Positions 1 through 64,000 of a stretch of DNA of 64,000 nucleotides are shown here, in pieces (position 1 is the first letter of the stretch; each line of letters opens with the position of its first letter). Below the pieces are notes generated by a model that was not told where the DNA came from, searched no databases, and was given only the letters and a program-made list of their open reading frames with translations. This stretch comes from Prillingera fragicola. Taxonomy: Eukaryota; Basidiomycota; Tremellomycetes; Trichosporonales; Trichosporonaceae. The stretch spans positions 1 through 64,000 of the forward strand of contig BEDY01000011.1 in the NCBI GenBank assembly GCA_002335605.1. The letters run 5' to 3'. Made by a program: the position numbers and the translations under genes.

Positions 1-82
1 AGCCTAGCTGTCCGCAACACCGGCACTGATCGCACTGCTGAGCAACAACCCCGCCCTGCCCCTCTACCCGTCACCGAGCAGC

Positions 83-2197
83 ATGCTCCCCAACCCCCCC
101 CCACCCCCCCCGCCCCCCCCCCCCCCCCCGCCCCCCCCGCCCCCCCCCCCCCCCCCCCCTGCGGCTCCCGCTCCTGGCGCCCCCGCCGCTGCCGCTGCTC
201 CTGCTGCCAGTGCCGCTGCCGCCGCTGCCGGCTCCGCCCCCGCCCAGCCTGCTCCTACCAGCACCACTGGCCAGCAGCAGGGCGGCAACAGCGCGTCGCT
301 CTACGTCGGCGAGCTCGACCCCGCTGTCACTGAGGCCATGCTCTTTGAGATCTTCAACATGGTCGGTCCCGTCGCGTCGATTCGTGTCTGCCGCGACGCC
401 GTGACCCGCCGCTCGCTCGGCTACGCGTACGTCAACTACCTGAACGCTGCCGACGGCGAGCGTGCCCTTGAGCACCTCAACTACTCTCTTATCAAGAACC
501 GCCCCTGCCGCATCATGTGGTCGCAGCGCGACCCCGCTCTCCGCAAGACTGGCCAGGGCAACATCTTCATCAAGAACCTTGACGACAAGATTGACAACAA
601 GGCTCTCCACGACACGTTTGCTGCCTTTGGCAACATTCTTTCGTGCAAGGTCGCCACTGACGAGAACGGAAACTCGCGCGGCTTTGCTTTCGTCCACTAC
701 GAGACCGGAGAGGCCGCTGACGCTGCCATTGCCTCGGTCAACGGCATGCTGCTCAACGACAAGAAGGTCTACGTCGGCCACCACATCTCGAAGAAGGAGC
801 GTCAGTCCAAGGTCGAGGAGCAGCGCGCTGCCTTCACCAACGTCTTTGTCAAGAACCTTGAGGGTGAGGTCAGCCAGCAGGAGCTCGAGGACATGTTCAA
901 GCCCTTCGGCGAGATCGTGTCGGCTGCTCTTGGCTCGGACGAGACTGGTGTCTCGAAGGGCTTTGCTTTCGTCAACTTTACCACCCACGAGGCCGCCAAG
1001 AAGGCCGTTGACGAGCTCAACGACAAGGAGATCAACGGCAAGAAGCTCTACGTCGGCCGCGCCCAGAAGCGTTCTGAGCGTGACGAGGAGCTTCGCCGTG
1101 TCCACGAGGAGCGCCGTCTCGAGAACGAGTCGAAGACTGCCGGTGTCAACCTCTACGTCAAGAACATGGACGACGAGTGGGACGACGACCGTCTCCGCAC
1201 CGAGTTTGACTTTGCCGGCACCATCACCTCGGCCAAGGTCATGCGCGACGACAAGGGTGTCTCGCGCGGCTTCGGTTTCGTCTGCTTCTCGTCGCCCGAC
1301 GAGGCTACCCGCGCCGTCCAGGACATGAACGGCAAGATGATCGGCACCAAGCCCCTCTACGTCTCGCTCGCTCAGAAGAAGGAGGTCCGTCGCCAGGCTC
1401 TCGAGTCGCAGATGCAGCAGCGCAACGCCCAGCGTCTCCAGTACGCTGCCGCCAATGGCATGGGTGGCCCCCAGGGCTACATGCAGGCCCCCATGTACTA
1501 CCCCCCCGTTGCTCCCTACGGCGGCCCCATGATGCCCGTCCGTGGCGGCGTCGTCGGCTACCCCGGTGCTCCCCCCATGATGGGCGGTGCCCGCCCCGCG
1601 CGCTACCCCCCTTCGGGTCAGCCCGGTGGCCCCGTGCCCCTCGGCTACATGCCCCCCAACGCCGGCGGTGCCTACCCCATCCCCCCCAACTACCCTGTCC
1701 GTCCTGCTGGCAACGCCCGCCCCCCCACCGGCGCCGCCCCCCGCCCCTCGGGCTCGTCGCCCGTTGGTGCCCAGCAGAACCTCCCCCGTGGCCAGATCCC
1801 CGCTCGTCCCCAGTACGACGCTGCCGCTCAGCCCGCCCAGCCCCGCCTCAACGCTCAGGCCCTTGCTCGCGCTTCGCCTACTGAGCAGAAGCAGATGCTC
1901 GGTGAGGCCATCTACCCCCTGATCCACGAGAGCCAGCCCGACCTTGCCGGCAAGATCACCGGTATGCTTCTCGAGATGGACAACGCCGAGCTCCTCCACC
2001 TTGTTGAGTCGCCCGCCGCTCTCCAGGAGAAGGTTGACGAGGCCCTCCGTGTCCTCGAGGAGTGGGGCAAGGACGACGAGCCCAAGGCTGAGGGTGAGGC
2101 CACCGAGGCCGCCGAGGCCGCCGAGGCCAAGCCCGAGGAGAAGGAGGAGGAGAAGAAGGAGGAGGCCACCGAGGCCGCCGCCGAGAAGGCCGAGTAA
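83..2197 (+). CDS. PAB1: Poly(A)-binding protein PAB1
   Basis: Binds mRNA poly(A) tails and links them to translation initiation and deadenylation, mostly in the cytoplasm. The 704-residue frame holds four RRM domains starting near residues 71, 160, 253 and 356, with RNP2-type strands (LYVGEL, IFIKNL, VFVKNL, LYVKNM) and RNP1-type strands such as GFAFV. A Pro/Gly/Met-rich linker follows, then a C-terminal MLLE (PABC) domain from about residue 603, and an acidic Glu/Lys/Ala tail. This order is diagnostic of PABPC/Pab1. The ATG at 83 is the first in frame, but the sequence just upstream ends like a 3' splice site (accgagcag), so a short 5' exon could lie outside the window. A run of 22 prolines directly after the start is unusual. 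No intron is needed. Confidence 0.96.
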   Translation: MLPNPPPPPPPPPPPPPPPPPPPPPPAAPAPGAPAAAAAPAASAAAAAAGSAPAQPAPTSTTGQQQGGNSASLYVGELDPAVTEAMLFEIFNMVGPVASIRVCRDAVTRRSLGYAYVNYLNAADGERALEHLNYSLIKNRPCRIMWSQRDPALRKTGQGNIFIKNLDDKIDNKALHDTFAAFGNILSCKVATDENGNSRGFAFVHYETGEAADAAIASVNGMLLNDKKVYVGHHISKKERQSKVEEQRAAFTNVFVKNLEGEVSQQELEDMFKPFGEIVSAALGSDETGVSKGFAFVNFTTHEAAKKAVDELNDKEINGKKLYVGRAQKRSERDEELRRVHEERRLENESKTAGVNLYVKNMDDEWDDDRLRTEFDFAGTITSAKVMRDDKGVSRGFGFVCFSSPDEATRAVQDMNGKMIGTKPLYVSLAQKKEVRRQALESQMQQRNAQRLQYAAANGMGGPQGYMQAPMYYPPVAPYGGPMMPVRGGVVGYPGAPPMMGGARPARYPPSGQPGGPVPLGYMPPNAGGAYPIPPNYPVRPAGNARPPTGAAPRPSGSSPVGAQQNLPRGQIPARPQYDAAAQPAQPRLNAQALARASPTEQKQMLGEAIYPLIHESQPDLAGKITGMLLEMDNAELLHLVESPAALQEKVDEALRVLEEWGKDDEPKAEGEATEAAEAAEAKPEEKEEEKKEEATEAAAEKAE
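95..160 (+). repeat. Poly-C / polyproline tract in PAB1
   Basis: A nearly pure cytosine tract, broken only by single A, G and final T bases, encodes 22 consecutive prolines just after the putative PAB1 start. The opposite strand is a long G tract that could form G-quadruplex structure. Tract length may vary between isolates or be affected by sequencing error. The downstream frame is intact. Confidence 0.9.
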
Positions 2198-2817
2198 ACG
2201 CCTGTATGTTTCTCAGCGTACATGTAACGACTACGACCATTCCCACCTCCACCACCTGATCCACGCGCGACACCTTTTCCCTTCACCCCCTTTTCGCACT
2301 TGTGATCTTTGTGACATCCCTTTTTTACCTATGCCGTTTCCCCGTCTCTAGAGCCTGGCCCGCTGCTCGTCTTATCGAGGAGTGTACGATGGTGTGAGGG
2401 GGCCGATATGCAACTCTCTCTCTAATGTACAACTTCGATCGTGCCTGGACCATGTGCCGGCGGCTTCCTGTTGACTCGGCAGTGAATAACTCACTGACAG
2501 CGACGGAACGGAGCGGAACGTATCGTGAACCTCCGGGAGAGAGAGTCGTTGCGTTCCCATAGCTCGGCCGGCGTAGAGGGCAGGTTGCTCGCTGTCGGCG
2601 GCCGAGGGCGAGACGGAGATGGCTCTTGATCGCCGAGGCCATCGTCAAGAGTCGGTGACCATGACATCACTCGGCAAGAGTCGGGGACGCTACGTCTGCC
2701 TGGTGACTGACCCACAACGCATCTCACACTTTTTACAGACCATCAGAACCGCACAACACTGTCATATACATTGTCTAGTAGCATTCTTTTTGTTCAACGC
2801 GCACACGACACCAAACC
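2198..2817. other. Intergenic: PAB1 3' end to NADH dehydrogenase promoter
   Basis: Holds the PAB1 3' untranslated region and the promoter of the next gene. Short reading frames occur on both strands but none has recognisable content. No clear TATA box or RNA gene was seen. Confidence 0.5.
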
Positions 2818-4463
2818 ATGCTCGTCACCACGGCCTCGAGGCGAGTCACGCCGCAGCTCGTCAGGGCAAACCTCCACCTCCACTCGACCACTTCTGCTCC
2901 TGCTGCGAGGTTAGCTCGTGGGTTCGCCGCTTCAGCTGCAGCGACCAAAGAACGTCTCGTGGTGCTGGGATCCGGATGGGGAGGATATAATTTGGCGCGC
3001 AAGGTTGACAAGAAGCTTTACGATGGTTAGTCGGCTCGGCGTTGCGTGAGCTGTAGCTAATCTTGTCTACCATGCAACGCTCTCCCTTTGCCCACTCGCA
3101 CCTCTCACATTGGCAACACAGTCACTGTCATTTCTCCCAACTCGTACTTTTCCTTTACCCCGTTCCTCGCGTCGACCTGCGTCGGCACACTCGAGTTTCG
3201 CTGCGCGACCGAGCCAGTGCGCGGAATCAAGCACGTCAACTTTGCCCAAGGCTGGGCCGACCAAATCGGTACGCCGTCCCCTCTCGCAGCCCCTAACCTT
3301 GCACAGACTATGAGAACAAGACTGTCCGCGTTGAGCCCACTCTGCCCCCGATCCGCAGCGACGAACCGACCCACAAGCCGAAGGGCATTGGCGCCGAGTT
3401 TGTCCCAGAGTGCACGCCGGCCGACTCGTACTCGCTGCCATACGACAAGCTCGTGATCGCCACTGGCTGCCGCTCAGCCTCTTTTGGCACACCGGGTGTA
3501 GAGCAGCACGCCCACTTTCTCAAAGACGTGCGCGAGGCGCGCGCGATCCGGCTGCGTTTGCTGCAGTGCCTCGAAATGGCCAGCGAACCAACCTGCACCC
3601 CCGAGGACAGGCGGCGGCTCCTCTCCTTTCGTATCGTCGGAGGCGGCCCGACCGGCGTCGAGTTTGCGGCAGAGCTTCACGATTTCGTCGTCAACGACGT
3701 CTACAGGCTCTACCCGCACCTCAAGGACCAGGTAGAAATTACGCTCTACGACGTCGCCAAGGGTATCCTCATGAGCTTCGACTCGGCGCTGCGCGAGTAT
3801 GCCGAGCGTAAATTCTCGCGTGACGGCGTACGCGTCCAGGGTGATACCAAGATTACTGCTGTTGGACCAGACTGGCTCGAGCTCAACGGCAACGAGCGTG
3901 TGCCGTTTGGGTTGCTCGTTTGGTCGACGGGCATCATGGTCAACCCATTTGTCAAGGATCTGCCAGGGCTGCAAAAGGACCAGAAGAGCTTGTAAGTTTC
4001 GTAAAGCGCAAATGCCGCGCTAACATCCAGGCTCAAGGTGGACAAGAATCTCCGCGTGATTGACGAGAGCGGCAAAGCAATGCCCGACGTCTTCGCGATA
4101 GGCGACAATGCGACACCAGCAGACGGCCACCGTCTCCCCGCCACCGCCCAGGTCGCCTCGCAAATGGCAGCCTACATGAGCCGCCAACTAAACAGCCTCG
4201 GCAAGGGCGTTCCCGCAACGCAGACTGGGACGTTTGACTGGAAAAATATGGGCAGCATGGTCTTTATTGGTGATCATCGCGCAATGGTCGACAGGTCTGC
4301 GGATAACACCGAGGGGCCGAAATCGCGCCTGGCTGGGTTTGCCGCGTGGGTAGTCTGGAGGAGCTACTACATGACTCTCGCTATGGGGTGGCGCAACAAG
4401 CTCCTCATCCCCATGTATTGGGCCCTGGCATTCTTCTGGGGTCGCGACATTACGAGCTTCTAG
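2818..4463 (+). CDS. Type II (alternative) NADH:ubiquinone oxidoreductase, mitochondrial
   Basis: Non-proton-pumping flavoprotein that passes electrons from NADH to ubiquinone at the inner mitochondrial membrane. Exons 2818-3025, 3122-3268, 3307-3991 and 4031-4463 join in frame to 490 residues; introns are 96, 38 and 39 nt with GT-AG ends. The N terminus is Arg/Ser/Ala-rich like a mitochondrial presequence. A first dinucleotide-binding loop GSGWGG lies at residues 51-56, and a second, [10 protein letters not shown], near residue 229. The GDNA segment near the last exon start and the aromatic/basic C terminus ending RDITSF fit the NDI/NDE family. No EF-hand insertion is visible. Sequence alone does not tell the external (NDE) from the internal (NDI) form. 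The stop lies 92 bp from the stop of the convergent neighbour. Confidence 0.93.
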
Positions 4464-4555
4464 GCTCTAGCTTTGGCAACGGACACTCCAAGCCCAAAAG
4501 TCATCACAAGTATGATTACATTATGTAGCTAAATATGAGATGTACACCCCTCGCT

Positions 4556-7500
4556 CTAATCCAAATCAATAATGGGGTTGCCATCCGCCTCGCGATCAGC
4601 CTTGGTCTGGGCCCACCAGCTCTCAAAGTCGTCGTCGAGCTTGTTGTTCTTGAGCGGGTTTGACACGGGTTTCGGCTTGCTCTTGCTCTTGTCTGCCAAG
4701 GGGTTGAGGAGTGATCTCGCCCGCTTGTCGGGACCGTTGAGCAGCGAGTTGCTAGGGACTTGGCGCCGGTACGCGCTCTCGCCTGTTATAGCTGCCAGGT
4801 TGGCCATGGCTCCCGGGCGGTGCTTCTTCGGCTGCGGCGTGGCTGCTGGCGTTAGCAAGGCTTGGGCACGGCGCTTGGCGGCTGCTATGGGTTTACGCAG
4901 CTGTTGCTGCAGGAGGCGGTCTGCGGCAGATTTGTCCCGCAGACGTTTCTTCTCCAGTAGACGCTCGGCAAAGTTGGAACCCGAGGAGGAGCTGGGCGTG
5001 GTTCTTGAGCCCGAAAGAGGACGCGAGCCGGATGAAGAGCCGCCCCCACGCGATGAAGACGAGGCCATTGAAGCACGCGCGCGGTCAATGGACGTTGATG
5101 ACGAGGCAAGCGTGAAGGACGATCGCGACGGTGGCGTAGACATCGCTTGCCTCATTTTGCGGGCGGCCGCGGCCTCTGCCCGTAGCAGGCCGAGCGCCTC
5201 TGCGCCTCTATCGAAGTCCCCGAGTGATGTTGAGCTGGTGGACGGGGTCATCTCTTCACGGTGCCGCCGCAGGGCAGGCGACGTGACTGAAGTAGGCGTC
5301 GACAAGAACCTGCTCGACACAGAGGAGAGGGCGGGTGAAGGCGACGAGCTACCTATGGCAGGCGACGAGGAAGCCGGCGAGGGCAGCCCCGCAACATAAC
5401 GTGGGGCCGGAGTGGGCGACGAGCGGATGGGCGGCGACGATACATGGCTGGCCGCCAGATGAGCACCGGTCAGAAGTGGGGATGACTCTGGTATCAAGCT
5501 CCCGTCCTTAGCGTACTCCATACGACCACTAGTTAATCGTCGTGTAGCCGGGGCTGCTGGGGGCAAAGAGCGCACAGTGCCGCCAAAGCCAGGGACGAAT
5601 GTCGCTGGTGTATCCGAGACGACAGCCGGCGGCTGAACCCGTGGCGCAGGGGCTGATGCCGACTCGTCGTCGTCTGAGCCCCAGTCCGAGTCCTGCTCGT
5701 AGCTCTCACCCGTGTCTTCTGCGACCACGATGCGCCGAGGACGCGCACCGGGCGGAGGTACGACGCGAACAATCACCGACTTGTGGCCTGGAGGTGGAGG
5801 AATAGGTGCAGTGGCCGACGAGGACATGGGCGCAGAGTTGCGAGGCACGTTGACTGCGGCCGTGAGGCTTGTCATGGGTGGCATGGCGGACGAGGTTGAG
5901 GTTGTGGCGGACGAGGTTGAGGTTGAGGTTGAAGCGTACGAGGTTACGGTTGAGGTTGAGGTTGAGGTTGAGGTTAAGGTCGCCGTTGACGATGAGGTTG
6001 AGGCAGACGCCAACGCGACAATGCCCTTTGATGGCTGGGGCGGTTTTGTAGGAGATGCGACAGGCTGACCAGGCGTCAAAGGATGCTCGGGCGTCGTGAA
6101 CTTTGTTGTGACAGTTGGAGGAGGCACAAATCCAGGTGGCAGGCGCCAATTATTTTCCTTTACCGCACCCAGCATTCTCAACTCATTCTCCAGACGGCCC
6201 ACAAGCTTGTCCAGCGTATAGACCTCGCGATGCGATTCAGATATTCGTTGAATGGTCGCAGAGCGATGGCCATCACGGGTGTAAAACTCCAAGTCCTCGC
6301 GGGCACGTGTCAACTGTCGTTGCTCCTTGATGATAATCTTGCGAAGGGACCCCACCTGGTCCCTTCTCAAAGCGATTTTGCTGGCAGAGCGAGACTCGTT
6401 GGTTGGCAGAGCTACTCCGAGCTGGACGAGCTCGGCCTGGACAATGTCCCACTGGTGTTTGAGCAGCTTCTCCATCGAACTGATTTCCCGAAGCTCGTGC
6501 CACCTCGACACGGTCTCCGAGCTCGTCGGCGTCATGCACTGAAGGTACGCCTTGAGGGCCGCAGCTTCGTCTGCAGCCCCGTCGATCAAGGTGCGCAAAT
6601 TGAGATTATAATCTCGTTTATCAACGCGCGTGCGGTCCAAATTGAGATTGATTTGCTGCTGAATGTCGTCGATCTTGCGTTCCAGGCCGAAAAGATGAAC
6701 TACTCCTGAACGTGTGGCATCCGTGAGGATCCAATTGGACGTGGAGAGTCGCGAGACAAACGGCTGGATGTGAGAGGGCTCGTAGCCATCTACGAACGGG
6801 AAAAACGACATTATCATAGGGCGGCGGTCCCAAGTCTCGCGATGTGTCGGATCCCAGGCGTCAATCTCGTTCTCCAACGCCCTGCGCATTCCCTCCAGCT
6901 GGTCGAAATGCCTGCTAAATTCTTCCCTTTCCTGGGAGGTACGCGAGGTATCCGACTTACGAGTCGAATGCCGAGCAACGAGATTATGCTTGTTCTCGAA
7001 CGCCCTGTCCTTCATTAAACCAAGGTGCCAGAGAAGACCGCCCCGGGCCCTTTTGTCGTAGCTGTACCGCGACGTCTCGGGATTGTCTTCGAGATCTTGC
7101 CGTGCCAGCCTGCTCGCGGCAATAACTCCCCACGGGTCATGTCGGTTGCTGCTGAAGCCAGCAATCGTCTGCATTTCCCGCAGCATCTCGTCGCAAGCGT
7201 CAAACGCCCGCTGCTCGGTGATATCCAGCGTCTTGTTCTGCGCGCGAATCCGATGATCAGCCGGAATGAAGGGAACGGGGGCGGGCAGCTTGGCTGGCGA
7301 CGGCTTCGTGCTTGCCGTGCTATCCGGCGTCGACGCTGGCACAGATGAGAGGCCTTTTTGCAATGAAGATGTCAAGGAAGCGGCCACAGCGTCACGGCGC
7401 ACAGGCTCCACTGCACAAGCCAAAGTCTCACGAACGGGACTGGGAGGTTCCTGCTTACGCGCCGAGGCCGCTCGCTGTTGGGCATTCTCCACCATACCGG

Positions 7501-8158
7501 CGCCATGGACCATCGCTCCAGCAGACGCAGTGTGAGACGAGGCTGGTGTGGACGCTGGCGCTGGTGTGGACGCTGACACAGATGAGAGGCCTTTCTGCAG
7601 TGGAAATGTCGAGGAACCGGCCACAGTGTCCTTGCGCACGGGCTCCACTGCGCAAGCTGGAGCCTCACGAACCGGACTGGGAGGTTCCTGCCTAGCCGCA
7701 GCCAGCTGCTGGGCCACCCTGCCAGCGCCATTGAGCCTCGCACCAGCAGACGCGCTTGCGCGAGACAAGGCCGGCGCACCGCCCACGGGCACAGCAGCCG
7801 AGGACGCTACCCCCTCGCCCGCAACCCAGAATCCCATCTCGGCACGTATCCGCTCCATGGCAGTAGCCATGAGCCCCTCGTTCCGCGCCGCCTTCTCCAC
7901 CGCAACCCTCGCCTCCCCGGGGCCGCCACGCTGGAGCTCCTCCCGCTTAGCGACGAGCTTCCCGTGGCGGACCGTGACCTTGTCCAGCGCCGCGCGGAGG
8001 AGGGGCAGCATGCGCGTCGCCGTGCCGGATCCCGGGCCGGTTTGCGGGGTCTGGCGCGCGACTTGGGCCTGGGCTAGGGCTGTCATTGGGTCGGACGGGT
8101 CGCCTGTTGCTGCGAGGTTGTGGAGGTAGGCTTGGGCGGCCTCGCGGGGGGCGGTCAT
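4556..8158 (-). CDS. Unrecognised 1,200-residue low-complexity protein with central helical region
   Basis: A single open frame of 1,200 residues. The longer frame begins with TTG, so the first ATG at 8158 (MTAPREAAQ) is taken as the start. The N-terminal third contains a duplicated segment built around EPPSPVRE and LQKGLSSV. The middle (about residues 310-690) is the only globular-looking part: it is rich in Trp, Arg and Glu, with long predicted helices (for example IISKEQRQL-like stretches) and probable coiled coil. The C-terminal half is Ser/Thr/Pro-rich with STSTST runs, ending in basic clusters such as KKRLRDKSAADRLL that could be nuclear signals. I recognise no family. The content is consistent with a nuclear or scaffold protein, but that is inference. 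Its 3' end is convergent with the NADH dehydrogenase gene. Confidence 0.75.
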   Translation of the reverse strand: MTAPREAAQAYLHNLAATGDPSDPMTALAQAQVARQTPQTGPGSGTATRMLPLLRAALDKVTVRHGKLVAKREELQRGGPGEARVAVEKAARNEGLMATAMERIRAEMGFWVAGEGVASSAAVPVGGAPALSRASASAGARLNGAGRVAQQLAAARQEPPSPVREAPACAVEPVRKDTVAGSSTFPLQKGLSSVSASTPAPASTPASSHTASAGAMVHGAGMVENAQQRAASARKQEPPSPVRETLACAVEPVRRDAVAASLTSSLQKGLSSVPASTPDSTASTKPSPAKLPAPVPFIPADHRIRAQNKTLDITEQRAFDACDEMLREMQTIAGFSSNRHDPWGVIAASRLARQDLEDNPETSRYSYDKRARGGLLWHLGLMKDRAFENKHNLVARHSTRKSDTSRTSQEREEFSRHFDQLEGMRRALENEIDAWDPTHRETWDRRPMIMSFFPFVDGYEPSHIQPFVSRLSTSNWILTDATRSGVVHLFGLERKIDDIQQQINLNLDRTRVDKRDYNLNLRTLIDGAADEAAALKAYLQCMTPTSSETVSRWHELREISSMEKLLKHQWDIVQAELVQLGVALPTNESRSASKIALRRDQVGSLRKIIIKEQRQLTRAREDLEFYTRDGHRSATIQRISESHREVYTLDKLVGRLENELRMLGAVKENNWRLPPGFVPPPTVTTKFTTPEHPLTPGQPVASPTKPPQPSKGIVALASASTSSSTATLTSTSTSTSTVTSYASTSTSTSSATTSTSSAMPPMTSLTAAVNVPRNSAPMSSSATAPIPPPPGHKSVIVRVVPPPGARPRRIVVAEDTGESYEQDSDWGSDDDESASAPAPRVQPPAVVSDTPATFVPGFGGTVRSLPPAAPATRRLTSGRMEYAKDGSLIPESSPLLTGAHLAASHVSSPPIRSSPTPAPRYVAGLPSPASSSPAIGSSSPSPALSSVSSRFLSTPTSVTSPALRRHREEMTPSTSSTSLGDFDRGAEALGLLRAEAAAARKMRQAMSTPPSRSSFTLASSSTSIDRARASMASSSSRGGGSSSGSRPLSGSRTTPSSSSGSNFAERLLEKKRLRDKSAADRLLQQQLRKPIAAAKRRAQALLTPAATPQPKKHRPGAMANLAAITGESAYRRQVPSNSLLNGPDKRARSLLNPLADKSKSKPKPVSNPLKNNKLDDDFESWWAQTKADREADGNPIIDLD
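5880..5990 (-). repeat. GAGGTT hexanucleotide repeat encoding Ser-Thr runs
   Basis: Repeated gaggtt units on the + strand, read on the - strand as alternating Ser/Thr codons (STSTST) in the unrecognised 1,200-residue protein. Such tracts are often length-polymorphic. Confidence 0.85.
7300..7770 (-). repeat. Tandem ~236-bp coding duplication
   Basis: Two adjacent copies, about 7329-7454 and 7565-7690, share long near-identical stretches (for example ctgggaggttcctgc and cagatgagaggcctttc/t). They encode two units with EPPSPVRE, ACAVEPVR and LQKGLSSV motifs. The offset of 236 bp is not a multiple of three on its own, yet both copies are in the same frame once small indels between them are counted. 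Confidence 0.8.
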
Positions 8159-8607
8159 GGCGCGCGGCGCGCTTGGCGTGGGTGCACGATGGGGCGGCGA
8201 CGATTGGGCGGGGGTGGGTGTGGTGGGTGTAGGTGAGGTGAGCACAGGTGGCGAAGCAGGTGTAAAGGCGTTGAGCCTCGCTGTGCTGTGGTGCTGAATG
8301 GGTATGAGAAGTCTCGACAAGAGAAGTCAGACGCGGTGTCAACAGGCGCGTTTCGCCAGGAACATTGTCTCCGTGCCTGGCGCTCGTGTTTCGGCGTCCT
8401 AATCAATTCCTAATCAGCTATTAGGCTGAATCTTTCCATTAGAAAGTCTTACCAGCTGCCATCCTCGACCTGTTGCAGCTGTCCAATGCAAACGATCCAT
8501 TGCTACTAATACTGATACGACACTACCAAGATGCACAACTTCGCCGCGCCTCTTCTAATACGCGTTTCCTGACTCCTTATGCCCAAAACTCGACTGGCGT
8601 GCCGGTT
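8159..8607. other. Intergenic: promoter of the 1,200-residue gene and MET5 3' end
   Basis: Lies between two tail-to-head minus-strand genes. The first 160 bases are open in frame with the downstream gene but lack an ATG and look like a CA-rich leader. Nothing else was identified. Confidence 0.5.
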
Positions 8608-11600
8608 CTAAGCCGCACAGCTGTCGTCCCAGAACGTCTTGCCCGACTTGGTCGGGGCGACGATACCGGCGCGGACGGTCCAGTCACCAAAGCGCTCGCC
8701 GTCGTTGCGCTCCTTGGCCCAGCGCTTGATGAGGTCGTCGAGAATGGCGAGAATCTCGGGCTCGGTCACGCTCTCGCGGAACGGCTTGTTCAGACGCGTA
8801 CCGAGGTACGAGCCGCCGAGCATCATCATGTATGAGCCGGGAGCCTTTCCGACAAAGGCGACCTCGGCGGCCCAGGGGCGCGAGCAGCCGTTGGGGCAGC
8901 CCGACATGCGCATGACGAGGGCGTCGCGGCCGACGCCGGCCTCTTCGCAAATCTTCTCGACCTTGTCAATGAGCACGGGCAGGTAGCGCTCCGACTCGGC
9001 CATGGCGAGGCCGCAGGTGGGGAAGGCGACGCAGGCCGACGAGGAAAGACGAAGGGCAGAGTGGTTGATGTTGTCGAGGCCCCACTTGGCGAGCACGCGC
9101 TTCATCTCGGGCAGGTCCTCGGTGGCAACGTCCGAAAGCACCGCGTGCTGGTTGGCAGTGAGACGGAAGGTACCCTTGTGGATCGACGCGACCTCCTTGA
9201 GACCGGTCTTGAACTGGTTGCGGGGCGAGTCCTCGACACGGCCGTTCTCGATAAACAGCGTAAAGTGGTGCTTGCCGTTCTCTCCAGTCTTCCATCCGTA
9301 CTCGTCAAGGTTCGAGTCGAAAGTGTACGCACGCTCGGGCTGGAAGGGCTTGCCCATGCGCTTCTCGACCTCCTCCTTGAACTTGGGCAGACCAAGGCGG
9401 TCCACAGTGTACTTGAGACGCGCATTCTTGCGGTCCTGACGGTTACCAAAGTCGCGCTGGGTGAGCATGACGGCCTCGGCGGCCTTGCAGCCGTCCTCGG
9501 GGGTGACGAAACCGATAACGTCACCAAGACGGGGGTACGTCTTCTTGTTCGAGTGGGTGACACCCATGCCACCACCAACAGACACGTTGTAACCAACGAC
9601 CTGGTTGTTCTCGACAATGGCAATGAAACCGACGTCGTTGGTAAAGACGTCGACGGCATTGTCGGGGGGCACGGCGACAGCAATCTTAAACTTGCGGGGC
9701 AGGTAGAAGGGGCCGTAGAGAGGCTCAAAGTCCTGAACGGCGTTGGTGAAGACGGGCTTCTTGTCGAGCCAGATCTCGTGGTAGGCCGAAGTAGCCGGCA
9801 AGAGGTGCTCCGAGATGGCCTTGGAGAACTCGTAGACAGTCTCGTGGACCGACGACACGCTGGGGTTGACCGAGCAGAGGACGTTACGGTTAACATCACC
9901 GCAGGCAGCGATAGTGTCGAGGAGCGACCTGTTGATGGCCTGCATGGCAGGCTTAAGGTGGGCCTTGACAATGCCGTGGAACTGGAAGGTCTGGCGGGTA
10001 GTGAGCTTGAAGGTGCCGTTGCCGTGCTCGTCGGCGATGCGGTCCATGTGGAGCCACTGCTCGGGCGTGCACACACCACCAGGCATGCGGACACGGATCA
10101 TGAACGAGTAGGCAGGCTCGAGACCCTGCGCGGCGAGCGACTCGCGAATGTCACGGTCGTCCTGCATGTAGGTGCCGTGGAACTTTGTGAGCTGAGCGTC
10201 CGAAGCGCCAATGGCACCAGTCGACTTGTCGGCAAGACCCTCGAGAATGGTGCCACGGAGGTAGTTGGAGGCAATCTTGATGTGCTCGTTGGCGACCGTC
10301 TCCTCGGCAACCTCCTCAACCTCGACATTGTCGACACCGAGCGCGCGCCACAGGTTGGCCTCGAAGGGCTTGTAGCCGGTCTGGGCTCCGTCGGGGTCCG
10401 AGTCGTCACCGAGACCCAGGGGGATGAGCTCGGTGGCGCCAAGCGCGAGGACCTTGGGGTAAATGTCCTTTCCGGGCTTGTTGTAAAAGACATAATCCTC
10501 CTTGCGGGGCCAGTACTTGGAGTCACCCATGCCAAAGACGGCAACCCGGGTCTCGGCGAGCTGGGGGGCCGACGAAGCAGGGTTGATCTGGGGGAGGGCC
10601 TTGAAGAACTCGCGACCGTTGAGCGGGGGCTCACCCTGACCGGCGGTCGACGTGACAATGACAATGTTCTTCTCAGCGGCAAAAGTGTTGACAATGTCCT
10701 TGGCGACCGAGTCAAGGATACGGAGCTGGGCAGAGACACCACGCATCTTGGCGCGCGAGACAAGGCGCTTGGCGAGCTTCTCGGCGTTGCCGCCGTCCGA
10801 GGCGACGAGCACGAGAAGACCGGGGCCGTCGAGGGCGTTGAGGAGGCGGTCGTAAGCCTCGCGAGCCTTTTGCTTGCGCGCAGCAACAAGGTCGGTACCC
10901 TTGGACGAGGTGACGCTGGCGTCAATGGTCGGCTGGGCCTTGGTGAGCTGCGAGAGGTGGCTCTGGCGGTCGAGGAACTCGTTGAGGGCGTTCTTGACAT
11001 GCGGCGCGTCAAGAGTGAAGCGCTTGTCGTCCTCGACAGAGGGGTTCCAGCGGAACAGGGGCCACCAGCCGCCCGAGACGGCGCGCTTGGTCTCGCGGAG
11101 ACGCTCGAGAGGGCCGGCCTTCTCAGTCTCGCTGAGAGCGGCGCCATCCGCGAGCTCACCCCAGGGGAGGTAGGCGAGAACAAGCGAGGGACCGTTAAAG
11201 TCCTCGGCCTCGCGCATGGCGTTGATCACACCGGCGTAGTCGGCAAAGACGGCGACCGACGAGACGTAGACGTCTCCAATGTTGAGCGCGTACAGCGCCA
11301 GGTCCTTTTTGCGCTCGCGGGCCTTCTGGGCCAGGGGCGAGAAGGGCGAGGGCTGGGTCTCGTAGACAAGGAGGTTGATGTCGAGGCCCGAGACAAGGGC
11401 GTGGTGCAGACCAGACGAGGCGAGGTCGGCGGCCCACGAGTTGGACACGACAATCCAGAGCGCACGCTTGGTCCAGTGGCCCTTGGCCCCGAGGCGGACA
11501 ATCTCCTCCTCGTCGGGGCTGGCGCCCTTGCCGAGGGCAGCGGCGGCCTTGTCACCGGCGGCGGCCGACTTCTTGTCGTCCTTGACCAGGAGCCAGTCAC

Positions 11601-12666
11601 CGAGAGCCTCGTGGACCTCCTTGCGGGTGGCCGAGGCCTTGAGGACCTTCTTGGCGAGGTCGACGAGCTGCTGGCGCTCCTGGCGGACGGCGACGGCCTT
11701 GCCAAACGCGTAGAGGGGCGAGGTGGTCTCGGAGGCAGCGAGCTGCGAGGGGTCGTTGAGGACCTCGAGGGGGTGGGGCGACGAAGCCAGCAAGTCGGTG
11801 TAGGTCGACTCGATGGTGGGGACCGAGATCGAGCTCGAGGGTATCTCGGGCTGGGCGGCGGCCGAACCGATACGGGCAAGGGGGGTGCCCGAGTTGAGAG
11901 CGCCGTCGAGCTCACCAATGGCGGCCGACGAGGCAAGGAGGACCGAGCGGACCGAGACGTCAAGACCATCAAGGGCGTCGACGACGGCAGCCCAGTTGGG
12001 GCCGTACTTTGCGGTCGAGGCCTCGACGACGACAAACTCCTTTGCCGAGATGGCGCGGAGCTTTTCGCGCGAGAGAGGCGAGGCGAGGCTGATATCAACG
12101 ACGCTGCCGGCCTGGATCTGAAGGGGCAGGAAGTTGAGGATTACGCGGTCACCCTCGGCGGCGCCGGTGAAGGGACGCTGGGGGCGGCGGGTGAGCTTGA
12201 GGAGCGCGAGCGAAGCGGCGTCAAAGGTGCGGTTGAGCTGCTCCTCGAACGACTCCTCGGTCTCCGACTTGGAGGCCGGGGCGGCGATAAACTCGGCAGC
12301 GTCCGTGGCCTCGACGACCTCACCCTCGAGGGCGGAAGCTGCGATAAAGTGGTAGACGACAGCCTCGAGCTCCTTGGCGAGGCGGAGAGCGAGCAGAGCA
12401 CGGTCGTAGGCCTCCTGCGCGTTGCGCGAGATGAGGGTGACGGCGTTGGCTGCGCGCGGGGCGACAGTGGCCTCGGCGCCAAGAATGTGGACTACCGAGC
12501 CGGCAGCCGGGGTGGGGAGGGAGGAGAGGAAGGTGGGGTTGGTCAGGAGCGACGAGCCCTTGGGGAGAGGGAGGTAGGGGTTGAGGAGAGTCGACGACTC
12601 GGGTGCGCTGGGCACCGGGTGGTGCACCGTCGGTGCGAGGTGGGTGAGCGCGGCGACGAGGGACAT
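8608..12666 (-). CDS. MET5: Sulfite reductase [NADPH] hemoprotein beta subunit
   Basis: Reduces sulfite to sulfide in assimilatory sulfur metabolism, in a complex with the flavoprotein alpha subunit (MET10 in yeast). The intronless frame gives 1,352 residues from the ATG at 12666 (MSLVAALTHLAP, good CAAAATG context); the extra 11 codons upstream start with TTG. The fungal-type architecture is visible: a long N-terminal pyruvate-oxidoreductase-like region, a flavodoxin domain near residues 625-790 (LLVLVASDGGN, TSTAGQGEPP), then the paired ferredoxin-like and siroheme/4Fe-4S sulfite reductase domains (KLTTRQTFQFHG). The cluster-binding cysteines are present as C-x5-C (CVAFPTC, about residue 1216) and C-x3-C (CPNGC, about residue 1258). 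Codon use is strongly biased to C-ending codons, which suggests high expression. Confidence 0.96.
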   Translation of the reverse strand: MSLVAALTHLAPTVHHPVPSAPESSTLLNPYLPLPKGSSLLTNPTFLSSLPTPAAGSVVHILGAEATVAPRAANAVTLISRNAQEAYDRALLALRLAKELEAVVYHFIAASALEGEVVEATDAAEFIAAPASKSETEESFEEQLNRTFDAASLALLKLTRRPQRPFTGAAEGDRVILNFLPLQIQAGSVVDISLASPLSREKLRAISAKEFVVVEASTAKYGPNWAAVVDALDGLDVSVRSVLLASSAAIGELDGALNSGTPLARIGSAAAQPEIPSSSISVPTIESTYTDLLASSPHPLEVLNDPSQLAASETTSPLYAFGKAVAVRQERQQLVDLAKKVLKASATRKEVHEALGDWLLVKDDKKSAAAGDKAAAALGKGASPDEEEIVRLGAKGHWTKRALWIVVSNSWAADLASSGLHHALVSGLDINLLVYETQPSPFSPLAQKARERKKDLALYALNIGDVYVSSVAVFADYAGVINAMREAEDFNGPSLVLAYLPWGELADGAALSETEKAGPLERLRETKRAVSGGWWPLFRWNPSVEDDKRFTLDAPHVKNALNEFLDRQSHLSQLTKAQPTIDASVTSSKGTDLVAARKQKAREAYDRLLNALDGPGLLVLVASDGGNAEKLAKRLVSRAKMRGVSAQLRILDSVAKDIVNTFAAEKNIVIVTSTAGQGEPPLNGREFFKALPQINPASSAPQLAETRVAVFGMGDSKYWPRKEDYVFYNKPGKDIYPKVLALGATELIPLGLGDDSDPDGAQTGYKPFEANLWRALGVDNVEVEEVAEETVANEHIKIASNYLRGTILEGLADKSTGAIGASDAQLTKFHGTYMQDDRDIRESLAAQGLEPAYSFMIRVRMPGGVCTPEQWLHMDRIADEHGNGTFKLTTRQTFQFHGIVKAHLKPAMQAINRSLLDTIAACGDVNRNVLCSVNPSVSSVHETVYEFSKAISEHLLPATSAYHEIWLDKKPVFTNAVQDFEPLYGPFYLPRKFKIAVAVPPDNAVDVFTNDVGFIAIVENNQVVGYNVSVGGGMGVTHSNKKTYPRLGDVIGFVTPEDGCKAAEAVMLTQRDFGNRQDRKNARLKYTVDRLGLPKFKEEVEKRMGKPFQPERAYTFDSNLDEYGWKTGENGKHHFTLFIENGRVEDSPRNQFKTGLKEVASIHKGTFRLTANQHAVLSDVATEDLPEMKRVLAKWGLDNINHSALRLSSSACVAFPTCGLAMAESERYLPVLIDKVEKICEEAGVGRDALVMRMSGCPNGCSRPWAAEVAFVGKAPGSYMMMLGGSYLGTRLNKPFRESVTEPEILAILDDLIKRWAKERNDGERFGDWTVRAGIVAPTKSGKTFWDDSCAA

Positions 12667-15600
12667 TTTGGCTGTTACGTTGTTAGCCCAGTGTCGCAAG
12701 TAGACAGCAGCAGCTGGGCGAGCGAGGTGGCCGACTTTTTGGCAGCCACTGTAGCTGCTGCCACTGCTCGAGTACTTACCAGTCCTGATGTGCGTAGCCT
12801 ACGCGATAAACCTCTTTTGAACGAGATGGTTGATGAAGAAGAGACAGACGAGTTGACACTGCTGCTGCTGCTGCGTGCTGCTCTTGCCTGCTGCTCAGCA
12901 AAGACGAGCTTGCTGCTGGTGGTGGTCACGACATCTCGTCCAGAGTCCCTTTCGGAATCCCTGGCCAAAGCAACAAATGTGACCCTGACAATGGCACTTT
13001 GATGAGGCTGACACATGATATCACGCCATTTCTGCTCAATCAACCGGCAGACGATTGGACCACTGCACCTTGGCCAGTCAATTCGAGATCATGACCTGAT
13101 GCTTACTGTTGCTGCTGCTGCTCTGCTGCTGCTGCTCATTGTCAGCCATACTACGCCATACTGCGGGGCCACCCCGGACCGACGTCCGGGGCAACCTCCA
13201 TATTCGGAGAGTGCAGCTTTCAATGGCACAGCTGTAGCTGTTCGGTGAATAAACAATCTTCTGCTGATCACGGATTAGCACGCCTGACTGACACCATTTT
13301 GGATTTCTCTGCGGAAAATCAAAAGCCGAGGAAAACAGCCCTATGCATCGTCCCGCGCATGGCTAGCTATACATCCTGAGTCTACTAAATCGTTCCGCTG
13401 CATGCAGACAACATAATGCACTGCAGCAGCATGCTACCCTACACCGAAAGCATCAGTGACGCAATCAAACGTTAGCTGCACGCCGATCTGCTGGCTCTCC
13501 GAATTATTCTTTCTTGTCTTATCAATTCGGAGACGTGTCATTGGTGCCCGAGATTTTGGAGGGGTCCGGACCTGCAGCCGTGGAGAATGGCGCGGTGAGG
13601 ATCTCTGGCTCTAGATCAAGACGGTCGTGCATGCGAGCCTACATAGTATATTGACTAGGCGAACATGATGAACTGTAAGTGAAGCTGGAGATGAATGTGG
13701 AGGTGGAGGTGAAGCTGAAGGTGGCATTAAATAAAAAGCTTTATATCGTGGCCGGACGAAGTGTTCACCAATGCTGAACCCAACGTTTAGCTCCTCGGCA
13801 AGCACCAGAGCTTGCCTCCCCAGACCCCCAGGCAGGGGGATGAGCGGCATGTGGGTCATTGATCTCGTCAGCCAACTCCACTTAGCAGAGTCAAAAGGAT
13901 TGTTTTGGCTATGAGCCATTAAGAGAGGAGCTCGCCACGCTCGCCACAAATTGACCTCAGAGTCGCGTCCGTTTGCCAAGGCAGCGTCCACGCCACATCA
14001 GATTCTGAGCACATGGGCACCGAGCAACAGGGAAAGAAGGAATGTCTCGAGCCGTAGCTCATGGCGGAGCCCTCGTAGGTTCCTACTAGATCATTGATGG
14101 CCTGCAACGTTCATCTCTGAAGAGGACTGCTACGATGCCTCGTCCATCTCGGAACAGACCCTAAGCAACAGCCAAGCCGCGGACCCCTTTTGCACACATA
14201 CCGCATTGCATGTTCCAATGAGTTGAGCCCAGAGACGAGCAAGCGCAAGCTCCAGAGATGAAGCGGAGGTATCGACGATTCGAAACCCCGGCCGCGTGCA
14301 GAGTGCCTGTTCCGCGCAGCACCCAGCGATTACAAAGGTCTTGGCACACCTCCTGCCAGCCGCACCCGTTCGCTTGTCCGTCCAAGTCGTCTTCTGGCCG
14401 TGTGCTGCGCTGCTCCTGCGCTGCTGCCGAGAAATGTGTGCTGCTTAGCTGGAGGGCAGAAGCTGACGTTGTTATTGCTGTTTAGGTCCTGCCGGCACCG
14501 TTCTTCACTTGGGAGGCCAAGCTTTGTGGAAATGGTTAAGAAGGAGCACATGTTGCACGAACACGGCCAACATTCCCCATCTTCGTGTACCTACACATTG
14601 ACGTTCATGCCCTGCTCGTTCTCTTTGCATTCGTGTTCTGCTCCGGGGCCGACGCCGACTCACTGCGTACTGGCTCGCTCACGCACAGGTCTCCTCACAC
14701 CCGACACTCGCTCCCTCCTGCTTCCTCCTAACTTCCTCGACTCGCCTGGCCTCCGATGACATTCAGCTCGTCAATGCAAGACTATGAGTCACCGAACGCC
14801 TTACTCTCCATCGCTCGACCACGGTGACATGCACTACAACCGCTGCGACCAGTCACGGCCCACTGGCACACCAGAGCACCCCTGGCGGCCGCTGACTCCC
14901 CAGCCAGGTCGTCTCCCAACCATATCCAACACCCTCCACATTCTGCGCTTACCAATGCCATCAACAGCGAGCAGCACCCGCTCCCGACAGACCCTACAGA
15001 CACGCCCCGTTCTCGTCACCACCCTCCTCGGCCTCCACTGCACTCGAACCAATCCGACCGCACCAGCACACCAGCCATCGAGCTCGTCAAGCATCACGAC
15101 TCGCCAAAACCGATCCCCAATCCCAGCCCACCATGTCCCGCAGCACGGACACCAGCCATCGACGCTGAAACGACGGCTCACCCCTGCTGCGCACCGTCAT
15201 GCCCGAGCAGCTCGCCGATCCCCGCTCAGTCACTGGTTGCCTCCACGGAAGGACGCTTCCCCGCTTGGCTTCATGGATGACAGACCGGCCCCGGCTAGCC
15301 ACTGATCTACTGGTCTAGAGGGATCGTTTCGCCTCGCGACAAACGGCTAGCCGCCGCCTGAAGCAGGCCTGCAGCACACCCGAGGCCTGTCGCTTCTGAA
15401 AGATATGGAAACATTCCCCGGCTCCGTGGCGCTGGGCCGGGCTGGCTTCCACTTCTGTGCCTTGGGCAGAGGTCGATGTACTCAAACGAACAGTGACATT
15501 GCTGCTGCGCTCTGCACGCTCGTGATCTCCTTCCATGCGGGCAGTCGATCCTTGTAGGAGAGCGCCAGGCGCTACTCGCGCAGTTGTGCGCAGTCCAAAC

Positions 15601-17090
15601 ATGGATCCGCGGCTGCATCCGCGGTTTGCGCAGGCAGGCAGGAAGGATATTGTTCTTCTCACCCGCTCGACTTAGCCTCGAGCATCATTCCCCGCCATTC
15701 CAGTCATCCCGAGCACCCAGCTAGTGGCACTCTGCTCGCCATCGCTGCTCGCTTCCTCCCAGTCCCACGAGGCCAGGACGTCCACGGCCGCGGCTCGACG
15801 GGAAACGTCCACTCAACATCCCAGAGTCTGCGGATGGGGGCATACCAGTTCGAGCGATCTGCGGATCCATGTCCAAGACAGCTGCAAATAGACTGTGCAG
15901 CCCTCGCGCGCAGTCCACAGTGCCGTTATCCGGGAGGCGGTCGTTGTCAGTGTCGCTATTCTCAGCGAGAGCAAGACCAAGCCGCGACACCAAGCCACCC
16001 CCTAGCTGCGCACCTGCGGATCCTCGGTCGCGGATGACAACGAGTCTCAGAGAGAGACGCACGGCAGGGAACAGTTCGCAGCTGCTCAACTGAGCACTCC
16101 GGCTTCTGTCGCCCCTGCAAGCAGCTGCGAACTGTTCCCTGCCGTGCGTCTCTCTCTGAGGTAGTCTGAAGCACCCGTGGCGTATTCTGAAGCAAGCAGC
16201 CAAGCCACCCGGCCTCCCGCCAATGACAGCGAGTAGGTGCCGGTGACTCCCCGATGACCTGTTTGACGGTCACTCGCAGACTTTAGTCTTCGGTCGCCGG
16301 ATATGTCGGGCTGGACAAGGTTTGGTCCATCATGAGATTGACACACATGCCGGGTGGGTTTAGCGTGTACCAGTCGGCACGGCACAACGATCCATGGGCT
16401 TGGGCAGGAGCACGCCATAATGCTCCTTAGTCCTGCGGTCATCGAAATCCAGCAGAGTTCGGAGGGCGGCTCGATGACTGCGACTTTGTGTTGCGAAACG
16501 CGGAACCAGCCATCCAACGCGTCTCTCCCCATCCTTTCAGGGTTGACAGCAGCCCACCAGAGATCCATACGCGCTCAACTGCTCAAACGTCGATTAAAAG
16601 AGCAGATCGACCTGGGCCGAGGATGCGGGAACTGCGGGAGTCGCCGCTGCGTGTCGTGCCTGCCGTTCCTGTCGACACGTGCAGAGCCGAGAGTTTGTCC
16701 GGTCATGCAATATTCGGTTCATTCTACGATACGCGCAACCTGTTACCGTTCGTTTCAGTTTGGGAAGCTCAGGACATTACTAATGAAAGAGCTGAACCTG
16801 ACCAGCCCGAAGATAGATCGGCTGACCCCCCTTGGACTGCTTGGCGTTCCTGCACTCTGACGATGATCTTTCCGGTGTTGTCGGTGGACTTGATGGCTGC
16901 TACTGCCACTCCTGGTTGCGCAGTCGAGCAAGACGGGCAGCTCGAGACAAGGAGAGTTTCAAGGAGGTTGCTTCCCGTTCATGAAAGGCTGGTTGTTTCT
17001 TCTGATCCGCAAATCGTCGTCACGGGTGGCAGCGTCCGATATCCGCGGTTTGGAGAGGCAATGCCGGTGGGGATGGATGGTTCTGAGAGA
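12667..17090. other. 4.4-kb gene-poor region
   Basis: No reading frame here has recognisable content or the C-ending codon bias of the neighbours. CTG/CAG-type triplet runs occur near 12861-12900 and 13107-13137. A perfect 41-bp inverted repeat lies at 16046-16160. The longest frame, 14784-15305 (+), is Pro/Thr/Ser/Arg-rich and overlaps other frames of similar length, so I do not call it. The region probably contains a long promoter for the secreted precursor at 17163, or an unannotated noncoding RNA. Confidence 0.5.
16046..16160. repeat. Perfect 41-bp inverted repeat with 33-nt spacer
   Basis: Left arm 16046-16086 and right arm 16120-16160 are exact reverse complements over 41 bases; the loop is 16087-16119. 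Transcribed, it would form a long perfect hairpin. It lies about 1 kb upstream of the secreted precursor gene. Confidence 0.95.
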
Positions 17091-17098
17091 TATAAAAG
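17091..17098 (+). promoter_or_regulatory. TATA box of the secreted precursor gene
   Basis: The sequence tataaaag lies 65-72 bp upstream of the ATG at 17163, followed by a pyrimidine/CA-rich leader. It is one of the clearest TATA boxes in the window and suggests a regulated gene. Confidence 0.7.
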
Positions 17099-17162
17099 AC
17101 TGCTCAAAGCTGAGCCTCTAGTTCTTTTCCATCAGCAACACTCGACACTCTTCTCGACAACA

Positions 17163-18560
17163 ATGAAGGTCATTGCTCTCCTCTCCCTCCTTCCGGCTCT
17201 GATCAGCGCCGCGTCGGTCGCCCCCCGCGCCGACGACCTTGCGTCTGCCATTGGCGCTTCCGACGACTCGGACACTGCCGGTGACCTCACGATCCCGGAC
17301 ATTACGCTCGGCAAGAAGGTCGACCTCGAGGGCGCCGTCTACGTCGGTAAGGACACGGACGGCACTCAGCTGTACAAGTTCAACAACGGCGACGTTGCCT
17401 CGATCAACGTCGGCACTGGCGACTTTCTCGACGGTGTCACCGTGAACAAGAAGGGCCTCTGCTCGATCTGCATCGACTCGGCCGGCTCGGCCAAGCGTGA
17501 GCTCGGCTCTATCGAGGAGCGGGAGGACCTCGCCAGCGCTCTGGACGCTTCGGACAACTCGGACGTTGCCGGTGTCATCAACCTCGGTGACGACCTCGGT
17601 ATCGGCCAGGAGACTGGCGTTGACGGCGGCAAGTTTGTCGGCCACACCGACGACGACACTCAGCTTTACCAGTTCTCCGACGGCAAGGTCGGTACGCTCA
17701 ACGTTGCGGCCGGCGACATTGTCCCCAACGTGACTGTCGGCGCCGATGGCCTGTGCTCGATCTGTGTCGGCGACTCTGTCTCGAAGCGCGACCTCTCGGA
17801 CAACGCTCCCGAGGAGAAGCGCACTCTGATCTTCCTCGCCATTCTTGCCTCCATCCTTGGCCACCGCCCCATTTCCGACCACTTTGGCGCCGGCCACGGC
17901 CTCCACGTCGGCCACGGCCACGTCGAGGGCTCGTGCGGCCGCGGCGGCTACGTCAACATTCACAACGCCAAGCGCGGTGACCGCTGCGGAATCCGCGGCG
18001 CCAAGTATGCCGGCTGCGACCGCGACGGCAACCAGCTCTGGCACTTTAAGGACGGCCACGTCCGCCCCCTCGTCTTCCGCCGCGGCCCCAACCGCAACGT
18101 CAAGGTCAACTGGTTCACCAAGGTCGCCTACGGCTGCAAAAAGTACACGCGCGGAAAGAACTCGTGGTGGTGGAAGCGCTCGGTCGCCGACGAGGTCGCG
18201 CCCCGCTCCACCATTCTCGCTCCCTCGGCCGACGCCGCTCCTGCAGTTGAGAAGCGTTTCCTCCTCCTCGGCCTCTTCCTCTCGTCCTGGTTCAAGGTCG
18301 GCCACTCGTTCCGCGTAGGCCACGGCAACGCCCCCGGATACTGCGCAAAGGGCGGCTACGTAAACTTTAAAAACGTCCACCTCGGCTCGCGATGCGGTAT
18401 CCGCGGCGGCGTCTATGTCGGCTGCAACCGTGACGGCGTCCAGCTCTGGAAGTTTAACAACGGCCGTATCGGCCCCATCCGCATGCGCAAGGGACACAAG
18501 CGTACCGGCCACGGATACAAGGTCAAGAACAACAAGTGCGACGTTTGCTCGCGCAACTAA
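17163..18560 (+). CDS. Secreted four-unit precursor with Lys-Arg (Kex2-type) processing sites
   Basis: The 465-residue protein starts with a typical signal peptide (MKVIALLSLLPALISAAS). Four related units are separated by KR sites at residues 111-112, 208-209, 219-220, 338-339 and 364-365. All share a core of the form Y/F-V/A-G-x3-D-x2-QL-Y/W-x-F-x2-G-x-V/I (residues about 60-78, 158-176, 282-300, 418-436). Units 1 and 2 are acidic and end in a CSIC or CSIC-V motif. Units 3 and 4 are basic and His/Gly-rich, begin with a hydrophobic stretch just after the KR site, and have more cysteines (GGYVN, CGIRG, GCxRDG). The frame is open upstream to 16488, but the TATA box and signal peptide fix the start at 17163. 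I know no named family for this unit. The layout matches Kex2-processed repeat proteins of fungi; function is unknown. Confidence 0.88.
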   Translation: MKVIALLSLLPALISAASVAPRADDLASAIGASDDSDTAGDLTIPDITLGKKVDLEGAVYVGKDTDGTQLYKFNNGDVASINVGTGDFLDGVTVNKKGLCSICIDSAGSAKRELGSIEEREDLASALDASDNSDVAGVINLGDDLGIGQETGVDGGKFVGHTDDDTQLYQFSDGKVGTLNVAAGDIVPNVTVGADGLCSICVGDSVSKRDLSDNAPEEKRTLIFLAILASILGHRPISDHFGAGHGLHVGHGHVEGSCGRGGYVNIHNAKRGDRCGIRGAKYAGCDRDGNQLWHFKDGHVRPLVFRRGPNRNVKVNWFTKVAYGCKKYTRGKNSWWWKRSVADEVAPRSTILAPSADAAPAVEKRFLLLGLFLSSWFKVGHSFRVGHGNAPGYCAKGGYVNFKNVHLGSRCGIRGGVYVGCNRDGVQLWKFNNGRIGPIRMRKGHKRTGHGYKVKNNKCDVCSRN

Positions 18561-19513
18561 GCCGCTAGGCCGTGCTTCTCTTGGACTTGGCTCTTTGCGG
18601 GCTGGGCCACAAAACACACACAATGCCACAAGGCAATAATCTCGTCGTGTACGGACAATTCTCTTTTTTGATATCACGACTGGACATTTCAGGACAATGG
18701 CATAGGGATTAGTTTACTCAATGTTATTTTTATGACTCTACGAGTGTTGCAGTTGTCTCTGAGTTTCAAGCGACTCAAAGAGAAGAGACTCTATCGGCCT
18801 TACTCTCCGACTGGGAGGCAGGGCAGCTAGCCTCTTTGTCCAAACTCGTGTTATTTCGCCACAAGCCACGCAACAATATGACGCTAACATGCCGACACTG
18901 TCAAATCATTGTAGGAAAATGTAGCCCACCCTACAACCCCATGTCAGACAGAGAGCGTGAGACGGACAGAGAAGGGGAGGGAGATGACAGATCGGCCGCC
19001 GGCTCGAAAGAGATCATGTCCGCCACACCTATTTTGAGAGTTGCGGGATGCGGCTTGTGCCTTGAATCCGCTCGTCATGTTTCTTGACGTTTTCGAGAGG
19101 TTTGGATATCCTTGAGGAGGAGATGGCGGGGTAGGTGTTGTGGTGAGGTTCTTTCGAGGCCTTGGATACGGCCGAGCTGGTGGGCAGAAATGGAGTTACA
19201 CAGAACGTGGACGACCGTTTTCAAAAGCGCGGACGAACTTTCAGCGAGCACCGAAGAGCAAAACTATTAAAGCGCTGAGCGTATGCATACAATTCTAGAA
19301 TACCAAATTATGCAAGAAATAATGCAAGAAATCCTCCTCCCTTCTCTCCCCAAAATGAGTCGTTGCCAGCATGTATAGGCAAAACGGAACACTTCCATGC
19401 GTATTTGTCGTAATTCGTATCCAGTGTCATCGCAAGTCGTCTCGGCACAGCGCGTGCAAGCCGAGTTGGCGTCCTTGATCGTGACTTCTTCCCCCCTTCT
19501 CCTTCTCCCGCCG
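18561..19513. other. Intergenic between convergent genes
   Basis: Contains the 3' ends of the secreted precursor and the BZZ1-like gene. The region is AT-richer than the flanking coding sequence, and only short, unconvincing reading frames were seen. Confidence 0.5.
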
Positions 19514-22500
19514 CTAGATCTCCTTGAGATAGACCTTTGGCACCACCCCCCTCAACCTCACCCCACTGCCATCGGGCACCACGACCTCGGCCCAAGCCTC
19601 GTCATAGTCGTACCCCTCGTCCGAGAGCTCGTAGATGCAGCCTTGACGGACGGGCATCTCGTTGGCGCCCAGCGTGTGCGTCGCGGGCGGGAAATCGAAG
19701 AGCGCAGTGACAAACATTCCACCGCCGCCGTCGCGCGGCACACTGTCGCGGTCGACGAGGAGCAGGGCCGTGGCCGGCACAGACCCTGCGGCATCCACTG
19801 CGTCCTCGCTGGGTACGGGCCCCGAGTCTACTTCCAGCGTCTTGCGCACCTTGACCCATCCACTCCCATCGACGTCCGGTTCGAGGACGCGCACGACGTC
19901 GCCAAAGTCTACACTGAGCTCGAGGGGGCCCTGGGCGGGGAAAGAGTAGAGAACGCGGGCAAGCTCGAGACCAGCAGGGAGGGGAGGCAGAGGCGTTTCG
20001 ATCGGATCCATGACGAGCGTTTCTGAGTCGAGACCGTTTTCGGCTGCGGCCGCCGGATTCTCGCTGAGTGTGGCCAGGATGGCCGCGGACGAGTCGGCCT
20101 CGGCGTCTTGAGGCGACGTGAACACGAATGGCGAGACGTGCAGCTCGTCGTCGCGGAGCGGCTCGAGGCGGCTCCGCAAGCTCGGCGCATGCTGCCTTGA
20201 AATCTCCTGCGGGCCCGCGTTCTCGTCATACGTACTGTGCCTCCTCAGGCGCATGGTAATCGACCGCTTGATCTTCGTGCCTCTGCCCAACACTGCCGCA
20301 GGCTGGTAAGAGCGTCGGCGCGTCGTAGACTTGAGACCTGTGCACTCAGGATCAACGTGCAGCGCACATTTAGAGTGCAGCGCAATGTTGCACATCTTGC
20401 AGCACAGCTCGGACTTTAGCGGGTTCCACACACTCTGCCCACACGCATCGCACTGTGAGGGCGTAGCGTACTGCTTGTCCTTGAACTTGTGCGGGAGCTC
20501 GGGGCGCGGGAAGAGGCCAATCACGTCTTCGATACAGGCCATCTCGGCCATTGCCACCGCGACGCGGCGTTCGTCGGCGCCGCTTTCGCGGTGGAGCTGC
20601 AGACGCCGTTCCCAGGTCTCTTCGGGGTCGCCTAGACCGCGGTTCTCGGCAAAGGAGATGCACTGTTGCTTGAGTGTAGCAAGCTGCTTGCCTGTCCTGT
20701 CAGCTTTGTTGATGCTTGTGGACTTACGCTTGTTACCCACACGCCCTCCTTCGCCGTCCGGCCCAGCGACCTCGGCCAGCGCGGCAGCACTAATGAGCCA
20801 CCGGTTGACGAGCCAGTTCCGATCCTGCCTCTTCTCGGTGCCCAGCTCGGGCACCTCATTCTTGTAACTCGGTGGCACCTGGAACGTGTAACACAGGAGT
20901 GAAGGGTGTAGCTGCTCTGGCGAGACCTCTCCATTCGAGATTGCTCGCGAGAGGGCTATAGAATGCACACCATTGGCGAGATGCTTTGCTGCCTCGGGGC
21001 CGGGGGCCATGACAGGGGAGAGCGGTGGGTCAGAGGTTACTTGACCGGATTGGCGGCTGTTGCTGCCAGCGCGGCTGTTTACGTGACCGCTGGACGAGTT
21101 GGCGTTCGAGGTCGGGTTGGAGCTGTTTGCCGGGCTGACGTCGGAGGGGCCGCTGGTGCCAGAACGCGCAGAGGCAAAGCTATTGCGACCCGCACGATGC
21201 ACGTCGAGGCCCTCACTGAAGGAGCCGTGGCGGCCGTTACTCAATAGGTTATTCCACTGGAGGAAGGCGTTGGCGTCCGCATCGACATTGACCGTCTGGT
21301 AGCAAGCCTTGCCGCGACCCATGACCTTGACGAGCAGCTCGAGGTGTTCACCCTCGTCGTGCGCGTGGTGCCGGAACAGCTCGAGGGCGCTGTTTTGCAC
21401 GTGCGTGTAGAGCTGCCTCGCCTCTTCTCCCCATCCCGCCTCGCCACCGCCCTCGGCCAAATCCCAGCCTCCACCGCCAAGAGGACCCTCACCAGCGAGG
21501 GCGACAAGGTAGGCCCTCTTGCGGTCAGCCCGGTTGGCTTCGGCCTCGTTGGCAGTCTTTTCAAACTTCATCCACTCGGCGTCCGCATACCCAACCGAAG
21601 CGGGTGCAGGCGCGGCGCGCAGCTTGGTGAGCGCGGCCTCGTGATCGCGGACAGCAGCATGATACCTGTCGTGTTGTCAGTGACTGCGGACGAGAAAGGC
21701 GCCAAGAGCATTTCAGGGGCCAGACACTGCCACTCCGTAGTCCAGACTATTGCTAGACCACATGCAGAGTCGCAGCGCCGAGCCCTGCCGCACAGCTTGG
21801 CATCTTGCACTCACTTTAGTCGCGCCGCATCCACCCGCTCGCGTCCGTCGTCCCAACGAACCTTGACGTCCTTGCCCCACGCGCGTAGCTTCGAGGTCGC
21901 CTCGGTGCCACGTCGCTCGAGCGCGGTAAGCGGCGCGCCGAGCTGGCTATGCAGCGCCGCGGGCCGTTTCTGATGCAACTTTGCCGTGGTAGCCACATGC
22001 TCCATGTGGCCGTGTACAGCGCTGACGAGCGAGTTTTGTGGCGGTTTCCTCGCACCCGGAGCGGCGAGGTTGATGCTGTCTAGGCGCTGCTCGAGTTTCT
22101 TGACTGCGGCAGAGAGGGAGCGGCCGTACTCTGCTTCCAGACGGCCGACTGTCTCGACAAACTCACGGTATTCGTGAACGACCTCGAGAGAGTCCTTCAA
22201 GAGCTCTAGCGCCGGTGCACCGGGCGACGGCGCTGGAGGCAGGAAGGGGGCGCGCACGCCGTCGTGCACCCACATGTTTGGAGTTGTGCACACTGTCGAA
22301 GGCTCGCGAGACCTGCGGGGTGAGGGGGAAGGGTCAGCTGGCGCAGTGTACGCGGACGTCGGTGCTGAGGCTTGTGGTTCTGTCGTCATTGTTGCCGATG
22401 ACGCCACTGTCGGTGTTGACGCCCCAAAGAAAGCGTGCTGCGACGCCAGCGTCGAGCTCGACGTCGCGTGCTGAAGCCCCGGACTTGTCATGCCTCCAGG

Positions 22501-23076
22501 GCTCACCATCCCATTAGGAGGGCTGGCAGGTAACGGCCGCGGAGGAGAGAACTGGCCAGCAAGTGTCGAGGTCGACCTCGCATGAGGGAGATGACCTAGT
22601 CCAGGCGCCGATGGCACGAAACCGTTGGCGTACCCGTTTGCATACTGGCTCGCCAGCGTCGGGCTGGACGCTGCCTGGGGGAGACCTTTGGGACCGGCGG
22701 GGTAGAGCGCACTCGACTGGCGACTCGGGGGTGCCCACTGCAGCGGTTCAGATATGCTATGCCTCGCCGTGGGACTGGGCAGCTGCTGATGCAGGCTCGC
22801 CACTGACCCGGTGGGAAAGTGAGCTGTTGGCGTCGTTGGCGATGAGATTACGTGCATAGGCTGATTTGTCGGCGCATACAGCTCTGGCCGCTGGGGCAGG
22901 GGCGGAGCTGGTGGTTCTCGCTCTCGTTCTGGAGTGGCCGTGTCGATGGAGAGTGCGCGTGGGATGGAGGATATTGATGGCCCAGACTGACCACGGTAAG
23001 CGTGTGGATTTGGGAGGGGACGGGGATTGGGATACCGGCTGTCTGCGCCGAGATCCATAACGTCGGAGACTATCAT
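19514..23076 (-). CDS. BZZ1: BZZ1-like F-BAR / C1 / SH3 protein
   Basis: Probable adaptor that links membrane curvature to actin assembly at endocytic sites, as Bzz1 does in yeasts. Exons 21815-23076, 20728-21665 and 19514-20691 join to 1,125 residues. Introns are 149 nt (21666-21814) and 36 nt (20692-20727); the second keeps the frame even if retained. The N-terminal 240 residues are Pro/Ser-rich. An F-BAR-like helical region follows (for example VVHEYREFVETVGRLEAEYG). A C1 zinc finger has His and Cys at the expected spacing (HKFKDKQ, CDACGQ, CCKMC, HSKC; about 20330-20490). Two C-terminal SH3-like segments start ARVLYSFP and VTALFDFP. The raw frame extends to a TTG at 23154; the first ATG is 23076. 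The long N-terminal extension is atypical. Confidence 0.82.
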
Positions 23077-24577
23077 CGCGTAAAGAGGAGGGGGGTCGTG
23101 GGGGGGGAAGGGGGAGGGAAGGGGAAGGTGGCTGGTGTGAGTAGGCGTTCCCAAGTGCTCTGTGGTAAGTGGGGGGGGGTTGGGCGGGGTAGTTGTTATG
23201 ATATGTCTGCCTGTCGTCGTCGTTCGAACAAGAAAGGGAGGTAGACCAGTGATGAGAGCCTGTGAAGAGGAGAGATATGTGCAAGTTGGAAGTCGTTTGT
23301 GGTCGTCGTCGCGTTCTGCAGGCTGATGGGACGCTGAGAGAGGAGGATGATGACGGAATCTGATCCTGCACAGTTGTATTTTAGAGTAGTGAGTGGCAAG
23401 CGGTGTTCAGGCACCACTACCTTCCCTGTCGTCATTGCATCCTCCACCAGGCCAGCACGTTGTTGGCTGCATGGTGCATGCATGTGGAGTAGCAAGGTAT
23501 GCATGACAGCATGTCGTGAGAGCACATCTCCCTCTCATTACGCTATCATGACCACCTTGCAAACTAGTGTAGATTTGGGCAGAGAAGATCATTCCCACCA
23601 CAACTGGGTGGCAAAAAGCAAAAACAAAATCTCTCGTCAGCCCACCACTACCTTCCCTGATCATCTCATCCCCGTCGTCCCTAGGAGCGATTCGTATGCT
23701 CCTTGCCATCCCTGCCTCCCAGTCTTTTGGCTCGAGCGAACAGCGTTACTCTGCTCGTCGTCGTCGTCTGCTACAGTTCACTTGCAATTAAACATAGTCT
23801 AGCGCGTGGAATCGGCTTTGTGCACCTCGGATGGGTGGAGTTCATGTCCGACTAGTCACCCGAAATACCTGCTGCTCCGCTCGCGTCCAACTCGATCTCA
23901 CCATCTCCCTCCCTCCCTCGGTGCCGCATGGACGCCAGTGCGCCAGTGCACGCCAGATCCATGGCTAAAGCCATCCGCCATGGGTCACGCAGGAACCGCA
24001 AAAACAATCCTTGGGCAGAACCTTAACACAGAGCCGCAGAAGAAACAATGGTAACCACCACCCACGTACTCGCTATCAAGCTCCACCCCACATGCCGCGG
24101 AAAAAGAGGATCACGCGTCATATACCCCGAGTCACCTGCCATCCGCGCCTGTACTAATGCTGGGTGCATGCAAGCCACGCCGTCATGCCGCGCGCAGACC
24201 TATGCATGTCACGCTCTAGCTACCTCGGTCTCCATCCTAGTGAACCTTTAGCAGCCATCTCCCACGCCACTCTGGTCTCATGATGAGCGCGCTCTAAATG
24301 TTAGAGCCTGCGTTAAAAGCGATCGCTCCACGCCGCCGCCGCGCCTATGCGCAGCACCAAGCTTGTGATGACGGGTTTGGCCGGTTTGGCCGTTGGTCGG
24401 TGATCTGGCCTAGCTGGTGACCGATGTGGGCAGCTTGGAAGCGAAGTTGAGGGTGTGCTGATGACGCTCGAGAGTGGCGACTGCCGCTCCCTGTCGATGC
24501 TCGCTCACGCCGCCGCGGCCACGACACACACACTCTGCTCGTCTAGCCTGCTCGCTGAGCAGCTCGCAGCTCGCACG
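23077..24577. other. Intergenic: BZZ1-like promoter and regulator 3' end
   Basis: About 1.5 kb with a G-rich stretch near 23085-23190 (the C-rich leader of the BZZ1-like gene). No recognisable gene or RNA. Frames at 23347-23802 (+) and 23407-23709 (-) overlap each other and show no family content. Confidence 0.45.
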
Positions 24578-27384
24578 CTACCGAAACGGAAATCCTCCAT
24601 TGTCCGTAAGAGTAAAGTCGTCCCAGAACCCTTCCAAATTGAACCCCACGTCCATATCTGCGGGCACGTCAAACAGGCCGCCGGGATTCTGCCCGACAGC
24701 AAAGTTCATCATGTCGCTGCCTCCGCCGCCGGGCAGGTCGTCGTTACCCGGCGTGCCGCTGCGCGGAGGGATTTCGGTCAGCGCGTGCAAGCCGAGGTGC
24801 AGCGGCGCGAGGTCTGTGCCCGGTGCGTTAGGCTCCGGGGAGGGGAAACGGGATGGCACCCCGGACGCGTCACTCATCTCTGTCAGGCGGCGGGAGAGAA
24901 TGCGGAGCATCTGCCCATACCGGCAGGCTGGGTGGTCCTTGTCCGGCGACGCAAGGAGCAGGGCGGTGCAGACGCGTTCAACGAGTTCGACCGTCTTGGT
25001 CTGGTCCGTCTTTGAGACGGCGCCAGAGTAGGCGGCTTTGAGCGCAAAGGTGCCCGAGTAGGCAAAGTTTATGAGGTAGCGGCTGGGTAGGTACCGGAGC
25101 ACGCCGCTGTGACCGAGGCGCAGGCAGATGCCGAGAATCTCGTTGGCAGCGTCAATGCTTTCGTAAATGTACACTGCGTCGGGGCTCGTAGCACTGCCGC
25201 GCGGGAAGATGGTGACGACCGAAGGCCGCTCGGCGCCGGAAGTAAGGCGTTCCTCCTCGTTGCGCTCCTGTGCGCGCTGAACGGTTGCTTGGAAGGCGAA
25301 AGCGGCAACGTACAGGCGCACAAAATGATACGTGCACCAAGTGAGCTCGCGGACAGAGTCGAGGCGCCACTGCTTGTCTTTCCAGACCACGCAAAAGCTC
25401 TCGAGAGCACGGCGAAAGTGGTCGAGAAACTTGAAGTATTCGCCCTTTCTCACGAGCGCCGTGGTGCGTGAAGGGGTCGAGAAGAGGATATCGTGGGCGT
25501 TGGTCATGATTTGTGTCAGTTCCATGTACGCCTGCATCATGGCTGCCGAGTCGTTGGTGTCGACAAACCCTGGTGACTGGCCTCCTCCAGGTGTGTCGCC
25601 AGTGGGCTGCATCATGTAGGGAAAGTTGCGACGAGACGCCGTTTCGCCAGTCTGAGAGATATCCGAGAGACCCTGGAAGCAGATAGCTGGGCCACGACTC
25701 CAGAATGCCAGGCCCGTGCGCAGGCCGAGCGTGCGGTCGTACAAGTAGCACCACGTCCAGACGCCGCGCGCGCGTTCGAGGTCGGCATCGCGTTCGCCGT
25801 CTTCGAGAGCGAGCCGGTCTAGACCAAGACCATAGGCTGCACGGATCGCCGTACCGGTTAGAGCCCACGAGCGCCGATTCTCGGTACCATGCAGCCCCTG
25901 CACCTCGCCTTGTGGACCAGCCATATCGGCAGCGTTCGGGCCCATGCGCTCGCGCGGCAGATTCTCGGCGAGAATGAGCACGCCTTCGACAAACCCGATA
26001 CTGGTCTGCAGGCCGGCGCAGGCATAGTCGGTGAGCGTCTCGCGGATGAGCGCATAGGTCCGCTCGTGGACCTCTTTCATGCCCGGGCCCGGGTGGTGGC
26101 GCGAGGCGACACACACGATGGCGGAGAGGAGAAACGGGTCGTCATGCGCCAACGCTGCGAGTTGTGCGCGATTACTGGGGATGCGCACGGTTTGGAAGAT
26201 GGGCTACAGTTAGCAATGCGCAGCAAGGGAATACTCACCAGAACAGGGTGGTGATGTTGGAAGAACACGCCTACTAGCAGCTCCAACCTGCGCTCATCCA
26301 ACACGCCGCGCTTGATGAGCACAAAGTCTTGAATAGGCCTAGGTGCCTGTTCGGCCCATGCGACACGCTTGTGACGGTCGACGCGCTCCTCGCCCTCGCT
26401 CTTGTCGGCCGTTTCGCCATCGCCATGGGTAGCAGCCTGGGCGAGAATCTCGAGCGCGTCCGTCTCGTTGTTGAAACTCGCCACGACAATGCGACGCGTA
26501 GCATCGGGATCCGACCGCCGCCGCCGCTTAGTCGCCATGTTGGGACTCGAAGTGCTGCCGCTCGCAAACGACGACGTCGTCGTGTTCGTCGGCGGGTCAA
26601 ACAGTGGGCTCAGCTTTGGCTGCTCCCACGTCCCCTGTGCCCCCGAAGTGCCCATCCCCACGCTCCCGCCCACGCCACCTCCACTGCCGACGGTACTCGG
26701 GCCTGTACTCGGGCCAGCAGTGTAGTGAAGCGAGTCCATGTCGACCTGTCCCGGCATCTGGGGTCGTGGCATGCCGCCATGGGTCGGTGGCATCGCACCG
26801 CTAAACGACGGCATTGCCGGTGCCGCAAAGCTCGAGCCGCCACCCTGCTGGCTACCGCTTGCTGCGGGGTAGACTTCCGGCTTGAGCTCGTCATCATTCA
26901 ATGTCTTCCTGCGACGTTTCTGACTGTCAGCGATTATCACTTTCTCCGGTGCGGAGAATACGCCGCCCTAGTGTGTGTGTGGGTGTTGGGGCGGCGGCCG
27001 CCGACTCACACTGGGCAGGAAGATGCAGTTTCGCTGCTCGCGCCGGCACCGCGTGCACGGCGGCTCCGAGGGGCTGTTGACGTCTCCCAAGTCGCACTTC
27101 GCCTTGCGTAACCGGCAGTGCACCTGTGGGTGTCAGCGGTGGTGATGCGGATCGCCGGGCCGGCGATGGCGTACGGCGCCGCTACTCACACAAGCACGGT
27201 ATCCTCGTTTGGGAACACGCTCATCGTCTTTCCTCTTTGTTCCTGCTCCACCGGCGCTACTTGAGCCGCCACTGTGGATGGCCTGGGCGCCGTTGGACGG
27301 CTGGCCGTCGTTGCCGGCCAAGAGCTCGTGCATCGACGTTCCGGGCGGAGGTGACAAGCGGCTAGGCGGATGGGGGACGCGCAT
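24578..27384 (-). CDS. Zn2Cys6 transcription factor, Aro80-like
   Basis: Likely a nuclear, DNA-binding regulator. Exons 27190-27384, 27010-27123, 26239-26919 and 24578-26203 join to 871 residues; introns are 66, 90 and 35 nt. The binuclear cluster is split by the first intron and reads C-x2-C-x6-C-x12-C-x2-C-x6-C. The CDLGDV spacer and the [10 protein letters not shown] stretch are typical of Aro80-type regulators of aromatic amino-acid catabolism in yeasts. The long C-terminal part, with [16 protein letters not shown], resembles the fungal-specific transcription factor (middle homology) domain. The frame extends upstream only to a TTG codon at 27480, so the ATG at 27384 is used. The Aro80 assignment rests on remembered cluster spacing and is less certain than the Zn2Cys6 call. 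Confidence 0.85.
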
Positions 27385-29409
27385 GAGGTGGTCGCTAGTG
27401 CAGACGGCCGAGATGCAGTGGCCACTCTGCTGCTTGATGTACGGTTTTTGGGTGCGCTGGGTGATGGATGCGGCCAACAACTGGATAGATTAAAGTGTAA
27501 AAGATGGAAATGGATTGTCAACAGCGGCAACGACGGGGGAGGAGAGAGAAGCAAGCAGGCCAGAGCGGCGGGCGTGCGCTGGCCGAGCTTAACCGGATGT
27601 TACGTAACAGAACTCTTTCTCTGCAGGAGCCTCGCAAACGCCACCCCAACTACAGCTGCATTTCTCAACCCCATATGCTGGGACCCCACGTACACACAGG
27701 ATACGCAGGAATGGTTACCCCGCCTGCTCCACTCTCTCGCACCACTTCCAACGCACTGTGCTTGCATATCGAAAAATGCGACGAGGTCAGACTCTGGGAT
27801 GGGGGGAGCGGCAATTGACGGAGCAACAAAGAGATACCGGCACCTGCCGGCTGGATGCGGCGCTGCGGACCGCTACCTCCGGCCTCCGACAGCCAATGGA
27901 CCTCTGCAATGGCAAGCATTGCTACATGCCTGGGGCAAGAGCAGCGCTAGCTCGCTTGGGGGTATAACGCGGATGTGCAGGCTCTGTCCTGCCGCTGCCC
28001 GAAGCGGCGCAGAGGTCAATCCGCAGCTGGCCGCGGGCAGGCCGGAGCGGGCAGCTTGCCGACGACGACAGCGGTGCTTGGCATCGTTGTCATACCTCTA
28101 CGAGCCGAGCTGACGCCGAATATCGCTCATGCTCTCAAACTGCCTGCTGGCTGCGAGCTGACCAATATAAAGCTGGGAGACAATGGACGGCGTGGGATGC
28201 TAGCCACTTTTGACGACCGGGCCGTGAAGCCGCGGTCCGTTCTTCGCTGCCTTCCGTGTCCATCGGCGCAGCTGCTGACAAGCACCGTGACTAATGATCA
28301 TGGCGGCACAGTCATCCGTCTTCCCAACTCGGTACAGGCAAGCGCCATCCTCCTCTTGGGAGTGCGCCATGTCCAGCAGACTCAGTCCAAAGGACCTCCT
28401 GTCGCCCTTGTCGCCCCAGCGAACTAGTCCCCGTCCGTTTGACCACGGGCACGAGAGCGTTAGAGAAGCTCCTCAAACTCGCCAGATCGGCAGCTCGTAG
28501 TCGAGCGCCCACACTACTGAGACGCAGTGTTCTCCTCTTGTCGCGCCAAGCGTGCCCCTGCATCGGCCGTTTCCTCATCTGGTTCTGGGCGGGGCACAGG
28601 GGATACTTGACCGCCCGCTCTGGCCCGAGCGTTCAACATCTGTGGAGCTCTGGAGATAAGCCCGTAGGCCACGATTCCCTTTGACGTCTTGGCCAATTGG
28701 CCTCACGTCGCAGACCCAGTTGGCAGATGTTGAGCCTCTAGCTCTTCGAGATTGCTTTGCTTGCCTCAGCTAGGCTAGTGCCGGAAGTCCCCGCCATTAG
28801 CGGGTTGCGCGTCATGGGAGAGGCTGGCGGCGTTGGCACCGGAGGCTGGACATCTGTGGCCACCATGAGCTCGTGCCCTGGTCCCTCCCTCGTGTATCGG
28901 AGACCTGGTCTGGTCAACTGCAACAAACCGTGAGTGCTCTGGCAGCCTTCTGTTGTCTGGTAGCGCCCGCTGATCAGTGTCAGTGTCCAAACCTGCAGCT
29001 CGGCGGCTCCCAAAGTAAACACCTCCCCCTCCCCCTCCGCCTCGCCGCTCGACGTGCGCGTCGCATGCCACCAGCCTTCGCCTTGGCTGTAGCGTGCCAC
29101 GCACCGCGCGTGGCGACTTCGAAGCGTACATCAGCAGAGTACATGTACAAACTGGGCCAGCTTTGCTGCCGCAGCAACAAATGAATGGATGAAGGGGTCT
29201 CTCTCTCTCTCTCTTTCTCTTGTTTGGCGACGTCTTGAAATGAAGGGTCAACGCAGTTGTTTACGTTTAAGTGGGATGGGGTGTATGACGCAGCTTGCGT
29301 GGCGGCTGTTCCTCGTGACGACGACGCGTTCTGCGTGCAAGTGTCAATAACCCTCCGACGACGATTGCTCCGAGCATAGCAGTGCAGTGCCGCTTGCGTC
29401 GCCGCGCAC
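27385..29409. other. Intergenic, about 2 kb
   Basis: Upstream region of the Aro80-like gene and downstream region of the small coiled-coil gene. A (CT)n run lies near 29196-29216. Several frames of 60-250 codons overlap on both strands, but none has recognisable motifs or consistent codon bias. Confidence 0.45.
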
Positions 29410-29944
29410 TCACCAAGTGCTCGCCTGGGCCTTGGCTCCCTCGACGCGCGAGAGGCGTTCCTCGGCGGCCTTGATCTGGGCTTCGAGCGCGGCGAGCTCG
29501 CTCTCCAGGTGGGGGATGAGTGACCTCCTGTTGTTGTCAGCTGTGTCCCAAGGCGGGAGAGCGGTGCTGCAGCAGGGTGTGATGACGACGGCGCCGCCGT
29601 CCCACGCCACTGTGCGCGCCACCTGTTCCGCTCGCTGGCTCGCTCGTTGCTTCGCGCGACAACGTACCGCTTCTGAAGGTTACGCTCCAGCTCCTGCATT
29701 TCTGCCTTTTCCGTCTCGTTGACGCGCGAGCTGGCGTCGGCGAGCGGGTTCTCGCTTACGCGCCCGAGGTTGCTGCCGCGGGATGCTTGCTGGGGTCCAC
29801 CGACGACGGCGTCCATGAGGCTGCTCGACGACGTGTTGGGGAGTGCCGGCAGGGCAAAGCCGTCGCGCTGCTGGGTGCGGGGGGCAAAGCTGGTGTTGTT
29901 AGCTTGGGGGTGGCGAAAGGAGGAGGTGCGCACCTGTTGCTCAT
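29410..29944 (-). CDS. Small coiled-coil protein, 116 residues
   Basis: Exons 29934-29944, 29668-29889 and 29410-29527 join in frame. The first exon is only 11 nt (ATG AGC AAC AG). Intron 1 is 44 nt with a perfect gctaac branch site and the second is 140 nt ending gctgacaacaacag. The N-terminal half is low complexity (TSSSSLMDAV). The C-terminal half, from about NPLADASSRV to the end, is a predicted coiled coil (ERNLQKRRSL, ESELAALEAQIKAAEERL). I do not recognise the family. Small coiled-coil subunits of kinetochore, spindle or vesicle-tethering complexes look like this, but nothing is specific. At the 3' end a donor-like gtgagt overlaps the stop; splicing there would also give a stop at once, so the C terminus hardly changes. 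Confidence 0.7.
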
Positions 29945-31248
29945 TGTGGGTTTGGGGTAGGGGAGGTGTTATGAGAAAAGTGTAATGAAGAGTAGTGCTG
30001 AACGTAGTGTGCAAGGGGGCGTGTATGGCGTAGACTAGGTGCAGGGGTGCAGTCGTCGTAGCAGCAGTAGCAGTAGTAGTGCACAACCTTCCCTCCCTGG
30101 CAATTCCAGTTGCGACTGCTGCTGCAATGTCACCCGGTGCCTCGCACACGCCTTTCACACCCACCGCTGCTGCTGCTCGCCTTCCTTGCGCCCCCTCCCC
30201 CTGCACGCTGTACGGCAGCAGGAGAGATCGGCGCTGACTGCAGGATCCAGATTGTCAGGACCATTCTCTGCCCCGTTTTCCCACCGACCTCCACTTGCCA
30301 CGTCAGTACGGGGGCGCAGCAGACGGCCAGCCAGTGGGCCAGTGCGCACACCACCACCTTGTTTCACACCAAAGGCAGCGTGCCCAGCCTGGCGCACACG
30401 CCACACGCGTCACTATTTGCCCCCGTCGGAACACACTTGCCTGAAACAACCTGGATACCACGACGACGACGACGACGACGACGCGTCCCGAGGGAAGACG
30501 CGGCGACCTAGATGACCAGATTGGGCCAGATTGGGGTAATTGGCCGCAGACCGCCGCCCTAAAGTGACCGATCGTGAGCTGTAGTACTACTATCGTCTCG
30601 TTAACGATCTCGTCAACTCGTTCACGTCCTCAGTTGCCAAATCAAGTCTATCCGCTGCCTTGCGTTGCAGCGCTTGACCGCCCACGCTAGATAGCTGGAG
30701 TTCGGTAGACCTTCTGCGTCAGCGCCTGAGCGCCACCACCGCCTCGACGCCCCGGCTAGCGAGCTTGGTCCTCGGTCGGACGGTTGAACAGCGTTCCGAG
30801 ATGGATTAACAGCAGCGACGATCTTTCTGCAGCTTTTGTTCTTCTGCTCTTCCTCTTCCTCGACTCACGTCGCATCCTTTGCTCGCTGTCCGATCGGATC
30901 CGATCAGTGCACGGTCCACCTACTTTAACTGATCTACAGAAGTCTTCCCCAGCTGCGTCTTGTCTGGATGTCTCACACTATTGCCACCGAGAGGAGTCTG
31001 GTGCACTATACTGCTGGACGCCATCCTTTGACCGTCTGCCGCTCACGCTCCTCACTCATCTACACTAATCGTCTGCTTGCTTGCCTGCATGGGAGCGTTC
31101 ATGCGGAAGACTGCTGTTGCGTGCTGGGGCGTTCACTTGTGGCAGCCTAGGCCTAGCTGTCAGAGGTTTCTAGTGGTAGGTAGCTGCATTGGGCAGGGAC
31201 GTGGAGCACGACCAGACCTCCTTATCAAGCTGCTCTGCTCTGCTCGTC
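29945..31248. other. Divergent intergenic region between coiled-coil gene and bZIP-like gene
   Basis: About 1.3 kb shared by two divergent promoters. It contains a CGA triplet run at 30461-30483 and a GTAG-type run near 30057-30080. No convincing gene. Confidence 0.5.
30461..30483 (+). repeat. (CGA)n microsatellite
   Basis: Seven to eight uninterrupted CGA/ACG triplets in the divergent promoter region. Confidence 0.9.
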
Positions 31249-32994
31249 ATGTCTTCTCATCCACCTCCTCTCACAATGTCCTCACGCAGTCCCACTCCCA
31301 CCTCCCCAGCCATGGACTTCATCGAGCTTCTCTCCGAGGGCCATGAGCAGGACAATGTCAAAACGGTGAGCACACCTCCATCATATCGCTAGCATCAGCA
31401 CTCACACGCACCAGCATGACAACAACAAGAGCTCAACCCTCGGACTCGACGTCCCCATGCCTGTCACCAGCTCAATCTCGAGCTCACCCACGCCTGCTCA
31501 GGCCTACCTCAAAGCTTACCCAACAGCCCACATTACCCTCCCCAACATCCTTCCCCGCACCCCACCTCCCGCCCAGCTTGCGCGCAGCAACATCCCTCGC
31601 TCCCTCAACCTCCACAACAGCAACTTTCGCTCATCTTCCGGGGATCCCCGTGAGTGCATGCCCGTCAAAGGAGTTGTCCACAACTGACACTGTAGGCCCC
31701 CCCGGCCCAAGCGCCAAGGACTTTACCACCTGGCGCTCCCCCATGACCCCAGGCTCGAGCTACACCTCCTCGACAGGCTCGACACCCTCCACCGCAACTC
31801 TCAACACTCCGTACACCGCCCCCGGTGGCGTCAGCCCGTACAAGCTCTACGCCGACCAGTCGCGCAACTTTTACCTCGAGCCGGTACCTGAGCCGGCGTC
31901 ACCTTCCCCTGGGGCCGAGCAGTTCACCATTCCATCCCAGCTTGACCAGTTTCAGCTTGGCTGTGCGCCCGAGTTTGACGTCGACGAGGAGTATCCCGTC
32001 GATCCGTCGCCGTTCCAAGCACCGCGGTCGACACTCGGCGTGGGATACTTTTCCGCCGAGGGCTCGCCTGTCTCCATAGACCTTGATGATCTCTACGCGG
32101 CCCACGCCGACGTTCCTCTCTCGCCAGAGGAGTCGGTCTCGTTCTTGGCCATGAGCGACACTTCGCCGGAGGACACCAAGCTTGTCCTTCCTGCCGACGA
32201 TGTCGTGAGCGAGGAGGACCTGCGTCCTGCCAAAAAGGTCAAGCGCACGCCCCAGCGCCGTATCAAGCGCGGTACCGTGCGCAAGTCGGCCAGCAAGAAG
32301 GCGGGCGGAGGGAAGAAGGCCGCCAAGGTAGGTACATAAGAGGTGTGTAGCTGATGACAGCAGCCGTTGATCGTCAAGGAGGAGGTTCGTGAGCCGGACG
32401 ACATTGCCACAGCGATGCCTTCGCCAACGTCGTCGCTCTCCCTTGCCTCCCTCTCGCTGCACGCCACTCCTGAGCCCACTTGCTCAGCCCCTCCCACTCC
32501 TACTGCTGCCCCCCCGGTCACACTCCCCACCCTTTCGCGTACCCCAACCCCAACTCGACCAACCCTGACTCCTCCATCACCACTCGACTCGCCCCTCCGC
32601 TCGATCGACGACGAAGACTACCTCCCACCCCTCCTCCCCAGCAACCTCCGCCCCCTCAAGACCTACAAGGCCAAAAAAAAGGGGAACCGCAACGGCGAAC
32701 GCCGCCAGACGCAAAACCGCTGCGCTCAGCGCAAGTATCGCACAAAGATTAAATCCCTCAACGAGCTCGTCAGCCACTTTGCCATCCAGGCCACGGCGCT
32801 CGTGCGGCGCGAGGCCGACGGCGAGATTGGCGTGCGTAGCGGATGGGATATGCTGCGCAAGGGGGCCTACCGCCTTGCTGATGACTACAAGCGTGAGTTG
32901 CCTGTGCCGTGCGGGGCTGATGGAAGGTGCGTGTCCTACCAAGGCGCAGGCGTTTGAGGCGGCCGTCAACAAGGCTATCAAGGACGCGGCTTGA
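31249..32994 (+). CDS. bZIP-like transcription factor
   Basis: Exons 31249-31365, 31415-31649, 31696-32327, 32361-32892 and 32927-32994 join to 527 residues. Most of the protein is Ser/Thr/Pro-rich with acidic patches. A basic stretch (RTPQRRIKRGTVRK, about 32250) is a possible nuclear signal. Near the C terminus the segment RRQTQNRCAQRKYRTKIKSL fits a fungal bZIP basic region (N-x2-A-Q-x3-R). The following zipper is short and has weak leucine heptads, so dimerisation may be unusual. The final intron (34 nt) uses an aag acceptor and is the least certain junction. The acceptor of exon 4 could shift by 3 nt (cagcag), which adds or removes one Gln. Confidence 0.78.
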
Positions 32995-33631
32995 GCTGAG
33001 GGGAGTGCCAAGCCTGAGCTCAGTTCACGGAGAGCTCTGTATCATGACCAGCTGTACCACCACCTGCGCCGCGAGCACACGAACCGCAAGCTGAAAATGT
33101 TTATGCCCTCGACCCGACCGACGCTTTTGTCTGGCCGCCCAATGTCGCCGATTTGATCAGACCTTGTCTTTCGACTTTCGTCTTGTCTTTCGTCTTGTCT
33201 TTCACTTGTCGTCGCTATTGTCTTTCGTCCTGTCTTTCGTTGTCCTTCTCGTGTAATATCTGTCACCTCTCACCAGAGGATCACCCATGCCATGCATACA
33301 CGCTGCTGCTCGTTCTCTGATAAAATCTCGATCCTCTCCAGCGCTTTGCAGGATCGCAGGCGACATGACTTTCAGGCACCAGACGCGTCAGGCCCCTGAG
33401 CTATTGATTGTCCCAAAGTCGAACACCATCAACCAGTCGAGTTTCTCATTCATCCATTCTTGCTCAATACAACAAGCAGTCACGCACACCACAACAAAAG
33501 AGGACAAGGAGCATCCCGAAGAGTGCAGAAGACGACAAGCCTCGCTCCACCCTCCTCCCCCCACTCATCTCCCCACTCATCTCGCACCACGACCCCGCAC
33601 TCCACAAAGCCCTCGCACCACTCCACACATC
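32995..33631. other. Intergenic with pyrimidine-rich minisatellite
   Basis: Carries the 3' end of the bZIP-like gene and the leader of the next gene. Degenerate repeats around ttgtctttcgt occupy about 33163-33240. The interval 33287-33631 is open in frame with the next gene but is CA-rich leader-like sequence. Confidence 0.5.
33163..33240 (+). repeat. Degenerate tgtctttcgt minisatellite
   Basis: Six or so imperfect copies of a 10-14 bp unit (ttgtctttcgt and variants) in direct orientation between two + strand genes. Confidence 0.75.
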
Positions 33632-36600
33632 ATGCGCACGCCGCGCACCCCAGCGGCCTCCTCCCCACACGGCTCGCACGGTACCCGGCGGCCCAGAGGG
33701 CGTAAATCCGGGGACGAATGGTACACCCCCGCTCGGCTCGCGATGCTCGCCCGGCGCGCGCATGAGTCCTCCAGCCCGCGCGGAGGGCGGGGGAAGGACA
33801 CAGAGTCGCCTGCACGAGTGCGGGGTGAGGCGGCCGAGTCGCCGCGGAATACGGGTGCCCATCGGAGTGGGGACGAGTGGTATACCCCTGCGAGGGTTGC
33901 TATGATTGCTGCGCGGAGAGGTGAGAGGGCTGGGCTGGGGGAGGGGGGCGCGAGTCGGGATAAGAGCACGCCGGGGAGGAAGCCTGGACGACGGCGGGGC
34001 GGGGACGACAGTGCTGGGGAGTCGCGCCGGGGTGGAGTCGATCCTGGGGAGAGCTCTCGGCGTGGTTCGAGCACTGGGCGCTCTGGACAGGGGTGGTATA
34101 CCCCTGCGAGGGTGCAGATGCTTGCTGCACGGCGCGCGGCGAGGGAGGAAGCGGACGAGGATGGCGATGACGAGGGCGCAAACGACGAGCCCAAGGAGAC
34201 GATCGACTCGCCTGTCCCACGACGATGGCGGCTCGAGGGTGTGGTGCTCCCACAACGACGGGTCAAGGCAATAGTCCCACATACGCCTGCTACACCGGCT
34301 TCTTCAGCCGACAGCCCCAGCTCCGACGTCAACGCCTTTCGGATCGCCAAGCTTGCAGAGGCTCGGCAGCTCAAGGTCGCCAAAAAGGCGGCAATGCAGG
34401 AGAGGCTGGAGAAGATGTGGGCAGCGCGGCGAGCGTCCGGCGCCAATGCGTTGGACGTGGATAGGGAGGGGGCCGTGGGGGATGCGCAGGACGAAGAGCT
34501 GAGACAGGAGTGGGACCAGCAGGGACCGAGCACCAGCAGAGCGAGATGGGCTTTTGCTCCTCACACTTCGTCGGACCACTATGAGGGCGAGGAAGAGCTG
34601 GACGAGCTGGACGAGCTCGAGGAGGATGAGCTGGACGAGGACGAGCTGGAGAACAACGCCGACACCACTCGCACGATCGATACCAGCGCCGCGGCCGCTG
34701 TGGCGAGGAAAGCAGAGGCAGCAAGGACAGCATACGCGCGCAGCGTGCGGTCGGCTCTGAAAGCTGCACAGCGTATAGCTGCAGTTGCAGCAGCGATGGA
34801 GGCCGAGATTCCAATACTTGCTCCTCCCGCCGTGCAGCCCAACAACAGCCCGTCCGCCGAGGAGCAAGCCGCCGCCGCTGCCGAGGAGAAGAGGGCCGCG
34901 AAGAAAGCTGCAGCTGTCGCCAGGGCTGCGCATGCGCGTAGTGTGCGCATGGCTCGGAAGGCCGCGGAACTCGCTGCTGCTGAAGCACCGGACGCCACCG
35001 ATGCCGACGTATCAATGTCTATCGACCCCGCAGATGCCCCAACATCGCCCAACGACCAGACCGCTGGCGCCGAGGAAGCGGAGAAGAAAGCCGCAAAGAA
35101 AGCCGCGGCAGTCGCCAGGGCTGCCCATGCGCGTAGTGTGCGCATGGCGCGGAAGGCTGCGGAGCTTGCTGCTACTGCTGAGGCAGCCGACGCCACCGAT
35201 GCAGGGGACGCCGACGTATCTATGGCCCCTCCAGATCTCCCCACACCAGCCAACGACCAAGCGGACGAACAGCCAGGAGCCGCCGAGGAGGCCGAGATGA
35301 AAGCCGCTAAGAAAGCCGCCGCTGTCGCTAGGGCTGCCCACGCGCGTAGTGTGCGCATGGCCCGGAAAGCTGCTGAGCGCGCTGCTGCAGCCGACGCGGA
35401 CGCGGACGTGTCCATGGGCGGGCAGGACGACGTCTCGATGCTCGACAACGATGTCTCAATGATAGGCAGCCACGCCGCTGTTCCGGACGATGAGAACGAG
35501 GCTGGCGCTGAGGCCGAGGCTGCCGAAGTCGCCAAGAAGGCTGCCCAAGTCGCGAGGGCGGCACATGCGCGCGAGGTCCGGATGGCTAGGAAGGCTGCCA
35601 AGCGGGCTCGACTGTCGAATGTCTCCCGCGCGTCTGGAGTGCATAAGCAGGGGACAACCGAGGTCGAGACCGCGGATGAGCTCGAGACTGGCGACGCGAA
35701 TGCTAACGAGGAGGAGCCCAGCGCAGTCGTTACACCTGCTCGCGATCAGGAACACGAGGACGCGACGGCTCGCTCCCAGCGCCAACAGCGTTTCGCAGAC
35801 ATGGCCGCAGCGGCTGCCAGCCCTGCGCTGCTCCGCCAGACAGAGGGTGCCGTGACTGCCGCGGAGAAGGACTTTGAGGCCCGTTGGGGCAGCGCATGGG
35901 AGGTCGACGAGCTTGAACTCGAGGTGCAGGAGGACTGGTGGGCGGATGTCCCTGGAGAGGGGATTGAGGTCGTTGGCGCGTCGCAGCTCGCTGTGCGCGA
36001 AAACGAACCGATTGGAACGCTCGGCGATACGACTATGGAGGTCGACACCACTATGGAGCTTGACATTATGGAGCTCGACACTACGCGGGAGGAGGAGGTG
36101 GAATCTGAGGCACGCAGCTCTGAACCTCCAAGCGAGCGTGATGAGCGTGGTCAAGAGGATCATGACCCTCCGGCACTCGTGGAGGACGTGGAGGACTCGC
36201 CGGCCACGGCCGCGCTGTTCGTCACTCCAGCTTTTCAAGAACGTGCTCTGGAGCCTTCCTCTAGCGTAGCGGCGAGCTGCGAAGCTGGCCCTAGATCTGT
36301 GTCACCGGCTGCTAAGAGTCAAGACGTGCTTGAGCCCGGACTGCTGTTCTCCACCCCTGGGTTGTCCCATGACATCTCGTCGTCGATTCCATCTGCCGTC
36401 CTTGACACGCCTCGTGCTTCGATTCACGCTCCGTCTTCCCCTGTGACTGCAGCACCGGTGTCAAAGACAGGTGCCATATCCTCTGAGGCGACGCACACTG
36501 CTCCGTCGTCGCCAACGCACGTCTCACCATCCTCTCCAGCGCCACCTCTGCCGCCGACTGCAGGCGGTGCTGCATCGAAGAAGACCCACAACCGAGACAA

Positions 36601-36784
36601 GCACAAGAAGAAGAAGCGCAGACGGTCCTCCCAGCTCTTCTCCGTGGTGGAGGAGGCACGACAGAAGACGACACTTGCATCGGCCGTGGAAGAGACGCGT
36701 AAGAAGAAGAAGCGCCGTGGGCGTGGCTCTGATGCCAGTGCTGTTGCGACTGGCTGGGGTATATCTAGCTGGGAAATCAGCTAG
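33632..36784 (+). CDS. Unrecognised alanine-rich protein with WYTPAR and KKAA repeats
   Basis: An intronless 1,050-residue frame from ATG 33632 (MRTPRTPAASSPHG). It contains two internal repeat families. Three copies of a motif G-D/Q-E/G-WYTPAR-x2-M-L/I-A-x-RR lie near 33712, 33868 and 34087. Five copies of a basic, Ala-rich helix of the form KKAAAVARAAHARSVRMARKAAE lie near 34690, 34895, 35090, 35300 and 35530, separated by acidic DVSM-type linkers. The C-terminal third is acidic, with a MELD repeat, and ends in Lys/Arg clusters (KHKKKKRRR, RKKKKRRG) that look like nuclear signals. I recognise no family. The alternating basic helices suggest binding to nucleic acid or acidic protein surfaces, as inference only. 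The frame runs upstream to 33287, but that stretch is leader-like. Confidence 0.78.
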   Translation: MRTPRTPAASSPHGSHGTRRPRGRKSGDEWYTPARLAMLARRAHESSSPRGGRGKDTESPARVRGEAAESPRNTGAHRSGDEWYTPARVAMIAARRGERAGLGEGGASRDKSTPGRKPGRRRGGDDSAGESRRGGVDPGESSRRGSSTGRSGQGWYTPARVQMLAARRAAREEADEDGDDEGANDEPKETIDSPVPRRWRLEGVVLPQRRVKAIVPHTPATPASSADSPSSDVNAFRIAKLAEARQLKVAKKAAMQERLEKMWAARRASGANALDVDREGAVGDAQDEELRQEWDQQGPSTSRARWAFAPHTSSDHYEGEEELDELDELEEDELDEDELENNADTTRTIDTSAAAAVARKAEAARTAYARSVRSALKAAQRIAAVAAAMEAEIPILAPPAVQPNNSPSAEEQAAAAAEEKRAAKKAAAVARAAHARSVRMARKAAELAAAEAPDATDADVSMSIDPADAPTSPNDQTAGAEEAEKKAAKKAAAVARAAHARSVRMARKAAELAATAEAADATDAGDADVSMAPPDLPTPANDQADEQPGAAEEAEMKAAKKAAAVARAAHARSVRMARKAAERAAAADADADVSMGGQDDVSMLDNDVSMIGSHAAVPDDENEAGAEAEAAEVAKKAAQVARAAHAREVRMARKAAKRARLSNVSRASGVHKQGTTEVETADELETGDANANEEEPSAVVTPARDQEHEDATARSQRQQRFADMAAAAASPALLRQTEGAVTAAEKDFEARWGSAWEVDELELEVQEDWWADVPGEGIEVVGASQLAVRENEPIGTLGDTTMEVDTTMELDIMELDTTREEEVESEARSSEPPSERDERGQEDHDPPALVEDVEDSPATAALFVTPAFQERALEPSSSVAASCEAGPRSVSPAAKSQDVLEPGLLFSTPGLSHDISSSIPSAVLDTPRASIHAPSSPVTAAPVSKTGAISSEATHTAPSSPTHVSPSSPAPPLPPTAGGAASKKTHNRDKHKKKKRRRSSQLFSVVEEARQKTTLASAVEETRKKKKRRGRGSDASAVATGWGISSWEIS

Positions 36785-37045
36785 TTTCATATTGTAGAAG
36801 TAGTTCTGTCCAGGCAAGTTTGCATTGTGGTTTGTATCAGCATGTAGAGCAGTTGTCTCTCCCAACAGACAGTGGACAACCTCCACCATGCAGCGGACCC
36901 ATTTTCTCCGGCCCGATTCCGACGACGGAAGCATTTCTCGCGACCATCAGGAAGATGCACTCACTCGTACTCCTGCCATCTTCCTGTCCATCATCCTCGA
37001 CAACAACAGCCTGCAGACTGCTGTACGTGTTTGCAGACACTCGAC

Positions 37046-39867
37046 ATGGTCACAATATCAACTCCGCCCAACGGCGAGGCCGATCAGGCCGAGACCTCGC
37101 GCGACGGCCTCAAGCGCATGCAGCGGCTGTCCGAGGCATCAAGGATGCGGCACAACCCGTACGTCCTCCTGCCCCTCCGCTCGACATTGTGCTAACATCT
37201 GCAGATACATAGCCGCCTTCCACCCCCTGACATCAATGATAATCTACCCCCCCTCTCGCTCCTCGGGGCGCCACCACGTCGTCTCTAGTATCTTTGCCGA
37301 CTCACCCCCGCGCGGCCTGATTCTGCCCAACTCTTTCTCCCCAGCCGAGATCATCAGCATCTCGCCCGACGGCGCCTGGATCACCACATTCCACACCACG
37401 GGGCCTACCGCCCAGATGGCACTGCCCGGAATGCCACCCGGCGCGGGCGATTTGATCGTGTGGGACGGCGGCCTCCTCGATCCGTCGACTGTCGTTGGAA
37501 ATGGGATCCTGCAGGCGAGCTTCCCCCTGTCGTCCCCGCCGCTTGCCATCTTGCATGTGTTTGGGGACCGTACACGTATTGCTGGAGGAGAAAAGTCTGC
37601 GCCTGCCGGTGGACCCGCGCCGCCGCCCGGCCACTCGTCGTCAAAGTCCCGGGGACCGACTGTGGTCGTCCTCACCGCCGATCTCATCTATTTCCTCCAC
37701 CCGCACGTCCTCCCATCGACCGTCACGCTGGACACGAGTAGCTCGGCCGCCGTCCCCGGAGCATCGGTCAGTGCGGCCGGAAGCGGCAGCGCGCCGCTCA
37801 CGTGGACTATCAATGCTCTGCGCTGCCCGATTGGTGCCCGCGCCTATGCTGACCTTGCCAACCCCGGTCCGTTGTCTGGATCGTGCCGTGCTCAGCGTGG
37901 ATGGCTGGGTACAGTTGGTGGAAACGACGGTGTGTGGGCGGCTGTGGAGAAGGATGGGGAATTGCGCGTGATTCGCATTGACATTGGGAGCGACCAGAAC
38001 AGCATTCCTTGTGAGTACAAGACCAAGTTGAACCCTCAGTTCTGACAAGACAGTCCTCTCCACGACTCCATTGCCAGCAATGCCCAGACCCTCTGCCCCT
38101 GCATTCAGCGAAGACGGTGCGGCTGCGACAGCCCACCTGGAGACCGTCGCCTTTGTGCCGCTGCATGACGACGGACGCCATGGCACCGCTAACGGTGCGG
38201 CCAAGGGCGAAATCGTGCAGGACCAGATTGGCGTCGTGATGGTCTACCGCGACACGGATGACAGTGGTGTTGTTCCCACCACCTCACGGAGCCGGACCCG
38301 CTTCGAGCTCGTTGGCTTGCACCATCGCCCAGCGACAGTTGTGGATGGCTTCAAGGAGATTGGCAGCGGCGACGATGCCAACCCTCCACTGGACTGGTTC
38401 CCGTCGCCCAAGGCGCGCATGACGGCTATGACGCCAGAGGGCTCGGTTCTTTTGGCGCTCACTCCTCTGCCCGACGTGCCTGCGGGGACACTCGCCCTCG
38501 CGCTGCTGGTGTCGCCTACGGGCTTGATGCTAACCCACGTCAACCTGGTCCCTCCCGCGGAGGCCAACACCTCCAGCGGGCGGTGGAATGCACTAGTGGG
38601 CGAGGAGAAGGCGCTCGACCCTAGTGTGCTCGTCGGCGACGCCGTTCTCCTTCCATCGCAAGGCGTGCTGCGCGGGGAGCTTGGGCTCGTCGCTTTGTTC
38701 GGCCCCGGCACCGTCCCGCGGTACGTGCCCTCGCCGCGTCTTGGCGCCGAAGCGCACCCGACCGAGAGCTTGAAGCATGTTGCTGAGCGGGGAGCTCGCA
38801 GCATCGTGCTCGCCATCAGGCAAGGCGTGGACTGGAGTGACGTCGTCCGCGCAGCCTTTGGCACCGTGCCCCGCAACGAAGCGCATGATCTCTCCCGCCA
38901 CCTGCTGGGCGAGACCCTCACGCTGCTGGTCAAGAGCTCACGCACGTACGTGTACCATTTGCTGCGTCTCCAGGTCGCAGTGTGGTCCCTCACCGACGAC
39001 CCCCGCCGCGAGCTCTCGGTTGAGATGCTGCGGATGAACGAGGTCATTGACCTATTCAAGATGGCTGGCGAGGACAAGGACGGCGTGATCAGCTTTGATC
39101 TCGACTCGGTTTGGCATCTTGTTGATGTGTTTGAGTGGGGTCTCGGTACGCTCCAGCGCGTGTTCCGGGATGCCGTCAGCGAAAAGGCGGCCGCCGAATG
39201 GGCTCCCACCGAGATCCGCGAGCTGGGCACGTCGAGGTTACTGTTCCTTGTCAACCCGCTGCTACGAAGGATTCTTGCGCGCTTTGTCGCGCTGTTGGAG
39301 GCGCTTGGCAAGTTTATCACCGGACTCGACAAGCCCATTCGCCCGCCCGAGTCTGCCTTCCTCCTCACGCGCAGCACGCAGGCAACAACGGTCGCGCAGC
39401 AGCGCATTGCCGACGCTATCCAGCGCGAAGGCGTCGACCTGCATGCGTGGGGAGAGGTGCTGGCCGCGCTTGCGAAGAGTAAGTCTATCTGCCTGAACAC
39501 CACTGATCCTCTAGCCCCGCACCCCTCCGGCGCCGACTCAACGGCCTCCATGCTCGCGCTGTCCCTATCCCCACTCGCTCCGCTCCTCCCCTCCCTGCTC
39601 GCGCTCATCCCAGCCCCCTCCTCCCTCTTCCTCGCCCCCGAGGGCGGTGAGCGGGACGGCGCAACCCTCGCCCCCATCGGCGACCGCCCCACAGCCCGCT
39701 GCGACCGGTGCGGCGCCCGCACAGTCCTCAAGCTCAAAAATCAGATGCAGCCCCCGCAGCCCTCGGCGTGGACGGCCTGGAGGCACAACTGGCGTGAAGG
39801 GTGTATGTGCGGTGGGACTTGGATGCGGTACCTCCTTGAAGCGCCTGTTGGGCTTGTCCGCCGCTAG
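37046..39867 (+). CDS. MED16: Mediator complex subunit 16 (Sin4-like)
   Basis: Tail-module subunit of Mediator, which passes signals from activators to RNA polymerase II. Exons 37046-37158, 37205-38010, 38054-39478 and 39515-39867 join to 898 residues; introns are 46, 43 and 36 nt. The N-terminal half has WD-like strands (LIVWDGGLL, ISPDGAWITTFH). The middle is helical. The C terminus has a zinc-binding signature: RCDRCGART followed about 28 residues later by CMCGGTWMRYL. A C-x2-C plus W-x-W...C-x-CGGxW ending is characteristic of Med16, as I recall it. The last intron is 36 nt, frame-preserving and stop-free, so retention would insert 12 residues. The stop is 128 bp from the stop of the convergent RNA-export gene. 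Confidence 0.78.
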
Positions 39868-39995
39868 TAGTAGATACGTAGACGATGGAGAACAGTGTCA
39901 GTCAGAGCTGCAGAGACTATCAATGACTACAGAACAGCCGACAGACACTCCAAGCGCTGTCCAGCCCAAATGCTCACTCCTCTCCACGCGGACAC

Positions 39996-41181
39996 CTATG
40001 CAGCAAACCTGCGCGCACGCTCATAAGCCCTCATCTCCTCATCGAGCTCTGCCTGGGTCTTGGGCCGAGCCTTGTCCTCCCGTTTCGGCTGCTCCTTCTT
40101 CTTGGGCTGCTGCGGCTTGGGCGCCGAGTCGACGTCCATCCGATCCGCGGTTTTGCCCTTTGCGCGCGCGACTTTTCCACCACCACCGGCAGCGCCGGCC
40201 TTCTTCCCGCCGGCGGCGGTGCGGGCCTTGCCCTTTCCTGTTGCAATGGCGACTTTTTGTGCCGCCGACGTCTTCTTGGCTGGGCCGCCCTTGGCCAGGC
40301 GGCTCAGGAGGAGGTCGCCCGGGTTCGACTTGCCCTTCTTCAGTGCTGCGCGCTGTTTCTCAAGCAGGCTGGGATGTCAACAATGCGCAACGACGTCTCG
40401 GGGAAACTCACAGCTTTTGCTTGTTCTTGTCACCACCAACAGCCTTTACCCCACCGGCGCCCTTCATGCGGGACAAGAGCTTGAGTCCCGGGGCGCGCGT
40501 GTCCTGCGTCGGCGGCTTGACGGCCTGGCGCATTCCGGCGCCGGTGCCGCGCTGGGTCGGCTGCTGCTGCTGGCCCTGCTGCTGGTTGGCATTCTGTCGC
40601 GGCGCAGCGGGGGCTGACTGCGCGACGCTCGGGTGCGGGGTTTGGGCTTTCAGGACGTGGTGCACTGCGAGAGTGTGCGCTGGGGGTTAGTATACGCTTG
40701 AGTCGAGGGCGGCGAGGATGGGGGGTGGAGGAAGATTGTTTGCGAGCGGCAAACCGGTGATGTCTCTCACGCCACCGCTGCAAAGCTGCTCGCCTTGCAG
40801 AAACAGCGAGTGGCCTCCATCGCCTGCATTCACCCGTACCCTCACGGCCGCAGCTCGCGCTCGCGCTCGACACTCACATCCATCGATAACCTGACCCGAG
40901 AACTGGACGCGCACCCGCTCCGCATCAGTGTCGCTGCCAACTTCAACAAAGAAGGTACCCAGAAACGCTCCCGCCGAGTTGTACAGCGCCGTCACAGCCA
41001 CGCTCGAGGGGGGAAGCTTGATGGGTGGGGCAGTGAGGAGTTCCTGCTCTTGTCAGTCCGTGTTGGATGATGTGACATGGGGTGGGCGGTGGGGGTGGAC
41101 TGGTGGGAGGATACGTACTGCCAGATCAGGCTCGCGGACATCCAGGGGGAGACCCGAGAAGAGGAGGGTCGAGGGGGCCAT
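39996..41181 (-). CDS. RRM-containing mRNA export adaptor, Yra1/ALY-like
   Basis: Exons 41119-41181, 40878-41043, 40412-40664 and 39996-40368 join to 284 residues. A divergent RRM spans roughly residues 4-80, with an RNP2-like strand LLFSGLP and an RNP1-like strand GAFLGTFFVEV. A Gln/Pro/Arg/Gly-rich middle and a Lys/Ala-rich region follow. The C terminus has AELDEEMRAYERARR, which resembles the conserved C-terminal LDxEMxxY motif of ALYREF/Yra1 proteins that recruit Mex67/TREX to mRNA. Introns are 75, 213 and 43 nt; the 213-nt one is long for this genome and could hide alternative coding sequence, but it ends with a good ctaac branch and gcag. The family call depends mainly on the C-terminal motif plus the RRM. 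Confidence 0.72.
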
Positions 41182-41535
41182 GGTGGATGCGGGTGGTTGT
41201 CGAGAAAGGTAGACGGAAGAACGACACACACAAATACAACCAAGAGCAGTCAGTCTATGATGGGCGCCAGATATTGAGTGTGGCACCACGTGGCTATGGC
41301 GGGGGGGTTCTTTTGGACCGGCGATGGCGAGTAAGCCTCTTCTGGCTTCCAGTGTGATTACAAGAGAGGCCAAATGCAAAGCGTAGATGCATACAGACTG
41401 GCTCTCGAGCCCAGCAGTCCCGAATCTCCGCTGCTGCCACAGCATGTACTATATGAACAACATTCTATCCCCTCGTCCACTCTAGGTCTCTATGCTTGAC
41501 CCTTCCGACAATTTGTTCAGATGCGCAGCCGTCCA
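41182..41535. other. Intergenic: promoter of the export adaptor and SYM1 3' end
   Basis: About 350 bp between two minus-strand genes. No element could be identified. Confidence 0.5.
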
Positions 41536-42537
41536 CTACCATCCCATACGCGTACCCACACCAGTCGATCCACCACCCTGCGAATCCTGGATCTTGTCCT
41601 TCCGAGCCTTGGCCTTCTCGACAGCCGCCTGGGCACGCTCCACCTCAGCGTGGCTTGGTGGTGGCAGCTCGGGCGCGTCGAGAAGCTCTTGATACTCGTG
41701 TGACTGAGCGACAGCTAGTGCTGCTTCGGCCTTGGCAAGGCGCTTGTTGTTGATGTTTTGCTGGTAGGAGAGGAAAATGTTCCACCCTGGATGTCAGCGC
41801 AAGCCCACCCATCAGAACTCACCCAGACCAACGGTCTGCTGCACGGCGAGACGGTGGTGGAGCGGCACAATGGCAAAGTTGACAATCTGGGTAGGAGCGA
41901 ACACGCACACCGACTTGATGTAAGACGGAATAAACGCGAGCTGGACCTTGGCCTTGACCTGCTCAGGCGTGCGGCCCTCCATGATGCCGTTCGACGCCCA
42001 GAACACTGCCGTCAGCTAGCCGTACACTGTTGACAAACTCACTAGACACGATGAACGGCCCCCACATGCACTGGTCCATAACAAGCCGTACGGCCAAAGC
42101 TGAGGGTCAGCAGGGTCACGACGCGCAAGACTTACTCTTCATTTTGGACGGGAAGCGTACACGGTCCAGGAGACTAAGCCAGGTGTGGGCCAGGGGTGCA
42201 AAGATGACACCGCCGTCTGCGGGGTAAGCTTGCGAAACCCACCAATGGTTACTACTTACAAAGACTCATGCGAAGCGCTCGTCCGGGCTGGTCACATTAG
42301 CTCTGGCTTGGGCGGCATGCTCACCTCGTATCGTGTCGGCGCCTCACCCTCGTGCTCCTTTTCGACCCCGAGCTTCCTTCCTTCGATGCCAAACTGGGCG
42401 ATTGTATCGCCAAACAGGAATAGCGTACCCGATGTGATCATCTTCGTCCGCAGAGGGTGGGTGTTGAGCACGCGGAGGTATGACTGCCATACGCGCGAGA
42501 AGACGCCTGCTGGGGCTGCCGCCGCTGCGGATGCCAT
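41536..42537 (-). CDS. SYM1: Mpv17/PMP22-family membrane protein (Sym1)
   Basis: Small multi-pass protein of the inner mitochondrial membrane (Sym1/Mpv17) or of peroxisomes (PMP22). Exons 42325-42537, 42260-42287, 42216-42136, 42043-42099, 41823-42005 and 41536-41786 join to 270 residues; five introns measure 36-43 nt and one exon is only 28 nt. Family hallmarks: an N-terminal W-x2-YL-x3-HPL-x-T-K segment, GD-x2-AQ (GDTIAQF), GP-x3-HTWL-type (FAPLAHTWLSLLD), D-Q-C-x-GP (MDQCMWGPF) and a final W-N-x-FLSY (GWNIFLSYQQN). The C terminus carries an extra ~75-residue hydrophilic, Ala/Glu-rich tail that typical family members of about 190-200 residues lack. Confidence 0.9.
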
Positions 42538-43668
42538 GTTGTTGTTGTTGTGGAGATGAGAGTGAGATGTCGAGAGATGGGGAGGAGTGAGGGTGTGCGG
42601 CTCAGCTCATATGCGCAGCTTGTTCGGTCGAAGGGTCCTTGATAGTTTGTACTTTTGCAGCGTTGTTTGTATTGGATTGTTGTTGCAAACGTGTAAATAT
42701 CAGCTCAAAATGATCACCCCGATAACAAGGCAAGTGGAAATCCGAGTCGGACGCCTCTGCGGTAATGGATCTGCCTCCGTGGTTGCATTACATAAGTCTA
42801 AGAAGTCATTTGTGATACGTAATACAACGTGGCATGTTTTGGGATGGCGCCACTGTCGGGGATATGATATAATCCCATGACGATGCATGGTGTCAGGGTG
42901 ACACCTTGAGGCTGATAATTTGATCCCGTCCTGCCAGGTGGACCCTTGCAGGGTGGGTGTGCCCCGTGCCACCGTAGCCGTATGGTGCGTGTCCCTGGCT
43001 GCGGTGAGCCACCCACCCACCGACCCACACCACACCCACACCACCCATCGTCACTCGTCGCCATCCAACCTCCTCGTACTCCCTTTCTCTCTCTCTCCAA
43101 CACCACAACGTCCTACTCTATTCCAATCCTCCCCCCTTCGTCTTCCCACCTAGATCTCAATCGCAACACGACACGCACCTAGGCCTGTCCACTTGTCTTT
43201 TACGCCAATACCCTCTTATCAACCTACCCTTCCCGTAAGTTCGTGCATTCGTTGGGCAGCGTGTAGCCTTCTTGCGCACGCCGCCGCCCAACGCCTGTCA
43301 TCATTTGATCAGCGCATGCTCACACTCTGTTCCTTGCTCCTCGACGCCTACACACCACATCACTTTGCTCGCACTACAACTCTCCGCCCTTCTTGTCGCT
43401 ATGACCGCTACTTGCCTTCTCACCGTTCTTCGCGCACGATCGACGGTCTCTTGCCACCCAACTCATCAATTGTCTGGACACGCAATCACTTCACCCCCCC
43501 CTCGTCTCTCTGGCATTGCATCATCCTTACTCGTGCCACATTCACCCCTCGGCCTCCATCGCCATCCATTCCGCCGCTGTCGCCACCGGTTAACTCTCCG
43601 AATCGTCTTGCTGGCTTGTCAACTGGAACGACGCTCTTCCTCAAAAATAGACTTAGATCACGTCCATC
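42538..43668. other. Divergent promoter region, SYM1 and YPT1
   Basis: About 1.1 kb. The YPT1-proximal part from about 43010 is strongly pyrimidine/CA-rich (ctctctctct near 43090), typical of a leader of a highly expressed fungal gene. A 5'-UTR intron is possible but not demonstrated. No other gene. Confidence 0.55.
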
Positions 43669-45697
43669 ATGGCTGCTACTGCCGAGTACGACTATCTTTT
43701 CAAGGTAAGTGTCGTCAGGCCCCGTATTTGTACTGCGTGACGCCTGCGTCGTGAGGAGACATTTGTTCTCGGCCACGCTCGGCTTGTGCCTATATCCCGA
43801 ATCGGACTCAACCTGCACTCTCTAGCACTTTGCTGACCACTGTACAGCTTCTCCTCATCGGTGACTCTGGTGTCGGCAAGTCTTGTCTTCTTCTGCGATT
43901 CGCCGACGACACCTACACCGAGAGCTACATCTCGACCATTGGTGTCGACTTCAAGATCCGCACAATCGACCTCGAGGGAAAGACTGTCAAGCTCCAGATC
44001 GTGCGTGTAACCCCCCACGCACTCAGCCGCAGACATAGCAATGCTGACGCTCATCTTCCCTTCTTTCGACTCACACTCAACTCTTCAACTCCCACTCTCC
44101 CTCTAATCCCCAATCTGTCCGGTCCGCTTCGCACTGCCATCGGCTCCACGTCGACTTACTGACCTTGCCCACATCCTGCGCTTGGTCAATTATCCGGTTG
44201 CCGTACATGTGGCTGCGTTGCTCTCTTTGTTTTGGGTTTCTCTCGCCTTCTCACCGTCGTGAAAAAAAAACACCCTCGCATGGGTTTGCACTTGGCTCTT
44301 GTTCGTCAATGTTGTTCTCGTTCGGCTCTGGCTCCCCCGTCCATTTCCTTGGCTGCACACCCTTCGGCCCAATCCCGATTGCTCGTCTCACCGATTCGTC
44401 CTCGTGACTGTGCTGTTGTTTTTGTCGTCATGGTTGGCCTTCTTTGTTGCGTCTCTTCGTCTCGTCCTGGTGCGCCCAATGGCTCTCACGCCCTGTCAAC
44501 ACTGGCCCTTTCGACTGTTGCTTCAATCTCTGCCTCGACTGTTTCCTTCAAAAAACCCCTTGTCTAACTGTTTCCTCAACTGTTGCCTCGACTGTGTCAA
44601 CTGTTTGTCAACTGTTACTCAACTGCTTGTCAACTGTTTCCTCAACTGTGTCAACTGTGTCAACTGTTTCAACTGTTGTTCTCTCGCAATACCTGTTATT
44701 TGGTCAATAATGGTTCGCCATCGGACTCACTCGGTTCTACTCTCTCTTCAAAACACTGGCTACCTCTTCGGAACTCACCGACTACCGTGCGTTGCACTCT
44801 AACTCACACCAACCTGGTTGCTTTGGAGATGCTTTTCGTCTTGGTCTCGGTGCACGACGCGACTCGTTACTCTCGCCGCGCTCTTGTTGTCAACCGTGTC
44901 AAATTTGCCCACTGTGGTTCAATCTGGTCGCAATTGATATTGTCCATTTCGTTCATCTGCGCGCGCATTTCCGGTTCACTCCACGTTGCATCAAACTCAA
45001 CTTGTCCCCGCCTATGAATCCGGCGTTGTTGTTGGTATAATCCGTACGCACGTCTCAATTCCCCCCGAACCCAATTACATTATGGGTCTTCATGTCCCCT
45101 TCCTTCACTTTCACCATTCCTTGTCGCCCGTTCCCCTGCCTCCTATCTGCCTCTTTTTCGTGCATACGCAAAAACAGTGGGACACTGCTGGCCAGGAGCG
45201 TTTCCGTACCATCACCTCGTCGTACTACCGTGGTAAGTCAATTCTTCAAGGACATGGGCCGGCGCTGACACGTCTCTAGGAGCGCACGGCATCATTGTCG
45301 TTTACGACGTGACCGACAGCGACACGTACTCGAACGTCAAGCAGTGGCTGCAGGAGATTGACCGCTACGCGGTCGAGGGTGTCAACAAGCTGCTGGTGGG
45401 CAACAAGTCTGACCTTGCGACCAAGAAGGTTGTCGACTATGCTGCCGCCAAGGCCTTTGCGGACGAGCTCGGTATTCCCTTCCTCGAGACCTCGGCCAAG
45501 AACGCCACCAACGTCGAGCAGGCTTTCCTTACCATGTCCAAGCAGATTAAGGACCGGTACGTTTCCTTTGACGGACGGATAAACTGACCCTCTGCAGCAT
45601 GGGCTCCAACTCTATGGCATCGGGACCTGGTGGCAAGTCGACCATCAAGGGACTTGGCCAGAACGTCGAGCAGAAGGCCCAGGGTGGCTGCTGCTAA
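43669..45697 (+). CDS. YPT1: Rab GTPase Ypt1 (Rab1)
   Basis: Controls ER-to-Golgi transport and early autophagy as a membrane-anchored GTP switch. Exons 43669-43704, 43848-44000, 45178-45232, 45280-45556 and 45598-45697 join to 206 residues, the usual Ypt1 length. All nucleotide-binding motifs are present: GDSGVGKS (P-loop), [11 protein letters not shown] (switch I, Rab1-type), [19 protein letters not shown] (switch II), GNKSD, and ETSAKN. The protein ends in CC for double geranylgeranylation. The N terminus YDYLFKLLLIGDS is Rab1-like. The second intron (44001-45177) is 1,177 nt, about 30 times the local norm, and falls just before the switch II WDTAGQE codons. A CTG triplet run follows in the 3' UTR (45781-45801). 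Confidence 0.96.
44001..45177 (+). other. Exceptionally long YPT1 intron with tcaactgt repeats
   Basis: GT-AG intron (gtgcgt...aaaacag) interrupting YPT1. It is T/C-rich and holds a degenerate tandem array of tcaactgt-type units at about 44574-44690. No protein-coding frame in it looks real. Confidence 0.85.
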
Positions 45698-46528
45698 ACG
45701 TACTAGCGTCGTCGTTCTGTGCTATCCCCTTCCGCAGGGGTGACCTGGCCTGTATGCATGGGCTCTTAGAGAGGAGGTGGGCTGCTGCTGCTGCTGCTGC
45801 TAGTTGGCATGGATGATGGCCGAGCTGGGTGAAAGAGGGGAGAGAAGAAGGTTAATGGGCTGCTACTGCTGCCGAGGCGAGGCTCTCGACCACTTTTTAT
45901 TTTGTTGTTGGTACATTGCCTGCTGCCGGTTTTTTTTTTTTCTTATCCACTCGGACATGTCCAAGGTCGGCGCCTCTTGTATATACGAAATGTGAACGCC
46001 TGATAGCCTGCGATGGTGCTGGAGTGTCGAGGACAAGCTGCCAGGTGCATGCACTTGGGCAGATGGATGCACAGACGCGGCGCGCATCCACCGAGACGCG
46101 GACCGAGGTATTTGGTTCGTGTGTGCCAGCAGGCGTGGCAGCCCAGGGGCGCACAAGAAGTGATCGTCTGGGCGCGTGGTAGCAGCAGGGCCCGCATGGC
46201 TTGGCGTAGACAGGGCGCTTGGGTCTGATGCCTTGAAGCTGCCCAGGGTCTACGTCATCTAGACCTCGTCAGCATGGTCTTCCTTCCGGCAACCACCGAC
46301 AAAAACCACTACAACGGTTCAGTGGACGCCGAGTGGGAACGGCACGCGTCTGCCGGACAGCCAGAGCAAGTGGGCTCTTGACATTGTCCTTTCACCAACC
46401 AACACATACACCACACACGGCTCACAGGGCGAGAGGGCACATCCATCCCCCTCCCCTTCCTGCGACTCCTCCCGTCATTACTCTCTCCACCCAACTGCTA
46501 CTAAAAGGAAGAACGTGCACAGGCGGCG
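45698..46528. other. Intergenic: YPT1 3' UTR to CWH43 promoter
   Basis: Contains a CTG run (45781-45801) and a T10+ tract near 45931. Small frames on both strands have no recognisable content. Confidence 0.5.
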
Positions 46529-49500
46529 ATGGCAACCCTCGTAGCACTCCCAGCCTCGCTCGTGCCGCGCGTGCACACGGCGCTCTCAGTCGCCGCATTC
46601 AGCACAGCGCTCGCACTAGGCTACGCCGCCGGGCTATGGGAGGTCTTGTGTGAGAACGCAGTGGCCAAGTGGCCCGTCGAGTGGTTCCCATCCGTTTCGG
46701 CTACGTAAGTCGCGGCCTTGGCGGTACTTGGCGAGCACCAGGTGTTTGCAAGCACGGGCAGCTGTAGCGGTGGCATCGAGCTGACAGACCAGGATCGGCG
46801 ATCATGCCGCGCCGCGCGCGCCGTTCCAGATTCTCATCGCGCTCACCGCTGCACCGAGGCTGATCCTCCTCGGCCTCCAGTGGATTGCACACAGGTATCC
46901 GCCCGTGACTGGCGGGTCGGCTGTGGTGGACAAGAGCTCCGGCGCGTCGTCTGCGCGCGTATCAGATGGTGTCCGCTCGCGCAAGACGCGTAGTTCCAAC
47001 GGCGCTATCGACGCTGCGGCTGCCGAGGTCGGGAATGTTCCTGCTGGTCCGCTTGTGCGGACTGGATGGGTCGACGCCGAGATCTTTGCTGGTATTGGGC
47101 GGACGTTTTGCTGGTGAGTCCCTCTAGTGTTTGGGGGGAGCTGACGAGATCAGCGGTGGTTGGATGTACATTACCAGTCGCGACCAGCACGACTTGCATG
47201 ACCTGTTCATGATCGTCTACCTCGTCCTCAACATTCCGTGGATGTTCCTTTCCACCATGCACTCGACCAACGAGCGCGTCCGCACATGGCGTTTCGCCAC
47301 GGCCAGCGGATTCATGATCTCAATCGTCCCCCTTATCTACCTCTTCTACAAGCACGCCGTCCTCCGCGTCCCAGGCGCATACTCGTACTATGCCATCTTT
47401 GAATGGAGTCTCGTCATGTGGGACGTCGCGTTCGACGCAGGAGCAATCTTTGAGCTCAACCACCTCCAGGTGCGCATCATCGACACGACCCGCGGTGGAG
47501 CAGCAGCAACGTCAGAAGCAGTGAGCGAAAAGAACGGGTGGGTTTAGGCGTTCTAGACAGCATAGAAGACACGGCAGAACATGTATTGATTAGCCCCGCA
47601 GTTCCAACGGCCTCTTTGTCATGCCCGCGCACGCTCCCCCGCCCCTTGTGGAGGAGGACTGGACGTGCAAGCCCTCGCCGCCCTCGGACATGCCGTATCG
47701 CAACGTTGTCGCGTATGTGAGCGATCTCTGGTTTGGTGCGTAGACTCTGGGAGGCGAGAGCTGACTTGCGCAGCGGTGGCATTCTGGAGTGTATTTACCA
47801 GTCTCTTTGTGCAGCTCTTCTACTGGTCCGTCTGGAGCCTGAGTTTCACGGGTTCCGAACTCGGTGTCTTACTAAACGCCCTCGCGTTCTACTGGTACGG
47901 CAGGCCTCAGTACCGCATCTACGCGCTGTCGCGCAACGGTCTCTTCACTCACCGCGCGCTGCTTTACCTTGTTGGCCTAGGATGCTGGGCTCTCCCATCC
48001 GTTGGCGCACGCTATATCTGCGTGTTGATCGCAGCGTGGGGCGGATGGCAGGCGTTTGCCGCCGACATGTTCCGCATGAACGGCTCCCCCGAGATGGCAG
48101 CGCAGGCCAAGAGTGAGTCATTTCCGCGTTGATCGACGCTGACAGACAGTCATGATGACTGGTCTCGTCGCGACCCTTGTGGCCAAGTACAACTCGCACT
48201 CGAACAACCCCTTCTGGCCAATCCTGGACCACAACTCCGGCGGCTGGAACAAGACTGGTCTTTTCCTGTCTGTTCTTGCGCTCACAGAGTATTACTACCG
48301 TCCCAACAGCCTCTTCCCCGCACCACCCGTTCAGGCGACGCTCAAGGACAAGCCAGTGACTATTGCCACGACCAAGGCGCAGCGTATCGGCATTGCTCTC
48401 GGTATCGGTGGCTTTATCCATTTGCTGCAGATGTTCGTCACGGACGCCGGAACGATTCTCGCCTGGACGTGGAGTGGTTTCCCTGTGACTGGCCCACAGC
48501 TGCACCCATGGTCGGGCGTTGTCATTGCCGTCGCTGCGGCCGGTCTCGCGATCGACATCGACATGTTCAACCCCATTATCCGTGCCATCCCCCTCCCGGC
48601 TGCTTACTTTTTGCTCACACACCCCGACTGGAAGGGATTCTACGGCGGTCTCGTGCTCGTCTTTTACCTCGTCACCTTTGCGCCGACCTTCTTCCGCATC
48701 GCCTCCGCGGTACCCAGCAAGACGTGGGCATGGGGATGCGCGTGGTGTGCGTTCCTCCAGGTCGCCGACGTGTTTACTGTTGCCTACGCGTTTGTGCCAT
48801 TTGGCTGGATTCTGCGTGAACGCACCGACCTGGTGCTCATGATTTGTCTGCTGCCCCTCCCATCCTTCCTCGTGCTCTCGCAGGGCCTCAAGCTTCCTGA
48901 CGCCTCTGCCCTCACCCAGCGCAGCAAGGTGCGCACCCAGTCGATTATCCGCTGGACGCGCATCGCCGCTGCGGTCCTCGCCCTCGCGGGTCTTGGATCA
49001 GGCTACGAGCGCATGCAGCACACGGCTGAGGTCGTCAGGCCCACACCCTACTACCCCGACCACAACATTTTCTCGGGCGGCATCTTCACCGTGCACTTTG
49101 GTATTGACGAGCCTGGACGCGACAGCCAGCGCCGTATCGCGCAGCTCATCGACGAGATGCAGGTCGACGTGCTCGGCATGCTCGAGACGGACCTCCACCG
49201 CTTCGTGTACGGTAACCGGGACTTGACCCGATACATTGCCGAGGAGCTTGGCTACTACGTTGACCTCGGGCCTGGGCCGAACAAGCACACGTGGGGCGCG
49301 TGCTTGCTGTCCAAGTATCCGATCATCAACTCGACGCACCACCTGCTGCCGTCGCCTCACGGCGAGCTCGCGCCGGCTATCCACGCCACACTGGATATCC
49401 GCGGACAGCGCGTGGACGTGCTCGTCGCCCACAACGGGCAGGAGGAGGACGCCCTCGACCGCGAACTGCAGACCAAGGAACTCGCGCGCCTCCTCACCAC

Positions 49501-49993
49501 CACTGGCGACACGCCGACCGTCTTCCTCGGCTACCTGGTGACCAAGCTCAAGCAGGCCGCACCCTGGCCTTATGGCCTGTTGTTCACCGATGTCACGGGT
49601 TCGGGCTCCCCTTCGGGCCTGTACGATATCGAGCACCTGGACACCTGGCGTTGGTGCGAGTACATTGGGTTCCGCAACCTGTGGCGTATCGCGTTCTCGC
49701 GCCTAGAGCATTCAGACGTGACCGACACGGAACTCCAGGTCGGCAAGTTTATCCTGCCCCTCCCCGGCACCAAAGTAAAGTATGAGACCGACGGCGACCT
49801 CTACTGGCACATTGGCGAGACGGACGTGCCGGAGCCGTGGCGCATGCCGACAATGTTCCGCGGGGAAGGCCAGAGGGGACACAAGTACCGTATCTGGGAC
49901 GGACCGCTGTATTACCAGCCCCCGCCGTCGAGCGGCGTGCGTGGGTATGGGTGGGGCAATTCGACCGAGTGGCCACCAAAGGTCGAGGCGTAG
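46529..49993 (+). CDS. CWH43: GPI-anchor lipid remodelling protein Cwh43
   Basis: Replaces the diacylglycerol of GPI anchors with ceramide in the ER and supports cell-wall integrity. Exons 46529-46704, 46793-47113, 47154-47537, 47602-47735, 47774-48112 and 48150-49993 join to 1,065 residues; introns are 88, 40, 64, 38 and 37 nt. The N-terminal portion is a multi-pass Frag1/Sfk1-like domain (IIALTAAPRLILL-type helices, then HDLHDLFMIVYLVLN). A second multi-pass region follows (FWSVFTSLFVQLFYW, WNKTGLFLSVLALTEYYYRP). The C-terminal ~320 residues are an endonuclease/exonuclease/phosphatase-type domain (FTVHFGIDEPGRDS, DVLGMLETD, GACLLSKYPI, DVLVAHNG). The order and length fit fungal Cwh43. Confidence 0.93.
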
Positions 49994-50538
49994 GGGGTGT
50001 TCAGTACATTGCATGCATGGTTTGTGGCCCGTCAAGTGCAGTGATTGGTCTGGCCCATGGGCGTACGACAGCAGGCCACAATAGACTCACAACACAATAC
50101 CGGACGCGTGGGCATGGCAGACGCGAGCCATGGTTGCCAGATGTCCGACACGTGATGATCACCGCATACAGGGCACGCCGATCACCATCACCATCTCCAT
50201 CGGCATTGCACTGTGTCACACTCCTGCACTCCTTACCTGCAACTACTTGCATGCCTGCCCCTTTGGATTTGCCAAGCGTACGACCCGCATGTTGGTAACA
50301 GCTGGACGTGACACTGTGGTGCGTCCTTGCATTGGGCACGGCATTTGAGGAACGGACGACGAGGCACGGATAGGTTGTCTACTGCCGAGTCACCACGTCA
50401 CTGCGTTATGGACGACCGGCAAATCCGACGGTACAAGACTGCTGGATTCATCGTTTGCTGTTCATCCTCGTTGCTGCTTCATCCAGACCGCCTGGATTAC
50501 TCGCAGAGCAGCAAATTATCTAAACCTAGACCCCGGCA
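49994..50538. other. Intergenic: CWH43 3' end to membrane-protein promoter
   Basis: About 545 bp with no recognisable gene, RNA or clear core promoter element. Confidence 0.5.
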
Positions 50539-53146
50539 ATGGTCGCCTTTGAGTCCATGTCCCTCGTCGAGCCCGAGGACGTGACCGGCATTGACGAACC
50601 AGCGACTACCAAACGCGGCCGCAGCCGCTGGCGGGGGCTATGCTGCAAAGCTGCCGGCTGCCTGGGCATCCTGCTTGTGATCGGCCTGGGAGTCATGCTC
50701 GTCATGTTTGGGCCCACAGCCAAAATGTACTTGGCCAAAGTCCGCCGTCCGTATGCGAGGCTGTATGCGCCTACGCCTGCGCCGGCCTCGGCCGTGTTGC
50801 CGCTTTTCGACCAGGATACAAAGTTTGACGTTGCGCTTACGGTTTGGATGCGACTGCCGTGTGACCCTGTTGCCAAGGACTGCCAGAGGGGTGGTTGGAG
50901 TACCTCTCATAATGAGAATCGGCGATACCAGTTGGACTCTGCTGGCCGGGTGGTGAGCGTCAAACATCAAGACTTTACTACGATTCCGGAACGCCAATTG
51001 TTCTCAAAGGTCGTCATGGAGGGGTATAGCTTGCATAGCGAGGAGCGCACTGTCACCTTGGACATTGACATTCCTGTCCACGATTTAAAGCCCCCGGACA
51101 GGAATGATGGCTACGGGCCATCCGATGGATATGATATACGAGCGGTAGTGTCGTTTAACCCACAGCCTCCCTCGCTGCTCGACCACGTTGATCACTGGGA
51201 GGCTTCAACACCCAAGGGAATGATTGTCCCTCCCGCGCTGGGCGACGAGTGAGTATAAGGACGTGGCCGAATTGTGCTTAATTCATCAGGCTTACTTCAA
51301 CTGGAGCCTGGGGGGAACCGAACTCGACTAAACGCCAAGTTCTAGAGGCGTTGAGTATCCACGTTCCTCTTGTCCACAATGTCTGGAAACCACGAGGGCG
51401 AATGGAGTCGAGTCTTGATGACATGTGAGATGCTCAAAGCAGCGTCGACGGCTAATACTGCAGGGTACATGTTTACATGATGAACGAGTCGCACCCGATG
51501 AACCGGCAAGACTGGCTCGCTTCGTTCAAAGAGACGAGCGAGGACCGTCGTGTGAGTCTTGCCCTTGAGAGTGGCAGGCCGGCTGACACGGCGTTTCAGT
51601 GGTGCGGACAATATTTCGGTAACGACAACGGCTCGTTTCATCGATGCGACCAGTACGATTCCAAATCCTCGATGCTCCTGTATGGCGAAAAGGGCCATTT
51701 TAAAGCAAAGTACTCGCTCGACGGTGGCACCGGGAATGAAGACGACACGCAACTCGCCTACAACCCTGCCACTGGATTGATCAGGGCAGGAAGGGGCATG
51801 CTTGTGAGCGGTTGAGTTGCCAGTCCCTGCTAACTCATCTCAGACAGGCCCACGCCTCAACGCTACCGCTGGCAAGTGCTCACTCACCAGGGTAATGTTG
51901 GTGCTGACGGCTAGCAGAGCCCGAAATCCTTCATGCCAAGCTTACACTGATCATGTCTGTGTTTAGCCCAGCGCGGAATATGGCCCAACAATTCATTGGG
52001 GAGACTGTGGGCGACCCTTCCAGGTTTGCTGGGCATAACCCGGATAACTGGGAGAGAGACAGAAGATCCGCACATGATATATGGGCGATCACTAGTACGC
52101 ACCTGTCTGATAATGGTGTCTCCCTAACCTGAACAGATGGTTTAATCGGCAGTCCTATAGAAGGAGTACACACCTGGCGAAGGATTGTGTTTGTCGGCCT
52201 GCAGTGAGTCGCCCACAGACTTGGCCAATACTGATGTTCTACAGCAAGCTGTTTGCCATGGCCGCCATCATTCTAAGTGCCGTCTACTGGTACACTCGCC
52301 GCACGGCTGCAGGCATCAGCCATGCGGCCATCTGGATGCGAGTCCTTGTGGTCCTCCCACGTACGATCCATTTTCTGCTCACCGGTGTTTTCAAACACAC
52401 CTACAGCTTCAACTTTTTTGGCTTTGTGAGCCTAATTATCATTATTGTCGTTCTTGCCTCGCCAGAGATCTATCAACTACGGCTCATCGCACCCATTGAC
52501 CTCCGTGGATCCGGATGGGGCTTGGATCCCACCGGCACGTGGGGCAAGGTTCAGCACACTGTCAACGACCCCTGCCACAGCATCAACATTGACGCTACGA
52601 TCAAAATGAACATTCTCGCGCCCATGCGCAGGTGGACAAAGCGGGAACGCGACACCATGCGTCTGGAATCAGCAAGGCAAGCCCTCGTCATGATGGCACC
52701 TGTGAGTCTCAGCCCAAAGCACACCAGCTGACAGCTGCCTGCAGACATTCATCGCGAGTGTCATCTTCTTCTACATCTGCCGTGGCTACATCATCCCCCC
52801 TCCTTTACCCCCATCGCACGACTACACGACCCAAGACTTTCTCGCAAAGTTTACAAAGGCCATTGGCTGGGCGGGCTTTGCGACCGCGAGCGTCTTGCAG
52901 GTACTCATGAACCACCGCGCAGGCACTTTTGCAGGCACGTATGCGGTCGTCGCGTTTATCCAGGTCGCGATCGAGGCGGGAAACCTGCTGTACCACACAC
53001 AGTTGGTTATGGGCAAGTACTACGTGTCCAACGGGTGGTCCATCTTTGAGGCGTCGCGAGCGCTGTTCTCCCTTGTGGTGGCTTATCAGGCCGCGACGCT
53101 GCCAAAGGTCTTGCAGGTAGTGCCTCAGGACCAGGAGGCAGAGTAG
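50539..53146 (+). CDS. Multi-pass membrane protein with large lumenal domain, possibly Tul1/Dsc1-related without RING
   Basis: Nine exons (50539-51248, 51290-51424, 51464-51551, 51600-51803, 51844-51871, 51918-52094, 52137-52203, 52245-52701, 52745-53146) join to 755 residues. An N-terminal TM helix (GCLGILLVIGLGVMLVMFG) precedes a ~450-residue hydrophilic domain with several Cys (CDPVAKDCQ, CGQYF, RCDQY). About seven hydrophobic segments follow. The segment NHRAGTFAGTYAVVAF and the later YQAATLP recall the membrane region of Tul1/Dsc1 E3 ligases, and the overall order is the same, but no C-terminal RING is present. That resemblance is from memory and weak. The fifth intron (51872-51917) begins with GC (gcaagt), a GC-AG intron. 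The third (48 nt) is frame-preserving and stop-free. Confidence 0.75.
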
Positions 53147-53458
53147 TTGGGTAGACTCCAATGCACAACTCTTTACAAGTGTTTATAACCCATGGCATTA
53201 TGGATAATCCTTCCATGGCAAGCCTTCCCATCAAGCTGCAGCCGGCGATGCCAGCCTTGATCTGAGTTCGACGACTAACATGAACATCACTCGACGCGCC
53301 TTGCCCACATGATCTCGGTGCAGGGAGATCGGTGTGTATACGCCAATTGGCACTGTTCATCAAGCGTCAGGCAAAGAGTGGTCAGCCAAGCCAGCAGTCA
53401 GTGCCAATCCCCAGCCACTTCGAGGACCAGCTGCAGCCACTTTGCATCAACCTTGTCA
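53147..53458. other. Short intergenic between convergent genes
   Basis: About 310 bp between two stop codons. Nothing recognised. Confidence 0.5.
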
Positions 53459-54226
53459 CTACTTTTTAGCCCTATACCGCATGTACCGCAGCACATAATG
53501 CCCCCACTCCGAACCCAACCCCTCTGGCGGCGGCGCCGGCGCATACGCATCGAGATCACAATCCAGCACCCGCTCAACCTCGAACCCACACTTTTGATAC
53601 ACCTTCCACGCACCCTCGGACGAGTGCACCCACGCAAACACGCCCTCGTCAGCGTGCGCGTCGCAAAAGGACGTGCCAAACCGTAACAGCGCCGAAGCGA
53701 CGCCGCGGTTCTGATAAGCTGGAGCGACGTGCAGGCCCACGATGAAGAGACACTTCACGCCTTCGGGCATTACGTCCTTCATCCACTGCGCCATGTCTTC
53801 GTTTTGCAGCGCAATGAGCCGCTGGACGGGCGCGTTCCTGCGTTCCCGCTCTTCCGCCGTCTCCTTCTCGTGCGCGGCCGGTGGCGCGGGCTGGGGCGTA
53901 GCTGGCGCCGGCGTGGGGGCTTGCGGCGCGACGAGCCGGCCTGGCACGGCGGGCATTTGATCGTCGGGAATACCCCGGAAGCCCCACTCGACGTACCCCA
54001 TTATATCGCCGGTGGCGTCGTCGACGGCTTTCAGGATGACGATGCGGGGGTTGGAGAGGTTGCGGGGCAGTGAGGAGAGGTTGTGGGCTTCCATTGAAAA
54101 GGGGGCCGAGCCGAGGCCCTTCATTATGGTTTGACGGTCGGTTTCGAAGGCTATCGCACTCAGTTTGGCGAGCGTTGGGACGTCGTCCAGTTGGACCGGC
54201 TTGATCGTGAAGGCTGGGGATGTCAT
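53459..54226 (-). CDS. GNAT-family N-acetyltransferase
   Basis: A 255-residue protein with the Gcn5-related acetyltransferase fold. The acetyl-CoA loop is V-x-P-x2-QNRGVASALL (motif A, Q/R-x2-G-x-G/A), preceded by a strand ending FIVGLHV and followed by VHSSEGAWKVYQKCGFE (motif B, with the usual Y-x-K-x-GF). A Pro/Ala-rich insertion of about 35 residues splits the domain. The open frame continues to ATG 54295 (MSRSLSVSH), but that stretch is CT/CA-rich leader-like; ATG 54226 (MTSPAFTIKPV, good CGCC context) is preferred. The substrate is unknown. The first part, IKPVQLDDVPTLAKLSAIAFETD, is typical of small fungal GNATs of unassigned substrate. Confidence 0.85.
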   Translation of the reverse strand: MTSPAFTIKPVQLDDVPTLAKLSAIAFETDRQTIMKGLGSAPFSMEAHNLSSLPRNLSNPRIVILKAVDDATGDIMGYVEWGFRGIPDDQMPAVPGRLVAPQAPTPAPATPQPAPPAAHEKETAEERERRNAPVQRLIALQNEDMAQWMKDVMPEGVKCLFIVGLHVAPAYQNRGVASALLRFGTSFCDAHADEGVFAWVHSSEGAWKVYQKCGFEVERVLDCDLDAYAPAPPPEGLGSEWGHYVLRYMRYRAKK

Positions 54227-54534
54227 GGCGAGGCGAGGCGTTGCTGTAGCTGGGATGTGGTGTGAGAGATGAGAAACAGAGAGAGAACGAGACATGGGGG
54301 TGGAGCTTGTACGAGGTGGACCATGTGCTCCTCGGTCTCGGCTCCGACAGGACGCCCGCCGATATCCGCGCCATATCCACCTTTAGATGACATGTATGGC
54401 GGTTGGTTGGTGTCCTCCAGGAAGCATGGCCGAGCCGATAGCATGCAAGGCAGACAGGCCAGCATGCATTCGCACTACAAGCTACAAGCTACAAGCTACA
54501 GCTCCCGGACCCCACAACAAACTAAACGTCAGGC
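54227..54534. other. Intergenic with 7-bp tandem repeat
   Basis: The GNAT promoter/leader and the 3' end of the Zn2Cys6 gene. Contains ctacaag repeated at 54475-54501. No gene. Confidence 0.55.
54475..54501 (+). repeat. (ctacaag)n repeat
   Basis: Three exact 7-bp copies plus a partial fourth. Confidence 0.9.
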
Positions 54535-56752
54535 CTAACCCCGCCCCGCCGCCTGATGCAACTCCCTCAGCGACCCACCCGTATGCGCCGCCACAGGCCA
54601 CACAGTAGCCATATCATCCAATGCCCCCTGGACGTAGGCGAGATCCCCTCTTGCCTGCGCACGTTCCGCCTCGGGAACCTCTGGCAAACCCGAACTCTGC
54701 AGCACCAGCATCGTGCCCGCTACATAGAGAATACTGCGCTCGTTAGCGGGGAAACGATGAGAACTCACTGTTGCCAGCTCATTGGCGCAGTGGTGATACC
54801 GTGCACGTGGGAGATGTACCGGCTCTGACCGACAATGTCGGCTGTTGCATCGATACACGCCCGCAGCGCTAGGGGGTGGATGTCGGTGCGTTCGCCAAGT
54901 TCGAGCAGGTACGGCCTGAACAGGATAATCACATAGGTCGCGTACATGCCCAGCGTAGTGACTGTACTCGGATGCAGCACGACACCGGGAACAGGCGGCC
55001 ATTGGAGGTGCTGCGGCAGCCGTTCGCGCCACGCGACAAGGCGCTGCCAGAGCACGCGGACGCGTGCGATGCGGTGGCTCATCGGAGCGCGCAGAGTGTG
55101 GTTGCAGTGTAGTGCTTGGAGGCCGTAGTCGCTCATGCCGACGTGATAGTGGAAGATTTCACTGATCTCGCGTTCGACTGGGTCGTGGAGGTCTGAGCGG
55201 ACAAGGGGCAGACGCTGATCGGCTAGATCGCGAAGCGGGAGGGGATCTTGGCCGTTGTAGGTTGCGTACCAGGCCGCTGCACTCGTCAGCGTATGTCAAA
55301 GTACGAGACGCACATAGATTTAGAGCTGTTCCGTAGGCGTCCCGCCGGGCTACATCCAGAGGTGAGTCAACGTGCATGCCCAGTTCGCCGAGTTGATAGT
55401 CGCAGCGCCGGTGTAGTCGCACTGTCGTCAGCCTTCGCCCGCACTAACAACTCACAATCCTGGGCCAAACACAGTGCCATCGAGTAACAGCCGGCCGCAA
55501 TAGGACTAGCGTCAGCGCAACCCACCAACAAAAACTCACTGCCTACTCATGCCGGTGTGATATTTGCTCACAATGATGAGTCCAAAAATCGTACTCAACT
55601 GTGGCTCCTTGACCTCGCTGACCATCATCTCCAGTGCCTTTTCGATAAACACGTCCCCGCGCTCCGCTATCCTCTCTTCTGGGTAGTAGACGCGCAAAAT
55701 ACTGGGATCCTGGACATAGCGCCACCCCACAGCGAGAAGCGCGATGTGCGTCATGGGCGAGTAGTAGATGCCGTTTTCCATTGGGCTTGCTTCCATTTCT
55801 GCTTCAAACTTGTCTTTCCACGCGTTAAACCCAAAAGAGCACAGTCGCGCAAAGCCAAGGTCAAGGAGGAGTTTGTGATGAGCTGGATCTAGTGGGAAGG
55901 GGAGGTATGGCGCAAGGTAGCCTGGCCGGTGGGTCGGGTGGGGGATGAGTGCGTCGAGGGCTTTGAGCCAGTCTGGCGCGAGGTGGGCGGGTGAATAGAA
56001 CGTTGCGGCTGGATAGAGATGAAGGTTTCCAGAGGAAGAAAGCACGAGACGCCCAGTTCCAAACGGCGCCCAGTCGGAAGGTTCGTCGACGGGCGTCTCG
56101 AGGTCGTGGGCTGCGTCGGTGTAGGGTCCCTCGTGCGGGGCGCTGGGCATCAGGGGGTGAGGCTCGGCTGCCGTGCTGGGACCAGCGGAAGCGTTCGAGG
56201 CAGCAGCGGTGCTGGCGGCCTTGGCTGCGTCGAGGGCTGCGTTAAGATCATGCTGGAGGGACTCTACACGGTCTTGCAGCATTTTGATCCTGTCCTTTGC
56301 CGTGCGGTCGCTGCGGCGTGAGCTTGCGAGCATTCGTAACACTCACGTCAATCGCCCGTCGGCTACGGTACTGTAGACACACTCCCGCCCAAGCCGCTGA
56401 CACAGCGAGCACTTAGGATGCTCCCCTACCTCCTCAGCGCCATTCGTCACAGCGGTGACTCACCAGAACACTTGCTCTTCCTCACACGACACTGCTCGCA
56501 AGCCCGCGCGACATTCCGCCGCTGACCACGCATACGCACCGGTCCGCCCCCGGAAGCGCGGCGCTCGCCATCAAACGTCGTGTCGGGGCTCTCACCTGCG
56601 TCCAAATCGTCATCCCGCTCCATCGCCTCGCCTTCTTCGCGCTCACGCCCGGCGTCGCGCCCCGCGCCGGGCGACACGCTGCTGGCGCTGGGCCCCACCG
56701 AGCTGTCGTGGAGGCTGCCCCTAGCGGGGCTTGCGTTGCCGGCCGGATACAT
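54535..56752 (-). CDS. Zn2Cys6 transcription factor with fungal-specific regulatory domain
   Basis: Exons 56464-56752, 56347-56425, 55540-56310, 55456-55505, 55314-55421, 54769-55276 and 54535-54733 join to 667 residues; all six introns are 34-38 nt. The binuclear cluster, split by intron 1, is C-x2-C-x6-C-x6-C-x2-C-x6-C (CEQCRVRKSKC, then KCSLCQRLGREC). A linker with a short coiled coil (DRIKMLQDRVESLQHDL) follows, as in Gal4-like dimers. The rest resembles the fungal-specific middle homology region, including GWRYVQDPSIL, IFGLIIVSKYHTG, YCGRLLL-region Ala/Cys-rich helices and WRERLPQHLQWPP. The start is the ATG at 56752 (MYPAGNASP); earlier in-frame ATGs exist but lie in leader-like sequence. 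Target genes are unknown. Confidence 0.9.
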
Positions 56753-57629
56753 GGGGTATAGTCGGCGTGTGGCCTTGCCGGGGACTGGTGGCGTGGAGTT
56801 GTTGCAACGACAAAGAGACCCATGAGGGGCTTCTGTGCGGAAAAGAACGATTGGGGTGACCAGAAATAGCGGGGGCCCGGAAGTATGCTCCGGATATGGG
56901 TCAGGGCTGCCCCGTGGAGTGGAGGAGAGTGGGGGGAGTGGGCCAACGAGCAGCGAGTCATTGGTCGCGACAAGCAGAGTATGGATTGATATGCACCAAC
57001 AAGAATGGTGCAACGTGTATCGGCCAGTGACCAGTAAGGTGTTACGGTTTGCTCTCTGCTCCTTGCTCGTCTGGTCGACGTGCGCCGTGCACCATGTCCG
57101 CAGCACGGCACCGGTAGTGTTATCCGAGAGCGCCACCCAACCAACCAATACTCCACCTGGCATCAACCATTCACGCCTCATTCTCTTTTCCTGCTCTACC
57201 GACTGAGCTCCCGCCCGTCACAGTGGACATTGGGATGTCAAGACCTTCTTCTGTCTGAGATCTGAGAGTGGCGATAGCTTGCCTTACCCACCAGCCAAGC
57301 GTTGGAGTGCTGTCCAGGCCGAGTCCGCTCGGTTGTGGTCGCACGGAGCCCTTCACCACGGACTAGTCGGCGGGCACAGCCTGCATCTCACAGCCTCAAC
57401 TTTCGTGTTTCTGAGAATACAGAAGGTTCTCTCCGTCCATGCATAAGGTGTACAGGAGTCGAACCGCGTCGCGACCCTCTCACTCTGCAGTGCCAAGCCA
57501 GGAACGACTGGTGGATCGTTTCCGTCGTCGGCAGCGCACCAGTATCCAACAGCCCACACCTTCATCTCTGCCCATCTCCCAGACCATCATGTTGACGACA
57601 CCCACTCTCTCATCTACAACCACGACACG
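56753..57629. other. Divergent promoter region with tRNA-like A box
   Basis: Between the Zn2Cys6 gene (-) and the first LURP-one-related gene (+). On the - strand 57191-57208 carries a tRNA-type A box (gagctcagtcggtagagc). A degenerate B-box-like ggttgatgcc lies at 57162-57171, but no cloverleaf can be completed. Nothing else recognised. Confidence 0.45.
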
Positions 57630-58438
57630 ATGGGCAACACCGAATCTCTCGAACGACCACCCCTCAAGCCCCTCCACCCACCCATTGGCCTGTTCCAGTA
57701 CTTTATCGCGACCACACCAACTACTGTCGTGCTGGTAGACCGCATTCGATGGAAGGAGGAAGGGTTTACTATAACCGATACCAGAGGGCAGCCAGTCCTG
57801 CGTTGCGTAGGACAAGACTTTTGGAATAAAAAGAAGAGTGAGCCCGCACCAGAGCCAGTGGTGCTGACATTCACAGTCATCACCGACCCAAACAACAACA
57901 TGCTCTGCCGTATCCGCCCCAAGACCTTTGGAGCAAAGTACGTCGGGGAGGACATGAATGAACGGGTCCTCTTCCGCATAGCGTCGGCCTCCCGTATGTG
58001 CCACCTCCTTCCCAAACTGACTTGGCAGCGTTTGGCCACGACCTAGAGATCGAGTTTACCGATGCGGCCGGCAAGCTGCGCGTCCTCCACATTGCCGAGC
58101 GGCTGAACGCGACGATCGGGGATATCACCCTCGGTGGACAGGTAGTTGCGCGGTGGCGGCGCAAGTCGAGCTTGCCAATGGTCCACGGGCGGCATACTGT
58201 GGGTACAGAAAGGAAGAGCAAGGTGCTAACGCGGGAGAGCTGGATTGATATCGCTCCTGGCGCGGATATCGCGTTGATGACTGTGATTGTGGTGTGTATT
58301 GATGAGATTCGTAAGGGGAGGCGGAATTCTGCGTGAGTCTCTGGCGACTTTGGTGGGTGCGTGTGCTGACATGTTAGGGCGGCAAGCAGTAGTGGTGGTG
58401 GTGGTGGCGGCGGCGGCGGCGGTGGTGGTGGTTGTTGA
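57630..58438 (+). CDS. LURP-one-related (tubby C-terminal-like) protein A
   Basis: Exons 57630-57837, 57877-57993, 58029-58332 and 58378-58438 join to 229 residues. The body fits the LURP-one-related (DUF567) fold, a single-domain relative of the tubby/scramblase barrel: V-x2-D-x-IRW-x-EEGFTITDTRGQPVLRC, then an NMLCRIRPK-type strand pair, and a closing helix IDIAPGADIALMTVIVVCIDEIRKG. The fourth exon encodes a Ser/Gly tail (poly-Gly from GGT/GGC repeats) ending in Cys. Intron 1 (39 nt) preserves the frame and is stop-free; it is accepted because the paralogue next door has an intron at the same site. Function in fungi is unknown; family relatives bind membranes or lipids or act in stress responses. 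Confidence 0.85.
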
Positions 58439-58921
58439 TGCACGAGGTGGACCGCTTTCCATAGCCAAGCTCTGGACCGGCTTGCGCATGTGCTTGTGAG
58501 TTGTCAGTTGATCTGCCTCGCGACATGCCTGGCACAGAGCTCAGCACTCGCTGAAGGCCAGATGATTGTATCGTACTAGCAATGTATGCACTACTACACA
58601 GCATATGGAGGCTGGGTCGTTGTGGCCCAGCAACCGCCGACGGAAGACTCGGTGTACAAGATAACTGCGCACAGCATGATGATGTCGGGTACGTCGCTTG
58701 CTCCGACTCCGAGCACTGAACCCGAGCCACGAAGCCAGGTCCGCACTGCACCGCACCCGGCGAGTGGGATGGGACCAGGAACGAGGAACGTCTTGTTGGT
58801 GAGGAACGGGCGATAGTTTTGCTTGGCACGATGACAGCAGCATCACTACTGATAAAGCTATAAAGGTCACCACTGCATTGCATGCATGCATCGTTCTCGA
58901 CATCTTCTACACTTGATCACA
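58439..58921. other. Intergenic between the two LURP-one-related genes
   Basis: About 480 bp. The start of gene B lies within a gcatgcatgcat run. No gene recognised. Confidence 0.5.
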
Positions 58922-59765
58922 ATGGGTATCCCAGAAGACCGACCCCCGCTGGCTCCGCTAGACGAACCAATGGTGCTCTTCCCATACCACACGGCGATGA
59001 AGCCCACCACCGTCGTCCTTCCGGATCGTATCAGCTGGTCCAAGACGCCGACGGTAATCAGCACCACCACCGGCCAGGCAGTGCTGTTGTGCAAGGAGGG
59101 CGGGCGGTTGTTTAGCCGCGCCAAGAGTACGTTTTGCAGAGGAAAGGAGACTGATACCGAAAAGCGATTACAGACATGAACGGCAACCTGATCTGTACGC
59201 TGAAGAACAACACTTTCGCCAAGACGATCACAGGCCTCGGGGAGGGGGGCAACGAGCTCTTCCAAGTCCGCGACTATCGCTGTGGGTACCCCCGGCGTTG
59301 CGCAAAGCTGACACCACAGCGGGGTACTGGCCCGAACTCCAAGTCTCCTTCCGGGACACATACGGCAACGAGCGCGTGCTGACGATCGAGGGCCCGCTCG
59401 ACGGCCCCATCGCCGACATTGAAGTGCGTGGCGTTGCCATTGCGCGCCTCCGGCGCGGGTGGGAGGGTAAACCCGAGCCGTACGGTGATACCACCGAGTG
59501 GATCACGGTCACGCACAATGCCGACGTGGCGCTGCTTGCCGCTGTGGTGATTTGTGTGAATGAGATGAAGCAGTCGCTGCGCCACTCGTGAGTGCTTTGT
59601 TGAGCGCCAAGGCTAATGGGTAGGAGTACTGGTGGGGCCAGGCGGGGGCAGAGTATGTACACTGGCACCAGGGCTCGTCCTCCCACTGCTGGTGATGGCG
59701 TAATAGACGCATACGCCAGCGGAGGCGTGGTTTCTATGCAAAGCGGGGGTGTCATGGGGCGTTGA
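58922..59765 (+). CDS. LURP-one-related (tubby C-terminal-like) protein B
   Basis: Tandem paralogue of the preceding gene. Exons 58922-59126, 59174-59281, 59320-59587 and 59624-59765 join to 240 residues. The alignment covers the whole barrel: KPTTVVLPDRISWSK (compare TPTTVVLVDRIRWKE), GNLICTLKNNTF, GYWPELQVSFRDTYGNERVL, and the closing WITVTHNADVALLAAVVICVNEMK. All three introns sit at the same positions and phases as in gene A (1, 1, 2), so the pair arose by tandem duplication of the whole gene. The C-terminal tail is Gly-rich but without poly-Gly, ending SGGVMGR. Sequence identity is modest, so the duplication is old or the genes evolve fast. Confidence 0.85.
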
Positions 59766-59806
59766 GACGGCTGTTGGCCGGTGCTCGTGCGCGGCTCAGT
59801 CTGGCC

Positions 59807-59995
59807 ATGGCATGCTTCCGACGCCGAATGGGAGAGTGGGCTTGGGTCTGGGCTCGGCGATGCTGCGATAAGCAGGATGAGTGCTTTGTGCGCGTTACTA
59901 CATTGGTATGTGGCACAGGGTTGGTGGGGCTCATGCTGACCTCACAGTGGGCGTTCTCAGTCTCAGTGCTCAAGCGCCACATGTCAGCATGGTAG
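59807..59995 (+). CDS. Possible small Cys/Trp-rich protein
   Basis: ATG 59807 in good context (gccATGG) opens a 48-residue frame if a 42-nt intron with GTATGT donor, ctgac branch and cacag acceptor (59906-59947) is removed; the frame stays open if it is kept. The peptide is rich in Trp, Arg and Cys (WARRCCDKQDEC). It lies between the LURP-one pair and the small cysteine-rich cluster but lacks the CxYC ending. Weakly supported. Confidence 0.25.
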   Translation: MACFRRRMGEWAWVWARRCCDKQDECFVRVTTLVCGTGLVGLMLTSQWAFSVSVLKRHMSAW

Positions 59996-60081
59996 AAGCT
60001 GTATCAATCAGCCTGTAGTTGGATGTATCGTTGCAATTCGTTTACATCGCTCAACTCTCGCACTCGCGCCTGGCATGTGCA

Positions 60082-60219
60082 TCAATCCTTGTAGACCTTG
60101 CAGCAGTAGTAGCACATCCACAGCCCGCGGTAGCGTACTGGCAGACATAGGCGGTTACGATTTAGGCCCGTCGCCTTGCCTCCGGAGCAGGTGCGGTTGT
60201 AGTACGGTAGTTGGGTCAT
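60082..60219 (-). CDS. Small cysteine-rich WxCxYC-family protein, minus-strand member
   Basis: An intronless 45-residue frame (start MTQLPYYNRTCSGG, ending CYYCCKVYKD). It shows the same pattern as the four + strand members that follow: C-S-G-x3-T-G-x-N, a single Cys followed by Leu, then W-x-C-x2-C. Spacing is almost that of the member at 61892 (CSGGKATGLN against CLGSPTGLN). The longer frame upstream to 60462 is not convincing coding sequence. Four cysteines in two pairs suggest a single zinc site. No signal peptide is seen. Function unknown. Confidence 0.55.
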   Translation of the reverse strand: MTQLPYYNRTCSGGKATGLNRNRLCLPVRYRGLWMCYYCCKVYKD

Positions 60220-61271
60220 TGTAGAGCGGAGGTGGGCTGTCAAGATACGCAAGGTGTCCGTACTGTAGTCGGCGATCAATGAGTGGCGAGCAGGGTGTTG
60301 GCTGGTGGTGTGAGTGGTGAAGCAGAACATCGTGCAGGAAGGAAGCATTGAGCCTACATCATTTATGCTGATGCGGAACACAGTTGTCAACGTAAGCACC
60401 AGTGCTTTACCGCTGCAAACATGAGGCAGAGTAAACACACTGCCCACAAAAGAGAAGTGCAATCAAAACAATGGCGTCGGGCCTCGGCTTGTGCTTGTGC
60501 TTGAAGCCACTGACGACATTGAGCACTACTGTGCTTCTTGGAAAGAGAGATGATTACAGTGAAGCACGTGCTTTGCAAGCCATAGTGATGTTGTGCATAA
60601 ACACTTAAATGTTAGCTGTGAGGAGTGGAAGACGGATGCATGGTGGTGTTTGAGCGGTGTACGGATGCACTTGGTTGAGCCATGACGAGAAGGTGGCGGC
60701 GAGTAGCAACATTGTGATGGCGAGCAGAGACCACGTGATGCTTGCAACCAGCTACCATACCACATCGTTGTGCCGTCAAGATTCCAAACGAGTTCAAGGC
60801 CATTCTTTTGGCGTGAAGGGCCACAGATTGAGGACCATGTCCATGACCTCGCTGAATCGCTGTCGTCCACCAGATTGCCCGTCACACACGGCGGGAGGCC
60901 TTCGCACCAAATGTGATGTGGCGGGACATGTGGCGGCTGGGAACTGAAGGTGCCGAGCCTGGCTGTGTCCGACGACGACGGGTGATATCGTTCTTTTGCC
61001 ACTTTGAGTTCCGGCCGTCTCGTCCTTGTGTGCTCGGTGCTGCATGGGTACTCGATTCGCATCTTGTGAGCGTGCCCAGTTTAGTCTCCTGTCACCTCGC
61101 AACCCATGGACGTCGCCACCTCCTCCGCACTTCTTAACGCTGTCAGAATTTCCACCTCAGATCCATCCTTATATCAACCATACCCGCCGTACCCATCTAC
61201 TCACACCTCTACCACCCCCTCGCCGCTTGCGTAGCAAATCCAAACCTCGCCCCAAAACTGCACACTGCCAA
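60220..61271. other. Intergenic between divergent small cysteine-rich genes
   Basis: About 1 kb. A TATA-like ttatatc sits near 61165, about 100 bp before the ATG at 61272. A minus-strand frame at 60387-60578 ends with Cys/Trp-rich sequence (CTSLLWAVCLLC) that might be a decayed relative of the cluster, but this is too weak to call. Confidence 0.4.
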
Positions 61272-61459
61272 ATGTCAACCCCAGGTTACTCCGCCTCAGG
61301 ATACCCAGCACAGCGGATCTGCATAGGCGCACCTGACGGAAGTAACCGTGGCCGTCAGTCTTCCTGTTGAGCAACGCTGACGGCGCAGAGCCCTGCCTAT
61401 GGGTGCTCATTTGGCCGGATAAGTGGTACTGCTGGTTTTGCAGCTACTGGGTGACCTAG
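61272..61459 (+). CDS. Small cysteine-rich WxCxYC-family protein 1, possibly decaying
   Basis: Exons 61272-61347 and 61389-61459 give 48 residues. Exon 1 encodes RICIGAPDGSN and exon 2 encodes PCLWVLIWPDKWYCWFCSYW. This matches the cluster pattern C-x-G, x-C-L/V, aromatic-C-x-F/Y-C. The donor is poor (gtggcc, or gccgtc three bases on), although the acceptor (acgctgacggcgcag) is good and the splice phase is the same as in the other members. Without splicing the frame ends at 61370. The 3' end of exon 2, stop codon included, is part of a 36-bp tandem duplication. Either a weakly spliced gene or an early pseudogene. Confidence 0.5.
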
Positions 61460-61510
61460 ACGTTCAGGAGATTGTGCAGCTACTGGGTGACCTAGACGTT
61501 CAGGAGATTG
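61440..61510 (+). repeat. 36-bp tandem duplication over the 3' end of cysteine-rich gene 1
   Basis: Copies 61440-61475 and 61476-61510 are identical apart from the final truncated base. The unit (gcagctactgggtgacctag, then cgttcaggagattgt) includes the last five codons and the stop of the gene. Confidence 0.95.
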
Positions 61511-61891
61511 GTCGCCGCGTTGGGGTTGGGTGTTCAGGAATTGCTCGTCGTTTGTCGGACTCGGTGTGTGGTGGCTGATGCAACTTTCGAAAATCACGTT
61601 GTGGTTGTGTGTTCTTTGTCGCACCTTGTCAATAACATTTTAGGGCTTGATGGTGGCTTGTGGGCTTGGAGCATTGATGAGAAGCAGGTAGTCAGCTTGG
61701 AACAGAGTGTCGGCCTGTCCTCTCATCAGGTGGACCATGGCATTGATGGGTCGCACCTGCTGCAGTCGACATCAAATATCTCAGACTTTCTCGTTTCTGT
61801 GAGCATTCAATTCTCTCTCAACTGACATTTAGCACGTCCTCTCTGATTTTTTACTCTCAAACAGCTCTGGAACCCATATAAATCAGCAAGC
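61460..61891. other. Intergenic within the cysteine-rich cluster
   Basis: Contains tgtgtggtggctgatgca at about 61565-61582, which recurs at about 62177-62194 after gene 2, followed in both places by similar sequence ending tttcttcgtcgcacc or ctttgtcgcacc. The gene and its 3' flank were therefore duplicated together. Confidence 0.7.
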
Positions 61892-62136
61892 ATGTCCCCT
61901 TCAACCGCAGGAACACCCGTGAACAGCGGATGGGGCGGGTGGCCAAACTATCGTCTCTGCCTCGGTTCACCCACCGGTCTCAACAATGGCGGTGAGTCCT
62001 TATCTGCCCTCTCCCGTTTGGCAACTGTATCCTGGCTGACGGCACAGATCACTGCGTGTGGCTGTTTGGAGCAAACCACAGGGGTTGGTTTTGCAAGTAC
62101 TGTGGCTGCAACGCCAAGCCCTTCCCAGCATGGTGA
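61892..62136 (+). CDS. Small cysteine-rich WxCxYC-family protein 2
   Basis: Exons 61892-61991 and 62048-62136 join to 62 residues with a consensus 56-nt intron (gtgagt, ctgac, gcacag) in phase 1. The N terminus is Ser/Gly/Trp-rich (GWGGWPNY). The conserved part is RLCLGSPTGLN, then HCVWLF, then RGWFCKYCGCN. This is the best preserved member. No signal peptide or TM segment is seen, so the product is probably intracellular. The Cys spacing would suit a one-zinc ribbon. tataaat lies only about 10 bp upstream of the ATG, too close to be its TATA box. Confidence 0.65.
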
Positions 62137-62322
62137 CATGCCTGTTGTGTCTTTTGGAGCTCTTGTTGTCACCAATGTGTGGTGGCTGATGCATCGTTAC
62201 AATTCACTTCTTGTTGGTGCGTTTCTTCGTCGCACCCTCCTACATACATACTGGTATTATTGGGTGAATTTTCGGGAGTTTTTCGGAGCTTTTCAATCAC
62301 ATTAACACGAACATTACTCACG

Positions 62323-62531
62323 ATGCCGAGCCCATCACCCCCACCACTCTGCTCAGGTTGCAGGCTCACTGGCAAAAACTACAACAGTGAGCTCCGCGGT
62401 GCGTCGAGGAGTGCACTATTGTCTGACGCCCAGAACCTTGCGTTGCTCTTTTTCAAGTAGTTGGCCTCTTGCCATTTTACGGCTGTCGCTACTGTGGCGC
62501 AATGATGACTGGGTGTGATCTGCAAATGTGA
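62323..62531 (+). CDS. Small cysteine-rich WxCxYC-family protein 3
   Basis: Exons 62323-62386 and 62434-62531 join to 53 residues; the intron is 47 nt (gtgagc, ctgac, gcccag), phase 1, at the same site as in its neighbours. Exon 1 has LCSGCRLTGKNYN and exon 2 KPCVALF, then FYGCRYCGAMMTGC. Read without splicing, exon 1 runs into an unrelated 46-residue frame, so the homology of exon 2 supports the intron. Confidence 0.6.
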
Positions 62532-62749
62532 TGAAAGGTCCCGGGCAAGTCCTGGGGTGCGTTGTTGGCAGAAGTGTTGATGGATGGAAGGCTCGTTGAA
62601 GACTGATGGAGAATGAGTTTGGGTGCACGCTCTCATTGATTTCACCTTCTCCTCGAGAAACAGGATTACACGTGTTATGACCATCACTAAGTTCGTTGGA
62701 AAGCTCTTATAAGAATCCTCATAATATCACTCGTACCCTCCAAGAACAA

Positions 62750-63214
62750 ATGTCGCAGAACCAATCCAACAGAGCCATTCCGTACCAGGGGCCGGGAGGC
62801 CCTCGATATCCGTCTCAGCAGGCGTCGCAGAACCCGTCACTGAACTCCGGCCAGAGCTTCCCACAGGACATCCCACAAAACTTCGTCCAGAATCTCCCAC
62901 AGCAGATGTTCCTTCCCCCGCCCCCCGCCGACACACTCCTCCGCCCCCTGACCCATTGCCCGGGCGACATACACAGGATGAATATGGGTGGTGAGCCCCT
63001 TCCTTCCCGGAAGTCCAAAGAGCAATCACTGACAAGTGGCACAGGAGTTTGCCTCGCCGCGGCTGTTGGGACCGCGACCCAGTGGGGGATTAAATGCGCT
63101 TACTGTCAAAGGGATATTATGCGGCCGAGTGGAGTCATGCCTCGTGTCACTCCCAAGCTCTTCACTACCAAGAACCCTCCTACCAAGGGCCTGAAGAGAG
63201 AGGCGAAGAAGTAG
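62750..63214 (+). CDS. Small cysteine-rich WxCxYC-family protein 4, extended
   Basis: Exons 62750-62990 and 63045-63214 join to 136 residues; the 54-nt intron (gtgagc, ctgac, gcacag) is phase 1 and frame-preserving. The N-terminal 65 residues are Gln/Asn/Pro-rich (PQDIPQNFVQNLPQQ), absent in the other members. The conserved part is HCPGDIHRMNMG, VCLAAA, then WGIKCAYCQRDI. A basic C-terminal tail follows (TKGLKREAKK). It is the largest member and might be the ancestral or the most derived form. Confidence 0.65.
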   Translation: MSQNQSNRAIPYQGPGGPRYPSQQASQNPSLNSGQSFPQDIPQNFVQNLPQQMFLPPPPADTLLRPLTHCPGDIHRMNMGGEPLPSRKSKEQSLTSGTGVCLAAAVGTATQWGIKCAYCQRDIMRPSGVMPRVTPKLFTTKNPPTKGLKREAKK

Positions 63215-63609
63215 CTAACGCGGAGGCAAGTCAGTGATTATACCTTCCGGTGATCAGAGAATCTGCCGGATTAAAATCCGTACGCGTCTGTTATCATAAT
63301 CACTGCTGCAGGATAGCACTGTAAGTGATCAGTGATGATATTATGATATGCTGTATAATTACTGCACCGTCCTTGACACAGTCGGCTGGCGTCGTTCAGA
63401 GCAGATACTACAATAAAATAATTTCACGCTGGTGTGTAAACACATGGTCGCCATCCTGCTTCCCCTCCCGATATGATCTCTCCGCTCCCTCAGGCAGCTC
63501 TCTGAAGCTCTGAATTGATAGCTATTGATTTTGCATACATGTTTGAGCTTTGGCTATCCCTGACGCCCACGCGCGCGGAAAACTCCACTCGCCACACCAA
63601 CAACATCCA
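63215..63609. other. Intergenic, AT-richer
   Basis: About 400 bp between the last cysteine-rich gene and the tRNA. No gene recognised. Confidence 0.5.
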
Positions 63610-63698
63610 GGCCACTTAGCTCAGTTGGTTAGAGCGTATGCTTAACACGTGCAAGTGTCTAGCGCATAAGGTCGGCGGTTCGACCCCGCCAGAGGTCA
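63610..63698 (+). tRNA. tRNA-Val (AAC) with 15-nt intron
   Basis: Acceptor strand 63610-63616 pairs with 63691-63697 (one G-U pair and one A-A mismatch). The D arm is GCTC/GAGC at 63619-63635. The anticodon stem TATGC/GCATA flanks loop TTAACA...C with anticodon AAC at 63644-63646. A 15-nt intron (63648-63662) sits in the canonical place after position 37. The T arm is GGCGG-TTCGACC-CCGCC (63674-63690). The discriminator is A. Confidence 0.92.
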
Positions 63699-63703
63699 TT
63701 TCC

Positions 63704-63708
63704 TTTTT
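63704..63708 (+). terminator. RNA polymerase III terminator of tRNA-Val
   Basis: A run of five T residues six bases after the tRNA 3' end. Confidence 0.75.
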
Positions 63709-64000
63709 GCTTGTACGGCACAGAAAAGAGGTATGCATGGCCGGTGGGATGGTGGCGAGGACTGAAAGCTTGATGGTGCGAAGCAGTGTGGGGTAACTGG
63801 AGGTGTGGGGTGGAGGTGCGGAGTGGCGCTCCATTTGGCCCACAGTAAACTCAAGCACGCATTCATGGGTCCGAATCCTTGTACAGCTAGTGTTATGAGA
63901 TCTGAGATCTGCTAGTTAGCACTTCTTGAGGTAGCAGGGACAATTGCTTGGACAGTCTGTTGCTCACATCGGACGTGCGCAGCTACATGTGCATGGCGGA
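63709..64000. other. Window end, nothing recognised
   Basis: No gene or RNA was identified after the tRNA terminator. Confidence 0.5.

Follow-up and report, generated by a model that had tools for sequence, protein, structure and literature searches.

The gene cluster in the window

The window (the whole stretch of 64,000 nucleotides of Prillingera fragicola DNA that was analysed) contains at 60082..63214 a cluster of five small genes, listed in Table 1 with their conceptual products. All five had been proposed in a first-pass annotation and were found at the coordinates given there. The phase-1 intron, which the annotation had placed at a common position in the four forward-strand genes, was recovered in each of them with GT[CG]AG..CAG ends. 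The acceptor of g3 was corrected, being best put at 62433 because Cys2 (the C-V motif) is thereby restored, while later acceptors lose it. In each of these introns CTGAC is sited 11-16 nt from the 3' end. The reverse-strand gene g5 has an alternative start at an in-frame upstream ATG (60348), giving 88 aa. It was recovered by spliced-member queries in single-protein genome searches (E 5e-4 and 0.008), one spliced member aligning to it over residues 5-37 of 41.

Table 1. Coordinates and features of the five genes of the cluster
Feature	Position	Strand	Description
g1 product	61272-61459	+	50 aa, conceptual, spliced
g1 exon 1	61272..61353	+	bears C-I-G-x3-G-S-N-R-G
g1 intron	61354..61388	+	35 nt, phase 1, GTCAGT..GCGCAG, CTGAC at 61377-61381
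g1 exon 2	61389..61459	+	bears C-L ... W-Y-C-W-F-C; stop TAG
g2 product	61892-62136	+	62 aa, conceptual, spliced
g2 exon 1	61892..61991	+	
g2 intron	61992..62047	+	56 nt, phase 1, GTGAGT..GCACAG, CTGAC at 62036-62040
g2 exon 2	62048..62136	+	C-V ... W-F-C-K-Y-C-G
g3 product	62323-62531	+	53 aa, conceptual, spliced
g3 exon 1	62323..62386	+	
g3 intron	62387..62433	+	47 nt, phase 1, GTGAGC..GCCCAG, CTGAC at 62423-62427
g3 exon 2	62434..62531	+	C-V-A-L ... C-R-Y-C-G
g4 product	62750-63214	+	136 aa, conceptual, spliced
g4 exon 1	62750..62990	+	Q/N/P-rich N-terminal tail, then C-P-G-D
g4 intron	62991..63044	+	54 nt, phase 1, GTGAGC..GCACAG, CTGAC at 63029-63033
g4 exon 2	63045..63214	+	C-L ... C-A-Y-C, then basic 35-aa C-terminal tail
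g5	60082..60219	-	intronless; 45 aa from the nearest ATG

Short motifs are frequent in 64 kb, and the cluster could in principle reflect chance pattern-matching on the reader's part. The gene model was scored with a two-exon finder, in which the members score 9 or more. The window gave five matches with scores of 10.0-11.5, whereas among 120 windows simulated with its trinucleotide make-up none reached 7 and the top score was 4.8. The maximum over all controls was 5.1, obtained with the reversed sequence of the DNA examined up to that point. These results refute the chance explanation, to which we leave almost no probability, and bear out the earlier judgement that chance was unlikely.

A dispersed family with a fixed core

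The family has at least 34 members, spread over 15 loci and eight contigs and identified in 297 kb of examined DNA (approximately 1.5% of the 20.2 Mb genome); the count is a lower bound and other members may exist outside these 297 kb. It is defined by C-x-G-x(4-6)-N, Cys2, C-x2-C and a phase-1 intron before Cys2, all present in g1 to g4 and all but the intron in g5. The proposal of an unrecognised family with a common intron and cysteine pattern is thus strongly supported, and genome-wide. The C11 cluster runs beyond the window, with three genes at C11:64.1-64.9 kb and two at 85.7-86.3 kb, so that C11:60.1-64.9 kb holds 8 members and the second site 2 more. Across the family members stand alone, paired or in tight clusters (2-8 genes), on both strands; the tandem order described at first is real for the clusters but is a partial picture of the family.

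Two patterns were used for a genome census. W-x-C-x-[FY]-C was identified at 79 places (control 65), 8 of them members, and C-x-G-D-x2-G-x-N at 26 places (control 9), 16 of them members. Three members are matched by both, and the Chapman estimate from these figures is about 37 members, likely a low value. The 13 members matching neither pattern were found near pattern sites or in contiguous C11 DNA. In the set of 34 the overlapping duplicate C4:1836283/6 was merged into one member; two low-complexity unspliced L014 matches and alternative splice forms were left out of the first scanner's picks.

The core lies near the C-terminus and has the consensus C-x-G-[D]-x2-3-G-x-N-[RK]-x3-C-[VL]-[P]-x(4-13)-C-x-[YFW]-C. 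This core is richer than was first noted, with an Asn exactly five residues ahead of Cys2 in 34 of 34 members, a frequent Gly two residues before this Asn and often a Pro after the second Cys. The finder demanded C.G, N, C and C..C, and the invariance of the Cys, the C-x-G Gly and the Asn in profile A2 is therefore partly built in; the distance from N to Cys2 was left open. The Asn has independent support from a scanner with no N requirement, all 14 members picked by it carrying the residue. Overall frequencies of D and Gly are inflated by the 16 members that match the census pattern requiring both; in the 18 members outside that pattern, the Gly before the Asn is present in 14 and D after C-x-G in 5. 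The Cys1-Cys2 gap is 12 residues in 28 members (range 11-13 residues between), and an aromatic residue stands just ahead of the last Cys in 32 of 34. The intron sits exactly a split codon plus one residue ahead of Cys2 in all 32 intron-bearing members, where the finder permitted 0-3 residues.

A CTRAY branch-site match was identified in 27 of the 32 introns, against a shuffled mean of 3.1 and maximum of 9 (1000 rounds), the count being slightly favoured by a score that prefers splice choices with this motif. The four Cys positions are encoded by TGC and TGT at ratios of 26:8, 25:9, 24:10 and 25:9, and the Asn by AAC and AAT at 25:9 (34 members). Both codons are used at each position, so that the amino acid has been held constant through synonymous change, a sign of constraint at the protein level. 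That the members are remnants of an old gene family, decayed or not translated, is thus very unlikely in our judgement: C7:620875 is without an in-frame upstream ATG and the remaining 5 introns are without a branch-site match, as such remnants might be, but across the 34 the frames are open, splice signals are present, the spacing is conserved and the Cys codons drift synonymously.

In genome searches with four spliced single-protein queries, three reached an intronless member (E 2.1e-5 to 0.008) and one matched itself alone. No other intron-bearing member was recovered by any of them, so the kinship of the intron-bearing members rests on the pattern and the intron rather than on E-values of pairwise matches.

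The median pairwise core identity is 0.39. Cluster-mates (0.399) and members elsewhere (0.401) are about equally diverged (permutation p 0.55), and local amplification was rejected as the source of the clusters because members of one cluster show no greater similarity. For g1 and g2 a single local duplication is likely, since their 3' flanks are 79% identical across 63 bp. A common TATA box was tried and rejected (one of the 34 members has TATAWA no more than 200 nt from the nearest ATG; shuffled mean 1.9). The search of the flanks for a common promoter, terminal or mobile-element motif gave few k-mers above shuffles, and by a slight margin: downstream GGTGGC in 15 members (shuffle maximum 13) and TACTGCAC in 6 (shuffle maximum 5). 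Four of the ten neighbouring C11 ORFs scanned match Pfam families (acetyltransferase, AMP-binding enzyme, hydrolase-like and Zn(2)-Cys(6)-like), the last two below the cut-off. A LURP-one-like identity considered for the gene at about 59.0-59.6 kb was dropped, there being no Pfam match.

A scaffold that is fixed while the rest is free to vary, clusters of several genes and cluster-mates no closer than distant members would also suit genetic-conflict genes, that is, a diversified set of small intracellular proteins for conflict or recognition (drive, incompatibility, antiparasite) built on the constant four-Cys scaffold. We consider this unlikely, as the flanks present no clear common promoter element or mobile-element termini, the neighbours include the Pfam-matched ORFs above, and the divergence looks old, no recent bursts being seen beyond the g1/g2 flank.

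Searches for relatives

No convincing relative of the family was identified in Pfam, NCBIfam, PDB or a set of 5.8 billion proteins. With the 34 members, eight Pfam families came up at an E of 1 or lower, every one through a single member, the best being C1_1 (E 0.0063). The best NCBIfam match of 14 members had an E of 0.063, and none of the 34 matched PADLOC at E 0.1. In the protein set, 14 members gave 7 word-sharing candidates, none scoring at E 1, and the 34 gave 10, none scoring at E 10. Weak matches to zf-CHCC, C1, RING, C2H2 and ribosomal zinc ribbons were considered and none was accepted.

As a coverage control, a neighbouring CWH43-like ORF was searched in the same protein set and its best 120 matches include Cutaneotrichosporon and Vanrija, so the set does hold Trichosporonales proteins. 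No relative in another species was found in this set, although short spliced genes are often absent from such collections. A small literature search, which is no proof of absence in print, showed no such family among the matches listed, and a term search in PMC10568926 gave no match.

Neither general profile libraries nor a protein collection with Trichosporonales proteins thus appear to register this family of at least 34 genes, and these fungi may have a class of small genes that annotation overlooks. If the genes are expressed, the annotation of Trichosporonales yeasts misses a whole gene class. The two-exon model is directly applicable to other genomes.

The four-cysteine domain and its comparison with known domains

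The structure model presents a beta-hairpin (27-30/33-36) running into the C-x2-C knuckle, with mean pLDDT 74 and pTM 0.48, and its comparison with PDB structures gave no significant match. A four-Cys zinc ribbon, as first suggested, is plausible from this hairpin, though the model is of moderate confidence and unmatched in the PDB. A C-x2-C with an aromatic residue inside is a metal-knuckle pattern, and several of the weak profile and Foldseek matches are of zinc-ribbon or knuckle type.

The explanation that we favour, at somewhat better than even confidence, is a large and old family of intracellular microproteins with a zinc-stapled four-Cys mini-domain and varied partner surfaces. Each protein would end in one compact domain, mostly from two small exons: Cys1, within a C-x-G-[D]-x2-G-x-N turn shaped by the Gly and Asn, would come from exon 1, and Cys2, a hairpin whose length varies and the C-x-[YFW]-C knuckle would come from exon 2. 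The four Cys may bind one zinc ion and in this way hold together a minimal fold of ribbon-like form. Loops and tails, which vary freely, could then provide each paralogue, if expressed, with a separate protein or nucleic-acid partner in the cytosol or nucleus. The members are probably miniature scaffolds held together by zinc, each with a diverged surface of its own. Such a constant scaffold with unconstrained loops offers a compact test case for the minimum size of a zinc fold and for the diversification of a microprotein family.

A bolder form of this proposal, speculative and unlikely, is a genome-wide repertoire of two-exon recognition modules in Trichosporonales, in which long-separate paralogues on a metal-stapled scaffold of about 28 residues would be distinct intracellular binders with a previously unseen fold. 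The Cys, Gly and Asn would keep this scaffold constant with most other positions free, and the dozens of paralogues would have been separate for such a time that cluster neighbours resemble each other no more than they do members on other contigs.

Secreted cysteine-rich families are typically small, clustered and highly divergent, with an even number of Cys. The members share all these traits, and C7:454695 has a hydrophobic stretch ahead of Cys1, as disulfide-bonded effectors or antimicrobials might. In a simple hydropathy scan of the forms from the nearest ATG, however, the highest 10-residue Kyte-Doolittle mean over the first 35 aa stays under 2.2 for 31 of 34 members, and two of the three exceptions have their hydrophobic stretch inside the four-Cys core or tail. 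Several domains start 1-3 residues past the Met, and the knuckle with its enclosed aromatic is a metal pattern; secreted peptides are thus improbable, and a cytosolic or nuclear location is suggested.

Among known domains, the zinc ribbons and knuckles (eL43/L37a, TFIIB N-terminus, ZifS) share with the family the hairpin into C-x2-C and the aromatic within the knuckle. In a classical zinc ribbon one zinc is held by a sheet with two knuckles, each C-x2-C or C-x2-H, whereas the 34 cores have one common C-x2-C, the terminal one, together with an invariant N-x4-C and no significant fold match. The spacing of the first two Cys, mostly 12 apart and not a second C-x2-C, is a counterpoint to the zinc reading. 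With profile A1 the best sequence match is to the C2H2 zinc finger Gfi-1 (2kmk_A), at E 0.0044 over 16 residues surrounding the knuckle, but the match is limited to the C-x2-C and weakens to E 0.7 with the larger profile A2, and the family has no C2H2 pattern. The RING half-site of RNF125 (8gbq, 5dka) aligns its C ... W-x-C-x2-C to exon 2 of the family; RING domains are cross-braced, whereas here the match covers half (E 0.25-0.72) and there is no second zinc site.

The plan of zf-CHCC (PF10276, NDUFS6) is alike, C-x(n)-[ligand]-x(m)-C-x2-C, with a lone N-terminal Cys, a lone second ligand, a final C-x2-C and a similar total length; in PMC11180951 the motif is CX8-9HX14-15CX2C. Positions 12-46 of the 49 in profile A2, most of its length, align with the CHCC chain 8qby_R. 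The family could accordingly be a very distant offshoot of some known zinc domain such as this one, with His replaced by Asn and a new Cys five residues on as fourth ligand. The E of 0.75 is nevertheless not significant, the ligand His is missing from the 34 cores, PF10276 is matched by none of the members at E 1, and the genome has a separate exon match to PF10276 elsewhere, above cut-off. We regard this derivation as improbable, on a level with secretion.

In gene form, the closest likeness is to the SPADA plant cysteine-rich peptides, described in PMC3924332 as one- or two-exon genes missed by gene callers; these too are tiny, divergent and defined by their Cys pattern. The plant peptides are largely secreted, whereas the present family is mostly without an apparent signal peptide and has a Cys pattern that suggests metal.

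Five cysteine-rich genes and their surroundings

Contig C11, whose first 64 kb make up the window, belongs to a genome of 20.2 Mb and 17 contigs. The five small cysteine-rich genes (g1 to g5) claimed in the window by the first-pass annotation were re-derived from the sequence, and all five share C-x-G, followed 8 or 9 residues past the first cysteine (Cys1) by Asn, then Cys2 and C-x2-C (Cys3 and Cys4). The phase-1 intron proposed for the + strand genes was recovered in each of the four; the donors are plausible, the acceptors are CAG, and every intron has CTGAC as a match to the branch site. g5 is intronless. In g3 the acceptor at 62433 is preferable to the later candidates, since splicing there regains Cys2 with Val. 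Chance had been considered unlikely, and this held: with models scored on motifs, splice signals and the presence of an upstream Met, the window contains five matches at 10.0-11.5, whereas none of 120 simulated windows of equal length has a match at >=7.

GC content is 52.7% in the 4-kb segment with these genes; the remaining 4-kb segments of the window lie at about 57-64%. The end of g1 runs into a perfect 36-bp direct tandem duplication, copy one carrying its final codons and stop and copy two lying in the 3' flank, and a predicted tRNA gene adjoins the cluster. Elsewhere in the window, a long frame with repeated G-L-C-S-I-C and G-G-Y-V-N ... C-G-I-R-G units apparently encodes a secreted repeat protein that starts at MKVIALLSLLPALISA, and a second frame, with a fungal Zn(2)-Cys(6) cluster match just below the cut-off (E 0.0006), is a possible transcription factor.

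Features of the window and distribution of the family in the genome
Feature	Location	Strand	Genes	Source
g1	window 61272	+	one
g2	window 61892	+	one
g3	window 62323	+	one
g4	window 62750	+	one
g5	window 60082	-	one
Low-GC segment	window 60001-64000
36-bp duplication	window 61439-61510
tRNA-Leu (anticodon TAA)	window 63610-63698			ARAGORN
Repeat frame	window ~17100-18560
Zn(2)-Cys(6)-like frame	window 56450-57217	-
Family cluster	C11:60.1-64.9 kb		eight	gene finder
Family cluster	C4:1832.6-1836.3 kb	+	six	gene finder
Family cluster	C4:1815.3-1817.5 kb	-	three	gene finder
Family pairs	C1 one, C3 three, C11 one			gene finder
Single family genes			seven	gene finder

Extent of the family

Searches of the whole genome identified W-x-C-x-[FY]-C in 79 places (control 65) and C-x-G-D-x2-G-x-N in 26 (control 9). 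A gene finder demanding C-x-G, Asn, Cys2 and C-x2-C was run on 296,753 non-redundant bases, which included the DNA around all of these places and contiguous C11 DNA, and identified 34 distinct family genes at score >=9, the top score in reversed DNA being 5.1. This number is a lower bound, since only about 1.5% of the genome was scanned with the finder, in regions chosen largely through motif matches; a Chapman estimate of ~37, from two patterns with 8 and 16 members and 3 common to both, is probably too low. The members form 15 loci (those at most 10 kb apart merged) on contigs C1, C2, C3, C4, C5, C7, C11 and C12. No extra genes were identified in C11:1-60 kb, C11:74-84 kb, C11:94-104 kb or a further 19 kb around the C4 clusters, which lie ~15 kb apart within C4:1815137-1842000 with no family gene in between. 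The larger clusters (C11:60-86 kb, C4:1815-1836 kb and C3:110 kb) are within ~120 kb of a contig end. Given 15 loci and motif-guided sampling, this is no more than a hint of a subtelomeric preference.

Median pairwise identity of the core, defined as Cys1 through Cys4, is 0.39. Cluster-mates are no closer to each other than to members elsewhere (0.399 vs 0.401, permutation p 0.55), so the clusters do not appear to be recent amplifications. In their 3' flanks (61565-61625 and 62176-62236), g1 and g2 are 79% alike over 63 bp, a hint of local tandem duplication. The flanks of the family genes showed no clear common TATA box, other promoter element or mobile-element end.

Intron and protein scaffold

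A single intron of 33-110 nt (median 43) is present in 32 of the 34 genes, always exactly a split codon and one residue before Cys2; the finder fixed phase 1 but permitted 0 to 3 residues there. CTRAY lies 8-45 nt upstream of the acceptor in 27 introns, versus an average of 3.1 and a maximum of 9 of the 32 when the inner bases were shuffled; the exceptions are four C3 genes and C11:85706. Intron lengths are distributed evenly among the three classes modulo 3, and 20 introns have a stop codon in frame. Both intronless members (g5 and C4:1832586) align with spliced members through the exon junction. When four single spliced members were used as queries against the genome, three matched an intronless member (E 5e-4; 7.5e-5 and 0.008; 2.1e-5) and the fourth only itself. 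No other intron-bearing member was found by these queries, as expected for short split genes with ~40% core identity.

The Cys1-Cys2 gap is 12 in 28/34 members (range 11-13) and the Cys2-Cys3 gap varies from 6 to 15, the x2 spacing of Cys3-Cys4 being fixed by the finder. Asn is exactly five residues ahead of Cys2 in all 34, a distance that the finder left open. The shared Asn is not an artefact, because the first scan had no Asn requirement, yet 14/14 picked members carry it. Other frequent residues are G two positions before Asn (30/34), D following C-x-G (21/34), R or K directly past Asn (21/34), P at Cys2+2 (19/34), an aromatic residue before Cys4 (32/34) and G after it (13/34). The D and G frequencies are inflated by the C-x-G-D-x2-G-x-N search; among the 18 members outside that pattern, D was identified in 5 and G in 14. 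TGC and TGT are both used at all four Cys positions, and AAC and AAT at Asn, each at ~3:1. Residues kept while codons drift argue for selection at the protein level, with the caution that the finder itself selects those residues.

Most positions outside the scaffold are variable. The four-Cys domain is near the C-terminus, with a tail of 4-15 aa in 29/34. The nearest upstream ATG, present in 33/34, gives N-terminal parts of 1-68 aa and proteins of 34-106 aa (38-60 in 24/34; the ATG-less member measured from Cys1). In a few genes the frame extends further upstream, in some cases with a high content of Ser, Thr, Pro or Gln. Secreted peptides held by disulfides are disfavoured, as most members have no apparent signal peptide: by hydropathy, the first 35 residues of 31/34 contain no strongly hydrophobic stretch; in two others the stretch is part of the core or tail, and in C7:454695 it precedes Cys1.

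Proposed working and comparison with known families

In the most likely reading, four reduced cysteines would bind a single zinc and pin together a domain of 28 residues, with the G-x-N turn and an aromatic knuckle adding stability. The variable hairpin and both terminal tails could then direct each paralogue to different partners; zinc, location and partners are all inferred. One main rival is a conflict or recognition repertoire built on the same scaffold; the other is the disulfide-held secreted peptides disfavoured above.

Pfam, NCBIfam and PADLOC profiles gave nothing convincing against the members. A 14-member profile matched Gfi-1 best among PDB sequences (2kmk_A, E 0.0044, 16 residues at the last knuckle), followed by other zinc proteins at E >0.04. 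With 34 members the best E was 0.19 and Gfi-1 dropped to 0.7; the zf-CHCC chain 8qby_R (E 0.75) was the sole match spanning most of the profile. No relatives were identified in a collection of 5.8 billion proteins with 14 or 34 members as queries. Trichosporonales are covered there, since a CWH43-like ORF of the window matches Cutaneotrichosporon and Vanrija humicola proteins at 65-68% identity (among the best 120 matches listed); this says only that the family was not found among those proteins, and absence of the genes from those genomes does not follow. The CWH43-like identities also make a Trichosporonales yeast the probable source of the window. By these comparisons the family fits none of the families in the libraries searched. 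Small zinc-domain families are a kind already known, and a new fold or recognition system would be the bold reading.
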